This document shows, in pieces, positions 1 through 64,000 of a stretch of 64,000 nucleotides of DNA. Where the stretch lies: assembly GCA_003415625.1 (NCBI GenBank), contig PYIU01000002.1, forward strand, positions 1,674,001-1,738,000, written 5' to 3'. Each line of letters opens with the position of its first letter. Within the stretch, counting starts at the first letter, position 1. The notes under the pieces were generated by a model. That model saw only the letters and a list, made by a program, of their open reading frames with translations. It was not told the DNA's origin and did not search any database. This stretch comes from Aquanectria penicillioides (lineage: Eukaryota; Ascomycota; Sordariomycetes; Hypocreales; Nectriaceae). A program made the translations under genes and the position numbers.

Positions 1-84
1 CCAACCAGCCAACCCGAAAACGAAACCCTTTCAGCCAAATTCCGGAGCCCCCCTTAAAAAAAACGCCGCGCATGCAGAGAGGTA

Positions 85-1137
85 TTATACAGAACCGAGA
101 CGGAGGAGAGCCTCAACGGCTTCTCGCTCCTGTGCGTCAGAGGTGCCCGCCAACGCCGAAAAGTCGATATTTGCTGGTTGAGGTGGCCGCGCCATGCCGG
201 AGCTAGCGAAGGTGCGAAGTCCACCTGGAGAATATACAGAAGAAGAAAAGAAGCCGCGGTCCGACTGAGCCGCGGCCATGTTGGAGTAGGATTCGGCTCG
301 AAGGGCAGCAGCGCCTACAGTTGCCCAATCCTCGTCGTCAGTCGCATCCTCGGGATCATCATTCATGACGACATCGTCGTCAGGAGCCTCTGAGCATGAA
401 GCTGATGCGGAGCCGTCCATGGACATCTTGTCGGCTTCATTTTCATCCATGGAGATGTCGTGGTCATCGTCATGCGAGAAGTGAATCGAATCACCACCAC
501 TTGACGCAGCGACCCTGGGGCGGTCCTGTCCTCTACCTCCAGCCTTGGTGATGGGAATGGCAGCGCCATATGACGAAGGAGGCGTCCCCTGGCGGTGTCG
601 CGCAGGTTGTCCTCGCTGGCGGGCATCCCATCGACCCCATCCCACCTTCTCAAATTCCACCTCTCCGTCCAATCCACCTCCTTCTCCCCCTCGTCCTTCC
701 AACGCTCCGACAACCAGTCTCCGTGCCTTGGTGGGAGGGATACCTGAGAACCCCGGTACAGAGGTGGTCAGATATCCCATAATGTGTCTGATAGCTAGAG
801 GTCCGTGGTTGAGCAGGATCTCCGGCAGGTGGTATTTGGCAAGCAGGGAGCTGGTGATGGCGCCCGAGGCCTCGAGCAATGCAGGCGAGACCGATCGGCG
901 CTGATCAGTCGGGTCCTGAAGATCTAGGTCTGAGTCGATAGGCTCAAGCCTGGCCTTCTGGAGTTGCGCCTTGAGCCCATGAGGCGGCAGGGCGGGAGAG
1001 ATGGAATTAGGGGGGGTAGGGAGGGGTTGAGATCGTGTCACAGTCGCAGGGACACTCCGAGCCGCTACAGCAGTTAAGTTGTCTCGGCTCAAGGAGGCCT
1101 GGGGGATATCGCGGGCAGCCGCTGCCATGGTAGCCAT
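85..1137 (-). CDS. STB3: Sin3-binding protein Stb3-like
   Basis: Single-exon gene, 350 residues. Residues about 85-165 match the Stb3 family core: SLLAKYHLPEILLNHGPLAI, then a TSVPGFSGIPPTKARRL segment and FEKVGWGRW. In yeast Stb3 binds ribosomal RNA processing element (RRPE) promoter sites and recruits the Sin3 histone deacetylase under TORC1 control; that role is carried over here by family. A long acidic, low-complexity stretch (about 215-275, rich in D, E, S and M) follows. The C-terminus EREAVEALLRLGSV is a short amphipathic helix, a plausible Sin3-contact or conserved tail motif. The start is the first of two near ATGs (ATGGCTACCATG), and no intron is needed. The gene faces the window's left edge, with the large 1138-5345 spacer upstream. 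Confidence 0.85.
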   Translation of the reverse strand: MATMAAAARDIPQASLSRDNLTAVAARSVPATVTRSQPLPTPPNSISPALPPHGLKAQLQKARLEPIDSDLDLQDPTDQRRSVSPALLEASGAITSSLLAKYHLPEILLNHGPLAIRHIMGYLTTSVPGFSGIPPTKARRLVVGALEGRGGEGGGLDGEVEFEKVGWGRWDARQRGQPARHRQGTPPSSYGAAIPITKAGGRGQDRPRVAASSGGDSIHFSHDDDHDISMDENEADKMSMDGSASASCSEAPDDDVVMNDDPEDATDDEDWATVGAAALRAESYSNMAAAQSDRGFFSSSVYSPGGLRTFASSGMARPPQPANIDFSALAGTSDAQEREAVEALLRLGSV

Positions 1138-4100
1138 GATTACCGGTATTCGGTTATGTGAGTTCGCTTCCGAACGGATCTGGGGGTAATGATGTCAGAC
1201 ACAGATGCTTTCCTAAATGCTGGTGATGGTGATGATGATAGTGAGAATGGACAAATGGTACAAAGCGACACGGCCTCGTATAAAAGGGAAGGCAAGCAGG
1301 GTATGATGGAGGCGATATAGGATGTTGGTTGTTGACTCATGCAGCGCGCGCGCAAGGCGAAGCCAATACGTACCTGGTTCAGAAGCCTTGAGGACTAATC
1401 GCTGACAACACTGAAGCTGGAGCGACGAAACGATATGGATGGCGGGCCTGGCAGAGCTTGACGCGATGATCTGGACTGTGACAGATGACTCTGGATGTGA
1501 ATGTGTGTTTCCTGTGTATTTGTTTGTTGCTTGGAGAAGAGGGAAGGGAGGGAGGGAGATGCGAAGACCGGATACAAGTACATGTAAGAGCGTCAGGGCA
1601 GGTGAGCAGGAGCCTTGTGAGTCTTTTGGTACGTATCTCGAGGTACGTACATAAAGCGATAGGCACAGCTCGGGGGGAGGGAGGTAGGATACGGGGGGCG
1701 TGTGAGTGTGGGAGACTCGTTCTCGAGTGTGTGTGTGGATGTGTGATATTTTGGTGCCAAGACAACGCCCAAGTGCTAGTGACACGCCTCCCTCCTAATC
1801 CAACCATCCACTCTCCCTCCGTTCTCTTTCACGCCAGTGCCGGACAGTCAGTGCCCAGCAATATGGAACCCACAGTATGATGGCCCTGCGTGCTGTGGGT
1901 GCAATATTTTAGTTACATAGTAGATTATGTAGTGCCGGAGTGCTTCAGCGTTTGAGTGCTGTAGGTACGGAGTACGGCGACCAAGTTATGCAGGTAAGCC
2001 CGGCGTGGGCGGGTCTCAGAAGCCCTCAAGCAGCCCGTGTTTTCTTCCATTCATCCTGGGAGGGGGGCGTCGTTCTAGCGCCTACAGTGGCTTGCTGATA
2101 AGGTTGTAGGGAATGCGACGCCCACCAGCGTGAGCGTGGCCTCTGTTTCCCAGTTGCCTCGGGCCTGGGGATGAGAAGGCCTGATGGAACCCGGATCTGT
2201 GCGTCCGAGATATGTCTCATCTCGAAAGTCCCTCTACAGTGTTCATCATTCTGTTATTCTTTTTTCTTCTGCGCTCAGATTTAATAAACCTCCTTTTTTT
2301 TTTTTTGTGTGCACTCAACACACGACCCAAGTCAGTGCATTCCGCCATCTCTCCCGGATCCTCTTCCGCCTGGGGCCGGTAGTCCAGGGAGACGGAACAC
2401 AACGCAGTTGGAGCAGCCTAGGGGAGACTATCCGGGTAAGCGAAACGAGACAATGACACTTTCATTCTGCGCAGAGTCCACCACGAGGCTCGTTCTTTGA
2501 CAGTCTGATTTCTTTTTTTTTCTTCTTTCTGAAAATTCTTCAATCCCCTGAACGGCCAAGCATCAGGGCTCGAAGCCTAAGGATCGGGGCATTTCGGCTG
2601 ATGCTTGATGGTCTCTGGGGGGCCACGATGCCGTGGAGTCAACCGAGAGAGGTGGGCATGCACACTGGAAACAATGGGGTCCTGTTCACCGGCGACCGAC
2701 CCGACGCTTGCTTAGGTCGTTCTTCAACATCGTCATTGTGCTTTCTTCGTCCAAGTTTGATACATCCGGCATCAATAAAAAAAAAACTTCATCAGACGGA
2801 CATTCTGATGTACAGGCCCTCGCCTCACCCTCGTGCCGATGACGGCTGGCCCTCATCTTCCCAACCACAGGACTCGGTCCTCTTCTCACGCCTCCGACCT
2901 GTTAGTTGCCCCGTAAAATGCCACAAAGTCCGGGGATCTGTTAGCGCGCACACTTCCCAGCAGCGCAAGTCCATTCGACAGCTCCCTCAGGAATCAGGCC
3001 AACGCCTCCCACACATAAGCCCACGAGTGCCACGGGGCCCGAGAGATTGGGGCAATGTCGGGGATAGCTTTTGGCTGAGAACTGCACTCTTCCGCTAGTC
3101 ACCTCATCCTCACCCGGCGGGGCGATCCAAAACCCTGGATTTTGACGCCGAGCTTGATTAATTGACTGATTGATCGAGGTGTGCGTGGCTATTGGTGGCG
3201 GGAAACCCAATGGGGCCAGGGCATCATAAGCAAGAAATCGCACATGTTCTCAGTTATTGTCGTCATGATGAAGACTTGGGCGAAAACACAACACATCACG
3301 TTCTCAGAAACATGGCCGTCGTCATGACTTGCAGCCCCCATCCCCGTACCCAGCGCGACGACGCATCGAAGCCGGGACCAGAGTGGGTTCGTTGCCAGGA
3401 AGTGGCCCCTAATAACGTTGCCTGCCATCTGGCATATAGCAGGATCTCATAAAAGCCGAAACCAATTTCCAACGCCCTTCCAGGCCATCAGGGGCGAATG
3501 CGACCAGGGCGTGAAAGGAGTGGTGAGACATTGCAAGAAATTTTTTGGTTCCCAATTGCTCATTATGTGCATATGTAGGCACTGGCACACATGCAAATTC
3601 GAATTGTAGAAGAATCTAGAGACAGTGGCCAGGCAGCCGGTTTGCAAGAGCAATACGGACTAGAGGGGCGTGGCGTTATCAGCCCGGGCCTCCTGGACTT
3701 GATGGGTACTCGTTTTGTTCCCGTGGCACCGTGTCGTCTCCTAGCACCCGCACGGTCTCATCACCACATTCATCATCCCAAGCTGATTGCCCATTTCGCC
3801 CCTGGAATTGTGTGTTGGCGTGTGTGTGGTGTGCGTGTGTGTGTTTGTTTGTGTATCGTTGTCCCCCATCGCGCCAACGTTGGCGTCAAGATAACAGCAA
3901 CCCTAATACCTAATTAATGTTCACAGGACCCCGATCATTCAGGGTTAATAAGTGTAATCGGAATTCGTCAGTAGCCCTAGCCTTTAGATAGATTGCTCCA
4001 TTTCAGTGACCTGATAAGCATCGTGGCATTTTCGCGTCCCCCATGACAAGCCCATCCCGTGGCACTCTCTCGAGCGCAATCCACCTCCCCGCCTCCGCCT

Positions 4101-5345
4101 GGTGGTGTCCCACTCACTGTCGATATGGAACCCAACCAGGCAGTCTGGGTTCCCATCGTAGCAGCCAGAATGTCGTGATGGATGGTCGTCCAGGTATCTA
4201 AATGGCTGCTGTCCCGACGTACCTGCTGAACAACAGCCCGAGGTTCGAAACGGGCAAATTCGCGCAATGCCTCCCACCCTCTTCCACGCACCCACGGTTT
4301 CCCACGCTGCCGCACGACCGCCGAGCTTGCGTACCTGTCAGCGGCAGACTCTCGCCCCGGCAGGTTGACGTGCAACCATCACGTTCCTCGTGGCCCCCCC
4401 TCTGATTGGGCTCGTGATGCCGTAATTATTAGTGACCAACTCTGCTCTGGACAGGCATCATCGCGCAACAGGGCTCTCTACCACAGACAGTGGAGGCCCT
4501 GGGCTTGCGAAACTTCCCCTCCTAGGTGCCTCCTCGAATCACGGATTCCGGCCGCCAGCCTTGCTTGGCCCATCATCCATTGACACGACCCCACGTTGTA
4601 CAACGCTGCATCGTCGGCCTTCCTCAAAAGGCGACACTTCTCCATGCTTTTCAGTTGCCGCCCAGCCACAAAGAGGGGGCACAATGGGGGCCACGGGGGC
4701 GCGCGCATTGATAGCGACTCGCCAACCCAACCGCCACTGGTTCGTTCTGTCTCCCCATCAATCCCGTTGCCCCGCGCCTGCTGCACCCAAAGGTGTTGAT
4801 GGCCCATTGCAACTTGCGGGGGTTAAGAGAAGCCGGCCCTACATCAAGTGATCCCGGTCTATCCCGCTCCGGCTCGTCGTGCGGAGGAGGCGTGAATCCA
4901 ATGTCCCAACTGAGCGGTTGACGCACAACGCCATTCTGCTTGCTGCCGTGTCCACTCAATTCGTTACATTGTCTCGATGTGGGCGCATCGCAATGACGCT
5001 TTCGGCAAGAGTGACCCCGCCGCCATATACTCCGCACTGAGGGGGGTGTTGATTATATGCCGCCGCCGTGTTTCGAGTCGAATCGACAAGATGCTCAATC
5101 ACATCATCGGGATCGTACGTGTGCATAAGCTTATTGGTTAATAGGCTTGATATCGGTCGCCGGGTTTCGGAAAGTCGCTCCCTCCGGAATGGGGGGCTAC
5201 GGGTATAGCTCCGATGGATCTTCAACAACCCTAGATTCGGCAAATCGAACCTCGTGATACCGTCGATGTTGTCCAACTTTCGTTGTGGGCTGTGGCCTTG
5301 ACTAAGGGCCTACGAGCCCTGGACAACCGAGCATCCTCCTGTCCG
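1138..5345. other. 4.2 kb gene-free spacer
   Basis: No open frame here has conserved motifs, and overlapping frames on both strands look like random GC-rich reading. It holds A/T runs (for example T13 near 2298-2310 and A10 near 2780) and a TG-rich patch near 3815-3865. It contains the upstream region of STB3 and the 3' flank of TOP3. I see no tRNA, 5S rRNA or transposon terminal structure. Confidence 0.6.
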
Positions 5346-7613
5346 TCAACTTGACGGGCGAGCGAAGACAAACTCGCGGCATGCCTATTTTGGTAAGAGT
5401 CAGTGATAAGTCGCCCCTCTTGCCGCATAGATGGAAACCTACTGCTCGCAAAACATAAAGTTTCTCTTGTGTCTGCATGAAGACATGGTGATACTGGGCA
5501 ATGCTCTCTCGAAGCACAGCTTCCTTGGTTGTACGCCCTTCGCAGATTGCTTTCATCTTCAATTCCATCTCTTTGCGCAGAAATGGTTTGCCGAGGCTTG
5601 TCTCGAAATTCATGCGATCGAAGCCTAGGATCAGGGCGACTCCTAGCTGCGTAGGTACGAATACCTTTACGCCCCTCCGATTACCGGCAGATGAGGCTCC
5701 TCCCCGGCCTCTCCCGCCTCTCCCGCCTCTCCCGCCTCGTCCGCCTCGTCCTCGGCCTCCTCTTGCGGGCGGGGTATCGTCCGGCTCCTCGTCGTCTGCT
5801 GGTGCTTGTCCTGATCGCTCGATTGTTGCAACATATTCCCTGTCTTGGATCTTTTGGATGTGCTCGGCCATGGTTGCGTCAGTGCCAATTCCATTAGCAT
5901 CCATTAAAGCGATGAGATCGGCCTCAGTGAGATAACCAGGAGGCGATGTCTTTCCTTCTGTCATCATGGCCTCTGTCGGCGTGAGCCGTTCCCCCACTGT
6001 AAATTTCGGCAGCTCGGCCGTATTGTTCCAGCTCTCGTAAACAAAAACATCGAGATAATTTCTCTCCAATACGATGACTCCATGAGCGCTAAAAGTCTCG
6101 TCCCCATAATCAATGTCGATGTCGGTCGCCATACCTTTAGCATCGTCGGAGCAGCAGGCCAAGAAACGACGAACGACATATTCGTAGAGCCGACCTTCGT
6201 CGAAGTTCAAGACACTTGGTGCAGCATACGTGATTGGGTGGATCGGTGGATGAGCCTTGTCATCATGCCGGCCTTCCCTTGGTTGTTGGAAGGCACCATC
6301 CGCGAGACCTTGTGCAAATTGTCCCCATCTCTGATCTGGGGTTTGTTTCTGGACGAGGGCTCTCAAATTCATACCTTTGTCAAACCGATCAGTTTCAGTT
6401 CTCGGATAACTAATAAATCCCTTGTTGTAGAGCTCTTCGGCGATCTTCATCGCTTGCTGACCACTCATACGCAGAAGGCGCGTTGCCGCCTTTTGGAGCT
6501 CAACCGTCGTAAGGGGCAGAGGTTTGAACTTTCGGGTCGGTTTCTCCTGAACCCTAGATACTGTGGCAGTCTTAGATGAGAGACATCTCTCATATAAAAT
6601 CACTGTTGACATCCGGTCAAAAAGGCGATTACGCTGCCAATTGAAGTTGACTTTCTTGCCGTCTTGACTATGCATCACTTTAATGCTCCAGAATGATTCT
6701 GGCACAAAGTTTTTCACACGAAAATATCGATCCACGACGAAGCCAAGGGTTGGGAATTGGCATGATCCTATCTTGTCAGCATTGTCTTGAAACTTGGGGG
6801 GAGTGTTTACCATAACTAAGAGTTAAGTTTTCCATTGGCCCGCCCAATGGCCTCAGACTATTCGTCATATATCGTGTGAAGGCATAGCCAATGCGAAGAT
6901 CTAGCTCGATCCTAGTAGCAACTGCATCGACTTGTTTTTGATCCAAATCGGCCAACCTCCGCGCTGCTGATAAGACGTGACTAAGATTTACTTGTTAGCC
7001 GTAGTTTGAAGGGCAACAGTTGATAGTGCACATACGCTCGTTCGACGTTGCTAAATCTAGCCCGCTTGATTTGAATGCCAGCATTCCCCGCTTGGGCCGC
7101 TTTGACAATTTCATGACCAATGTGTTCTCCCTCGCGATCGCAATCTGTCCAGATTACCAGGAGTTGAGCATAGCGAGCCTGGGACTCGAGATTCTTGGCG
7201 ATTGATTTCTTGTCCTAATAAAGATCTGTTTAGCGCTGTATTTCTGAGGGCTCGTGGATGCTTACATCATGGATGCTCGTAACCACTGGGGCTCTAAAAA
7301 GTGCCTCTGGCGGAGGGTGACTCCAATTCTTATATTCCGGTGTAAATTCAACATTGGTCAAGTGGCCAGTAACACAAGTCATGGTGACGGAGCATTTTCC
7401 CCACGGTGCGCCAAAATCAAATTCGAATGAGTAATTCTTGATGTATTGGTTCCGTGTGTTGTGCTAGGTTGGTTAGTTAGCATTCCAGTCGGTCAATGGG
7501 CGTGGTGAGCAGCCGATATTGCTTCAACTCACTCTTTGAAGAGAGCCACCAGACAGATGGCCAGCTACAGCCTTTGAAATGGATGGCTTCTCGGCCACAC
7601 ACAGGACTCGCAT
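5346..7613 (-). CDS. TOP3: DNA topoisomerase III (type IA)
   Basis: Six exons (7613-7533, 7463-7266, 7214-7036, 6980-6811, 6767-5443, 5384-5346) give 663 residues, close to yeast Top3 (656). The TOPRIM domain starts MRVLCVAEKPSISKAVAGHL and carries the metal-binding DCDRE at 117-121. The catalytic tyrosine is Y330 in GFISYPRTETDRF. GIGTDATMAEHIQ and FVPTQLGVALI mark the conserved core. The protein cleaves one DNA strand through a 5' phosphotyrosine and acts with RecQ helicase and Rmi1 to dissolve recombination intermediates. There are no C-terminal zinc fingers, as in yeast Top3. An arginine-glycine repeat (about 545-566) interrupts the core. The fourth intron (6768-6810, 43 nt) joins LSYG to SCQFPTLG. 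The last 58-nt intron removes a non-conserved tail and ends the protein in ACREFVFARPSS. Confidence 0.95.
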
Positions 7614-8295
7614 TTTTGCATCTCAGGGGGGCCGTTTGATGTCGAATCTAGATTGCCAAGGTCAAAGGAGCGCGATCTAACGTGAGTGGTCTCGGCTGGG
7701 TTGCGGAAGACAGGGCAACAGACGCGTTTGAGGTCTGAGGTCTGAGGTCTGAGATCCGAGGTTTGAGCCTAGGAAGCTTCGTACCACCACCACTCCTGCC
7801 TGAGGCTGGTCACTTATTCCCTTGAAGGTCTCTCGGATGGCTACCTCAAGCCACAAATGTGCGGGCTTCGCTTCCATTCACTGCAGCCTTTCCCAGCCTC
7901 GAAAATTTGAAATGCCAAGTCCACCTGTCGTCAACGGGGAGGAGATCGTTACGCGTTTTCAACAAGGTCATGAATTTTAGCTTGGCTTTGTCCACGGCAG
8001 TCCACCGATGTTTTGGCGGGTCTCAGTGAAAAAGCACCAGCCACAACGGCTCCATCCTCTGGCCAGTCCATGGCTACAGGGGATTAATTTCTATCCCCAC
8101 AGCCTGTGCTCAGCAGACTGATTGGAGCCTTGGCGGGGCCATCCACAAGGTGGCGCATGCCCCCGCTCCCTAACCTCTCACCCGCCAAATCTATGACGTT
8201 GCTGCACAGAGCTCTGGACAACATCCTGACATCCCTTGCAACCACACCAAAGTGTCGATTCAAATTCCCCCATCTCGACGTTACAGGTTCTGATA
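7614..8295. other. Divergent promoter region TOP3 / DUF1295
   Basis: Upstream DNA shared by two divergent genes. It contains a short tandem repeat of GAGGTCT at about 7730-7752. No conserved frame was found. The TTG-initiated reading just before 8296 is not used, because the first in-frame ATG at 8296 begins the conserved protein. Confidence 0.5.
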
Positions 8296-9514
8296 ATGGC
8301 TCTCCCAATGCTCCAGTCCATACAGGACTGCGGGAATTTCTCGAAAACGGTCGAGCCCTACTTGCCTCAGCTCTACACCCTGCCCGATCGGATCCTTGAA
8401 AACATTGCCAGCCCGAACGCATTGAAGCAATTGTACATCGAGACGAACCCGCTCATCTCAGCGTTTGCGGGCTCCGTGGCCTTTGCCTTTGTTTTCCTGG
8501 TCGTGTCCGAGTTCAATCGGAACTGGTCGCAGGTTGACCGTATGTGGAGTCTCCTCCCTACAATGTACATTGCACACATTGCCATCTGGGCCCGGCTTGC
8601 TGGGGTACCACACGCTCGTGTCGATCTCGTTGCTATTTTCAGCATAATCTGGAGTGTAGGAATATCTCCCAAAGCGCAGTTTATTGGTTACCCTAACAGC
8701 GGTTTTTGCAGTGCCGATTGACCTATAATTACTGGCGCAAGGGTGGGTATAATATCGGCTCTGAGGATTACAGATGGTGAGTAAGACGGTGAGATGTGTC
8801 CAATGAGGCACGTAGCTTATTTTTTGCAGGGCCATTGTCAAAAGGAATATTCCTGCGATCCTTTTCTTCGTACTTAACGTCACTTTCATTTCATTCATCC
8901 AAAGCGTCCTTCTATTCGCTATTTCCGGGGTACCCGCATACGCCATTCTCTTATCCTCCCAGTTCGAAGAAGGCGTTACAACCTCTGATCTATCATATAT
9001 GGCTGTGGAGATTGCCCTCGTCCTCAGTGAATGGATCAGTGACGGCCAACAGTGGAGTGAGTCCCAAAAATCCCTTGGTTGACGGAGGTTAACATGCCCC
9101 AAAGCGTATCAAACTGCCAAGTATCAGTACCAAAAGAATGCCAAGCTCCCTAAAGGTTTCAAGCAAGCCGATCTTGACCGAGGGTTCATCACATCTGGAA
9201 TGTGGGGTTACAGCAGACACCCCAATTTCTTCGCTGAGCAGATGATATGGTTTGTCTTGTATCAATGGAGCTGCTTCGCGACAAACACTCTCTTCAGTTG
9301 GACTTTTACAGGATCTGCATGCCTAATCCTGCTCTTCCAAGGATCGACCTGGCTCACTGAGCTAATTACGGCTGGAAAATACCCCGAGTATAACTTGTAC
9401 CAGAAGCATGTTGGCATGTTTTTCCCAACCTCTTTGCATGCCTATCAAGCCCCGGCACCAAAGCCCAAGGTCATCAAGACCAGCGAACTGGCAAGCCGTA
9501 AGCAAAAGAAGTAG
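8296..9514 (+). CDS. DUF1295 / steroid 5-alpha-reductase-like membrane protein
   Basis: Four exons (8296-8655, 8712-8776, 8830-9056, 9105-9514) give 353 residues. The protein has several hydrophobic segments and the family signatures RLTYNYWRKGGYNIGSEDYR and GMWGYSRHPNFFAEQ, the latter close to the C-terminal cofactor-binding motif of the steroid 5-alpha-reductase/ICMT-like fold. DUF1295 proteins are multi-pass ER membrane proteins thought to be NADPH-dependent reductases or methyltransferase-like enzymes; the substrate is unknown. The lysine-rich tail ends SRKQKK, resembling an ER-retrieval KxKxx/KKxx-type tail. The start at 8296 (MALPMLQSIQD) was chosen over an upstream non-ATG extension. 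All introns are 48-56 nt with GT-AG ends. Confidence 0.88.
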
Positions 9515-9724
9515 ATAGGGGCAACGGCGACAAGGCTACACTATATGTGGTGGTTCTGAGGCAGTATCCGTCATATTAGTGGCGTTAAGAATAGAACTTT
9601 CAGGTTATAGAAAAGATCAGGAGAATAGGGGAGTCCGGATGAGGTGGTTTCAACGTGTGGGGTCGGGTTCAGTAGATGGAGAAATGATTCATGCGGTCTA
9701 GAATTCTATCAAGTTTAATCTATT

Positions 9725-10798
9725 TTAAGCGCCCAGTCTAAGATCGCTCAGTTTGTCGGCATAAAACGAGGGAACGGCGATAGGGTCTTCCTTTTCCCAA
9801 TCGGCCTTCTGGTTGACGCCAGTTGCAACATGCAAGGTCCCACCGAGCTTTCCTTCAACACCGAACTTGATATCGGTATTGAGTCGATCGCCAATCATGC
9901 ATGTCCGGGCCCTGTCAAGCTGGAACTTGCCCTCGACGGCGTCCATCATAGCCTGGCTAGGCTTGCCGAGAGCCAGAGGTTGTTGGCCCGAAGCATTGAC
10001 CAAAGGGACATGTACCGACCCAGCGCCCAGGAAGAAGTCATGGTGCATGGGCAATGTAGAGTCGACGTTGGTGGCAAGGAAAAGGGCTCCACGCTTCAGG
10101 TAGTGCATGCCTATAGCGAGCTTCAGGTAGTTGATATGGAAGTCAAGGCCGCACAGGACGACGCCAACTTCGGGGTCCAAGAGAGAGCCATCGGCGATAG
10201 CCTTGAAGTCTTCCGGGGTGATGTCCCTTCGATAGGCCGGGTCTGTGCCCCCGATATAGAGGACGCCCTCAGACTCCAACTCCTTTTCAATGCCCAACTC
10301 ACCAATGATGTAGACCTTGTTCTTGCCCTTGGGGAGCTTCAGGATACGCGAGATGTAAATGGCAGCTGAGTAGCTGGAGCCGAAGATATCATCGACCTCA
10401 CTGGGAATACCCAGGTTGGTGAGCTTCTTTATATACTCACTGCGGGATTTGGTTGAGTTGTTGGTCACAAAAACGGTTCTCTTTCCTTCAGGGTGTCAGT
10501 GGCTGTCGCAACGTGGTGCTGGGATTCGCAAGACCTTTGGATCTCAACATGTCAATAGTCTCGGGAACTCCCTCAAAGATATGATCGCCTGACCAGAGCA
10601 CGCCTGCAGCTTTTAATTCCTGGACCTCGTCCTAGTCTTTGGAAGCCATACCATCGCAGTCAAAGAGGAAAGTCTGCCCATTGGCGTGAGTGTTTTGTAC
10701 CTCTGACTCAGAACGACTAAATCACTCACATCAAACTTGTCAATGAATTCACTGATTGCGGCCTTGTCGCCAGTGAGGTACTTTGGAGGGGATGTCAT
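9725..10798 (-). CDS. PHO13: HAD phosphatase Pho13 (4-nitrophenylphosphatase / phosphoglycolate phosphatase type)
   Basis: Four exons (10798-10730, 10673-10652, 10603-10535, 10485-9725) give 306 residues, close to yeast Pho13 (312). Motif I is FLFDCDGVLWSGD, with the nucleophile Asp, split across a 22-nt micro-exon and the next exon. Motif II is VTNNST, motif III the lysine of LGKPSQAM, motif IV MIGDRLNTDI. The family repairs toxic glycolytic side products such as phosphoglycolate and 4-phosphoerythronate in the cytosol. The third intron (10486-10534, 49 nt) has the unusual donor GTCTTG but a good CTGAC branch site, and removing it restores RSKGKRTVFVTNN exactly. The gene is convergent with the DUF1295 gene, 210 bp apart. 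Confidence 0.93.
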
Positions 10799-12150
10799 AT
10801 TGGAGGGGTCGAATCAATAAGACGGTGTCTAGATCTTGACCGTTTGTTGGGTGGAAGAATGGACGCTGAATGGATGCATGCAGCGATTTTGTGTCCGGTG
10901 AGGTCGTCGGGCTTAGTCATTGACCAACTCGAGGCAATTTAGGTCCGTGAAGATCGTCGTAAAATCGCAACCTCAAGAGTACCTCGCTCATTTCCAGTAC
11001 TGGTGCCATTAAAACCACGAGAAACTCGGGGATCAGGAGGCGCCATATACACTACAAGAAGACACTACATTACAAATAGCGAGCACTGAGTAAGTATTGA
11101 GAGTCAGAATTCTCCCAACTCTTCCTTGACTGGCTGGTACAGGGTAGGGCGTTCACCCAGGAGGCCGGTTGGCCCATGTCGCCCCGCTGACATCATATCG
11201 ATTCAGAGTCACGAACCGTCGGAAAAAAAAAAGCCGTTGGCCTGTCATTCACATGTGAGATTAGATCCGTGAGCCGGATTGTCTCAAACGGCATTGGGGA
11301 TTTCCCGAAAACATCCATCCGAAAAGTGGTCGTCACCACGCGACGATAAAGAAGTAGCACAGCCGGGATTCGGGGAGCCAGATGGAGGGTTGAAGGCCCA
11401 ACGGCGCCAGTGCCATTGGCTCATTGTTTTCAAGCCTGGTCCCGCGGCCGCGAGTAATGTCAGGCATAGTCCGTATGCTGTCATATGCAAATTCTCACGG
11501 GTCCACGGAAGCAAATCACACACAGAACCAGAATTATCCCCAGCTCCCATGCCCGCCCCCTCCACCAACTTTGAATGGAGGGACTGCTCACCGAGTCTAT
11601 TTGTGACACAGGGAAACCCACACCGCCCGAGGATGCCCGTGGCCGGGTGGGGGAGTTCTGAGGTGTCAGAGTGTTGGAGGTGGAGTCGGGGACCCTGAAG
11701 CTAAGGCCGTAAGGGTGGAAGGTGTCCGAAGTAGCCGCTAATTTATGCTACTTTTAGTAGACCCTGAACAGCCTGGAGCTCATGATGGAATGCATCGGCA
11801 GCTCCTTGCGCATGCCGTGGGCCGTCAATTCCACTCTTATACATCTCTCAGTGCAATCTTCTTGTGGACGTGGCTCTTGGAGACAGGCTGGAAGCCGAAC
11901 CCCGATCCTTGAGGTGGGCACGCGACACATCACCGTAGCCCAGCCGGAAGCCCTCTGCAACTAGCCGGACTGCACAGCACAACTGGGTTTTCAGCACAGC
12001 TGTGCTTGTTTGTCTCTTCGCGCCAAAGAAAATTCTCGCTTCTCTCTTTCTCTTCAAGCTTCTCCAACCGCCGCTGACCAAAACGCCTCCTCCCAACGCA
12101 AACAACCATCGCGGCCTACTTCCTCGCTCGCTTTCAGTTGAAAACCCACC
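10799..12150. other. Spacer between PHO13 and the small unknown gene
   Basis: About 1.35 kb without a credible gene. It holds an A10 run near 11222. The last ~150 bp are CT-rich (around 12030-12150), the usual look of a filamentous-fungus core promoter upstream of the ATG at 12151. Confidence 0.5.
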
Positions 12151-12546
12151 ATGGCCACTCCAGTCACGGGCCATGGCGATTCGACGTCGGACTCCACGTC
12201 GGTTATCAGCAAGTCATCAGCCCCTGAAATCACACCTTCGTCCACTCCAGGCCTCAGGACTGAGGATGGATGTGACACTTGCAAAATTGGCGCCAGGCCC
12301 CTTCCCGCCCTCCAACGGGAGTTCCCCAAGCCACCCGAGGAAGTCGACGTTAAGTCTATGCTCGACCGACAGCCAGGGCGCTGGTCCATCCAGGGCCAAA
12401 TCGAGGCCAACCAGCATAGAGTCAAGGTCGACCCCACCACCACCGAGGAGTTGAAGGACCGACGAGTGCGAGACTTTGAGGCCGCAAAGAAAGATCTTCT
12501 GGCTTTCCGTGACAACTTTCAGCCACCCAGTCAAGGAAGTTTGTAA
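12151..12546 (+). CDS. Small unknown fungal protein (131 aa)
   Basis: I do not recognise this protein. The single-exon frame starts in a good context (CCACCATGGCC) below a CT-rich leader. The N-terminal third is Ser/Thr/Pro-rich and looks disordered. The middle holds a CDTC pair (two cysteines) and a PLPALQREFPKPPEEVDVK stretch. The C-terminal part, with RVRDFEAAKKDLLAFRDNF, is predicted helical and charged. There is no signal peptide and no membrane segment. Codon use and start context favour a real gene, but no function can be assigned. It lies 288 bp from the convergent TMEM205-like gene. Confidence 0.6.
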   Translation: MATPVTGHGDSTSDSTSVISKSSAPEITPSSTPGLRTEDGCDTCKIGARPLPALQREFPKPPEEVDVKSMLDRQPGRWSIQGQIEANQHRVKVDPTTTEELKDRRVRDFEAAKKDLLAFRDNFQPPSQGSL

Positions 12547-12834
12547 ATGTGGACTTTGAGTCGCTCTGGCTTCCTGGCTGTGTCGTGGTTAAAAAAAAAT
12601 ACAGCAGCCGATCGAGAATCTTCTACCGGGCGCAACCGGCACGATGGAGGCTATAACCATTGTACACTTAATGAATCTACGATTGAACGACGTGTGGAGT
12701 TGGACAGCCATTCGCTGAATGGTCACAATGGGATGAGAGGTTGGTGAATGGATAGCTGAGAACCCATAGATTGAGTCGAGTGATGCAACTTGTACGCTGT
12801 AAGGAGAAAAGCCAATTGAACAATACATGGATTC

Positions 12835-13578
12835 TTAAGCAAGGTCCGCCACAGACAGCACCCTGCCTCCTAGAGTGAACCCGTACGCAACGGCAGCAAG
12901 GAAAGTTGTGAGATTAACAAGGGAGGAAATTCCGTGAAGTATGCCGAACCTCTTGCTGAGGGCCTTCATCTCCTCCGAGTGAGGGCCTTCCGCAAACCAT
13001 TCCTTCCCGTCTCTCTTGGCTATGTCTAGGTTAGTATCTGCTCCAAATTCAGAAAATAGGCGGCTCTGCATACCCTGACCACGTCGATCCTTCATAGTCT
13101 TGGTCGTCAATGGGAGGAGGACGGCGTAGTTGATCAGGCCAGTCAGGAACATGGTCGCGATCGGGGCCAATGAATGCCAACGAGCAAAGTCGCTGAGGAG
13201 ACCGGAGATGCCGGAAGAGAGACCAATCAACGAATTTCCAGGGAATGTCAGGGCGATTACGACAGGCAGAGCTGTTTGCATGCCGAAGTAGATGGGGAAG
13301 AGTTTCTGCTGGATTGCTGAGAAAGCTGGCCGGTCAACAGTCTTAAACATGACGACGCCATTGATGAAGGTCTATTGAATTGTAAGATGATTGCCGATTT
13401 GAATTATAGAGGGAATTGAACTCTTACATGGAAGAATGAAGTTCCCAGAAGGGTTCCATACCTGCCAAATGGTTAGCCATTGCGCGACTACGAAGAGCGC
13501 AATGCTAAAGGAGAGTGCTTACGAGATGATGTGGTACGGAGCCACAGAGAAAACAACGGCGCTCACTGTACTCGCCAT
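12835..13578 (-). CDS. TMEM205-like membrane protein (DUF4149)
   Basis: Three exons (13578-13523, 13461-13428, 13371-12835) give 208 residues. The protein begins MASTVSAVVFSVAPYHIISY and then reads GTLLGTSFFHTFINGVVMFK, the conserved start of the TMEM205/DUF4149 domain. KLFPIYFGMQTALP follows, with further hydrophobic helices at about 70-90, 100-125 and 185-203. Human TMEM205 is a small multi-pass protein linked to trafficking and drug resistance; the fungal role is unknown. A soluble loop near 135-180 contains RHGIL-like charged residues (KRFGILHGISSLVNL). The gene is divergent from KU80, with 385 bp between start codons. Confidence 0.88.
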
Positions 13579-13963
13579 TTTACTGTTTTGAACACGATGA
13601 ATAATTGAAAATTGGAAGAGGAAATTCCAATTAGAGATCAACGGAGTGCTTTTGACGAAGTGGATAGCTTGATTGGAGGTACTCAATTCCGATGGATGAG
13701 GTGACGTCGGGCAAGTCTCCAACTCCTCAATAGCGAGGTCACATGACTTCGTGGCCAGAACGCGTGCCGCGCCACGGAACTCATCTCACTGCTTCAGCTC
13801 ATGGGGCCCTTCTGCCTAATTGAGGACCAGGATTCACTATGAGACTGCAACCACTTCTGAAAACCATTTAAATCGACGGACTTGGACAGGAATTCGAGGG
13901 CAAACCACTCTCTGCATTGATTTTTTTCAAATTTCCATTTTTACCCTCCCATCACCAACCAAG
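13579..13963. promoter_or_regulatory. Bidirectional promoter TMEM205-like / KU80
   Basis: A 385-bp interval between two divergent ATGs. It is AT-rich just upstream of KU80, with a T8 run followed by CCCTCCCATCACC. No specific transcription-factor site was assigned. Confidence 0.4.
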
Positions 13964-16416
13964 ATGGCAGAGAAGGAAGCGACCGTGTTTATCTTGGATC
14001 TGGGCTCATCCATGGCCCAGACTCACAGCGGCCGCTCAGAATCAGACCTCGACTGGAGCATGCGATATGTATGGGACAAGATCACCGATATCGTGGCTGC
14101 AAGTCGCAAGACACTGTGTGTCGGAGTCTTGGGACTGAGAACCGATGAGACAAACAACAAGCTGCAAGAAGATGAAGGGTATGAAAACATTTCTGTATTG
14201 CAGGAGCTGGGTCCCATGACAATGTCCTCTTTAAGGGAGTTACAAAACAAGGTCAAGCCGAGCAGCACCGAATTCGGCGATGCCATCTCAGCCATTGTCG
14301 TGGCTGTGGATATGATCGACACATTCACCAAAAAGCTCAAGTGGAATCGCAAAATCGTTCTCGTAACTGATGGGCAGGGCCTAATTGATGGCGATGACAT
14401 CAGCGATATTTCCAAAAAGATGAATGACTCCAACATTCAGCTAACCGTGCTGTAAGTTTTCTTTGATCATGTCAGATACCTCTGCTGACAACTCAGGGGC
14501 GTTGATTTTAATGATCCAGAATATGGATTCAAGGAAGAGGATAAGTCTGACCAAAAAGTTCGAATACTGAAGGAAGCCATTGTTGAGCCCAGAACTGACA
14601 GAATTTGTAGGCTACGAATGAAAAGACTCTTAGATCCCTAGTGAACGACTGCCAAAACGGCGTCTTTGCTTCTATTGTGGAAGCAATTGACGAGATTGAC
14701 ACTCCCAGGGTCAAATCTGTCAAACCTTACAAAACCTTCGATGGTCCTCTCACGCTTGGAGACCCGATAAAATTCCCCGCGGCGATGAATATTAACGTGG
14801 AAAGATATTTCAAAACTCATCTCGCCAGACCGCTCGCGGCAAGCACTGTGGTCGTCAAATCTGAGCAGGGCGCGGGCTCTCAAGAGGACCTGGACGGGGA
14901 CGTGATGGAAGGAGTTGAATTCTCCGCAGTGAAACAGGCTCGCTCATACAAGATTAATGACCCCGACGCGCCAGGCGGAAAGCGGGATGTCGAATTCGAC
15001 TCTCTTGCAAAAGGATTCGAGTATGGTCGAACAGCTGTGCACATCAGCGAGTCGGAGCACAACATCACGAAACTCGATACGGTCAAGACATTTTCAATCG
15101 TTGGATTTATCCCGTGGTCAAAGGTGAGATGATCTGAAACCGTAGGTGGGAACGCTACTAAACAAATATTGTAGTACGAACCATTCCTCAACATGGGCGA
15201 GGTTTGCGTCACTGTCGCCCGAAAGTCTGACACAAAGTCGGAAGCTGCTCTGTCGTCATTGATCTGGGCACTCATGGAGCTCGAGTCATATGCTGTCGCC
15301 CGAATTGTTCCCAAGGAAGGCAAGGATCCTTTGTTGGCGTTGTTGGCCCCCCATATTGAACCAGACTTGGAATGCCTGTACGATGTTCCGCTGCCATTTG
15401 CGGAAGATGTCCGCAGCTACCAGTTTCCTCCTCTGGACCGGGTTATTACTGTTAGTGGACAGACCCTCACCAAGCATCGGTTCTTGCCAACAGATGAACT
15501 CAATGCTGCTATGGATGACTATGTAGACGCTATGGATCTGTCGACATATGGCATTGATGATGAAGGGTATGTCAAACGTTCTGTGAGGGTGTCTTTGGCC
15601 ACTGACCTCTAAATAGAAACCCTGCCGAGTACGCTCCAATTGACGACACATATAACCCGGCTATCCATCGGATCAATCATGCCGTAAAGATGAGGGCGGT
15701 GCATCCAGAAAAGCCGGTACCGGATATTCCCTCCATTTTGCTGCGCTTTGCACAACCTCCCGAGGACTTGATCCAAAGAGTCCAGAGTAAAGTGGACGCC
15801 TTAATCGAAACTGCTGAGGTGAAGAAGGGTAAGTGGATTTGCGAACCCTACCAAGAACAAGAAAACTAATCAAGATATAAAGTACCACCGAAGGTCAAGG
15901 GTAAGCGTGCGAGAGACACAGTCAAGCCGATTTCCGGTCTTGATGTGGATGCACTTCTTGGCGAGGAGAAGAAGGGCCACATTGATCCCGACAATGCCGT
16001 TCCGGATTTCAAGCAGGCACTCGGTGCAACAGAAGAGCTTTCGGAAATCGAAGACGTTGCCAAACAGATGGGCGCAATAATAACCAATCACATCACCGAG
16101 AGTTTTGGAGACAGCCAATACGCCCAAGCTCTGGAGTGCCTGGGCGTGATGCGGGAGGAGCTCACCAACCTGGAGGAGCCAGGATTGTACAACACGTATG
16201 CGCGAGACATGAAGAAGCGGTTGCTCTCCGGCGCCCTAGGCGGTGACAGGCGGGACTTTTGGTTCAAGGTGAGGTGGTCAAGGCTCGGCCTGATCGACAA
16301 GAAGCAGTCGGAGGTGTCGACTGTCACGCCTGAGGAGGCAGATGAGGTAAGCATACTGTTTGCTTGGGTAGTCGAACGATACGCTAACAATGACGCAGTT
16401 CTACAAAACAAAATAG
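13964..16416 (+). CDS. KU80: Ku80 subunit of the Ku heterodimer
   Basis: Seven exons (13964-14451, 14497-14557, 14611-15123, 15175-15566, 15617-15828, 15883-16346, 16399-16416) give 715 residues, normal for fungal Ku80. An N-terminal von Willebrand A-like domain (ATVFILDLGSSMAQ ... KIVLVTDGQGLIDG, about 1-190) is followed by the Ku core beta-barrel (about 235-470) and a C-terminal helical Ku domain. With Ku70 it rings DNA double-strand ends, starts non-homologous end joining and helps at telomeres. Intron 2 uses the atypical donor GTTCGA; splicing it joins EEDKSDQK to ATNEKTLRSLVND. The last exon is only 18 nt (FYKTK, stop). The C-terminus lacks the animal DNA-PKcs-binding tail, as expected in fungi. 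Confidence 0.95.
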
Positions 16417-16934
16417 ATGGATGGTGTATTCTTCTGTGTAATTTTACGTTGTTGCGTCGAGTCATGTATTTGGACGGAATGGATTTCACCTGGGCGTTTA
16501 CCGCTGCATTCAGCTGCGGGTTGCCGAAAGAGGCTGTTTCATAGATTGATGGCGTTGCAAATCCCGCCACGTCCCGCAAACACGGAAACAAACTGTTGAC
16601 AGCATACGAGAAATGTTTTGGTCACATTAGCAGCTGCGTTTGCTTTCTTTGCCCACTCGTAGAAGATGATTGATTGTGTTACTTTGCGAATCACCGAGTG
16701 GGTCACTTGGTGTGGCCTCACTTCTATCTGAGTCCCAATCGTGCCTAAGATTGAATTCTAAAACCCCATTAGCAGCAGGTCGCACCTTCCTCCTGCAACC
16801 CGATCTTTTCTTGTTCCTCCACAGACTTCCAACAACCGACCAAAGAAAAAAAAAAAAAAAAACTTCATTCACCTCTTCGCCTACTGGGCGCACTGCTTGG
16901 CATTGCTGTCTTTATTGTCGAGCTCTGGTTCGCC
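16417..16934. other. Spacer KU80 / Gfd2-like gene
   Basis: Intergenic 518 bp with an A-run of about 17 near 16847-16862 just upstream of the next gene. No conserved frame was seen. Confidence 0.4.
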
Positions 16935-18575
16935 ATGTCTTTCACAACTCGGATGCAGGAACTCCAGGCGTTTCTAGGCAAAGGCGTGAGCCTAGTTGTC
17001 CCAAAGGAAGACGAAGAACAACCGCCAGAGATGGCGGCAAGGGAGCTGGAAGACAACATTGAGCCTGTCGTAGAAAAGAATGGGTTTCAAGATTGCTCTC
17101 AATCTGTCCTCAAGTCCCCCGAGTCTTCAAAGGTCGACGTAGCTCGAGAGCAAGAGCGGGCCTTACGACGCCAACAGGCATTTGATTCCTCAAACTTTCG
17201 CGTTGGCGAGCCTCTTGATCAGGATACGCTCTTCTGTCCCCTGAAGCTGATTATACAATATCCTGAACAATTTATTGGTAAAACCAACAAACCTCGAGTG
17301 CGTTTTTAATAATTTCACCTCGAATCTTCGGATTCCAAGCACTGACTATCGGTCAGGTGAAGCCCTTTTTTAATAGAATTTTGTTGGGCAGAACCTGGGA
17401 CTTGTAGGTAGTACCGCTTGTGATTTTCTGCTTAATGCTAATAATCGACAGCTTCTACCTTCATGACCCCGCGGAACCATTGAGAGATCCATGCCTATTG
17501 GTCCCCACGGCACAATTTGAAGTTCTTCTTGATGAGATCAACGCTGCGCTTGTAACATCCCTCAGAATCCCACTTGGGGGTAATGAGGAAAAATTTGGCA
17601 TGAGTTTTGGGCAAGGCGGCACACCTCGACCCAGGTATCTCCGGCGCTCCGAAGACGAATCTTCACTAGATATCCGACCTTGGCCGCAAATTAGCCAAAG
17701 CGACCTCGACGACTTTAACTCAGCAACTGAACAAATGAAAGACGACTGGTGGGCTAAAATGAGGATTGTCAAGACCGGGTGTGCTAGCAAAAAAGGTAAT
17801 AGTGAGAAAGCTGCTCGGAAAAGACGTGAACGGCAGCAGATGCTCCTCGACGCACAGGTATACCTTGGCCTAAAAGGCCCGCCACCAGTTGAAGATGTGG
17901 TGTTTATATGTGTTGACGTGGAGGCAATCGAAAGGCGACCCAATCCAATTTCCGAAGTAGGATTCGCAATTTTGGACACACGGGACATTCGCGGTATCAA
18001 GCCTGGCCAGTGTGGGCAGAACTGGCGGACTCTTATCAACTGCCACCATCTGAGAGTATGGGAATACTCGGGGCTAAGAAATTATCAATACGTACAAGGC
18101 TGCCCTGATGCTTTTGACTTTGGGTAAGGCGCCTGCACCGCCATTTCAAGGGGCCTTGATGCTGATGTGACCTAGTTCAAGCACATTTCCCCGGAAATCC
18201 GACCTCCGGAGGGACATCATGCAGATTCTTGCCCCTTACATCAACGATTCTCGAAACATTGTCATTGTTGGTCATGACATTTTTCAAGATATTCGATATC
18301 TATCAACACTTGATGTACATTTGCTTACATTGGCAAACACCGCTGGGCAAATCGACACTAAAGACATGTTCCAAGCTTGGCGCAACGAAACAAACCCACG
18401 TGGTCTGGGCAAAGTATTGACAGATCTAGAAATTCCACACAAGAACCTCCACAATGCTGGAAACGATGCATATTACACGGTCTGTGCAATGGTGGGGATT
18501 GCTTTGGAGCAGATCCGGGAGCATGAGGCCAAACTGAAGGAGAAAGAGGAAGCCCCAGCGGCACAGAACTGGTAA
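16935..18575 (+). CDS. Gfd2/YDR514C-like protein with DEDDh nuclease-fold domain
   Basis: Four exons (16935-17297, 17357-17403, 17452-18123, 18176-18575) give 493 residues. The N-terminal part includes CPLKLIIQYPEQFIGKTNKP, and the first splice gives WDFFYLHDP. The C-terminal domain is the one shared by yeast Gfd2 and YDR514C. FICVDVEAIERRPNPISEVG supplies an Asp-x-Glu motif I, VIVGHDIFQDIRYL motif II, and LHNAGNDAYYTVCAM the His/Asp of motif III. These are the DEDDh exonuclease signature residues, and all look intact. Gfd2 was linked genetically to the RNA export helicase Dbp5, so an RNA-related role is possible but unproven. The middle segment is highly charged (KKGNSEKAARKRRERQQ). Confidence 0.85.
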
Positions 18576-18912
18576 CCGCGAACCAAGGATGGAAGATGAT
18601 GATGAGAAGAGAGAAGGCTGGTGTCGCCACTGTATTTTTATGTATTTATACAACATTCGGCTCGACGGCGTACTCATCCCACCACCATGCTCTGTTTTAA
18701 GAGCTTCCGTATGAACCACTAAACGCCATCGCTATGGAAACAAGTATGGTACAGTATACACACACAGTGAGCCAGCCCCAAGTCGTAGCTTTGTCCGTTC
18801 ATCTGGTGCTGTCTGTCGTAGCGCCGTGGCATTTGATGGATTGCCTGGTAACAATCCAAGATGCGAAGACGCTGGGGTGGATTTTGTTGCTTGATCGTAG
18901 CGTGTAGGGAGA
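18576..18912. other. Convergent spacer Gfd2-like / PAM18
   Basis: A 337-bp region between two gene 3' ends. It holds presumptive 3' UTRs and nothing else recognisable. Confidence 0.4.
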
Positions 18913-19342
18913 TCAGCTGTTCTTATCTAGGAATTCCTTTGCTTCGTTGACCTTGGTAGCTAGGTAAGGGCTACCGCCTCGATCGGGGTGGTTCAGGAGC
19001 ATGAGGGTTCGGTGGGCCTTGCGGACCTTGTCCTTGGTGATGGAGCGCTCGCTGGGGCCTTGTTAGCGTATTGATGGCATCGCAAACGTGCCTGATGGGG
19101 CTTACTTGAGCGAGAGGATGAGGGAAGCCTCCTTCTTGGTCATCTTGGGCTCGAAGCCGCCCTTGTAAAAGGCCTTGCCCATGGCTCCGACGCCGCCGCG
19201 CGAACGTCGCCATGCGACCAGACCGGCTCGGCCCTGCAACTCCCTGTTAGAGGCAGATCGACGTTAAAATACGCATTCGGAATGGACCTACCAAGAAGGC
19301 TGCGACGGCGGCACCAGCGCCCCAAGCCATGACGGAAGCCAT
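18913..19342 (-). CDS. PAM18: Pam18/Tim14 J-protein of the mitochondrial import motor
   Basis: Three exons (19342-19292, 19233-19106, 19051-18913) give 105 residues. The N-terminus [20 protein letters not shown] is the short membrane anchor. The matrix part has [18 protein letters not shown] and then the J domain with HPD at 81-83 ([20 protein letters not shown]), ending KEFLDKNS. Pam18 stimulates mitochondrial Hsp70 ATPase at the TIM23 translocase, with Pam16 as partner. The length and the HPD-to-end sequence are typical, and both introns restore the conserved sequence exactly. The gene is divergent from RLP24. Confidence 0.96.
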
Positions 19343-19659
19343 TTTTTGTGATTGAAAATTGGTTGAGCCGGATAGAAGAATTGGACAGTTGGTGACTGGG
19401 GATTCTAGAGTCTTGATCGGCAAATCGGGAGTTGCTAAAGTTTTCCCAGAGCAAAGGCCGCCGGTGGCGGCGTGGACCGGAGGCACCGGGTAATTAGTTT
19501 GTCCGGATCCCTATCGATTACCACCGGGACCCACCAACCATGGGTGGTCGAACAAAAATTCTTGAGAGAGGGACGTAAAAGTGCGGTATCACCACCAGCG
19601 GGGCCGGGAAGTCGAAGAATTGAAGCAGTTTGGGTCTTGTCGACCACCACGGAGGCAAA
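19343..19659. promoter_or_regulatory. Bidirectional promoter PAM18 / RLP24
   Basis: A 317-bp divergent promoter between two housekeeping genes. No TATA box stands out, and no specific site was assigned. Confidence 0.4.
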
Positions 19660-20601
19660 ATGAGGTGAGTTTTTAGGAGAACCTGGCGAGGAGTAGGAAA
19701 GGCCCTTCGAAGTTGTGCAGCGCAAAGTTTTCTCAAATCCGATGCGTTGCTACCTGGCTGGGGAAGAGAGCCTGTGACTGTGTCTTGTGCTTCACCGACG
19801 ATGGCTAACCAATTGCTTCAGAATTGAGACCTGTTACTTCTGCAGTCGCCCTGCGTACCCTAGCAAGGGCATCACCTTTGTACGCAACGATGCGCGCGTT
19901 TTCCGCTTCTGCCGCAGCAAGTGCCACAAGAACGTACGTCTACAGAAACCTACAAGGACAAGAGATTACGATGCAGGGCTTGATGGATGATGGATGATGG
20001 ATGATGGATGTATGGATACATGGACGGACGGACGAATTGCTAATGAGGTGACCAACAGTTCAAGATGAAGCGCAACCCTCGCAAGCTCAAGTGGACCAAG
20101 GCTTTCCGAAAGGCTGCCGGCAAGGAGATGACCGTCGATTCGACGCTGCAGTTCGCCGCGCGCCGCAACGTTCCCGTGCGCTACGACCGCGACCTCATGG
20201 CCAAGACGCTCAAGGCTATGGAGCGTGTGTCCGAGATCCGCTCCCGCCGCGAGCGCGTCTTCTACAAGAAGCGCATGGCTGGCAAGAAGGAGCGCGAGCT
20301 GGCCATTGCCCGCAAGCTGGTCGCCGAGAACGAGCACTTGCTGCCCCGCCTTCGCGGTAGCGAGAAGCGCCGTCTCCGCGAGCAGGGTCTCACCGAGGAG
20401 GAGATCAACGAGATCGAGCCCGAGCGCGAGCACGCCAAGGTCTTTGGTGGCGAGAAGAAGCGTGTTGCTATTGCTCTGGAGAATGACGATGACGAGGATG
20501 ACGACGACGAGGTCGACGGCATGGAGGACGGCTCTGATGACGATGACGAAGACGACGACGATGAGGTCGACGTGGACGACATGGACATGGACGCCGACTG
20601 A
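19660..20601 (+). CDS. RLP24: Ribosome biogenesis factor Rlp24
   Basis: Three exons: a 5-nt first exon (ATGAG, 19660-19664), 19822-19933 and 20059-20601, giving 219 residues. The protein starts [20 protein letters not shown] with the eL24-type zinc-binding cysteines CxxC and [28 protein letters not shown] follows directly after the second intron. Rlp24 holds the place of eL24 on pre-60S particles and is released by the AAA-ATPase Afg2/Drg1. The C-terminus is extremely acidic (about 165-219). The tiny first exon is supported by the exact family start; without it there is no ATG in place. Intron 2 carries tandem ATGGATG-type repeats (about 19980-20012). Confidence 0.95.
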
Positions 20602-22747
20602 AGCAGAGGGTTTGCAAACTGCGATCCGAGAGCCTGAGGACGAAAAAAAAAAGCAGAGAGAAATTGCACATGTCCGGGAAGAAAGGCATTACGGGGGCGG
20701 GCGTTATTGGTGTTTTGATTCGAGGCATACCACGGGCGTTGGGATATACTAGCTTCTGGTACAGCGCAGCACAGTACCGTACAGTACAACAAGCGACGAG
20801 ATAGAGAGAGCAAGCTCTAGCTTTGTAACGAAGATGGTTCGGTCCGTTTGTTTTGAAGAAGGGGGGAGATTATGACAATGTCTCGACGCTCAAGGAATTG
20901 AGTGGTTTGGCAACTGGGTGATGGTGATTGGACGGGAAGCCAACCACGACCACCAGGACAATCCAGTCAGCTGGCCCTACCCCCCCCTTGAGGCTTGAGG
21001 TGTCTCGTGTCTTTTCCGTGGTGAGGGTGGAGGGAGGTGGTGTCTGGACGATAAGAAAATGAAGGCGGATTTGAAATTAAAACAAAGATTAGTTCTCTCT
21101 CTTCCTTTTGATTACGGACAAATAGAGTTTTGGTGACTTCGCACGGGACTACAATGAGAAATGATATGTGAGTGCGTGCGTGCGTGCGTGTGTGAGTGTG
21201 TTTGTGTGTGTCCATCTGCGCTGGAACAGGACGAAGGCAGCAGCAGCAGCGTGAACAACATAGACAGACGATTCTGAAGTGTGTGGATTATTTATACATG
21301 CTCGTTCTGACTCCGGAATTGCGGCATCATAGCAAAAATAAACGGCAAATCGATGTCTCTCCGCTCCCCCATCTCGGAAAAACATGTCCACGAAACAAAC
21401 CCAATGGCCCTAAAAGAAGAGTCACACGACACAGAGCGCAGCCTCATTCTCTCATGCTTCCCATGCTCCACACACGCATACCTATTACGGTATTCACTCA
21501 TTATCCGTATCAAGGGAGACTTTGGCGATCCCTGGCGCTGGCCCCATCCGTCTGAAGCATTCTTCCTTTGGGACCCTGATATTAGTTGACAATCCCTTGT
21601 CCACAGTCGGGCCAGGGGGGTCCCCAACGGCGTTCAGGGGTCCGGCGAGCGAGCGTTGATAAGCCCGCCGGCAAGCCAGCAAAGGCGGTTGAGCGCGACA
21701 ACTTCCTAAGAGAGCTAATCTCGGACGCCGGACGCATACCAGCAGCAGTACGTTGTCGTGGTTGAAGTCTAGGTCCGGGGGAAGAAGGCCTTGTTCCGGG
21801 GATTTGTTTTAATTTTTTTTTATTTTCCTTCTATGTACAGTACTCTTAGTGGCAGCTGGTTCAATAATATACCGCATCGCCGAGCACCATGCCGTTGTCC
21901 GTGCCGAATCGCATCGAACCGCGGGCCACACCTGCGCTGCCCAGCTTATCATTGCGCCCTGCATGTCTCACGCAGCTGGGCAATCAATGGCCCAATATCG
22001 GCCGGCTGCCAGCCCGGATTCCCAACTCGCTCCGAGCCCCAGAAGTGGGACTGGAGATTGCTTCGCTTTAGTTGCTTTGCCTTGCTTTGCTCTGCCATAC
22101 TTGCGCCTTATTAGCTCCGGGCGGGTGGGTGAGCTGGAGCGGGAGCTTGCTGGAGCTGGGGCCGCATGCACAATCTCTCACACTCACACATAAACGCACA
22201 CACTCACGAGGTATGGCGCGACACACACACACACACACACACTCGCCGGCTGCCCGTAGCGTAGACTCAAGTATGGGGGAGACACCCTGTTTGCTCCTCG
22301 AGAGACTTTTCCCCGGATTCCCTCCTCCCCGTCCTGATCTTAGGCAAAGGAGTCTTGGCTGTGCTCCTCGTTTCTTCCCTTTCACCCCGTCTCTTCTCTT
22401 CCCTCGCTGAATGAGACAGCTGCACCGTGACGCTGGTTGTCCCCATCAAAGTAACACGGAAGTGAGTGAGCGAGTGAGAAAGAGAACGAGAACGAGAAAG
22501 AGAAAGAGAAAGAGAGAGAGAAAGAGAGATAGGGCGGAACACATCCCTGTCCAACTCGGCATGTGGCGTCTCTCCCACCGATAACCTACCCCCCGTATAA
22601 TTGCTTTTTGCCGTCGCTGTCAACTCGACTGCCTGATCCAAAAGTCCTTGAGCCCGTCTGCTCAATTTCTCTCCTTCTCCATTTCCATTCTTGATAACCC
22701 CACAAGTTTTTCTTCTGTTCCTGGGGAGAAGGTCGAAGGTATCCGCC
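20602..22747. other. 2.1 kb spacer with simple repeats
   Basis: No credible gene. It contains GTGC/GTGT tracts near 21170-21210, a dinucleotide AC run at 22221-22242 and a purine-rich GA/AAG tract at about 22475-22530. The final 60 bp before the hydrolase ATG are CT-rich (promoter-like). Confidence 0.55.
22221..22242. repeat. (AC)11 microsatellite
   Basis: An uninterrupted AC dinucleotide run in the RLP24-hydrolase spacer. Confidence 0.9.
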
Positions 22748-25112
22748 ATGGACGAGAAGAGAGCGGCGCCGGCCGCCGGTGGAATGCCTCCCTTGGCCAA
22801 GCAGCCACCCAAGAAGAAGAGCTTTGCCACGGTGCTCGGCCTGTTGGCTGCCGTCTCCGTCGTCACTTTCTTCCACCAAAGGCCCTTGGAAACCGGTCGC
22901 CAACGTGTTCTGGATAAGGAACCAGCGGCGCCGTGGTCTTGGAATGATGTGAGTCGCGCAATCCTGGTCAATTGGGGGACCCTCCCTACTACGGACTCGG
23001 GAGTGCCATTGCTGATTGACCGGAATTTGCGTATAGATCAAACCGAGCCAGGATCTGGTTTGGGAAAAATGTTATGACAACAAGTTCGACTGTGCTCGAC
23101 TGGATGTAAGTCACTGCAACTGGGAATTGATGTCCAAATTGCACGAACTCCGTTGTTAACTAGGAACCAAAAACCACCACAGGTCCCCATGGATTGGTTA
23201 GACCCTACCGAACACCATCGCGTCCAAGTAGGTATCATCAAACTGGCTGCCAAGTCACCAGATAAGCGCTTTTCTCCCGTCTTCTTGAACCCTGGTGTAA
23301 GTCTGGCTCTTTTCGCATGAGATGATACATCCAATTGACCGCAATTGCAATTTCAGGGCCCTGGTGGATCTGGAATCCAGCTGCTGAAGCAGACCGGCCA
23401 CCTCATCCAAACCATTGTTGGCGATAACCATGTAAGTGCCACCTCTTGGCTTCGCATCTGTCTCCTACACCTAACATCTCTGACTACCTCTCAGGACATC
23501 ATCAGCTTCGACCCCCGAGGAGGTGAGCAACTGCCGAACCCTCGCAACCCCTAATGATTTTCTATTGTTTTGGTTTAACACTGCTTTCCCAGTCGGCGTC
23601 TCCACTCCGAGAGTCGAATGCTGGGGTTCCTCTCAGAGGCGTAAGCTCTGGTCTCTCCAGGACACTGGTGTAGTTGACGAGCACCCTGGCCTGGAGTATG
23701 ATGCTTACTCCCGCGCCATCGCATACACAGGCCAGTGCGAGTTGGCAATGGCTCACACTGGAATCATGAGCCATCTCGGAACGGCGTCTCATGCTCGTGA
23801 CATGCTTGAGATTCTGAACAAGACTGGTTACGAGAAGCTCCGGTACTGGGGTTTTAGCTATGGAACCGTGCTAGGAGGCGTGTTTGCCGGCCTGTTCCCC
23901 GATCGAGTTGAGAGACTGGTCAGCGATGGTAAGTTTGGAAGCTGGACGTTGAACTACCGTCTAGCAAATACTGACGGGTATCGGCGTAGGAAACTGTGAC
24001 TATCATGACTGGTTCAAGCTCGATCACACCAACTTCCTTAGGGACACTGACACCATCATGGACGCCTTTGATCAGGCCTGCCACGAAGCCGGCCCTGAGA
24101 AGTGCGCACTTTGGGCCAGCTCGCCTCAGGCCGTCCAGGACCGCCGCGCTGCCTTGCTAGAGAAGCTCAAGATGTCACCCGCCCTGGTGCCCGCGATGGC
24201 GCGCCCCTCCGGCCCGGAGATCCCTGAGCTCGTCACCTACACCAAGGTGCAACGCCTCACACAGGGCTTTCTATACAAGCCCCAAAAGCTGGGCGAGCGG
24301 CTGGCCCGCGTCTACGAGGCGCTGGAGCGCGGCGACGGCCTGCCCTACTACGACATGAGCCGTGACCCCTCCGAGGAGGACGGCGGCCAGCTGTGTCTGC
24401 TGGGCGACTCGCCGGCGACGCTGCCGCAGGAGACTGGCGCCGAGATTGATGCGTTCCCGGCCATCATGTGCTCGGACAACGATCCCGTCGAGGATACGCC
24501 CGAGGAGTTTGCTGCGTACATTAGAAGGCTCGAAAAGGTCAGCCGCTGGGCCGGTGCCGTGAACCTCTCGTTCCGGACGCTGTGCCTGGGCAAGACGGTG
24601 AGGCCGAAGTGGTTCATGGACGAAGGTACGCAAGCAGCTGCTGCAGTTGACAACCCACGACGGTGTACGTGACGTGTATGCCATGCTAACAATGCCTTCA
24701 GCAAAGATCAAGGGCGAGACCGCCCACCCGATCCTCTTCATTGGCAACTTGGCCGACAACGTCACGCCCCTGCAAAGTGCATTCAACAACTCGGCCCGCT
24801 TCCCAGGCTCTGTCGTCCTCAAGCAAAACTCCTACGGCGTAAGATGCCCCTTGCTCTGCCCAAAGTAGCCCGCGTATACTGACTCTGCGTGTCATATAGC
24901 ACTGCTCCCTTGCCGCGGCGTCGACGTGCACCGCGCGCCACATCAGGGCGTATTTCCAGCACGGCACGCTCCCTCCCCCAGGCACCGAGTGCGATCCCGA
25001 CCACGGGCTGTTTGATGCCCCGTTAGACCAGCAGGTTGCCACACAGGATGAGCTGGCGTCGGCCATGTCTGAATTGGCGCGGAAGGTTGATATTCACATT
25101 GGGCGTTTGTAG
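22748..25112 (+). CDS. Membrane-anchored TAP-type alpha/beta-hydrolase peptidase
   Basis: Nine exons (22748-22948, 23037-23105, 23183-23296, 23357-23431, 23495-23522, 23593-23928, 23990-24625, 24702-24838, 24900-25112) give 602 residues. A single hydrophobic stretch FATVLGLLAAVSVVTFF (about 26-42) after a lysine-rich start suggests a type II membrane anchor with the enzyme outside the cytosol. NPGGPGGSG (about 126-134) is the oxyanion-hole motif, and the nucleophile is Ser251 in GFSYG. Likely acid and base are Asp505 in GNLADNVTP and His533 in SYGHCS, the C-terminal TAP-like domain. Homologues are tripeptidyl or prolyl aminopeptidases (SCO7095/Tap-like). Every splice restores frame, including a 28-nt exon 5 (DIISFDPRG). 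The substrate is inferred only. Confidence 0.9.
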
Positions 25113-25639
25113 AAGTGGAGCACGAGGGCCCCAGGATGCACAGAATACAGTACTTGGGACTGTTTTTCATTTTGGTTGGTGAGATGGGCGACAGCCATCC
25201 TGATGACCGGGTAGGGTTGTATACTGGGTGTTTATTGGTCGCCACAAATCTGTACGATGTGTATTGTTTCGTGGAGCGTAGAATATAAACAGCTGAGGCT
25301 ACCTAATCTAGTTTGGATGTCGTGAGGGGTGCCGTGGTTTGGAGCGGGAGAGGACAAGCGGCTAATGCTTGCAGAAGGAGGAGCTTCTTGATGATAAATG
25401 AATTGAGTTATTGAAATGAGAGAACAGGCACAAACGCGACAACTATTGTTCGTGAAAAGGCAATACCGCCTCAAGCTCATGCTGTGAGCCGTTTCTTTGC
25501 TCGGCGACAATCATACAGATCTATCTCCCCCGAAGACACTTCGTTCACCTCTAATTAACAAGCACTGCTGAACGCTCAAGACGTCGGGGATAACAACTTT
25601 AACAGGGATCATGCCCCCCCAGAGCCAACCAGGACAGCA
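25113..25639. other. Convergent spacer hydrolase / Par32-like
   Basis: A 527-bp interval between gene 3' ends, probably UTR sequence. Nothing else recognised. Confidence 0.4.
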
Positions 25640-26253
25640 TTATACGTTATGGTGCGCCTTCTCAGGCATCTTCAGTCCCTTATCTACTGCCTCCCTGACT
25701 TCCCGCTCCAGCTTCTCTCCGCGGGCCTTGTGGTCGAGCGCCTTCTTGTGATCGTCCTCCTCGTCCGCCTGCCAGTTTCCCGCGCCACCACGTCCACCTA
25801 GCCCTCCTCGGAAATGGTTGTTCCTCTTGAGGCTGGCGGCGATGGCGGCGGCTGTCTTGTCAGCCATCTCCTCCTGCTCCCGCGCATGGGGCATGTTGGC
25901 TGGGTCGACGTAGTTGCCCGCGCCGCCTCGGCCCGCCCGCGTGGGGACCTGGGCTGAGGAGCGGTCTGGCAGGGGCGCGACCGTCGTGCCTAGGCTCTGA
26001 GCCTCGAGATCCTGTGATTATCACCAATATTTGTAAGTGGGACTGAACTGAGTCAAGGACATTACTGTAGAGGGAGGCGTCGCCACGCGAGCAAGCGAAG
26101 GAGGGAGGAAGAGATTGGGAGACGAAGGCATAGATGGAGGGAAAGGGGGAGGGTGGTGATCACTTTTTCTTCATCATCAGCTTTGGTAGGGGCGTAGAAA
26201 TTTCCAGCCCCTCCACGGCCAATCTTGCGGTAGACGTCCTGATCTGCAGGCAT
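25640..26253 (-). CDS. Par32/DUF3602-like protein with GRGGAGN repeats
   Basis: Two exons (26253-26164 and 26011-25640, intron 152 nt) give 153 residues. Three copies of the family motif are present: GRGGAGNFYAP near residue 12, GRGGAGNYVDP near 55 and GRGGAGNWQAD near 95. In yeast, Par32 (Amu1) with such repeats binds and inhibits ammonium transporters when TORC1 is inactive; shorter fungal DUF3602 proteins are mostly uncharacterised. The C-terminal half is a charged helix with no membrane segment. The intron is long for this window, but both its boundaries and the phase fit, and the joined sequence EEKDLEAQSLGTT is typical of the family. Confidence 0.82.
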
Positions 26254-26732
26254 TGTTGTGATGATTCTCTTTTGGCGCTTGCGCGGGGTCTGAGAAAGGT
26301 TCTAGAAATGCTGTCGGTGAGGAGGGGTTCTGGAGCTGCTTGATTCTTTTATGAGTGAAGATGGGAAGTCAAGTGTCGTGAGACGTCATGATCTGCGCAC
26401 TGATAGAACTGGATGGCAAGGACTCATTCGACTTTTCTCTGCGCCACTAGATATGCGTGGGGGGAATTGTCTTTGGTCCATGGCCGCATCCATAAGGCTT
26501 CCGAGATGCTATCTTGAGTTCATTTTCTGTGTGTCAACGCATTTGGGCATGGGAATAGCCTTGGCGTCGCGCCCGCTGGGACTTTAAGGTTCTGGGGTAG
26601 ATCGACGACCCCAAGAGCACCAAGAACAGCCCGTCGCCCGCCTATGCAAGTCACGCCGCCTTGGCCCTTGTTGGGAACAAATGAACTCTGATTTCGACCC
26701 GACCAGGACGGTGGGGAGGGGGCGAAGAAAAA

Positions 26733-26764
<32 letters not shown>

Positions 26765-29700
26765 GCCCTCAAAGTCGCCTCGGACAATTGCCTTGGTTCT
26801 TTTATTCGGCCATCTCTTCTATTCCTGATGGATGGTTGAGCCTTTTTGACAACATGCTCATCTGGCATTGTGTGCCTGTCAACTACTGGGCCAGGTCTAG
26901 GTTGGGCCAAATTGAGGAGAAAAATCAGAACACCGACAGGCCGACTTGTTTTTAGTGAGGTGATCCATGACCATCTTGCAGGCTGTCCAATGCAGCCTGG
27001 TTCAAGGTCGCTTCTCTCCGGTGCACCACAACAACAATGGAATCCCGATGGATACCCGCGTCTTGACATGCTCCGTCTTGATTCCGGATTTGTGTGAACG
27101 TAGTGTTTGGGACGACGCCTTCGAGCTGGCCGAGATCGGGGTCGATAATGCTCAAGAGACATGCATCCAGGCAGGCGGGCCAGCAGAAACTCCCGCTAAC
27201 ACCTGTCAAGCCTATTTTGATGGCGTTCTAGCCATTGGTGGTTTGATACTGCTCACACATATACACATACATTCGGGAAGGGCGACTTCACTGCATCGAG
27301 ACCAATGGCCGGGATCACCTCCCCAAGATAAGCCATCACGGCCTGGACTGTAAACAATGGCGTTCGGGTACCCGCTGTTCGCTGCGGCAGGGTACCCTCC
27401 TTCACATCCGTCCCAAGCCAAAAAGCGTCGCTGATCTTGGGAGTTGACAACCCAACCCAGGCAGTCGGGAGCATTGTTCACATTCTGACAGACCGTGTTA
27501 GGATGACTAGACAAGCCCCGCAAAGGCAAAGAAGGTCACTTGTCAATTTTCCGAGAGACAATGAGATGATTCCACGTGGACGGTCGATTTGGGGTGGATG
27601 CAGGTACGGAATACAGTGAGGTGTCTGTTTCAGCAGACTTCGCAAGTGATGCCTTGATGACTGTGCCATCAAGCCCCAGTCTGGGTTCCCCGAGCCCTGC
27701 TGGGCCGTTTGTTTGAAGGAGGAGGGCACTGGCACAGTCTGGCTCTGGAAAGACAACGAGGCAGTAGCGCCAATGCCAATGTACCTCCGGGTCCTTGTTG
27801 CAGCACGCCCCCTTGGGACCTGTGGGGTTGAGTCCCGCCTGCAGTGTGACCGTATTCTAATGGTGAGACTCCCGGCATCCTTTATACAGGCATAAGCGGA
27901 TGATATTGAGTAAAGCGGGGAGGCAGCGTCAGAAGGCGGCTGGCGCATACGGCGTCTTCGTTCAAGACTTTAGCCCAGCCTGTCAGATTGTGAATCAACA
28001 GCCCGGTTTCCATGCTCTTATGTACCGCTGCACGTCTTGAATTGCCACTGCAAAGGAGCTAGCTTTCCCGGACTTGGCTGACGACGGTAACGGGCCGCTG
28101 GCGCTGTCGGGATAGCGAGGAGGGCAGGACAAGAAGGGTAAAAAAAAAAGAAAAAAAGAAAAAGAAGTGCCGTAGTCGGCTCCCCTCATCATGATGACGA
28201 CTGAGTCGCTCGGGTCACGCCAGGTTGTTCCCCGAGGCCCACGAATGCCCCTTGATGGGGCAGAGGTTTTGGGACATTGGGAGAGGGCAATGGTGCGTGA
28301 CAGGCCCCGTGTCTCTCCTAAAGCCAGCCACTTTATCCACCCGGCCCCAACTGACACTCAGCCGACGATGCTGTTCGGGTTTGAGCCAAACTCGAATTGG
28401 GAGCGCTCGGGTGCACTGCGGGCCTTGGACTGTTAATCGTGCCCTGTGGCGGGGAGGCGGCGCACCCCGGATCGCCAGCCGTGAGGCCGCTGCATGCGTC
28501 CTTGATGCGAGAAATCGCGAGTGCAGAAATGAGAAAGGGAGACTCTTGACAAGAAGGCTGGACCGTTGCTGGCAGTCCGGAATTTCGATGTCCGAAGAGA
28601 CCCTCGGTAATTAGTCCGGCACGACAACTGTGTCTGCATCTCAACGGGGTTCGCTGGGAATTCGTTATCAAGATTGTTTGAGTGTGGAGAGAGGATACGT
28701 GACGCTGATTGGCTGAGAGAGGTAAGCTTACAACATCTCGATGCCGCCATTGTGGATGTATCTGGGGGACTTAGCACGGGGCCCAGTTGCTATTCACGCC
28801 GAATCCCGCTTTACTGTTGATGGCAAGCGGCCAAGTTCTGATGGTGTGTCATCCATCGATTAGAAAAAGATACGAGGGATGAAAAAAAAAAAAAAACCCC
28901 CCGGTGGCAGTAGCGCATGAAGCCAGGAATAGTAGGGTAGGGTTATTCTAAGTCAATGACGTCGAAGCTGTTTCTAGCCATAATTTTTTTTCCCAATGGA
29001 CGGAGTCGAGAGACCATCTTACGTGTTCAGAAAAAAAAAACCTGGAATCCCTTCTAAGCCCCCAAACCATGTTCGCAGGGAGCAGACAGGAGATTACCGA
29101 CAACCGACGGGGATACCGCCATTGGTGGTTTTGTCCCGCATGGCCAGGGTCTGAAGACAGGCGTAGCGCTGTCAATGCAGTTGCAGAAAGTCGATCATCC
29201 GGTCGTTATCTGAACAAGGAAGTCTTCTAGATAGCCAGGAACGTCTGACGAAAATCCCGAAGCTTTAATTCAGCCTCCGGACATGAGTGCCGAAACTACC
29301 TATATATCAGTAGAGAAAAAGCGATTGATTCATGTCAGTACTGGTATAGAGATGGGAGGGAGAGCCGGGTGTCAAAGCCATGGATGACAATGCAACTAGT
29401 GAAGGTTCGGTCATCTGTCTTCCCCGGATCAGCGCACTCTCGATGCACAATACCTTAAAGCCGGGAAGGCCTACTCGGAATGGCAAAGCACCTTCCGTTG
29501 GCTGCGCCTTCCCCTCATTGACTAAACTATTTGCACCAAGCCAGCCGCTCAGGGCAAACCCGAGCGAACTGAAACTTCCGTTCTAAGTAATGACATCCTG
29601 AGACTACCCCCCATGTACGTACCTGCTTACTTACTCGCATCAATCTGATCTGGACACATCCATGTGACCACGAGGACGAGACACACCAGCAACGAGATCA

Positions 29701-32700
29701 GGTGAACAGGCCAGTGGTGCCCGCTCGCCGACTGGGATGTGCCTTTTTGCTTTGGTATTGAGTCCAACAGTTTACTTTTCTGGCAAAAGTTGTGTAGGTA
29801 TTTCGGCTTGGTGTGTTCTGCCACGAGCATTTATGCCCTCTTACCATGCCCCAACGAGACCGTTCCTTGCCACAGCCCTAACGAGGCTTGGATGCCGCCA
29901 ACGTCGTCTGCCGTACCAGACTAGGTCTATGGGAGGAGCATCATCGATGTACTGTAGGGCACCACCGCCACGATGATATTGGGTACAGTTTTGACGCATC
30001 GTTTGTGCCTTGCTTTTGAATTTTGGTACCTACAGCATCCAACATCCACCCATCCATCCAAATCCACTCGCCTTACGTGAGAACAACGACAGGATGGATG
30101 GGCCAGTGCAGGCTAGAATTATCTTTGACAGATCTCAAGTCAACCCTGAGAGAGAGTGTGTGTGTGTGTGTGATGTACAGCATGTGAGTGAGCATTGTGC
30201 ACTCCCAACAAAAGTCCTGGATTCAAAGGCGCTCCTGTGTGTTGGTGTAGGCACACTCTTGAGTGCTACCCTTTCTGCCCCTTTGCTGCGCAACACCTTT
30301 TTTTCTTCTTCTTTGCCCCTTAGCAAATTCGCCCCCCTGGTGATTGTTCAGGTGCCGCCCGGCCGCCCGTTCAGGCGTGCTTCGAGGTTAAAATTGCGGT
30401 GGCAGCTAAATTTGTTCGTCGAGACTGTGTCTGGACAAGGTGGCAGCGGTGGCACGTCCCAGCTGACGACTCACCTCGCGGAACGCACTCTTGGGGTATG
30501 AATCGCTGGCCGAACAAGGCCCTCCCTATACCGCACTGGGCGGATGGATAATGGCCGCTACAACGACCCCTGGCCGTGGCTTTCCCCTCTCCAGGGCGGG
30601 GCATGCAACTAAGCCCTTTGGGATGTTTCCTTTTCGGGGCCACATTTGCTAACAGCACACCCAAGGGGAAGTGGAAATGGCACCTGGAATGGACCTGGAT
30701 GGGGGTACCCGTGCCCACTGAGGGGGATGCCAGCGCACATTGGATGCTGAGGAAACATCACGGCAACATGGCAACATGGCAGGCAACATAAGAACATGGG
30801 GTCCTGGTATCCTGCTTCGGATTGGGTTGCAAAATCATTGAATTGAGAAGAAAAAGTCGGCCGAGTCGAGGGCCTACAAAAAAAAAAAGACCATAGCTTG
30901 TTTGACCCGAGCTTGCATGCGCACAGCACAAGTTATGTGCGTTCACTTGGAGACGGGTCCTTCGGAAGCCTCCCTGTGATCCCGTCCGTGTTGTGCCTGG
31001 GCTTGGAGGTCTCACTCAGCCTCCTCGCTCGCCATAGCCGTTTCCATCACCCACCGCAGTGCCCACCGCAGCATTGCACAACACAGCCATTGGAAATTTC
31101 TGGCCGTGTCTCCGGGGCCGGGTCAGATCAGACCCAAGCCCATGACAGAATTGAACCCCAACAAAGTTCTCATCTTGCAGCCGAGAAGGGCAAAAACCCA
31201 CCCCGACAATTCAAAGGCACAGCACCTCAGATCAGATCAGGGTGGTTGGCCAACTTACAAGGGCTCGCTCATCAGGGCAGAGCTCGTCCCTAGGGCAGGG
31301 TCGGGCAGGGCCAGCAGACTAGCACGAACGCCTACTAGATGCGGCCGACAGACCACATGGGTGCGGCGGGTGCTCTGGAGCCTCGGACCTCAAGCTCTCT
31401 TGCTCTTGACGACAACTAAAACCACTGCACAGGTCGTAGCAGCTGTTGACTGCTGACTGCAGCTGTTTGACGGCTGGCTGACACCGTACCTGCGCCAAAT
31501 GCATGTTGGTGTTGATTCTTCCTGCAGAAAATGGGCTCCAGTGAATTGCACACAATGCCAGTAATGATTCTGTCTCGCCCATGCCCGTGATATGTTTTCC
31601 CGGACCAAGCATTAAAAAAAAACAAAAAACAATTAACCACCCACTCGTCGCTGACTCACCCCCCTGGCCTTTTGCGGTTCGGCTGCTCGCTCAACTTTTC
31701 CTCATACACCTTCCTCCGCCTCAAACATGTGCCCTTCTGGCTCCATCCATCGTACTAGGGACTCAACGGAGATACAGTTCGACGAGAAGTGTGCAAGGAC
31801 GAACTGATCAACCCCCACTCGCACTCTGCCTGTTTTTGGTCTAATCACTCCAGGCTTTACCGGGTTGGAACAATAACACTTTGGTCTCGGGCTCTCTCCC
31901 TTGGCCTATCTTAGGCAAACAAGCCAAAAAAAAAAAAACCAATGCAAAATAATTATCAGCTGCCTGTTGTTGGATAGCTCCCGGCGGCTGCGTACAGGCA
32001 GCGGTATGGGACTCGGTGGGCTCACAACACTGACTGACCGAGCCCCCAAACAAAGCGGAGCTCTCATGGGGGCCACGAGTGGGTGTCACCACGCTTCGAC
32101 TGTGAGTTAACAGCATCAAGCTTTAGTACAGTACAAATGAGATATCAATGGACGGTCACAGCCTGGCGTTTGGGATTGTGATTCCCGGTCACAGGATCGG
32201 TGCGATACGCACCCGGCCCTGGTCCAGGGAGAGAGCTGCTTTGTAACCGACGCAAGGAGAAACAACCTAGCAAGCAAGCCAGCAAGTAGGCGGAACGTGC
32301 CTCTCTCACTGCCGCTGGAAAACCAAGAATGACGGCGACATGCAAGACACAATCTGGGTCTTTTCGTCCGTGCCAGCGATGCGACAACTGAGTTCGCTGT
32401 TACTAACAAGATGGACCAAGATGATTCATTCGTCGGTGGCCGTCATTGCCTGTTCCAGCCCTGCTGGCAATAGAAACACCCACTCTCTCGTTTCGTCTGC
32501 TCTGACTGGGTCGTGGGCCCCCCTTCTATTTATTGCTCGCTCCAGGTTTCATCCGGTAACACCCCCGTCCTCCGCCCGCTCCAGCATCATCGTGGTGTCA
32601 ATGCAGCAGTCTCCGCCCAGTGCGAGTGAGGCGCGTGAGGTGAGCGAGCCTGAGGAAGAGGCACAACTTCGGCAGTCCGGGGTCCCGTCAAGGGCCATCT

Positions 32701-34225
32701 TGATGGAGCCTGCTCTCACTCTCTCGCCCCGCGCAGCGCCTGGTCAGGCCTGGCGGTATCTGCCCACGGGACCAGTCTCGGATCGGAGACAGAAGTAAAG
32801 GGCATACGACTGGAGAGCGAGGTCCTGCCGGAGTCGGGTGACGGATCAGCCCAGAATCGAGGGATGGTAAACTTGAGGTGCCGATTGTCAACAGACAACG
32901 AACGACTGTCCTGCCAACAAGGCACCACGAACGACTCAGGCTTGTCAATTGCCAACCTTTGTTGCCTCCGACCACGCGTATCCGTATGGGGAGTGAATTG
33001 CCTGTCGTCTTTCAACCCACTTCCAAGCCTCCCGTACCTGACCTCAACCCTACTCCTCCACAGTTGGACACCTGCCTGCCTGCACTGGGCACTGGACACT
33101 GGGCACGGCACAATGGAGTGCATACTGTGCGAAGGCCTCAGGCTAAGCAGGCGGCACGGAGTGTGGGAGGGAGGTGGGAAACGGGCAGAGGAAAACGTGC
33201 AACGCATTTGGGACGAGCACAGGCGCAATGAGTCGGGTACCTCCTTTGCACCGTCCAGTACCTTGCCTCGCCTTCGTCCACAGTGCGGCCGTGTGAACGT
33301 GGCCCTTCAATCAACCACAGGAGCGAAAGGGGAGGAGCCGGCGAGACGAGGACTACGGCTAAGCCCCATTCGACAGCCCACTGCAACTCTCCATCTGGCC
33401 TCTTCCAGCAGTACCTAGCCATCCCCGGCCCAGCAAGGCCCAAGACAAACCAAGGCTCCTCGTCTCTCCCCTCTCTCGAGCACGATACACGCCCTCGTCT
33501 ATCATTGACGCCCCCTTTCGCTGCCAATGTTACCCCCCCCAAATCCCCTCCTCTCCCCCCCTGCCCTACGCTACTCCCTCTCCTTCTTCCTCTTCTCTGC
33601 TGCAGCACCTCAATCGTTCTGATGATCGCCCGGGGGTCAGCGGACCAATAATCCACAAGTCACCCTCCCCACCTGTCCCTATCAAATGGTCGTCCCGCAA
33701 TGGCACACCCCCGGGCGCAGCGAAGCGCAGCACACAGAATCAGAATAGCGCCTGGTGGAAGGCGTTGGAATCGGTTCAAGGCCTTGGCTCCCTCAGTCGC
33801 CCCTCGTTCGCTGGTTCGATTTCCATGGCCATAGCGAACGAGCTCGCCGAGATACGGTAGAGCCCGCCTAGTGACTCCAGTCACATCAGTCATCTTCCAC
33901 TCGAGTCCCGATAATCGCACAGGTGCCAATTCACATAGGCAGCATACTTCAGACGCCGAGTTGGTACACATTGCTAGAACCGCCCCTGCAGCGCCACACA
34001 CACACGCCCTGGACTCACTGCGCTCCTCCCAAAATATTATTTCTCGTCCGCTCTGCTACGCTCCTCGCGAGACCTTACCTCTCACCACTTTCTACACTTT
34101 CCCTCAGCATCATACGCCCACGAATTACCGACAGAAAGCAAGTTGCAGCACCAATCTACACGTCTAGCCTGCGGTCGACCGACTCCCGTCGTGTCGAATC
34201 CCGAGCCTATCCCAAATTCCCAGCA
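26254..34225. other. 8 kb gene desert
   Basis: I found no gene I can support in nearly 8 kb. Open frames are short, overlap on both strands, are rich in R, P, S and H, and lack motifs. The region is rich in A-runs (for example 26727-26762 GAAAAA repeats, 28139-28170, 28880-28895, 30878-30889 and 31925-31940) and has a GT run near 30157-30172. I see no transposase, LTR or heavy AT-biased (RIP-like) block. The last ~1 kb upstream of 34226 is CT/CA-rich and is probably the promoter and long 5' leader of the C2H2 gene. Confidence 0.5.
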
Positions 34226-35864
34226 ATGGCCTCTTCCAAAGTATGCTGCCGCCCTCAGTGACTGATCCGCAACCCTGCGCAGGCCTCTCCTGTCTTGACT
34301 TTGATGCCGTGCTCGGCCAGCTTGCTTCCACCCGTCAAAGGCCCAGATGTGCTGATCTCCTTTGCCCATTCATCAGGAAATGCAGCAGTCCTCGAGGCCA
34401 TTGACGCAACACCGTTCCCCGATGTCGAGTGCCTCGTCGGGCTTGACCGGCCGTCAACCCCACGCTCGAACCAGCTCCCACTCCCTTCTTACGGGCGCTC
34501 TCAATGCCAACCACCGGGTGACTCGCCGCAAGTCTGTCACCACCCCGGGCTCGAACGTGGCTGCTTTGGCTGCTGCTATGCGGGACAGTGAGCGGTCTGC
34601 TGCCATGCCTATTGCCCACGGCCGACGAAACACAATGTCCAAGAGTGCGGCTGCCCGAGCAGCTATTGTCGGTAGCCTCCCCTCTCCGCCCGCCAGCCTG
34701 CCATCCCACAAGTCGATCCCTGATGCGAAGCGTGGACTCAACGAGAGTGCTATCGACGATGACCCAATCGACGGCTCGGCCGATGAAGGGGCCAACAAGT
34801 TCCAAAAGGCTCGCACTAGGCGTGCCAGCGACGGCCAGCCCCTAGCCAAGGACGGCAAGAAGAGCAACAGGGTCGAAGTTCGCTGTGACAAATGTGGCAA
34901 GGGCTACAAGCACAGCAGCTGCTTGACCAAGCATCTGTTCGTCCCCCTCCCTCCACTGTGTTGTGCCCTATCCCATCGTACTCGTCGGATTCCGTCAGAA
35001 CTTTATTGGCCTCGGTGTCCGAATTCGTTTGAGAGTGTTTGCGTGTGAACTAGATTTGTTGACTCGTTGGTTAGGTGGGAGCACACTCCCGAATGGTCCT
35101 TTACCTCGAAGCTTCTCATCTCCAAGCACCAACAAGTACAGCTACTCGAGGCTGCCTCTGTTTTGGTTGCGATGAACGGCACTCCCAAGGACAGTGCGAC
35201 AACTCCCCCCGACTCTGCCAAGGACTTCCAAAGCGAAGGGGAGTCGTCATCGCCGGCCGCCTCGGGATACTCGGACCCCGCCGAACGACAGAGCTCTGCC
35301 GACACCACCCCGCCTCCGCTTAGCGAAGGACTCAACGTCGACAGCGTCTCTTACCGTAACAAACGTTTTAGTAGTGGTGGCTTCTCTCGAAGCTACCAGT
35401 CTGCTCCGTTGGGAAGCTCCTTTGGCACGGGGAGTGTTCCTCGTGGCTCAGGCTTTGGACACTTCCGCCAGCCGAGCAACGATCTCCGGCCAACTTCTTC
35501 GGGTCGCAACGCGACTAACCAGGACGACCGAGATCTCGCGGCCGCTGTCGAGCTGCTTAGCTGCAGTTTTGGTAGCAACAATGGCTCACGAACTGTGACT
35601 CTACCCTCAGACGCGCCACCAGTTCCCCCGCTTCCTGCACAGTATCTTGACCAAGCGAACTCGCTATCCTCGGCGGGATTCATCAACAGTTACCCGAGTC
35701 GTCAGCCTGAGAGCTTTACGCGAGGAGAGATGAGACGTCCTAGTGAGGATGTCAAGATGGAAGAGAGTGGCGAGTCGGTCATGGACGACGATGATTTCGA
35801 TATGCGAGAACGGGGCCGTAGCGAAGAGGAGGACGATGGAGTTTTTGGACGCATGGAGGAATGA
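34226..35864 (+). CDS. C2H2 zinc-finger protein
   Basis: Three exons (34226-34240, 34377-34936, 35075-35864) give 454 residues. The 15-nt first exon (MASSK) joins to EMQQSSRPLTQ. One classical C2H2 finger spans the second splice, CDKCGKGYKHSSCLTKHLWEH (C-x2-C-x12-H-x3-H), followed at once by TPEWSFTSKLLISKHQQVQL, a block I believe is conserved among Pezizomycotina orthologues. The rest is Ser/Pro-rich and disordered, with an acidic tail (MDDDDFDMRERGRSEEEDD). It is probably a nuclear transcription regulator with unknown targets. Intron 2 uses the donor GTTCGT, yet splicing it is the only way to complete the finger. Confidence 0.85.
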
Positions 35865-37141
35865 TTTTATTGATTGATTGGTTGCATCATCAATACCGGG
35901 TTTCTTTTCCTCTTTTTTTTTTCTTCTTCTTATAACGATTGGGACGGAGTATCTCTTGGGTCGGCACTTTGGCTCTGGAGTTGGATTTATTGGATGACGT
36001 CGAGGGAAAGGCGTGTTGTCTCTTTTTGTATCACGATATACCGTGTCTGTATGAGGTGGTCTAGCTCCGCCGCCGATCTTCAGCACCGAAGAGTGGAGGG
36101 CCCATCTGCGTCGCCCATCTTGGGGTTTGACATATGAGGCAGATGAGATTGCATCGCCACGAGGTTAAAGTGAAGATCAGGAGAGGCGTCGAGCGGACGC
36201 CCGAATAAATACCTACCAAATGGAAAAGGAAAATATGTTGCAAAACAAAGACCTTCACTTTTAGCTGCATCGTGAGGACCAGAACCAGTGGAAGACCAGC
36301 AACGAGAAGACGATGGAAGGAAGGTGTTAGCGTAAACGCAGGGAGGGCGGCTATGGGATAAGTGATGAGTAGGGGTGTCACTGTCTCAACATGGGGATTG
36401 AGGGTCGGGGATTGGGGATTGGGGATTGATCGGGGGTGGTTGATGGCATCCGGAACCAGTGATGGGAGCAAAAAGAGAGGCCATCGTGCAACACCAAGGA
36501 GGCAAAGTCACATCAGTGGCATATGTATGAGGGTAAAGGCATGGAACCCAACGATTAGTGAAGGATGAAGAAAGAGAAAAACAAAGAGGGAACAGTTAGT
36601 TAGATTGCTGATTCCTACTGGGAACGAAATTCTTTAACTCAGTTTTTGGCGGAGACAAAGAGGAAGAAAAAGAAGCAAAAAAACTTCGCGCGGCTGTGAG
36701 GACTGTGGAAACTAGGTCGGTCCAGAGCAGAGTGGGGGCCTGCGATGGATCTACTCTTGGGGGGAGGGGAAATTTCCTTGGTGGGCACTCACCTGCCATT
36801 TAGCAGCTCCCTACAGCGGAGTTTTCCAACCATTGCCAGTGCGGAGTGTTTCCCTAGCGACCCTCGACGTCACCATTTCTCCATTTCCCCACTGAAGATG
36901 TCCCGCCAGTTGCGCCCAAAACAGAAGCGCTCCAGGCACATCCCACCTTTGCACCACTCGGCCTGGCTTGTCCCTTGTCGCAAACCAACCGTCCCGTTGA
37001 TCTGTCGCGTGTTCGACTCGCCGCTCCTTTGACCAAACCCCCGACTTTGCATCCCCAGCGCCCACCCGTCGCAACCCCGATTGGAGCATCCGCAGAGAGA
37101 AACACGAAGAGTCGCCCGCCCGCATTGCCTAACGACCCGAG
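35865..37141. other. Spacer C2H2 gene / membrane protein gene
   Basis: About 1.3 kb without a gene. A short GGGGATTG repeat lies near 36400-36430. The last 250 bp are pyrimidine-rich (promoter-like). Confidence 0.45.
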
Positions 37142-38304
37142 ATGGCGACCCAGAGACGAGCTGCCGCGAAGCCGGCCCCATCCCAAGCTCCCGCTCCCGC
37201 CCCCTCTCCCGCCGAGGAGCTGTCTGCGCCGTCGTCGCCGCCGACCAGGCGCTCCGCGCTCCCGGCTGTCGTGCAGTTTCCGCTTGTGACGGTCCTCAGC
37301 TTCGTCATGGCAAGTCTCGGGTATAGCATGCTGAGCGAGGTGACCAAGGGTGAGCTCGCCACCGTCAGTCGCAGCCAGGATACTTGGGACGAGGTGGGCT
37401 TGCTGGCGGGGTGGAGAATGTGAGTTCCCCCGACGGATGGATGATGATTGCCGTTCTTGGATAGCTGACAAGAGCCCTTTCCGCGCTCCGTAGAATCGAG
37501 CTCGCGCTGGGATGGTTTGGCAAGCTGGACAGCTTGGACGCTGCTATGTTGGATCTGCTATCGCATGGGCCTCACGTTAGTTTACCCCTCCTCCCGTCAG
37601 CTTCCCACCACCCTTATGCCCACTAACACCGCGACCAGTTCTATCTCCTCTCGACCTTCTACAACCTCAGCCCCTCAACGGCTCTGTCGGCTCTGCTCAT
37701 CGACATCATCGCTGTCGCTGTCCCGTTCCACCTGCTCCGCCCGCTCTCCGCCGTCCACACACCCTCAGCCGCGGCTAAGTTGCCTAACCGCGAGCTCCTC
37801 GACGTGGCGCTTCAGCTGTACACGGCGGCGCTCTCGACGGGTATCTACACGGTCACCCTGGTCCTATCATTGCGCTTCGTCCTGCCTCGTATCTTGGTCA
37901 TCTACTTCTCCCACCTACCCACCGTCGAGCCTGCTTACGCTGCGTCGTATGCCGCCATCCTCCCAGTGACAGCAATCTTCGGCGCGGCCGCCAGCACTTT
38001 TATCTTTGCACCATTCGCAACCACTGGTCACGCCAAAGAGGATGACCAAGTCGCGGCCTTCGACCCAGTGGAGGCTTCGCTCGGGGAGACGGTCTGGTGG
38101 AATGTCTGGGGCTACACGGCCAAGACAAAGGTGGTGATCAGGCGGACAGCGGTGGCCGTCTTCGTCTCGGCTATCAACACATACCTCGCCAGCTACAAGA
38201 CCATCTATGGTGTCGAGCCGTTGGGCGCTGCCGCATACGCGGGCGTCTGGGCGTTTGCAGCCCTATGCACAGGTGTCGGGCTGGGTTTCGTCGGCGGCGA
38301 GTGA
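37142..38304 (+). CDS. Unknown multi-pass membrane protein
   Basis: Three exons (37142-37419, 37494-37575, 37639-38304) give 341 residues. I do not recognise the family. A Pro/Ala-rich N-terminus (1-40) is followed by about six hydrophobic helices: near 42-64, 95-112, 125-155, 175-205, 225-250 and 285-340. Conserved-looking spots are GWFGKLDSLDAAMLDLLSHG, YLLSTFYNL, and ETVWWNVWGYTAKTKVVIRR shortly before the last helices. The C-terminus ends in a Gly-rich helix (GVGLGFVGGE). There is no signal peptide. It resembles a conserved organellar membrane protein of ascomycetes, but I assign no function. Confidence 0.75.
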
Positions 38305-39133
38305 TGATTTGGTGCCTTGAGAGCGATCAGCCTTGCGGTGCCGTGGACGCCGTGGCGTCGCATTTAAGCTGGCCAGGGGTTGGGGCCGGGGGCTCGGGTC
38401 GGGCGAGACGGAAATCCACAGGTAAGATGGATAAATAGGGACGAAACGAGTAATGCCCTTGGGCAAAGGAGGGGCATCGGAAATATCATGACATGGGATG
38501 GGCGGGTCCGTGACGGATGTCTTTGCGATTTCGATTTGGTTCTTATCTGGTTTTGGTCGTCGGGGTTCGTCTTATTCTCATCCTGGACACTTGGCCGTCT
38601 CGGCAGTGAGGCTTGCCGGAATGTGTCTCCGTAATCTGGAGGAGAAGGGCGAAGACGTGGAGGGGCAGGCACCTATACTTTACCCGTTTCTTTTTCTATG
38701 TCAACCACTTATAGTTACAGATGTAACATAATGACCAGGGGAATCTCCATGACCCCTTGTCGGCAGCGCCAGTGAAGAGGCCGAAATTAGAAACACCATG
38801 ACAGAGACCCCTCTAGTAACTGCTGGAAGAATGACCCGAGAGGACTACGGGTAACGGATGATGACCCATCATCGATCGATGGTAGGTGCCGTCTTGGGGG
38901 CTGGCCATAGGAGTCAGTTCACCGAGCCCCGGGAGCCTGATTCGCCAAGCACGTGTGTGGGGGGACGGGAAACAGGGCATGCGGGACAGGGCATCTCCCC
39001 TTGTCGTGCGATTGTTAATCTGGTTTCCAACAGAGAAGCCTGCAAGTCCCAAGGCAACCGTGGGCGCAAGGCAGAGAAGGGTGAGGTTTGATGGTTGAAG
39101 TTTAGGAACCGAAGGTAGGGTGGCCTAAGTCGG

Positions 39134-39137
<4 letters not shown>

Positions 39138-39175
<38 letters not shown>
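39138..39175. repeat. (AG)19 microsatellite
   Basis: A 38-bp uninterrupted AG/GA run, followed by further imperfect GAGGGAGA repeats to about 39212. Confidence 0.95.
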
Positions 39176-39181
<6 letters not shown>

Positions 39182-41010
39182 AGAGAGGGAGAGAGTGAGT
39201 GAGAGAGAGAGGGAGTTGAGGAGTTGACGGGTTGTGGGTTTGAAGGCCGAGGGTAGGAGGTTGGCTCGATGGACAATAATATGACTGCATCAGTGAAACA
39301 AAATTAGAAGTCTTTGCCAAGCCGAAACGGCATGGCTTGCTGAAGGGTGGCCGTAGGGCTGGGTCTGGGTGGCAGCCGGAGATGCAGAAGGCGATGTAAG
39401 TTGGACAGGTGCGGTGGAGCAGGCTTCAGAGCCAATTGTTGAATGGTGGTTGGCCGGATGGCTTGTGGTGGGCGTCGCTATGGATGGGGGCAGAGACAAC
39501 CGGACAAAGAGAGAGTCATCGATGCATCGATGCACCGAGGCATGCGCAGCCCGAGTGTGTGTCGTTGACAGCCAAGAGTCGTGTTGGATGGCATCCATGT
39601 TTTGCACTTCCAAGATGCAAACGCCCCGGGCGGGCTTGCGGCTGTGACGATGAGTGGAGTGCGGACCATCCAGACGGGGCACGACGCCCAACCAGAGGCG
39701 AGTGATGGCCTTGGCAAAGCTGTTGCTCTCGTCTGAGCCGTTGACGAGACTGCGCGACATTTCCCAAGGATTTGGATCGGATGGGAGACAAGAATAAGAC
39801 AAAAGAAGCTGCTGACGTGCATGCATGTCCCATGGGTGCGAGAGTCGGTCGAGTGTCGCTAATTCGCAGACCGACGGCCGACCTCTATCAGTCTGATCCA
39901 CACGCGGGAAACTGCGCCTCATCCGAAGTCTGAACCCCTGCTGTAGTCTGGACCCAGTTTCCGCCCGTTTCTGCCCCGGGATGGAGCCGTGGATCCCGTG
40001 CTCTGCCAACAGGCGCGCCTCATACATGCGCTCCAGGCAATGAAAGCTTCTTCAGGTTTCTGGGGACTCATCCGGGGGGTTTCAATGCTGCCATCGGGAC
40101 GAGCACGGACGCCGGCGGAGGCACGGGCATAGGCACGGGGTTTGGACTTGTAGGCACGGCCGTGGCATGAATAGGCAATGACGCGAGCCACAAACTTCAC
40201 GCTCCCGCACCACCGTTCTCCAATAAGGCGCCCGCCCAAAACCTGCCGCTCCGGGTTCGATGACATCTTGACAATACAATTGGGCACCCTCTCCACCGCT
40301 CCGCCTTGCCGGTGTGGGTGAGGTGTTGATGTGGGTGAGGGCGTACGTCTATGATGTGAGTGTAAGTCGGGGCTACCCTGCCCCTTGCTTTCTTACGGCC
40401 ACGCTTCCCACGTTTCCCCCAACCCAAGGAGCATGCGAATGCCTGTCGCCTAAGGACTCGCGCGGAGCAGGCGCGCCATGGTCCTGAACTATGGAGGCCG
40501 AATCGAATCGAATCGGCCATTGAGGAGGGGTCTACTCATCAGGAACCGCCTCGTCCTAGACCAGGTTTGCAGTGCTAAGCTGTCCACCTCTGGGGGTATC
40601 TGGAGACGATTGTTCTTCTTTCAAAAGTGGAAAGCAGCACGAGGTCCCATAACAGGGCTGTTGAAAGCTTTTTTTTCAATCTTCTCCCCTGGTTGTTGTC
40701 CCAATCTCGCAAACAGCGCCTCCGCATGCCCCGGCATGGTGACAAGGTGAAGGGTCTCGTGCCTAGTCGAGGTGAGTAATGAGTGGTCTCCGTCTCCCCA
40801 AGAGAGCCTTATGGGCTGAACCATAGTTCGCATCCAGATGCTGAAGCCTCCACTGCTGAGCGAGTCGATCGGGTATAAGACAAGAAAGCTTTCCTGAGGA
40901 AGACACATCTGCCTCTAACTCCTCAGATATCTACAGCAGAGCCTTCACTGCAAATCAAGATTAAACAAAAGAGACTGCCTCATCCTCAGTCCTAAAACTA
41001 TCTACAAACG

Positions 41011-41030
41011 CACACACACACACACACACA
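41011..41030. repeat. (CA)10 microsatellite
   Basis: A perfect CA dinucleotide run about 140 bp upstream of the bactofilin-like start codon. Confidence 0.95.
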
Positions 41031-41096
41031 TTCGCAAGCACGCAAGCACGCGCAAAACTGCATCAATCTTAGAAACAAGAACAATCAACTCTCTGC

Positions 41097-41119
41097 CTCT
41101 CTCTCTCTCTCTCTCTCTC
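41097..41119. promoter_or_regulatory. CT-rich leader tract
   Basis: A (CT)11-type pyrimidine run 53 bp upstream of the ATG at 41173. Such CT tracts are common close to transcription starts in filamentous ascomycetes. Confidence 0.5.
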
Positions 41120-41172
41120 CCTCTCCCCAAAATATCCTTCTTCTTTCTTTACCACATCCTCCTCGTAACAAC

Positions 41173-41855
41173 ATGTCCCACTACTACGCCACCGGTGCTT
41201 CTGAGTTTAAGAGGTCGAGAAGCATTAGAAGTGATCACCAGATTGACCTGCAGGGCCCCATTGAAGTTGTTGGCTCAGTTAAGTCCGGCAGTAGCATTAA
41301 CCTGAGCGGGGATGTCATTGTGAGAGAGAAAATTGACGCCTATGGTGGTATTGGAATAAGTGGCAGTGTAAGCTGCGAGTAAGTTGTTGATGCCAAAAAA
41401 AATCCTTTCCCAGAAGCAGCAAGTACTGACAAGTCATCTTTTACAGTGGCAAGATCAAGGCTTACGGAAATATTTATGTCCACGGCTATCTTGCCGCTAG
41501 GTAAACATTCCCAGACTCTCTTCTTAGAGACACTTGGAACTCTTAGCTAACATGATGGCAGTGACAAGATCAAGGGCATGGGCAAGCTCAAGATTGTGGG
41601 AAACCTTGATGGAACAGACTTGGAGATTTACGGAAACGTGAGCATCACAGGATATCTGTATGTCTTGCAACACCCCTGCCACCTGCAACTGAGACGAGTT
41701 TTGTGCTAACCTGGCGGAATAGGAAGTGTAGGCGCCTGGTGGTCTACGGGTCGTTAACCCTTATCGGACAAGACTCTGGATACTACGCAGAGGAGTCTGA
41801 GCAGATTGCAGGGGCGGTCATGATGAGGGAACAGGAGGCTGATTGGGATTGGTAA
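41173..41855 (+). CDS. Small bactofilin-like (polymer-forming) repeat protein
   Basis: Four exons (41173-41378, 41447-41500, 41562-41657, 41723-41855) give 162 residues. After a short basic start (FKRSRSIRSD) the chain is a run of short beta-strand repeats with glycine turns: GPIEVVGSVKSG, GDVIVREKIDAYGGIG, GKIKAYGNIYVHG, GKLKIVGNLDGTDLEIYGNV, RRLVVYGSLTLIG. This pattern is that of bactofilins, which form right-handed beta-helices and polymerise; similar small proteins exist in fungi with no known role. The tail is acidic (EESEQIAGAVMMREQEADWDW). No signal or membrane segment. Introns 1-3 fall between repeats. A fourth possible intron (donor GTAAAT after 41850, acceptor TTACAG near 41903) would replace the last residue with a short basic tail. 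Confidence 0.75.
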
Positions 41856-43428
41856 ATCTGTGTGCCTTGTCAAAGAGCTTTTCTGTCTTTTCATTTGTTA
41901 CAGTATCAGGAGGCATTGTCGTTTTTGGTATGTCTAAGTTGATGACGAAGGATGGCTACAAAGTTCCTCTTCTAACGACGGCATGGGTCAGCAAGCAAGC
42001 AAGCATTGGATTCCGACAAGAATGTTTAGAATAGTACAAGGCGCGGCGTTACTGGGAGGATAGACGGGCTGTTCGTTCAACCTAACTCTAGAATAGCAAC
42101 ATCTGGGACCGTTGGTGGTTCACATTTGAAACAAATTGGACAAATTGAGTATCCACTCTGGGCTGAATCTCACTGAAGTGACACTGTGACAGTGCGGGGA
42201 GTACGAAAACAGACGATCGCCGTGAAGGATTCAAGTCAAACCCTGCTGGCACGAGGCTCAAGGAGAATTTTCAGGCGCCTAAAAATGATAACGATCTGGA
42301 TTAAGGCAGGTCCAAGCTCAAGTCTACTACCGGTATGTACGTAACTACGAACACACTCATGGGTCTGAGAGCGGGTTTTTCTCGTGGTGTGTTGTCGGCG
42401 CGCGTGTGGACCGAGGACGGAGATGGTTTCTCGGTTTGGGTTAGGCAACGTTGATTCTGCCTTTCAGCAACACCAAGGAAGATGGATTCAAATTGCGCTG
42501 ACAAAAAAGCATCGACTGAGGGGCAAGCATAGAAAACAAGTCAAGCGCATCGACGAATAGTATGGTTACATGGGTGCGCGCCATCGCAGGTGAGTGACGG
42601 TGGTGTCGGCCAGTTACGGGGATTGTGATCTTCAGCTGTGGGATGATGGATGAATGATTCCAATGTGGCTGAGGCTGTGAATGAGTGGCCTGTTGCCTCA
42701 AGGACTCAAGGTAGGATCGGACGTGAAGCTGGTTCAGTCCAGCGTTGGTGGTGCAGATAGCGAGCGCTGCGTGTGGGGAGAATCACTGCCGCTCACGCTT
42801 ACAGACGAGACACGTTCACCAACACGCTCACCTTGGCTCACCAACACTCACCACAGCGTATAAGCACGCTCACCAACATGCTCACCAAGGCTCATCAGGG
42901 CTCACCAAGGCTCAGCAACACGCTCACAGAGGCTCACCAACACGTTTTTCCCAGCACGTAGCCATGAACGCAGGCACGTACGTAGGCACGCAGGCACGGA
43001 GCCATGTCGGCTTGCAGCATGCAGGCACGATCATGCCGAATGAGTGAGTCAGCTGTCACATGACCACATGTCCTCCTGCACTTGTCCTGACTCCTGCCTG
43101 TGGCTGCCGCAGTGTCTTTCCCCTCATGTGCCCGCACGGACCATCGCCCGTTCCTGGCTTGCCTGGTAGCCTGGTAGCCTTGGGTCCGCTTACCCTGGCT
43201 TGCACAAGCGCACTTGTTGACGTACCTGCCGAGCCTTTCGCGCCAGAAGTCAAACCAGCTCCAACACTCCTGACGCGCCTCACCACCAACCGCGCCGTCA
43301 GCAGATGGCATCGCCGACGCCCACGTAGCACCGCCGATTCTTCGAATTGCACTTTTAAATGCGCATGATCTAGCTCACGCTCACGTTCCACTCGCGCCGC
43401 GCGGCACTCCGCGCCTAACGAAGCAAAG
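41856..43428. other. Spacer with degenerate minisatellite
   Basis: A 1.6 kb spacer without a gene. It contains the degenerate GCTCACCAA-type repeat listed separately and, next to it, repeated GGCACG(TACGTA) units near 42970-43030. Confidence 0.5.
42818..42952. repeat. Degenerate GCTCACCAA(CA/GG) minisatellite
   Basis: About 10-12 imperfect copies of a unit GCTCACCAACAC or GCTCACCAAGG (for example CACGCTCACCAACATGCTC), with point differences and single deletions. It lies outside any supported gene. Confidence 0.8.
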
Positions 43429-46037
43429 ATGGCCGCTCCCGATAGCACCACCACCATCCCCGAGCCGACAGCACCGCCGGCGCCGGCAACACGCAACGAA
43501 GTCGACATCCCGATGGACGCCATATCCCCCAAGAACAAGTCAGCGATGGCGCACGCAACGACGCAATCGCTGGGCAGCAGCCTCGCGTCCCTTGACTCTC
43601 GCGCTGATCCGGATGCCCAGACCACCGTGTCCGATTTCCTCGACTTCACCGAATACCTGCCATCCGACATTGTCAGGTCCCTGACCCTGATAGGACAGCT
43701 TGATCAGACATATGCCAATGCCTCCCACAAAGTTCACGACTTGACCACCCGTTGGGGCCAGCTACCCAGCCTCCCCGCTGATGAACGTCCTACGCCGGTC
43801 CAGCTCCGAGCTGATATCTCAGAGCAACTCGACCAGGCTTTCGACTCTCGAGTTTTCGCCCATTCCGAAGCAGTGAGAATGTCTGAAAATGTAAACAGGC
43901 ACTACAACAAAGCCAAAATTCTCCTATCGAAACTGCAGACCATGATGGAGAATTACCCGGTAGATGATGCCAAGAGCCCGGTAGCCCCCAAGTCGCCCCA
44001 GATGTTGCGGGCCAAGGTGGGAGTCCGAGCTGGAGGTGAAGGAGGCCAGAAAGCTCGAAGACAGCAAGTCCCGCGGATAATAGTCCCTGGCGAGGTTCTG
44101 GCGCCGTATGATCTCGAGTATGATACCTTTACCGATGAGAGCGATGTGAGCTCCGATGAGGAGTCCGATACACCGGCGCCGAGTCGCCGAACGCCAGCTC
44201 CGCAGGCCCGAATTAAGATCGTCAGTAACAAGCCTCAAAAGACTCCGAGTCGTCTTGCGCGCCCGGTTTCCTATCCTACTCCGGCACTGAGTGCGGCTGC
44301 GGCTGCTAACGCCGCGGCGTTGCTAAACCCACCTCCGGAAAATGCAGTAATTGGCAGCCCTGACGCCCCTTGGCTGCAACTTACACAGTACGAGCTTGCC
44401 AAGCTGCGAAAACGCATGAAAAAGAATGCAACATGGACTCCTAGTGAAACCATGATTGCAAGAGAACTTAAGGCTCTAGGGCGTGGTCCGGATGCATATC
44501 GAGAGGCCAAGAAGAAGGCGGAGGAAGAGGGGAAGTCCTTTTCACCAGCGGTGCCGACCCCCGTGGTTGATGAGGAATCTGGAACACAGCAGCTACCAGC
44601 TGGAGCCATTAGTGCCGACACGTTGGCCGCAGATGAAGTCCCCACTAGCAATCGAGGAATGAAACTGAACGAGGCCAAAAAGCTCAAAAGGGAGGCACTC
44701 GCGAAGCAAGCGGCTGAAGAGGCCGAAGAGTCTGCGAGGAAGATGGCAGAAGCCGCAAAGTTGTTCCTGGGAAGCAAACAGAACGGCGGCTCTGACTCCA
44801 AGGATGGGCAGAAAGGAGGCAAGTCAAAGACTGCATCACGATCAACCAAGCGCAAGAGGGAATCAGAACCTGAGCCAAGCACCGAGGCCAGTGTTCAAGA
44901 GCCGGCAGAAACTCCGTCGTCGTCAAAGCCCCAGGCGAAACGGACCAAAACCGAGACTCCAGTCCCGCCTCCGCACCATCCTCCTATGAGCCACAGCAAA
45001 GGCCCAACTCCAGAATCCCACCCTTCCTCCTCCACTTCACTCTCAACACCCGTCGAGCCCGCAGTGGTACCGCACCCTGAAACCCCCGTTCCTATCCCAA
45101 TTCCGCCTCAAGGGTCGTCCATGGCCAGTCGGTCAGCGACATCCCCAACCCCAGCGCAACTAACACCACGACAGTGACCACGTCTATTCCCGTCAAGCTA
45201 CCCCCAGCGGAAACTCCTGTTCCGCTCCCTATACCGGAGCGAAGAAAGTCAGCAACTCCGGTGCTACCCCCGATCCGAGTAACGCCTACCCGAGAAACTT
45301 CCAAGCGAGAAACTCGTGGCGATGCAGCGAAAAGATCACAACAGCAACCCCCGGCAGTAATCGAGCCTATACAGCCTCTCCAGCTTGGCTCCGACCCTAT
45401 TATCAAGCAGTCTTCCTCTCGGGCTGCTACTCCTGGGACAACGCCTGGTCCTGAGGGTATCCCTCGTCGACCGAGCTCCCGAGGTAAAGCCATGAGCCAA
45501 GAGCCGCAGCCTTCCCTTGCAGCAGACCGGCCACGACGTGCGAGCACAGCTCGCAACACCCCAGCCCCGGAACCCCGTCCCATCAAGCGACCTAAGCGTC
45601 CCGCCCCCGGCGTTGTTAGTACCACGAGCGGTGGCGGGAGCAGCGCTGTAGGTAAGCGAAAGGCGGCTCCGCGGAAGAAGGTGCGCGCGAGAAAGGACAG
45701 AGGGCCAACAGAGACGGACACGGAGGAAGTGGACGATGAAGGAAACCCAATTGACCCAGACGAACCGCGATACTGCACTTGTAACCGAGTCAGCTTCGGC
45801 ACTATGATCCAGTGCGACAATCTTGACGTAAGCGCCTCAATCACCATGTCAAAATCTAGTCAGTCAAACAAAAAGCTAACGGCCAAGCAGAACTGCAAGC
45901 AGGAGTGGTTTCATCTCGAGTGCGTTGGGCTGTCGGATATTCCCGCACGAACAACCAAGTGGTATTGCCCAGATTGTCGAGTGTTGCTCAACATTGGGGA
46001 GAAAGGAGAGGTTAGCGCTCGGGGAGTAAGGATGTAG
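43429..46037 (+). CDS. Large ING-family PHD-finger protein
   Basis: An N-terminal ING domain (about 65-185) reads [20 protein letters not shown] and [19 protein letters not shown]. The C-terminal PHD finger (about 766-815) reads [31 protein letters not shown] and KWYCPDCR, a complete C4HC3 set that should read H3K4me3. Between them lies a long disordered, lysine- and Pro-rich linker. ING proteins are subunits of histone acetylase or deacetylase complexes (Yng1, Yng2, Pho23 in yeast); which one is unclear, and 832 residues is large. Exons: 43429-45127, 45175-45827, 45891-46037. The first junction is doubtful. Either a 47-nt intron with poor donor GTCGGT but a good CTAAC branch site joins the frames, or one base is missing near GGG at 45112-45114, because the second frame is open from 45081. 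Confidence 0.9.
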
Positions 46038-46804
46038 ATATATTTGACATGACATGAAGATGGGAGTTTGCAACGGAACATGTACTTTGGAGTCTTAAGG
46101 ATACTTGCGTCGACGGTTCAGTATGTCATCAGGTTTGGTTGACACAAGACGTATGTTGATTATCTAGGATTGGAGGTGAAGCCAACGGTTGTAATGAAAG
46201 AATACCCGGGATGTACGATTTGGCATGGATAAAATACGAATGTAATCTAGAAGGAAGCTCAATTGATACGATATTGGGCCCAAGATGATGATGGAATCTC
46301 TTGATCCGAGCTTTTTTTTTTTTTCAGGTAGTTGGGCGCAGCATGTCTCCATGGCGGTGAAGATTTCATCATATCATGACTACCATGCAGCACCAACCAA
46401 GACTGGTACTGATAATGACATGGAAGATTGCAACTTGACCAGGGTCCATGTGACAATTATTCTAAATGAATAGTGAGGACATCATGACCCGCGGCAATTG
46501 AAACTCCCGGAGGTTTCTCGTCCCATTGAGTAGGACCGCGCGTGCTTGGCAACGACGGTAGAAAACGAGTGCATCGGCCCATGACGCTCTCGTGGCAGAT
46601 GTTGCCCTCTAATCAGACTCGCCCCCTGACGATGACGGTTTTCGTCACCCCACCTTTTTGGTCATCTCGGGATTCCACGGCTGCGCAACATAAATAGGTG
46701 ATTCGAAGGAAGCAATTGCGGTCTGGTTTGGCTCTTTTCATCTCAATTCTGGTTTTGAAAAGAAAAAAACCGCACGAATACTGGTTCAGAAGGACAAAGA
46801 CATA
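46038..46804. other. Spacer ING gene / SnoaL-like gene
   Basis: A 767-bp spacer with a T12 run near 46312-46324. Nothing else recognised; the last 70 bp are AT-rich and promoter-like. Confidence 0.4.
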
Positions 46805-47326
46805 ATGACGATCAACGTGCCAAGCAGATACAAACCTGAATATCCAGAGCCGACCGAAGAGGTTGACCCTGCGATCCAGGCCTTCGTGACTGGGTTTTAT
46901 CAGCTGTGTGACGACAGTGAAGCAAATGAGCCATGGACAAGCTCATTTACCGAGGATGCGCATGTTCACATTGGGCCTGATAAGGCCAACGGCACCAAAG
47001 GTGAGTTGATTGATTGATTTGCCAATTCCGGACATTTGTAGGGCGAAACCCCTCGACTGACATGTGCATGGGGCCATAGAAATCAGAGCGCTTCGAAGTC
47101 GCATGTGGTCATTTATTCGGGAGCGCAAACACACAGTGATTAAGGTGTTTCCTGGTCGGTTTTCTGGATCCCGGACGAGATGGAGGTCATGCTGATCGGG
47201 TCGGCGAGCTTCTCGACGCGGGATGGGAGAACACTCCAGGTGTCATGGACAGGACATGCTGGGCTGAGGCAGGTCGACGGGGATTGGAAATTCGCAAGTT
47301 ATCGAATCTGGATACAGAATGAATAG
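46805..47326 (+). pseudogene. SnoaL-like (NTF2-fold) protein gene with frameshift
   Basis: Exon 1 (46805-47000) encodes MTINVPSRYKPEYPEPTEEV through FTEDAHVHIGPDKANGTK. A 79-nt intron (GTGAGT...ATAG) leads to exon 2 (47080-47326). After EIRALRSRMWSFIRERKHTV and IKVFPGRF the frame breaks. The conserved continuation (WIPDEMEVMLIGSASFSTRD ... SYRIWIQNE, stop at 47326) is in the next frame. The break sits at TTTT (47160-47163); one more T would keep the frame open. SnoaL-like proteins are small NTF2-fold cyclases or isomerases, often of unknown substrate. Both halves look conserved, so this is either a recent loss-of-function or an assembly error. Read as assembled, the product stops about 20 codons after the break. 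Confidence 0.7.
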
Positions 47327-50300
47327 CGCATCATGGAAGTTTCTATAAAAAAAAAGATTATCAAGCCAAGATCTGGTAGACCCAACCTTACCATCTGTCA
47401 GCGGAGCTGATCTCCCGCCTCACTGGAGACGCGAGACGATCCGATGTGGGCGATCGGCAGTACGTCATAGCCGGGTTGTGGGTTCGGGGCGGGGCGGAGC
47501 AAATACCATGGGGACCGATGGAGGTCCGATGAGCCGTCGAATGAACGGGCGCCTGGGCACCACGCCGGCTCATGGAAGTTTATGGCAGGGGACCAAATAC
47601 CTACAAGAGGCCTGGGCTCTCGGCCGTATGCATCATCGGTTTCCCACCTGTCGACAAGGGAGTCAGGCCGTGGGAGTCACGTTGGTTAACTTCACCCGGG
47701 CGTTCGACGCTCGGGTCAGCATGGGAGACGTCTCTCACCATTGGTTTTGGGGCGGGGCATCGGATGGCGGCGCTTGACCTGAATAGCATGACCCTGTCCT
47801 CGTTGTGGAAGCCTGGCACACCTTCTTCGCTCCGGGGCTTCCTAGGGTACCTGCAGGGCGATAAACTTGGGGTATTCATAGATTTGGGCTTGGTGCCATT
47901 GTCCCCTTCTAGATTTCGATGATGCTGGGTCGTCGCCTCCCTCCCTCCTCGCGCACAGGCGTGAGATACATTTATGAGGCAGGGCCCATGATGGCGTAGG
48001 AGGCACGGCTCACCTGACCCACGGTCACGGCACACTCTCGGGGCATCAGGTGGCCCAGAGACACGGTGGTGGGATGGAATCTAAATCGGTCGGTGACATA
48101 GATTCAGGCGCGCGACGGATCTCCTCTGAACGGACAAAGCCAGCCCTCCCTTTGGATGAATGACGAGCGCGTCGACGGTCGACTTAGACCCGATCAGGCC
48201 GTCGAAAACGGTCGGCGCGTCTCGCTCCGGAAATGGGAGCGCGCAGAAGGGTAGGCTGGGAGGGAGGGAGGGAGGGAGATGATAGAGATAGGCTGCTTGG
48301 CCTTTGGCTGGTTCATTTGCCTATCCAGAATAAGGTGGGCGTGTGGTTCATGTCATGCCCCATGCCATGCCATGCCTTGCCTTGCGTCGGTACCCCATGT
48401 CAGGCCAGACCCGGCCAGTCCATCCCATCCCATCCGGCCTGGGGGAACCAGATAGATACCAGTAGAGAGACAACACAACCCATCGCGGTCACGCCCTCTT
48501 CCAGGCTCTTCCACTTGGAACTATCCCCCGCCCGCTGAGGAGCACCCGAGGCGTGTTATGTCCCCGAGGCGATGGGAGCTGACTTGGTTGCCGGGCTCAG
48601 GCTTTCCCATGCGCCCTTGTCGCCTGCGCCTGTCTTACTTCGTCCTCCTTCTCATCATCGAGATACCTGCCACCCAACACCCAACACCCAACAAGCGACT
48701 TACAAAGCCTAACAAACCTACCGCAAACTGAGCCACGGACATCCTTGTTTCGCCTGGAACGAACTTGAGCCGTTTTCTGGGCCCTGTTTTTGGCTCGAGG
48801 TGCCTGACATGATGAGGTGGCCGGGCTGGGCTTGGCTGCTGGATTACTGGCCCGGGCAGCGCAGATCCGGCTCTTCTCCTCTATTCTATCCATCCATCAG
48901 TACCCAACCGTGCTTTTTTTTTTCATCGTGCTTGTTGCATCTCATGCTGGGATGGACGGGGTGGAAGAAGTAAATAGCAGCAGTCTTCCGAGTGGCGGAT
49001 AACTGATGTCACTTGTGTCGTCGCTTTGCGCGATATCCCCCCGCTTCACCAATGCCTCATGCCCTCATGCCCTCATGCTTCATGTCCAGTCATCATGGCC
49101 AAGGGACCGTAGTCCGCTGAGGTATCCGCTGAGGTACCGCTGTTATCGACTGGCTAGCCCGCCGCGCCTTATCGCTCCACGCACGCCCCCTCCTCCTCCC
49201 GTGCTCTCCCCTCAGCCGGCCCCAATACCCCCACTGTAACACCTCATTCACAGCACCGAGCCACCTAGCCGCTAGCGTCATCCAAGGCCGCTCCAGCGCA
49301 TGTGCTCCCCTGCTGCTGCTGCCCGAGTCCCTTGTAAGTCTATCGGAAGTACTAAGTACCCCCAAACCCGCCCCCCGTAGCACCGTAGCGCTGCCTCCCC
49401 GGAAACCCGCTTCGTCACTCGCCGCCCAGACATTGTCCACGTAGAAAGAAGCCCGGATTCCAGCTCTCCCCTCGCTTCCCTCCAGTCAGACTCCATAGCT
49501 CCAAGGCATGCTCCCTCCCGAGCAAGAGACCAGGGTACCAGAGCAGGATGGGACAGGGTAATTACCTCAATGGATCCGTAGAGAGGTGCCTTCGAGCACC
49601 CCCGGGCTCCCCCCCCCCAAGCCCCAGGTACCTACATCTACATCATCGCATCCCGCGCAGTGCTCCGGGCTAGTAATGTCCACTGTCCCCCTCCAGCCCT
49701 CAACACTGGGATCCCATTGCTCTTCACCATCACTCAGACTGCGCACGACTCTACGATATCAGCTCCAAACCAACGTCTTTCACTCTCTATCTGTATCCAC
49801 TTGCTTGTTCTTTCCTTCTTCCAACTTCAATAGACTCTCTGCGACGAAGCTGGCTGCGCCGCTCCCAATCACGAAACCACCCCGCTCCTTCATAGCCGCC
49901 GACCGGTACCTCCCACCTCTCTGCTAATCAGCGTCACTATAACCCCTCGGTCCCTCGTGTGAACCCTCCCGTCCTGTCCCTATCTATCGGTCTGCCGTCA
50001 AGACCACGCACGACTCGACGCGACACGCAATAATCTCTCTTTGCGTCACTTCGACTCCTCGGCCTGACGCATCTTCTTTTCCTTTCCATTTTCGTTTTTC
50101 CCCTCTTATTTTAATACCGCTCCTACGTTCTGCGGAAACGCGAACGTTTCTAGGGGTAGGAAACTGCTCCGAACTACCGCCCAAGCCAGCTGAATGCCCT
50201 GTACGTTGTACCTCTTCCTCTAATCTTCGCCCCTCCACCCTCCACCCTCCGCCCGCTCCCGCGCCGGTCCCTCATCCTCCTCCGGACCATCAGCGCGACG

Positions 50301-50343
50301 CGCCCCCCTCCCCAGCAAAGCAACGAACAAAGGGGAGCTGACC
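47327..50343. other. 3 kb spacer / promoter of BCAS3-like gene
   Basis: No supported gene. It contains a GGGA repeat near 48258-48280, CCATG/CCTTG pentamer repeats near 48358-48385 and an A/T run near 48915. The last ~800 bp are pyrimidine-rich and probably hold the promoter and leader of the 50344 gene. Confidence 0.5.
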
Positions 50344-53300
50344 ATGACTGTTCGACCAGCCTCCAAGAAGGACAGGAAGCATGCCAAAGAACATGGCGGC
50401 ATTGCCGCCGCCGTGACAAAGCAAACAGCTGGCAAGTTCGCGTGAGTACTTCCCCTCGCGGCCTCGCCGCATGACTCTTATCCACCCTAGCACAGCGACT
50501 GAACCACCCCGGGCCATCACAGAAGCTCCAACGCGAACTCGAATAACAATAATACAAACACCAACGCCGGCGCGGGCGGCAGCGGCAGCGGCACCAATAG
50601 CGCCAACACAAAGAGCCCTGCTACGTCTGCCTCGTCATCACCGCCGGCCGACACCCCAGAGATCGAACCGACTGCTGCCCCCGACAATGTCAACCCCGCC
50701 GTCTCGCCAATGCTGGATGCTCTGTCCACCACCCCGGTATCTGCGAGCACGGCTCCGAGCATGAACAACGACTGGGCACGAAACGGCCTGGCCGGCTCGC
50801 CGGGAAACCTCATCAGCTTGATGGGTGAATCACCACCAACCCAACCGTCCTCCTACGAGGACCCAAGTCGTCTGCATCACGGATGGGCCTCCAACAGGCC
50901 ATACATGAGCCCCTCACCGGCCTCGTTCTCTCCGCCCTCCAACATTCGGCGGCCTCTAAGCTTCCAGATGGAGGCTCAATATCAATCCCCCGAAACTCCA
51001 CCGCAACTCCCAACCGCCGTTTACCGTCGTGGTTCGGTGAACTCGCCTTTCCCCAGTTCGCGGATGGGATCCCACCTGCCACTCCCCCATCAGCCACAGC
51101 CACACTTTTATGGCGTCCCGGATATCGATCTCAACATGACATCCAAATCTGGCATGAAGGCTGGCGAACGAGGCTATTTTTTCGGCTTTGACAAGCTTCC
51201 AGAGTGTCGTGGCTTCCCTGGCGGCCCAGGAAACGTTGTCATCGCAGGGTACGAAGGCGGATTAGATGTGTACGCCGTGGGCAAGAGAGGACTAGAGCCC
51301 GTCGGCAGTCTAAAAGGTCTAAGAGGAGGTGTACATCACGCCAAGATCCTTCCATGGACCATCGATGGCGATCAGGAATCTCTCTTCCCTCTTGTGGCAG
51401 TCGTCTTACACGGGCCCGTGCTGCCCTCCGGGCCAGGACCTCAAGACCATGGTACAAGCGCCAGGCTTGACGGTGCCGCCAGCCCTCGATCCGTTCTCAC
51501 ACATCAAGACGGCTTCCAAGGGCGAAGCTCACCCATCGATTCTTATCAGACATCGGTGGAAATCTACTCCCTCAAGACGAACCAGCCAGTAGATGTCCTC
51601 CTCCAAGCTCCCAAGATCCCGATCAACCCCGAGATTTCCGTCACAAACCCGATTTTCCGCCCTCCCCAACCCAGCGGTGCATTCACCATCAAGGCAGATG
51701 CCGGCACACTTGTCGTATGCTCGGGACTCACTGGTGAATGCTGGGTTTACCTCCAGCTCCTAGAGGACCAAAACGGCCATCTCTTTACTTGCGTTGGCAA
51801 GCTGTGGACTAGCCTTCAACAGAGCTACCGCGGTGAGGTGCCTGAGGAGGCCGATAAGGCGCGCGCCTCTCCTGCTCCAACTCGACCGAATCCACAAAGC
51901 CCCATCATCGCCCTCAACGGACGGTGGATTGCGTACTGCCCTTCGACGCCGTCATCCCAGATATCTCTAAGAGCCCATGTGCCTCTGCCTATTCTTGGCA
52001 AGGCCCCCGGCCTCTCCAGCATCACGCCTCCGCAGTTGCCTCAGAACTCTGCATCCGTCGACCTCCCGATCTCGGACAGCGTTGTCAATAAGATCATGCG
52101 AGAGACGACGCAGGAACTGATTCAAGGTGCCAGGTGGGTTGGCCAGCAAGGCTTGCAGGCCTGGAACTCGTACTGGAATAAGTCATCCAGCCCTCAATCC
52201 CAGCCTCAACAGGCACTCTCGCCCCCTCAGCATTGGGCAGGCACCCGGGCTCCTCATGGCGATCCAAGCCAGTTCCCTCCTACACATGGGTCATCTGGTC
52301 AAGCCGTAGCTAAGGAGCCCGGTCTGGTTTCAATCGTAGATGCCGAGTCTCTCACTTCTTCGTCTTCGATTCACCCATTGACGACTTTTGCGACGCCACT
52401 GGGGTGCAGCTTCCTTGCCTTCTCTCCATCTTCTCTATCTTTGTTCACTGCTAGCAGCAAAGGAGATGTCCAGACGGTCTGGGACTTGTTCCGCATCCAA
52501 TACACCAAATCATCGCCGCTGCAGACAACGGTCATCCCCAACGTTAGCACTGGCCCTATGGTTCGCCAGATTGCTCAATTCTCGCGAATGACTGTCGCAC
52601 GCATCGTCGATGTTGCTTGGACTGAGGGCAAGGGCGAGCGGGTTGCAATGGTGACGGAGCGAGGCACTGTCCATCTCCTTGATATGCCATCAAGCGCATT
52701 CATTTGGCCAGCGCCACGCCGTCGCAAGGCTGTTCAGGAAAGCGGAACCGCTACCCCGGAGCAGTCCAGCTCCGCAGTCTCCATTGCTTCCGGGGCTTTT
52801 GGTGCAGCATACCACGCCGCGAAGCCGTTCGTGACACGGCCTCGCCGCAGCAGCGCCAATATCCCAGGTGTGACAGGAAACAAGCTCAAGGACTCGGCGG
52901 CTATGGGCGGTCGTGTCATTGCTGCCAGCATTAGCTCCTCCCTCGGTAAAACAGGATCAGCTATAAACCAGCTCAGACACACCGGCGAGAACCGTGTCTC
53001 GTTGCCGCCTAGTTCCGCTTTACCGTCGGCTTCTTGTGCGACTTGGATCAAGACCCGGAGACATCACGCGCTATTTGTAGTTGGTGACGGTCTTGTGCGA
53101 ACCTTCTCCTGCAAGACTCGTCGCTCGTCAGTCCAATCTGGTAGACGGGTAACACGGGCGAGCAGATACCAGGATTACAATGTGCCGGCCTTGCCCAACG
53201 ACCTTGTGGCCCCTGCCGTGCGGCAGATGATGGATCTAGGTGCTCAGGAGGAGATTCTTGACCTGTCGGATCGTGACATGGATGCAGGAAACACACTCAC

Positions 53301-53838
53301 TCTCAACGCCCGTCCTCGCATTGCCATGGTCGAGCAAACAATGGAGTCCTCGATCCCCCAGGCCGAGATAGAGTCGAGTGCCCCGTATCAACCGTTCCAC
53401 ACTGACCGGCGGGTAACTCTATGTGAATACAGCCGGGGCACAGCGGCTCAGCTAGAGGTGGTATCGGCTATTCTGACTGACACGAGCTTGGAAGATGAGG
53501 ACCCATCAAAGAAGAAGAAGAAGAGGAAGGGGCAACCCACAGGAACTAGCACCTCTCGCGAGACATCGAGCACGGGGGCTTGGGCATTCGGACAGGAGAT
53601 TCCCGTTGTGCGGCTAGATATTGGACTACCACCAGTGGCCGAGGAGGATTACGGCGGCCCCGACGATCATGTCGCACTCCCCCAGTCGGCCATGGAGCGC
53701 GTAATGCAGTATGGGGATGAGGAGCAGATCGTGGTGACTACGCGAAGACGACGAGGGGCTCACGGAAACGGACCAGGCGAGGATGGATTTTTCGAGGATG
53801 ACTGTGAGGTTCTCGACTTCGCCGATCAGCGGGTGTAA
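50344..53838 (+). CDS. BCAS3-domain beta-propeller protein
   Basis: Two exons (50344-50441 and 50523-53838) give 1137 residues. The start MTVRPASKKDRKHAKEHGGI is followed by an Asn/Gly/Ser-rich linker beginning right at the splice. A WD40-like propeller begins near residue 245 (GYFFGFDKLPECRGFPGGPG, VVIAGYEGGLDVYAVG) and continues through PLTTFATPLGCSFLAFSPSS, TASSKGDVQTVWDLFRI and ERVAMVTERGTVHLLDM. The BCAS3 domain is the later part (about 650-900). Animal BCAS3 with PHAF1 binds phosphoinositides at the phagophore, and fungal members resemble Atg18-type propellers; an autophagy link here is inference. The C-terminal region has a KKKKKRKG basic patch and an acidic end. Confidence 0.85.
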
Positions 53839-54363
53839 TGGGCGAATGGAAGGATGAGGCGCTTGTATGGGACTTGGGATGTTGTGCTGCTTGGCTTCAC
53901 TCTCCTCTCTGGACTAACAAGGAAATTGTTTTCCGCTTGGTTGCTCGGGATTCGTGCTCAACACATCTGAGCAAGGTTTTTGTGGTTCATACGAAGCACG
54001 GATGGCTTGGTTCATGTTCATTGCTCGAGCCTAGGTCCCGTTGGAGTTGTCTGATTGTGGTCTGTTGGACACGTTGCTTGTACGGGGAGATGAGATGCAC
54101 TCTTTAGGACAGCATTGGTTTGACTGGCCCGAAGGCCTCATTAAATATAGAAACAGATTAGATACCCATTTCTCTGTAACCAGCTCTTTTGAATGTGCCA
54201 AGTGCCGTAGCGCAGGACGAAGTGTCTGTTACCCATACACCAGTCCAACGAGGGTCCGAGGCTTGATTACTCGACGGGACTTCCTGGATTGAGCATGTGC
54301 CAGGGCCGCAACAAATGGATAATTACACGGTATATCTACCCGACGACGGAGACGGAGATGCCC
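53839..54363. other. Convergent spacer BCAS3-like / DPM2
   Basis: A 525-bp interval of presumptive 3' UTRs. No gene seen. Confidence 0.4.
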
Positions 54364-54912
54364 CTAGTTCTTCTTCTTGGCGGCAGCCTTGGCCTTGGCG
54401 GCCTTCTTTCTGTTGCTTCGGATCATGACCATGCCGAGGAAGGAGCCAACAACAGCGGAGCCCAGGAGAATGATGATGACGGGGATGCGGATAGCCCAGA
54501 CGCGGGGAGGGAAGAAGTTCTGGAGAGGATGGTCGTTGTCGACAAAGGGCTGAACAGCAGGAGGTTAGTCGTGAGAAGACGGAGGGATGGTTGGTGGTTG
54601 CGCGCAAAGCGAGCTCCAGCGAGGGTTGGTCGCGAGAACGAGGCCGAAGGGAGGCAATGCCAACGTACCATAAGAAGGGTCCAGATGGTGTAGTAGAGGA
54701 AGACGACAGAAGCGGCCACGAGCATGGCGAGGCCGACGATTTTGTCCAACTGCAGCAGCATGGTTAGTCAGTCAGGGCAACATTGACACTGGAGGGGCTG
54801 TGGAAGACGGCGCGGGGAGGAGGAAGACCAAGTTGGTTGGTTCAGGGGAGGGAGAGGGGACTGGATAAATTGGCAGTAAAAAGGAGCGAAGGGAGAAGAA
54901 ATTGGTTACCAT
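54364..54912 (-). CDS. DPM2: Dpm2, regulatory subunit of dolichol-phosphate-mannose synthase
   Basis: Three exons are proposed: ATG alone (54912-54910), 54749-54669 and 54549-54364, giving 89 residues. The sequence LDKIVGLAMLVAASVVFLYY forms helix 1; then TIWTLLM/PFVDNDHPLQNFFPP links to helix 2, RIPVIIILLGSAVVGSFLGM, and a lysine-rich cytosolic tail (KKAAKAKAAAKKKN). Dpm2 is an ER membrane protein that stabilises the catalytic subunit making dolichol-phosphate mannose for N-glycans, GPI anchors and O-mannose. The start is uncertain. The single-codon first exon gives the usual MLDK start and uses a good acceptor (CTGCTGCAG). An ATG at 54761 would instead give MLLQLDK without the first intron. 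Confidence 0.92.
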
Positions 54913-55507
54913 TGTCAAGGAAGCGCGAGGCGGGCGGGCGTGTGCGAGCGACGAAGAGAAGCCGAAGCGTAAAGGAGTGTGATGAGGTTGATGATGGGTT
55001 GATGTTTCGACGGCGGTACAAAAGCTCAGGTACCCTCCAACCTGTCCAAAATTACCAGAACGCGGTTTCAGCTCAGGAGGTGATACGTGTAGGTACCCGT
55101 AGACAGGTCGGTGCATGCGCGCGTGGGCCACCCGCAGAAGCAGCACTCGCCACATGTTTGCGCCACATTATTCCCTGCAGCCTGTGGCGTTCAGCTGGGA
55201 CTTGCCTCTATAACGACTGAGATACCAGTACGGGAGTATCTAACGCAACGGGAGCGTGTGTTACATACCTAGGTAGGTAGTAGGTGGTAGCGCTGGCGCT
55301 CAGCGGACTCGCTGGCCCGTGCACCCAACTTTTTTTTTCCCTTTCCTGTCGCCTGCATGCCTGGTCGCGACAAGCAGTCTTTCCTAGCCTCAAACCTAAC
55401 AATCCTGCGACGACGACGGGCGAGGATGGTTTTGCCTGCCTCCACGAAGACATAACCACTCCAACCGTCATCGCTTCCACGACCCCAACGCCCCGTCCAA
55501 AGTTGCA
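54913..55507. promoter_or_regulatory. Bidirectional promoter DPM2 / CWC22
   Basis: A 595-bp divergent promoter. A short CCTAGGTAGGTAG-type repeat lies near 55267-55280 and a T9 run near 55329. No specific site was assigned. Confidence 0.4.
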
Positions 55508-58091
55508 ATGATGGCGTCGGCCGAGGTCGACATCCCCCGTCGCGACCGCGATCGCGGCACCCAGCGCGACGGTGACTCCTATCGCCCCGCGAGGGCACCG
55601 CACTCCCGCTCGCGATCGCCTCCTCCTGCCGCCCCCGTCCGCACCGAGGAGGAGAAGCAGGCCGCTGCGAAGGCCGAGTACGAGAAGCTGTTGACTATGC
55701 GATCCGGTGGCACTTACATCCCGCCCGCCCGACTGCGTGCCCTCCAGGCCCAGATCACCGACAAGACCAGCAAGGAGTACCAGCGCATGGCCTGGGAGGC
55801 CCTCAAGAAGAGTATCAATGGTCTGATCAACAAGGTCAACACCGCAAACATCAAGCACATCGTCCCGGAGCTGTTTGGCGAGAACCTCGTCCGCGGCCGT
55901 GGCCTGTTCTGCCGCTCCATCATGAAGGCCCAAGCAGCCAGTTTGCCATTCACCCCCATCTACGCTGCCATGGCCGCCATCGTCAACACCAAACTGCCCC
56001 AGGTTGGAGAGCTGTTGATCAAGCGATTGGTCATGCAATTCCGCAAGGGCTTCAAGCGAAACGACAAGGCCGTGTGCCTCTCCTCGACGACCTTCCTTGC
56101 CCACCTCATCAACCAGCAGGTGCAGTACGAGATGCTGGCCGGCCAGATCCTGCTCCTGCTTCTGCACAAGCCGACCGATGATAGTGTCGAAATTGCCGTT
56201 GGATTCTGCCGCGAGGTTGGTCAGTATTTGGAGGATATGCAGCCATCCATCTCCATGGCTGTCTTCGACCAGTTCCGAAACATCCTCCACGAGGCCGACA
56301 TCGATAAGAGAACGCAGTACATGATTGAGGTTCTGTTCCAGGTGCGCAAGGACAAGTTCAAGGACAACCCAGCCGTCAAGGAGGAGCTGGATCTCGTGGA
56401 GGAGGAGGACCAGATCACCCACAAGGTCGAGCTCGACGGCGAAATCGATGTGCAGGACGGCTTGAACATTTTCAAGTTCGATGCCAACTGGGAAGACAAC
56501 GAGGAGGCCTATAAGAAGCTCAAGGCCGAGATTCTAGGCGAGGGCAGCGACTACGATGACGACGACGACGATGAATACGAGAGCTCCGACGAGGAGGAGG
56601 AAGACCAGGAAACCAAGGCCATGGAGATCAAAGACCAGTCCAATGCCGACTTGGTCAACCTACGAAGGACTATTTACCTCACCATCATGTCCAGCGCCGA
56701 CCCCGAGGAAGCTGTGCACAAGTTGATGAAGATTAACCTCCCAGCCGGCCAGGAACCCGAGCTGCCCTCGATGATTGTCGAGTGTTGCTCACAGGAGAAG
56801 ACATACACCAAGTTCTTTGGGTTGATCGGCGAGCGATTCTCCAAGATCAACCGCCTGTGGTGCGACCTCTTTGAGCAGGCTTTTGCCAAGTACTACGAGA
56901 CCATCCACCGTTACGAGAACAATAAGCTGCGCAACATTGCCATGCTGTTCGGTCACATGTTCGCGTCCGACGCTCTCGGCTGGCACTGCCTCTCCGTGAT
57001 CCATCTCAACGAAGACGAGACCACATCGAGCAGCCGTATCTTCATCAAGATTTTGTTCCAGAACATTGCTGAGGAGCTTGGCATGCCCAAGCTGAGGACC
57101 CGAATGACGGATGAGACACTCCGACCGAACCTCGAGGGCCTATTCCCAAAGGACAACCCCCGCAACATCCGATTCTCCATCAATTACTTCACCAGTATTG
57201 GCATGGGTGCCCTTACCGAGGAGATGCGAGAGTATCTTCAAAACATGCCCAAGCCTGCACTTCCCGCTCCCCCGGCTGCCGATTCCGACTCCGATTCGGT
57301 CTCGAGCTACTCGTCTTACACAGGGTCATCGTACTCATCGCGGTCACGATCAAGGTCTCCCCGACGGGCTGGTGACCGTGGCCGATCCCTCTCCCGAACT
57401 CCGTCCCGAAGGGGCGAGCACGATCTTATAGCTCGTCACGTTCGAGGTCATACTCCAGATCCGTCTCAGCGCGTGGACGTGAACGAAGCCAGGGATCATA
57501 CTCGGCTAGCCCTCGACGGGACCGTCAACGCAGCGTTGGGAGCCGTTCAAGGTCTCCAGCGCCTCGGGCGGACGCGGACGGGCGCGCAGCGGCTCGTATT
57601 CTTCTCGGAGTCGATCGCGCACCCCTCCACCTCGGCGGGGCCGCGCTCGAAGTGCCTCTTATGATTCCCAGAGCCGATCGCCCTCGCCAGCTCCCAAGGA
57701 CAGGCGAGCACGATCACGAAGCGGCTCTTATGATTCCCGGAGTCGATCTCCTGCTGCGAGGGGACGCGCCAAGTCTCCGGCTGGACCTGCTCAGCGCGGA
57801 CGACCCGCTGGACGCCCTGGCCCAGGTTCATACCGCCGCAACAGCTCTTCGGTCAGCAACGGAGCTCGGGGCAAGCCCAAACAATACAGTCGATCGCCCT
57901 CCTATGATTCGCGATCTCCGCCACCAGCCCGAAACGGCGGACGGAGAGACTCATATTCGAGGTCGAGAACCCCTTCCAATCATGGAGATGGGAAGAGGTC
58001 TCCCAGCCCGGTGCCGGGGAAGAGAAGACGGTACAGCGACAGCGTGTCGCGGTCACCCCCACCAGTGAAGCGTGGTCGCCGTGGAAGCTGA
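55508..58091 (+). CDS. CWC22: Pre-mRNA splicing factor Cwc22 (RS tail frameshifted)
   Basis: A single-exon gene starting MMASAEVDIPRRDRDRG. An N-terminal RS-like segment precedes the MIF4G domain (about 70-265: GGTYIPPARLRALQAQITD, NIKHIVPELFGENLVRGRGL). An acidic linker (about 350-370, DDDDDDEYESSDEEEE) leads to the MA3 domain (about 390-500). Cwc22 is an essential spliceosome component that places eIF4AIII for the exon junction complex. The C-terminal RS domain appears in three frames. The first is good to SRTPSRRG, the second runs 57415-57567 (RSYSSSRSRSYSRS), and the third runs 57567-58091 and ends KRGRRGS, stop. Each switch fits one missing G, at GGGG (57411-57414) and GGG (57566-57568). 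As assembled, the first frame would end at 57664 with a non-RS tail. Confidence 0.9.
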
Positions 58092-58522
58092 GTAGCCCGG
58101 CAAATGTGATGAGAGGGGAAGAGAAGAGCCATGGCATGGTATGGCATGCAAAAGGAAGAAGAAGAAAGGCATTTATCTCTACCAAGATTGGGTCTGTTGG
58201 GCGGTTGGTGGGAATTTGTAATATCAGCGAGGACTCTAGCAAGAAGAAAACAAATCACAAGGTATTGAGGCCCATTTGATTGAGACGATCAATCGCGGTG
58301 AAATGCTTCTGGTTGTCCGTGGAATGTCTATGCCCTTTCTCAGTCGAGCGCGTCATGACGCTGGAGATTGAGAATGTTCAATCATGACACTTATTACTGA
58401 CGGCCGTCGTCAGTTCCATTCCCAGAATGAAGAACATGGTGGGTGGTCTCAGTGCTAGTGGTAGGTGACGGACTCTGCGCCCCTTATAGACGCAAGCTGC
58501 AAACCCGCCGACACCGCAACAA
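58092..58522. other. Spacer CWC22 / initiator tRNA-Met
   Basis: A 431-bp spacer. A TTATAG element lies at 58484-58489, about 35-40 bp before the tRNA, where upstream TATA-like elements sometimes aid polymerase III (TFIIIB) placement. Confidence 0.35.
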
Positions 58523-58529
58523 AGCAATT

Positions 58530-58540
58530 TGGCGCAGTGG
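58530..58540 (+). promoter_or_regulatory. Pol III A box
   Basis: TGGCGCAGTGG within the D arm matches the A-box consensus TRGCNNAGYGG. Confidence 0.85.
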
Positions 58541-58547
58541 AAGCGCG

Positions 58548-58600
58548 GTAAGTTTCTCTGGCTCAGCTTCGAATTGAATATTCACGCTAACTTGTCCCAG
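58548..58600 (+). other. Intron 1 of tRNA-iMet, spliceosomal type
   Basis: 53 nt, beginning GTAAGTTT and ending TTGTCCCAG, with CTAAC (58587-58591) 10 nt before the 3' end. Size, donor, branch site and acceptor match the protein-gene introns of this window. Confidence 0.85.
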
Positions 58601-58620
58601 CCGGGCTCATAACCCGGAGG

Positions 58621-58676
58621 GTAAGCCTCACCTTCGACTCCAGCCTAGGGAGCGTCGGCTAACAAGCAAAAATCAG
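58621..58676 (+). other. Intron 2 of tRNA-iMet, spliceosomal type
   Basis: 56 nt, beginning GTAAGCCT and ending AAAAATCAG, with CTAAC (58659-58663) near the 3' end. It lies in the variable loop. It is not similar to intron 1 beyond the splice signals. Confidence 0.85.
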
Positions 58677-58681
58677 TCGCA

Positions 58682-58692
58682 CGATCGAAACG
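58682..58692 (+). promoter_or_regulatory. Pol III B box
   Basis: CGATCGAAACG in the T arm is the initiator-type B box. The two introns move it about 140 bp away from the A box, against roughly 30-40 bp in an intronless tRNA gene. Confidence 0.75.
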
Positions 58693-58713
58693 TGCAATTG
58701 CTACCAATCCTTC

Positions 58714-58726
58714 TTTTTTTTTTTTT
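58714..58726 (+). terminator. Pol III T13 terminator
   Basis: An uninterrupted run of 13 T starting 10 nt after the tRNA 3' end, a strong polymerase III termination signal. Confidence 0.85.
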
Positions 58727-59546
58727 CATTTCTCTCTCCCTTTTTTCACATACATATATATATATATATATATCCTTCTTCTGTTCTTGTTTCGTGGATT
58801 TTCTAATCCACGTTGGTTCCCCATTTATGCAAGCCGCTTCTAACTGTGGCGTGGAGAGGAATCCATCAAGATCAGCCACGACCCTGAAAGTACGACGAGA
58901 AACAAAAGGGTTTAGAATGCAAGAATATACCTTGGTCCACATAGCGAGCATCACATAGCTATTTAAGAATCAAATGTGATATGGTTTAGATTGATTTCGT
59001 TGGGCACGACGGGCACGCGCTCGTGAGTAGGAGGATCAAACCCAATAACACAAACACAGTATTTACTGCAGCCCCAAAGAACATGATTGCTGGGGTCAGA
59101 GCCTTTTTTATTTTATTTTTATCTCTGCTAGTTTTCAGGGATAGGAGCAACTCGCACCACCCAGTTGATGATGATATTCTCTCATGCGCTTGCTCCCTGC
59201 TGGTTCGGTTAGTGTGATGAACTCTCGTTGGCCGCCTGGTCGCATATCCAACGGCGGCGGCAGCCGGGATGTCCTACGAGATTCATGGTTCGATGATGGG
59301 GTCCCTGTCTTACCTTCATGACGCTTGAAACTGTTGATGGTCGGCCTCCCGCAGAATCAGGCAAGGGAAAGAAAGCCTTGGTTTGTTTTAGTATATAAAC
59401 CGCCCCCCGGTCAACAAGATTTGCTTGCCGTTACCGATTCCGTTTCCTCTTTCATTCTCTAAAAAAAGTGAAAAAAAAAAAAAAAAAAAAAAAAAAAGCC
59501 ATCGCCTCGACAGACTGCTGAGTTTCATCTGTGATCATAAAGCGTC
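58727..59546. other. Spacer tRNA / first IFI6-like gene
   Basis: Holds a (TA) run at 58755-58773 and, at 59471-59497, an A-run of 27 only 49 bp before the next start codon, so it probably lies in the promoter or 5' leader. No gene seen. Confidence 0.5.
59471..59497. repeat. Poly(A) tract of 27
   Basis: An uninterrupted A-run preceded by AAAAAAAGTG, directly upstream of the IFI6-like start. Confidence 0.95.
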
Positions 59547-59901
59547 ATGGACCCTGGAACACTTGCCATCCTCGGGGCCAGTGCTGTGCTAACCTTTCTC
59601 CCCGGGCTCATTAGTCCCATCGTCTTGGGCATATTTGGGTTTGGAGCTGAAGGTGTGGCCGCAGGTTTGTAACGCTCACTGAGAGATGGGCTTTGGTTCA
59701 TTGCTAATGTGGCTCTCAGGATCTATCGCCGCAGGCATCCACAGCGAAATAGCGCTTGCTTCCGCAGGTTCCGTCTTTGCATTGTGCCAAAGCGCCGGTG
59801 CCCTGGGAAGCGGCGCTGCAATTGTAAACGGGCTGGTTCAGGTGGTTGGAGCGGTTTTGGGAGTTGCGTTCGGTATTTGGAAGGTTATCTCGCAGACGTG
59901 A
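59547..59901 (+). CDS. IFI6/IFI27 (ISG12)-like small membrane protein, copy 1
   Basis: Two exons (59547-59664 and 59720-59901) give 99 residues. The chain is almost entirely small, hydrophobic and glycine-rich: LAILGASAVLTFLPGLISPI, then FGFGAEGVAAGSIAAGIHSE at the splice, then GSVFALCQSAGALGSGAAIV. This GSxAAxxQS...G-A signature is the Ifi-6-16 domain known from interferon-induced human IFI6 and IFI27, which sit in mitochondrial or ER membranes and affect apoptosis. Fungal members are expanded but functionally unknown. Two or three membrane helices are expected. It is followed 564 bp downstream by a second, longer member. Confidence 0.85.
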
Positions 59902-60465
59902 AAATGTTTGCAGACGAGCTGGGAAGCAGCACATCCTCGTTGACTTGGCAGGTTTCGCATGATTAGCATGTGATCACATTTATTATTATTACTAGGGTGA
60001 CCATGTCTCTCTGCTATTTATTCGATCTCGATCTCTGCCTGGGTACATACCGGTAGAATACATACATACATACATCGCTGCAAAAGCCTCGTCAATTCGC
60101 AATCACAGTCTCCACCTCAATTCCCTGCTCGCTTCCAAACAGAATCAATTGTTTCATCAAGGGGGCGCTTATTTGTTGGCCGTCTTTCTCGGCCGTGGCT
60201 GTACAATGGCCCTCGGCCTTTGGTTGGTTGGCTGGTCAGATCTGCAGGCCGGTTCTCATGAAAGTATACAAAGGAGAGGGGATGGCTCAGCGGTGTCTCG
60301 TCCTGGCTTTGGCTTGTATGAGGGGCAGCAGCCTCGCTCTCCATATTTCACATGCCTCGATTACCTGTGACCGTGACCGTGACCGTGACCCGTCATCTTC
60401 GCCATTTCGTCCTCAAGCGACGAGGGCCGCCCCAGAAACCGCCTTTTCAGCAAGATCCTCGTAGC
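59902..60465. other. Spacer between the two IFI6-like genes
   Basis: A 564-bp spacer with CATA repeats near 60058-60075 and a GTGACC hexamer repeat at about 60369-60391. No gene seen. Confidence 0.5.
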
Positions 60466-61334
60466 ATGGCGAGTCCCAATGACAGCGCAGACGACCTGCC
60501 TTCGGACTCGTTGTCCATATCGTCAGAGTCGCCCGATCAGGACGCCGCAGAGGCTCCGCGACGCCGGAACCGAGGAGAGCCGGAGAGAGGCAGCTATTTA
60601 ACCAAGGTAAGCGAACAGCGCAATTCGGCACCGCAACTCGGCAGAGCTCTGCTAACGCAATATCGATGCGATACAGGCCTACGAGTGGGCTGGCAATCAC
60701 CCCTTCCAGGCTGTCGGGTTTGGAACTCTCGCAGTTGTTTTTGTAACCCCGGGCATCGTCGCATCGCCAGTCCTCACAGCTGTTGGGTTTGGCGCGGGTG
60801 GAGTCCTCCCTGGTCAGTATCCATCATCCAGTATCTGGGTCCAACGTGATCATTTCTCCAGCGCAACACAATGCTAACACGAGCATAGCCTCCGTCGCAT
60901 CAGGCGCACAGTCCGTCATCGGAAGTGTTGCATCTCCAGGCGTATTTTCCACCCTTCAAAGTGCTGGGGCCGGCGGGTACGGGGCGAGCATAGTCCAAGG
61001 TGCCGTGCAAGGAGCTGCCCTCGGCGTGGGGACTGTCGGGGCCCTGGCTTCCAGGTTCATGGGTCGGTCCAGTCGTACAGTTGACCGCGGCGAGGGAGGA
61101 GAAGCGGACGAGCCCATCAGTGGAAAAGGAGAAAAAGTACAGAAAGAAGAAGATGGAGGGAATGACGGGCCAGAGGGCATTGCGGTTAAACCTCAAGTGG
61201 ATAAAGTCGAAGCGGATCAAGCCCAGAGCGAGAACGACGATCCGCCAGGCCATGCGGACAAGATTGATAGTAGGCCAGCGGAGAGGCCAGCGGAGAGGCC
61301 AGTACAGCCTCGCAGCTTCAAGGCTCGTTTATAA
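60466..61334 (+). CDS. IFI6/IFI27 (ISG12)-like membrane protein, copy 2
   Basis: Three exons (60466-60606, 60677-60812, 60889-61334) give 240 residues. A disordered acidic N-terminus (MASPNDSADDLPSDSLSISS) precedes the hydrophobic domain: HPFQAVGFGTLAVVFVTPGI, TAVGFGAGGVLPASVASGAQ and TLQSAGAGGYGASIVQGAVQ. The last is the IFI6-type SxxQSAGAxG signature. A charged C-terminal half (about 150-240) carries a short tandem repeat, RPAERPAERPVQP. The second intron uses the donor GTCAGT. It differs from copy 1 by its long soluble N- and C-terminal extensions, so the two genes are tandem relatives but not a recent duplication. Confidence 0.82.
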
Positions 61335-61939
61335 GCCTTGCTTGCTCACAGCCATAGCTTTTGTAACATAGCTGCCTGCCGCTTCCCATGGAGGATGCCG
61401 AAGCGGGGCCGGCGCAGCGTCCGGGTATTGTGGGGCCTTTGATCGGCAGCCCGGAGCTCGCTGAGAAACTCTCCGAAAAAGCACCCATCTCGATTCGCCT
61501 TGACTCAAACTCGCCGTTGCAGAAGCCATGCTCTGCTCTGCACCGTTTCCTCCCCACGCCCCCTCCGCCTCCATAAAGCCCATCCTGTGGTCCACATGGC
61601 AGCCTAAAACAGGTGCCCGAATGCTGTGGCGAGGTTGGCTGCATGCAATGCGACCCGCGTTTGTTTGCCGTTGGTTGTCGTATCCGCCAACAGCTCCAGT
61701 CAATGCATTCGTGCCGCTACGTCCCTTTTTTTTTTTTCACATATCGGTTCATCTGCCGCCAATAGCTTTCATCTCGCGCCCATAAATTCCATCGAGGTCC
61801 ATGGGCTATACCGTTCATCCTCACCGTACTCGGCTAAGCTACTGGCCTCTCTGCTTGTGCACTTTCTGCTGTCTTCATCACCCCGAAACCTCCCCCCCCC
61901 CCTTCCCCCCCTTTCTTTTTTTCGGCAGGATATTGAATC
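61335..61939. other. Spacer IFI6-like / CCCH gene
   Basis: A 605-bp spacer with a T11 run near 61728-61738 and C/T runs at 61890-61925 immediately upstream of the CCCH start codon. No gene seen. Confidence 0.45.
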
Positions 61940-62831
61940 ATGACGTCCAGCAAGAAGAACAAAGCGGCATGGAAGAACGAGAACTTGTGTCACCAGTTTC
62001 AAGATAGCGGAAAGTGCTCATACGGAGACTCGTGCAAGTTCCTGCATCGTCAACGCGCATCCCCACCACCACCAGCATCTCTAGCTCGCGAAGAACAAGG
62101 GGCTCCAACTTCATCTACCTGCGATGCACCACTCGAGCCCATTGATGCCTTCTTCGCCCAGTACCCCGACTTCAAATTCAAACGCAATGCTCCCTTCTGG
62201 GACGAGTTCCGACGGCTGCTGCGGGACAAGAAATGGGGTGGCTCCGAGAACAGGCAAAAGCGGAGGGACGCCGAAAGGGACTTCAGGGTGGCCATGGTGG
62301 AACAATTCAACACCGCCTACGGCAAAGACGAGAGGAGTCTGGAGTCGTGGCAGAAGCTCTGCCGGATCCTTCGAATCGGCGTCCCTGACACTTTGAAGGA
62401 AGCCCGACGAGTATGTCAACACATCATTCCCCCGTTCCCCCCCCCCCCCTACGAACGAAAGCTGACCACAAACGCAGCGCGTGCAACGCACCCACGTAAA
62501 CCTCGTTGATCTCACAGAGTACCCCAACACGGGGAACAAGGTCAAGCAGTTTCCGACGCTCAAGGATCTGCGAGAGTACACGATAGAAACGAAAAAGTAT
62601 TTCCCCAAGGACGAAGCCAAGGCCGGAGGGTTGCTCAAGATGCTCCTTCGCGAGATCCTAAATAAACGGCCCACTCAACCACCCGCCAGGAAACGGGTAG
62701 ATTCAGGTGTTCATCTGGATGGGCCCTTTCGCTTGGAAAACGGTGGTGAGGACGTTGGAGAGGCAGGGGTAAACGGGAGGTCTGGGGTGGTAGTAACCAA
62801 GGATGGCCCCATCATCATTGCTTCTCCATGA
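61940..62831 (+). CDS. CCCH zinc-finger protein
   Basis: Two exons (61940-62410 and 62478-62831) give 274 residues. Near the N-terminus, NENLCHQFQDSGKCSYGDSC followed by KFLH forms one CCCH finger (C-x8-C-x5-C-x3-H), usually an RNA-binding module. After a short proline linker comes a conserved-looking helical domain (about 65-225): FFAQYPDFKFKRNAPFWDEF, WQKLCRILRIGVPDTLKEAR and NLVDLTEYPNTGNKVKQFPT. I know this domain only from fungal CCCH proteins of unknown function. The C-terminal 40 residues look disordered. The intron contains a C10 run (about 62439-62449) and ends AACGCAG. Confidence 0.82.
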
Positions 62832-63111
62832 TATGTTACAATTATATATCTGCTTCTATATTGCTTACCATTAAGTTCATCAACTCCCGTTGCATTGACA
62901 CAATGACTACAAATTCTCAAGCAAATATAACTTTAAATCGTCCCCCCCCCTTTGCCCCTTTACCCCTTTGCCCCTTTGCCCCTTTGCCTTGTTGTTCCAA
63001 CCTCTATCGAAGATTAAGTTGTTGGAAATTGGGTAGCGGTTGGCTTGCAAAGCCCATTCCCTCCTCTGGTTGTGTCGTCTGCCGAAGCACGCCGGGCATT
63101 CCTGGAGCTAG
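62832..63111. other. Convergent spacer with TTTGCCCC repeat
   Basis: A short 3'-to-3' spacer. Nothing besides the octamer repeat listed separately. Confidence 0.5.
62951..62989. repeat. TTTGCCCC tandem repeat (~5 copies)
   Basis: An octamer TTTGCCCC/TTTACCCC repeated about five times. Confidence 0.9.
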
Positions 63112-64000
63112 TTAGTCGCATTGTATTGCTTCAGCCATGAGTTTCCAAGTCATATTGGTACCTGATAACCTGCGGTTTACGTGTTTCTGGCAGGCGCTCA
63201 ACGCCTCCTTTAGCTCAAAGCGCTCGACTTTGATGTCAGTTCTCCTCTTCTTTGTCTCTTCAGTTTCGGTTACGAAAAGGCTCATTCCGTCATTGTCAAG
63301 TTCAAGAACTGTGTCGAGCGAGAGAATGCTCGGTATTCGAGTTATCAGGCAGTTTTCGACCGCCAGAACGATGACATTCTCTGTGAAGGTTTGGAGGGCA
63401 AACTGCAATGGGTAATTGTTAGCATACAACCAAATAAGAGCGATTCTGGAAATATTGATGATTCTCATCTGCATGTGACGCACATTGTAGTATTTCTTCA
63501 TGTCTGCGATGGCCATTTCAGCGTTGGCCCGAGACATGCTTCGTGAGTCAAAGCCAGGCGTTGGCGTTGTTTGCGGGCGAGCTTCAACGCCCTGTTGCCT
63601 CTGCAGGAGAAAACGTCGGTAATCCGTCTCATGCGGTTGAACGTACCCCTTGGTATAGTGCGTAAGGAGTTCGTTTAACTTTGACTCCAGCTCGTTCGTT
63701 TTTCGCACGAAAAAAGGATCTACAAAGGCCGTTAATACAGCTCCCAAAACCCTGCTGTCAGACCCCACGATGTAAGCAAACGCAGACTCCACAAAGGTCT
63801 TCACCGAGCTCTTGACCAGCTCAATGTGTGTTGTGGCTATAGCCTCCCAAGGCGAAGATTGCTCCCGGAAGAGATTTGTTATCACCGTCTCGGTTGCGAG
63901 CCCAGCACCAGTAGTGCCGGACGACATCATGGCTTCCACCTGCGATACAAACTGGTCACTCGGGGTCAAGGTAGGATCACTGGCATGGTAAAAGTCCACC
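63112..64000 (-). CDS. Dynamin-family protein, C-terminal part (truncated by window edge)
   Basis: About 296 residues, open at the right edge, so the N-terminal GTPase domain lies outside the window. The residue read at the edge (a GTG codon) is internal, not a start. The visible part matches the stalk and GED end of fungal Mx/dynamin-like proteins: FREQSSPWEAIATTHIELVK, then FAYIVGSDSRVLGAVLTAFV and MAIADMKKYYNVRHMQMRII. The C-terminus (about 255-295) is RFELKEALSACQKHVNRRL. Dynamin-like proteins oligomerise on membranes and sever or remodel them. Filamentous fungi carry many such paralogues near other rapidly evolving genes, with unknown roles. Confidence 0.85.
   Translation of the reverse strand, partial: VDFYHASDPTLTPSDQFVSQVEAMMSSGTTGAGLATETVITNLFREQSSPWEAIATTHIELVKSSVKTFVESAFAYIVGSDSRVLGAVLTAFVDPFFVRKTNELESKLNELLTHYTKGYVQPHETDYRRFLLQRQQGVEARPQTTPTPGFDSRSMSRANAEMAIADMKKYYNVRHMQMRIINISRIALIWLYANNYPLQFALQTFTENVIVLAVENCLITRIPSILSLDTVLELDNDGMSLFVTETEETKKRRTDIKVERFELKEALSACQKHVNRRLSGTNMTWKLMAEAIQCD

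Follow-up and report, generated by a model that had tools for sequence, protein, structure and literature searches.

Initiator tRNA-Met genes of Aquanectria penicillioides that are probably spliced by the spliceosome, with a candidate B box in an intron

Introduction

The nearest precedent for the genes described here is provided by the U6 snRNA genes of Schizosaccharomyces, which are transcribed by Pol III and carry an mRNA-type intron. A B-box match inside the U6 intron was reportedly described by Frendewey and co-workers in 1990, going by the title of their paper. Fungal U3 snoRNA is another structured small RNA with normal GT-AG introns, two of them in a few species, and intron-bearing and intronless U3 copies coexist in some species (excerpts of PMC5832005). 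According to the same excerpts, no small structured RNAs other than U3 and U6 are known for frequent interruption by an intron. Interrupted tRNA genes are known as well. The canonical eukaryotic tRNA intron lies at 37/38 and is removed by the tRNA splicing endonuclease (Sen). In Cyanidioschyzon and nucleomorphs, tRNA introns occur at non-canonical positions and can be multiple, and those of Guillardia often have no defined BHB (excerpts of PMC3978253).

The assembly of Aquanectria penicillioides (53.76 Mb, 13 contigs) contains six split initiator tRNA-Met genes on three contigs, with the same exons and with two introns each at the same sites. The principle is that of Schizosaccharomyces U6, but the product here is a tRNA rather than an snRNA, there are two introns around a 20-nt middle exon, and all six copies found are interrupted. 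The RNA also differs in kind from fungal U3. Unlike canonical tRNA introns, those described here lie at other sites, number two per gene and carry splice and branch signals; the GT-AG/branch-site signature, of which none is seen for Cyanidioschyzon and nucleomorphs in the excerpts of PMC3978253, is found in 11-12 of 12 introns.

We consider, with a probability of roughly 0.88, that the six loci are working genes for the cytosolic initiator tRNA-Met, made by Pol III, spliced by the spliceosome and probably equipped with an intronic B box. In the proposed mechanism, Pol III would use the A box of exon 1 together with, most likely, a B box in intron 2, transcription would end at the downstream T run, and the spliceosome, not Sen, would excise two short GT-AG introns from between the tRNA arms. 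The cytosolic initiator tRNA, and with it the start of protein synthesis, would thus probably depend on the spliceosome. To our knowledge, this would be the first case of spliceosomal introns as a kind of tRNA intron. No prior report of a spliceosomal intron in a tRNA gene was recognised among titles and abstract openings of open-licence PMC papers, and a word search of two tRNA papers (PMC4090602, PMC2888827) returned no mention of the spliceosome.

Structure and copies of the split gene

The window, that is, the whole stretch of 64,000 nt analysed (C6:1674001-1738000), contains one of the six genes (g2 in Table 1). The sequence-only reading of this stretch had claimed that three segments join to a perfect 72-nt initiator tRNA, that the insertions lie at 26/27 and 46/47, away from 37/38, and that a T13 run follows the gene. 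All of this stands: ARAGORN recognises the joined 72 nt as tRNA-Met(cat) and pairs all of its stems, the coordinates are exact, and the T run is present.

Table 1. Positions of the six split initiator genes, of the parts of the copy in the window, and of two other genes in the window
Feature	Location	Strand	Basis or remark
g1, initiator gene	C1:2725132-2725315	-	
g2, initiator gene (window copy)	C6:1732523-1732703	+	
g3, initiator gene	C6:3124845-3125022	+	
g4, initiator gene	C6:3125444-3125621	+	
g5, initiator gene	C6:3126292-3126477	-	
g6, initiator gene	C7:5798537-5798715	+	
Initiator tRNA-Met gene, three exons of 25+20+27 nt	window 58523-58703	+	inspection and ARAGORN
Exon 1 (tRNA 1-26), 5' acceptor strand and whole D arm	window 58523-58547	+	same sequence in six genes
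A box TGGCGCAGTGG, putative Pol III internal promoter, within exon 1	window 58530-58540	+	sequence
Intron 1, 53 nt, break 26/27	window 58548-58600	+	GTAAGT...CTAAC (58587-58591)...CAG (58598-58600)
Exon 2 (tRNA 27-46), 20 nt, whole anticodon arm with CAT	window 58601-58620	+	
Intron 2, 56 nt, break 46/47	window 58621-58676	+	GTAAGC...CTAAC (58659-58663)...CAG (58674-58676)
B-box-like element CCTTCGACTCC within intron 2	window 58631-58641	+	PWM score 5.9; 4.3-13.6 across six genes
Exon 3 (tRNA 47-73), whole T arm and 3' acceptor strand with discriminator A	window 58677-58703	+	
T-arm B box in register, CGATCGAAACG, poor match	window 58682-58692	+	PWM score -0.6
T13 run, predicted Pol III terminator	window 58714-58726	+	
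CWC22, spliceosome factor (MIF4G and MA3 domains)	window 55508-58088	+	ends about 435 bp upstream of the tRNA gene
TOP3, DNA topoisomerase III	window 5440-7613	-	four predicted introns

The product is a 72-nt cloverleaf with a CAU anticodon and, by inspection, A1:U72, three G-C pairs at 29-31/39-41 (a GGG/CCC anticodon stem), A54 and A60. This is the make-up of a eukaryotic initiator tRNA-Met, which is marked by A1:U72, the three G-C anticodon-stem pairs, A54 and A60. In an excerpt of PMC3978253, A54U55C56 is given as an initiator feature. Exon 1 reaches tRNA position 26 with only 25 nt because position 17 is absent. The breaks fall precisely between the cloverleaf arms, the first between the D arm and the anticodon arm and the second between the anticodon arm and the T arm. 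Two registers at the junctions yield the same 72-mer, and the GT-AG boundary is one of them; this one-base ambiguity arises because G is the last base of every intron and of the exon before it, and the exact cut sites are assigned by the GT-AG rule alone. In the MFE fold of the joined 72 nt, the textbook anticodon arm is absent, though ARAGORN draws it.

The copies were located with three patterns run over the whole assembly. The anticodon-arm pattern gave 45 matches at up to one mismatch (6 exact), the D-arm pattern 25 at up to two mismatches (6 exact), and the exon-3 pattern 6 at up to three mismatches, all of them exact, with no match for its control. The exact matches of the three patterns coincide at six places. 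Chance is excluded, because the split arrangement of the window recurs at five further places with identical exons and different introns. Over the 72 nt, the exons are 100% identical in all six genes, while mean pairwise identity is 62.6% for intron 1 and 66.7% for intron 2 (about 50% in shuffles); the 80-nt flanks, with a mean of 51-52% against 48-50% when shuffled, are near shuffle level. Identical exons with diverged introns are the pattern of a selected product with discarded inserts.

Three of the genes (g3, g4 and g5) lie within 1.6 kb (C6:3124845-3126477), two in tandem and one on the opposite strand. In the 3' trailers of g1, g5 and g6, a short hairpin (e.g., ATACCCTTCTAGGGTAT) can be seen by eye downstream of the tRNA and ahead of the T run.

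As to the surroundings in the window, the adjacency of the tRNA gene to CWC22 is probably a coincidence. In the RS-rich tail of CWC22, the reading frame changes twice (frames 2, 1 and 3 against homologs), perhaps through assembly indels. Among the best 120 matches each, the nearest proteins to CWC22 and TOP3 come from Mariannaea, Dactylonectria, Neonectria, Thelonectria, Ilyonectria and Fusarium, the highest identity for CWC22 being 94% across 81% of its query. Mariannaea and Neonectria belong to the Nectriaceae, the family in which the genome most likely falls.

Promoter elements and transcription

The A box of exon 1, assigned by the A-box consensus (TRGYNNANNNG), is present in all six genes, and a T run of 6-13 starts +4 to +28 after each of them. 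The matrix used to score the B box was derived from 46 other tRNAs in the genome, whose 13 distinct boxes were selected by a TTC[GA]A filter and score 11.0-16.5. The exonic box of the initiator, in register, scores -0.6, though the TTC[GA]A-filtered matrix by itself penalises any initiator T loop; a yeast-type initiator box scores 7.9 on the same matrix.

The best match in intron 2 lies at intron position 11-13 in all six genes, with scores of 10.5, 5.9, 13.6, 4.3, 11.9 and 5.9 from g1 to g6. The mean, 8.71, compares with 0.96 (sd 1.21) in dinucleotide shuffles, and 0 of 500 shuffles reach it. Among 127,980 11-mers of the window, 337 reach 4.3, 158 reach 5.9 and 11 reach 10.5. Given these counts, the three low scorers, the window copy among them, would be unremarkable when taken alone; what counts is the fixed place. 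Measured from the start of the A box, the intronic box lies at 101-105 nt and the exonic box at 149-157 nt, against 42-77 nt in the 46 other tRNAs, and an excerpt of PMC12409998 gives 32-93 bp as the natural spacing between A and B boxes in S. cerevisiae. The TOP3 introns (n = 4) score at most 3.6. On these grounds, our proposal is that the B box comes from intron 2. By analogy, the element recalls fission-yeast U6.

A B-box-like TTCGAT occurs also in intron 1 of g4 and g6 (scores 9.1 and 7.5), and the six-gene mean for intron 1 is reached by 16 of 500 shuffles. The absence of TTTT from all 12 introns was considered as a sign of Pol III and dropped (P = 0.185, dinucleotide shuffles).

The alternative that survives best accepts the spliceosomal reading and takes the element in intron 2 as merely inherited, with the exonic B box or upstream elements being sufficient; we give it somewhat less than an even chance. 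The six introns are paralogs and the shared block may be ancestry, the more so as the columns from donor to box are conserved as well as the box itself (column identity 0.81 and 0.77), but divergence is seen in the middle of intron 2 (0.42) and inside intron 1 (0.41). Three of the six scores are modest and the matrix favours elongator-type boxes; against this, scores of at least 10.5, attained by so few 11-mers of the window, occur in three of the six introns 2, and the exonic box falls far below the range of the other tRNAs. Transcription by Pol II, with spliceosomal splicing and with the tRNA ends trimmed from a longer RNA, would suit the general knowledge that splicing is usually coupled to Pol II, but we think it unlikely when A box, directly downstream T run and B-box-like element are each present in six of six genes. 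Transcription by Pol III, with the candidate B box of intron 2 taking part, is the reading that we prefer.

Intron signals and splicing

The 12 introns are 52-60 nt long. All of them start with GTANG and end with YAG (10 CAG, 2 TAG), and 11 have a branch site of the form [CT]T[AG]A[CT] with 10-16 nt between its A and the intron end, a distance of exactly 10 nt in intron 1 of all six genes. The exception is intron 2 of g1, where no standard branch site is close to the acceptor: a CTGAC is found 35 nt from the intron end, and the candidates nearer to that end are weaker. With GT and AG fixed and the interior shuffled, the full splice motif arises in 0.55% of shuffles, as compared with 11 of the 12 introns, which are paralogs from one assembly and so are not independent samples. 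The GT donor and the YAG acceptor in 12 of 12 and, in 11 of 12, a branch site inside the range of 6-36 nt from the acceptor are the sequence features of U2-type introns. In fungal introns, according to excerpts of PMC5832005, the branch site is RCTRAY, 6-36 nt from the acceptor, and the acceptor is YAG with CAG preferred. The introns in the tRNA genes are in line with these published values and, in sequence, look like normal fungal introns.

The sequence-only reading had gone further and called them exactly like the mRNA introns of this genome. The likeness to mRNA introns holds in the donor, acceptor and branch-site signals just described, but the word 'exactly' does not hold against the genome's own introns. 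The mRNA introns compared were the four of TOP3, predicted by a spliced alignment that admits GT-AG only, and CWC22 yielded frame breaks but no usable mRNA introns. The TOP3 introns measure 43-69 nt and have sites of the CTAAC, CTAAA or CTGAC type. Every one of the four has a TAG acceptor, and a GTANG donor is present in two; this sample is too small to call the two kinds exactly alike.

It is highly improbable, in our view, that Sen cuts these transcripts at ectopic sites, as it does in red algae and nucleomorphs. Cyanidioschyzon does have tRNA introns that are ectopic and multiple, and ordinary anticodon-arm introns are present in 18 of 46 other tRNA genes of this genome; these 18, however, are all called at gene positions 34-40, and those of the initiator genes lie elsewhere. 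The donor, acceptor and branch-site signals would be unneeded by an endonuclease, and a strict BHB is not formed: in 24 tests (each of the 12 introns in two registers, G-U pairs permitted) the four-pair central helix never appears. Three of its four pairs do in 11 of 24, and a relaxed motif may form.

Search for intact genes and comparison with other small RNA genes

An intact initiator gene elsewhere in the genome had been set beforehand as the check on which the sequence-only reading could fail. Three patterns for intact joins were run over the assembly at up to three mismatches. The exon 1-exon 2 join and the exon 1-anticodon join had 0 matches each, and the exon 2-exon 3 join had two, both with three mismatches and with no tRNA by ARAGORN; no intact gene was thus found by these patterns. 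When near misses of the anticodon-arm and D-arm patterns were scanned with ARAGORN, among them 24 of the 39 one-mismatch anticodon-arm matches, two tRNA-Arg genes were found and otherwise miscalls of the split genes only. A BLAST-type genome search with the joined 72 nt returned no match despite the six split genes and is not counted as evidence. That the six loci are dead or silent, with the tRNA supplied by an intact gene outside a possibly incomplete assembly or in stretches that read N, is very unlikely, as pseudogenes spread over three contigs would not keep identical exons in all six copies next to diverged introns and flanks, the T runs and splice signals are kept in 6/6, and the three join patterns found no intact gene.

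A tRNA model listed at least 62 tRNA genes (63 of 2343 candidates scored), and 46 of those 62, from 40 regions, served as controls. None of the 46 has an initiator-type intron. Two tRNA-Met(cat) genes among them are elongators, recognised by a TTCGA T loop, and their intron is a canonical one of 31 nt; a third match of equal score (C9:3751186) lies outside the set. Two U6 genes were found, both uninterrupted (47 of 2978 candidates scored), and two U3 genes, matched by the model without interruption (24 of 869 candidates scored); interrupted copies of either could be missed in this way. When a general A-box pattern was combined with a donor placed after position 26, the six initiator genes were the only matches. 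The split-gene patterns had 0 matches in viral contigs and prokaryote genomes, collections that are not fungal and are uninformative on how far the trait has spread. One viral contig has an intact tRNA-Met(cat) with a different T loop, which is not relevant here.

A default ARAGORN scan of the window reports no tRNA. When introns of up to 150 nt are allowed, g2 is miscalled as tRNA-Glu(ttc) with a 99-nt intron and g5 as tRNA-Asp(atc) with a 110-nt intron, and the other four are missed. As ARAGORN misnames two genes and misses four, other fungal genomes could harbour the trait unnoticed, or public annotations could have misnamed it.

RNA folding and intron pairing

The precursor of the window copy folds no better than shuffles (z -0.79). 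In the predicted ensemble, the acceptor and T arms are usually formed, the D arm has a probability of 0.01-0.03 in g1-g3, and the anticodon arm of the window copy one of 0.21; when all four tRNA arms of the precursor are imposed, the cost is 0-4.1 kcal/mol. RNAalifold predicts that the tail of intron 1 pairs with the donor of intron 2, atop the anticodon stem (window 58591-58597 with 58619-58625). This pairing occupies 38 of 42 cells over the six genes, a value equalled by 0 of 5000 independent tail shuffles and by 18 of 720 column permutations that keep relatedness. The tails of other introns pair at 3-4 of 7 positions (intron 2) and 1-5 of 7 (TOP3). The pairing stays a lead, because there is no compensatory change and g3 retains only 4 of 7. 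If it forms, intron 1 may mask the intron 2 donor, ordering or gating the two splicing steps. A hairpin at the 5' splice site, formed by exon GAGG and intron CCUC, could be drawn in 6/6 genes and was rejected, its pairing probability being at most 0.06.

Significance

Taken together as one proposition, we give even odds to every cytosolic initiator tRNA being dependent on the spliceosome, to the spliceosome gating all cytosolic translation initiation, and to intron 2 being locked in place by a B box. The intron would be locked because it would carry the B box lost from the mature tRNA, and its loss via an RNA copy would delete the promoter.

The splicing of tRNA and that of mRNA are taught as separate. 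If our reading is true, the tRNA that starts cytosolic protein synthesis passes through the mRNA splicing pathway in this fungus. The six genes would then be a naturally occurring test case for three things: the spliceosome's handling of Pol III transcripts that are very short, structured and contain a 20-nt exon; the persistence of introns that hold a promoter; and a direct connection between splicing capacity and the initiation of translation.
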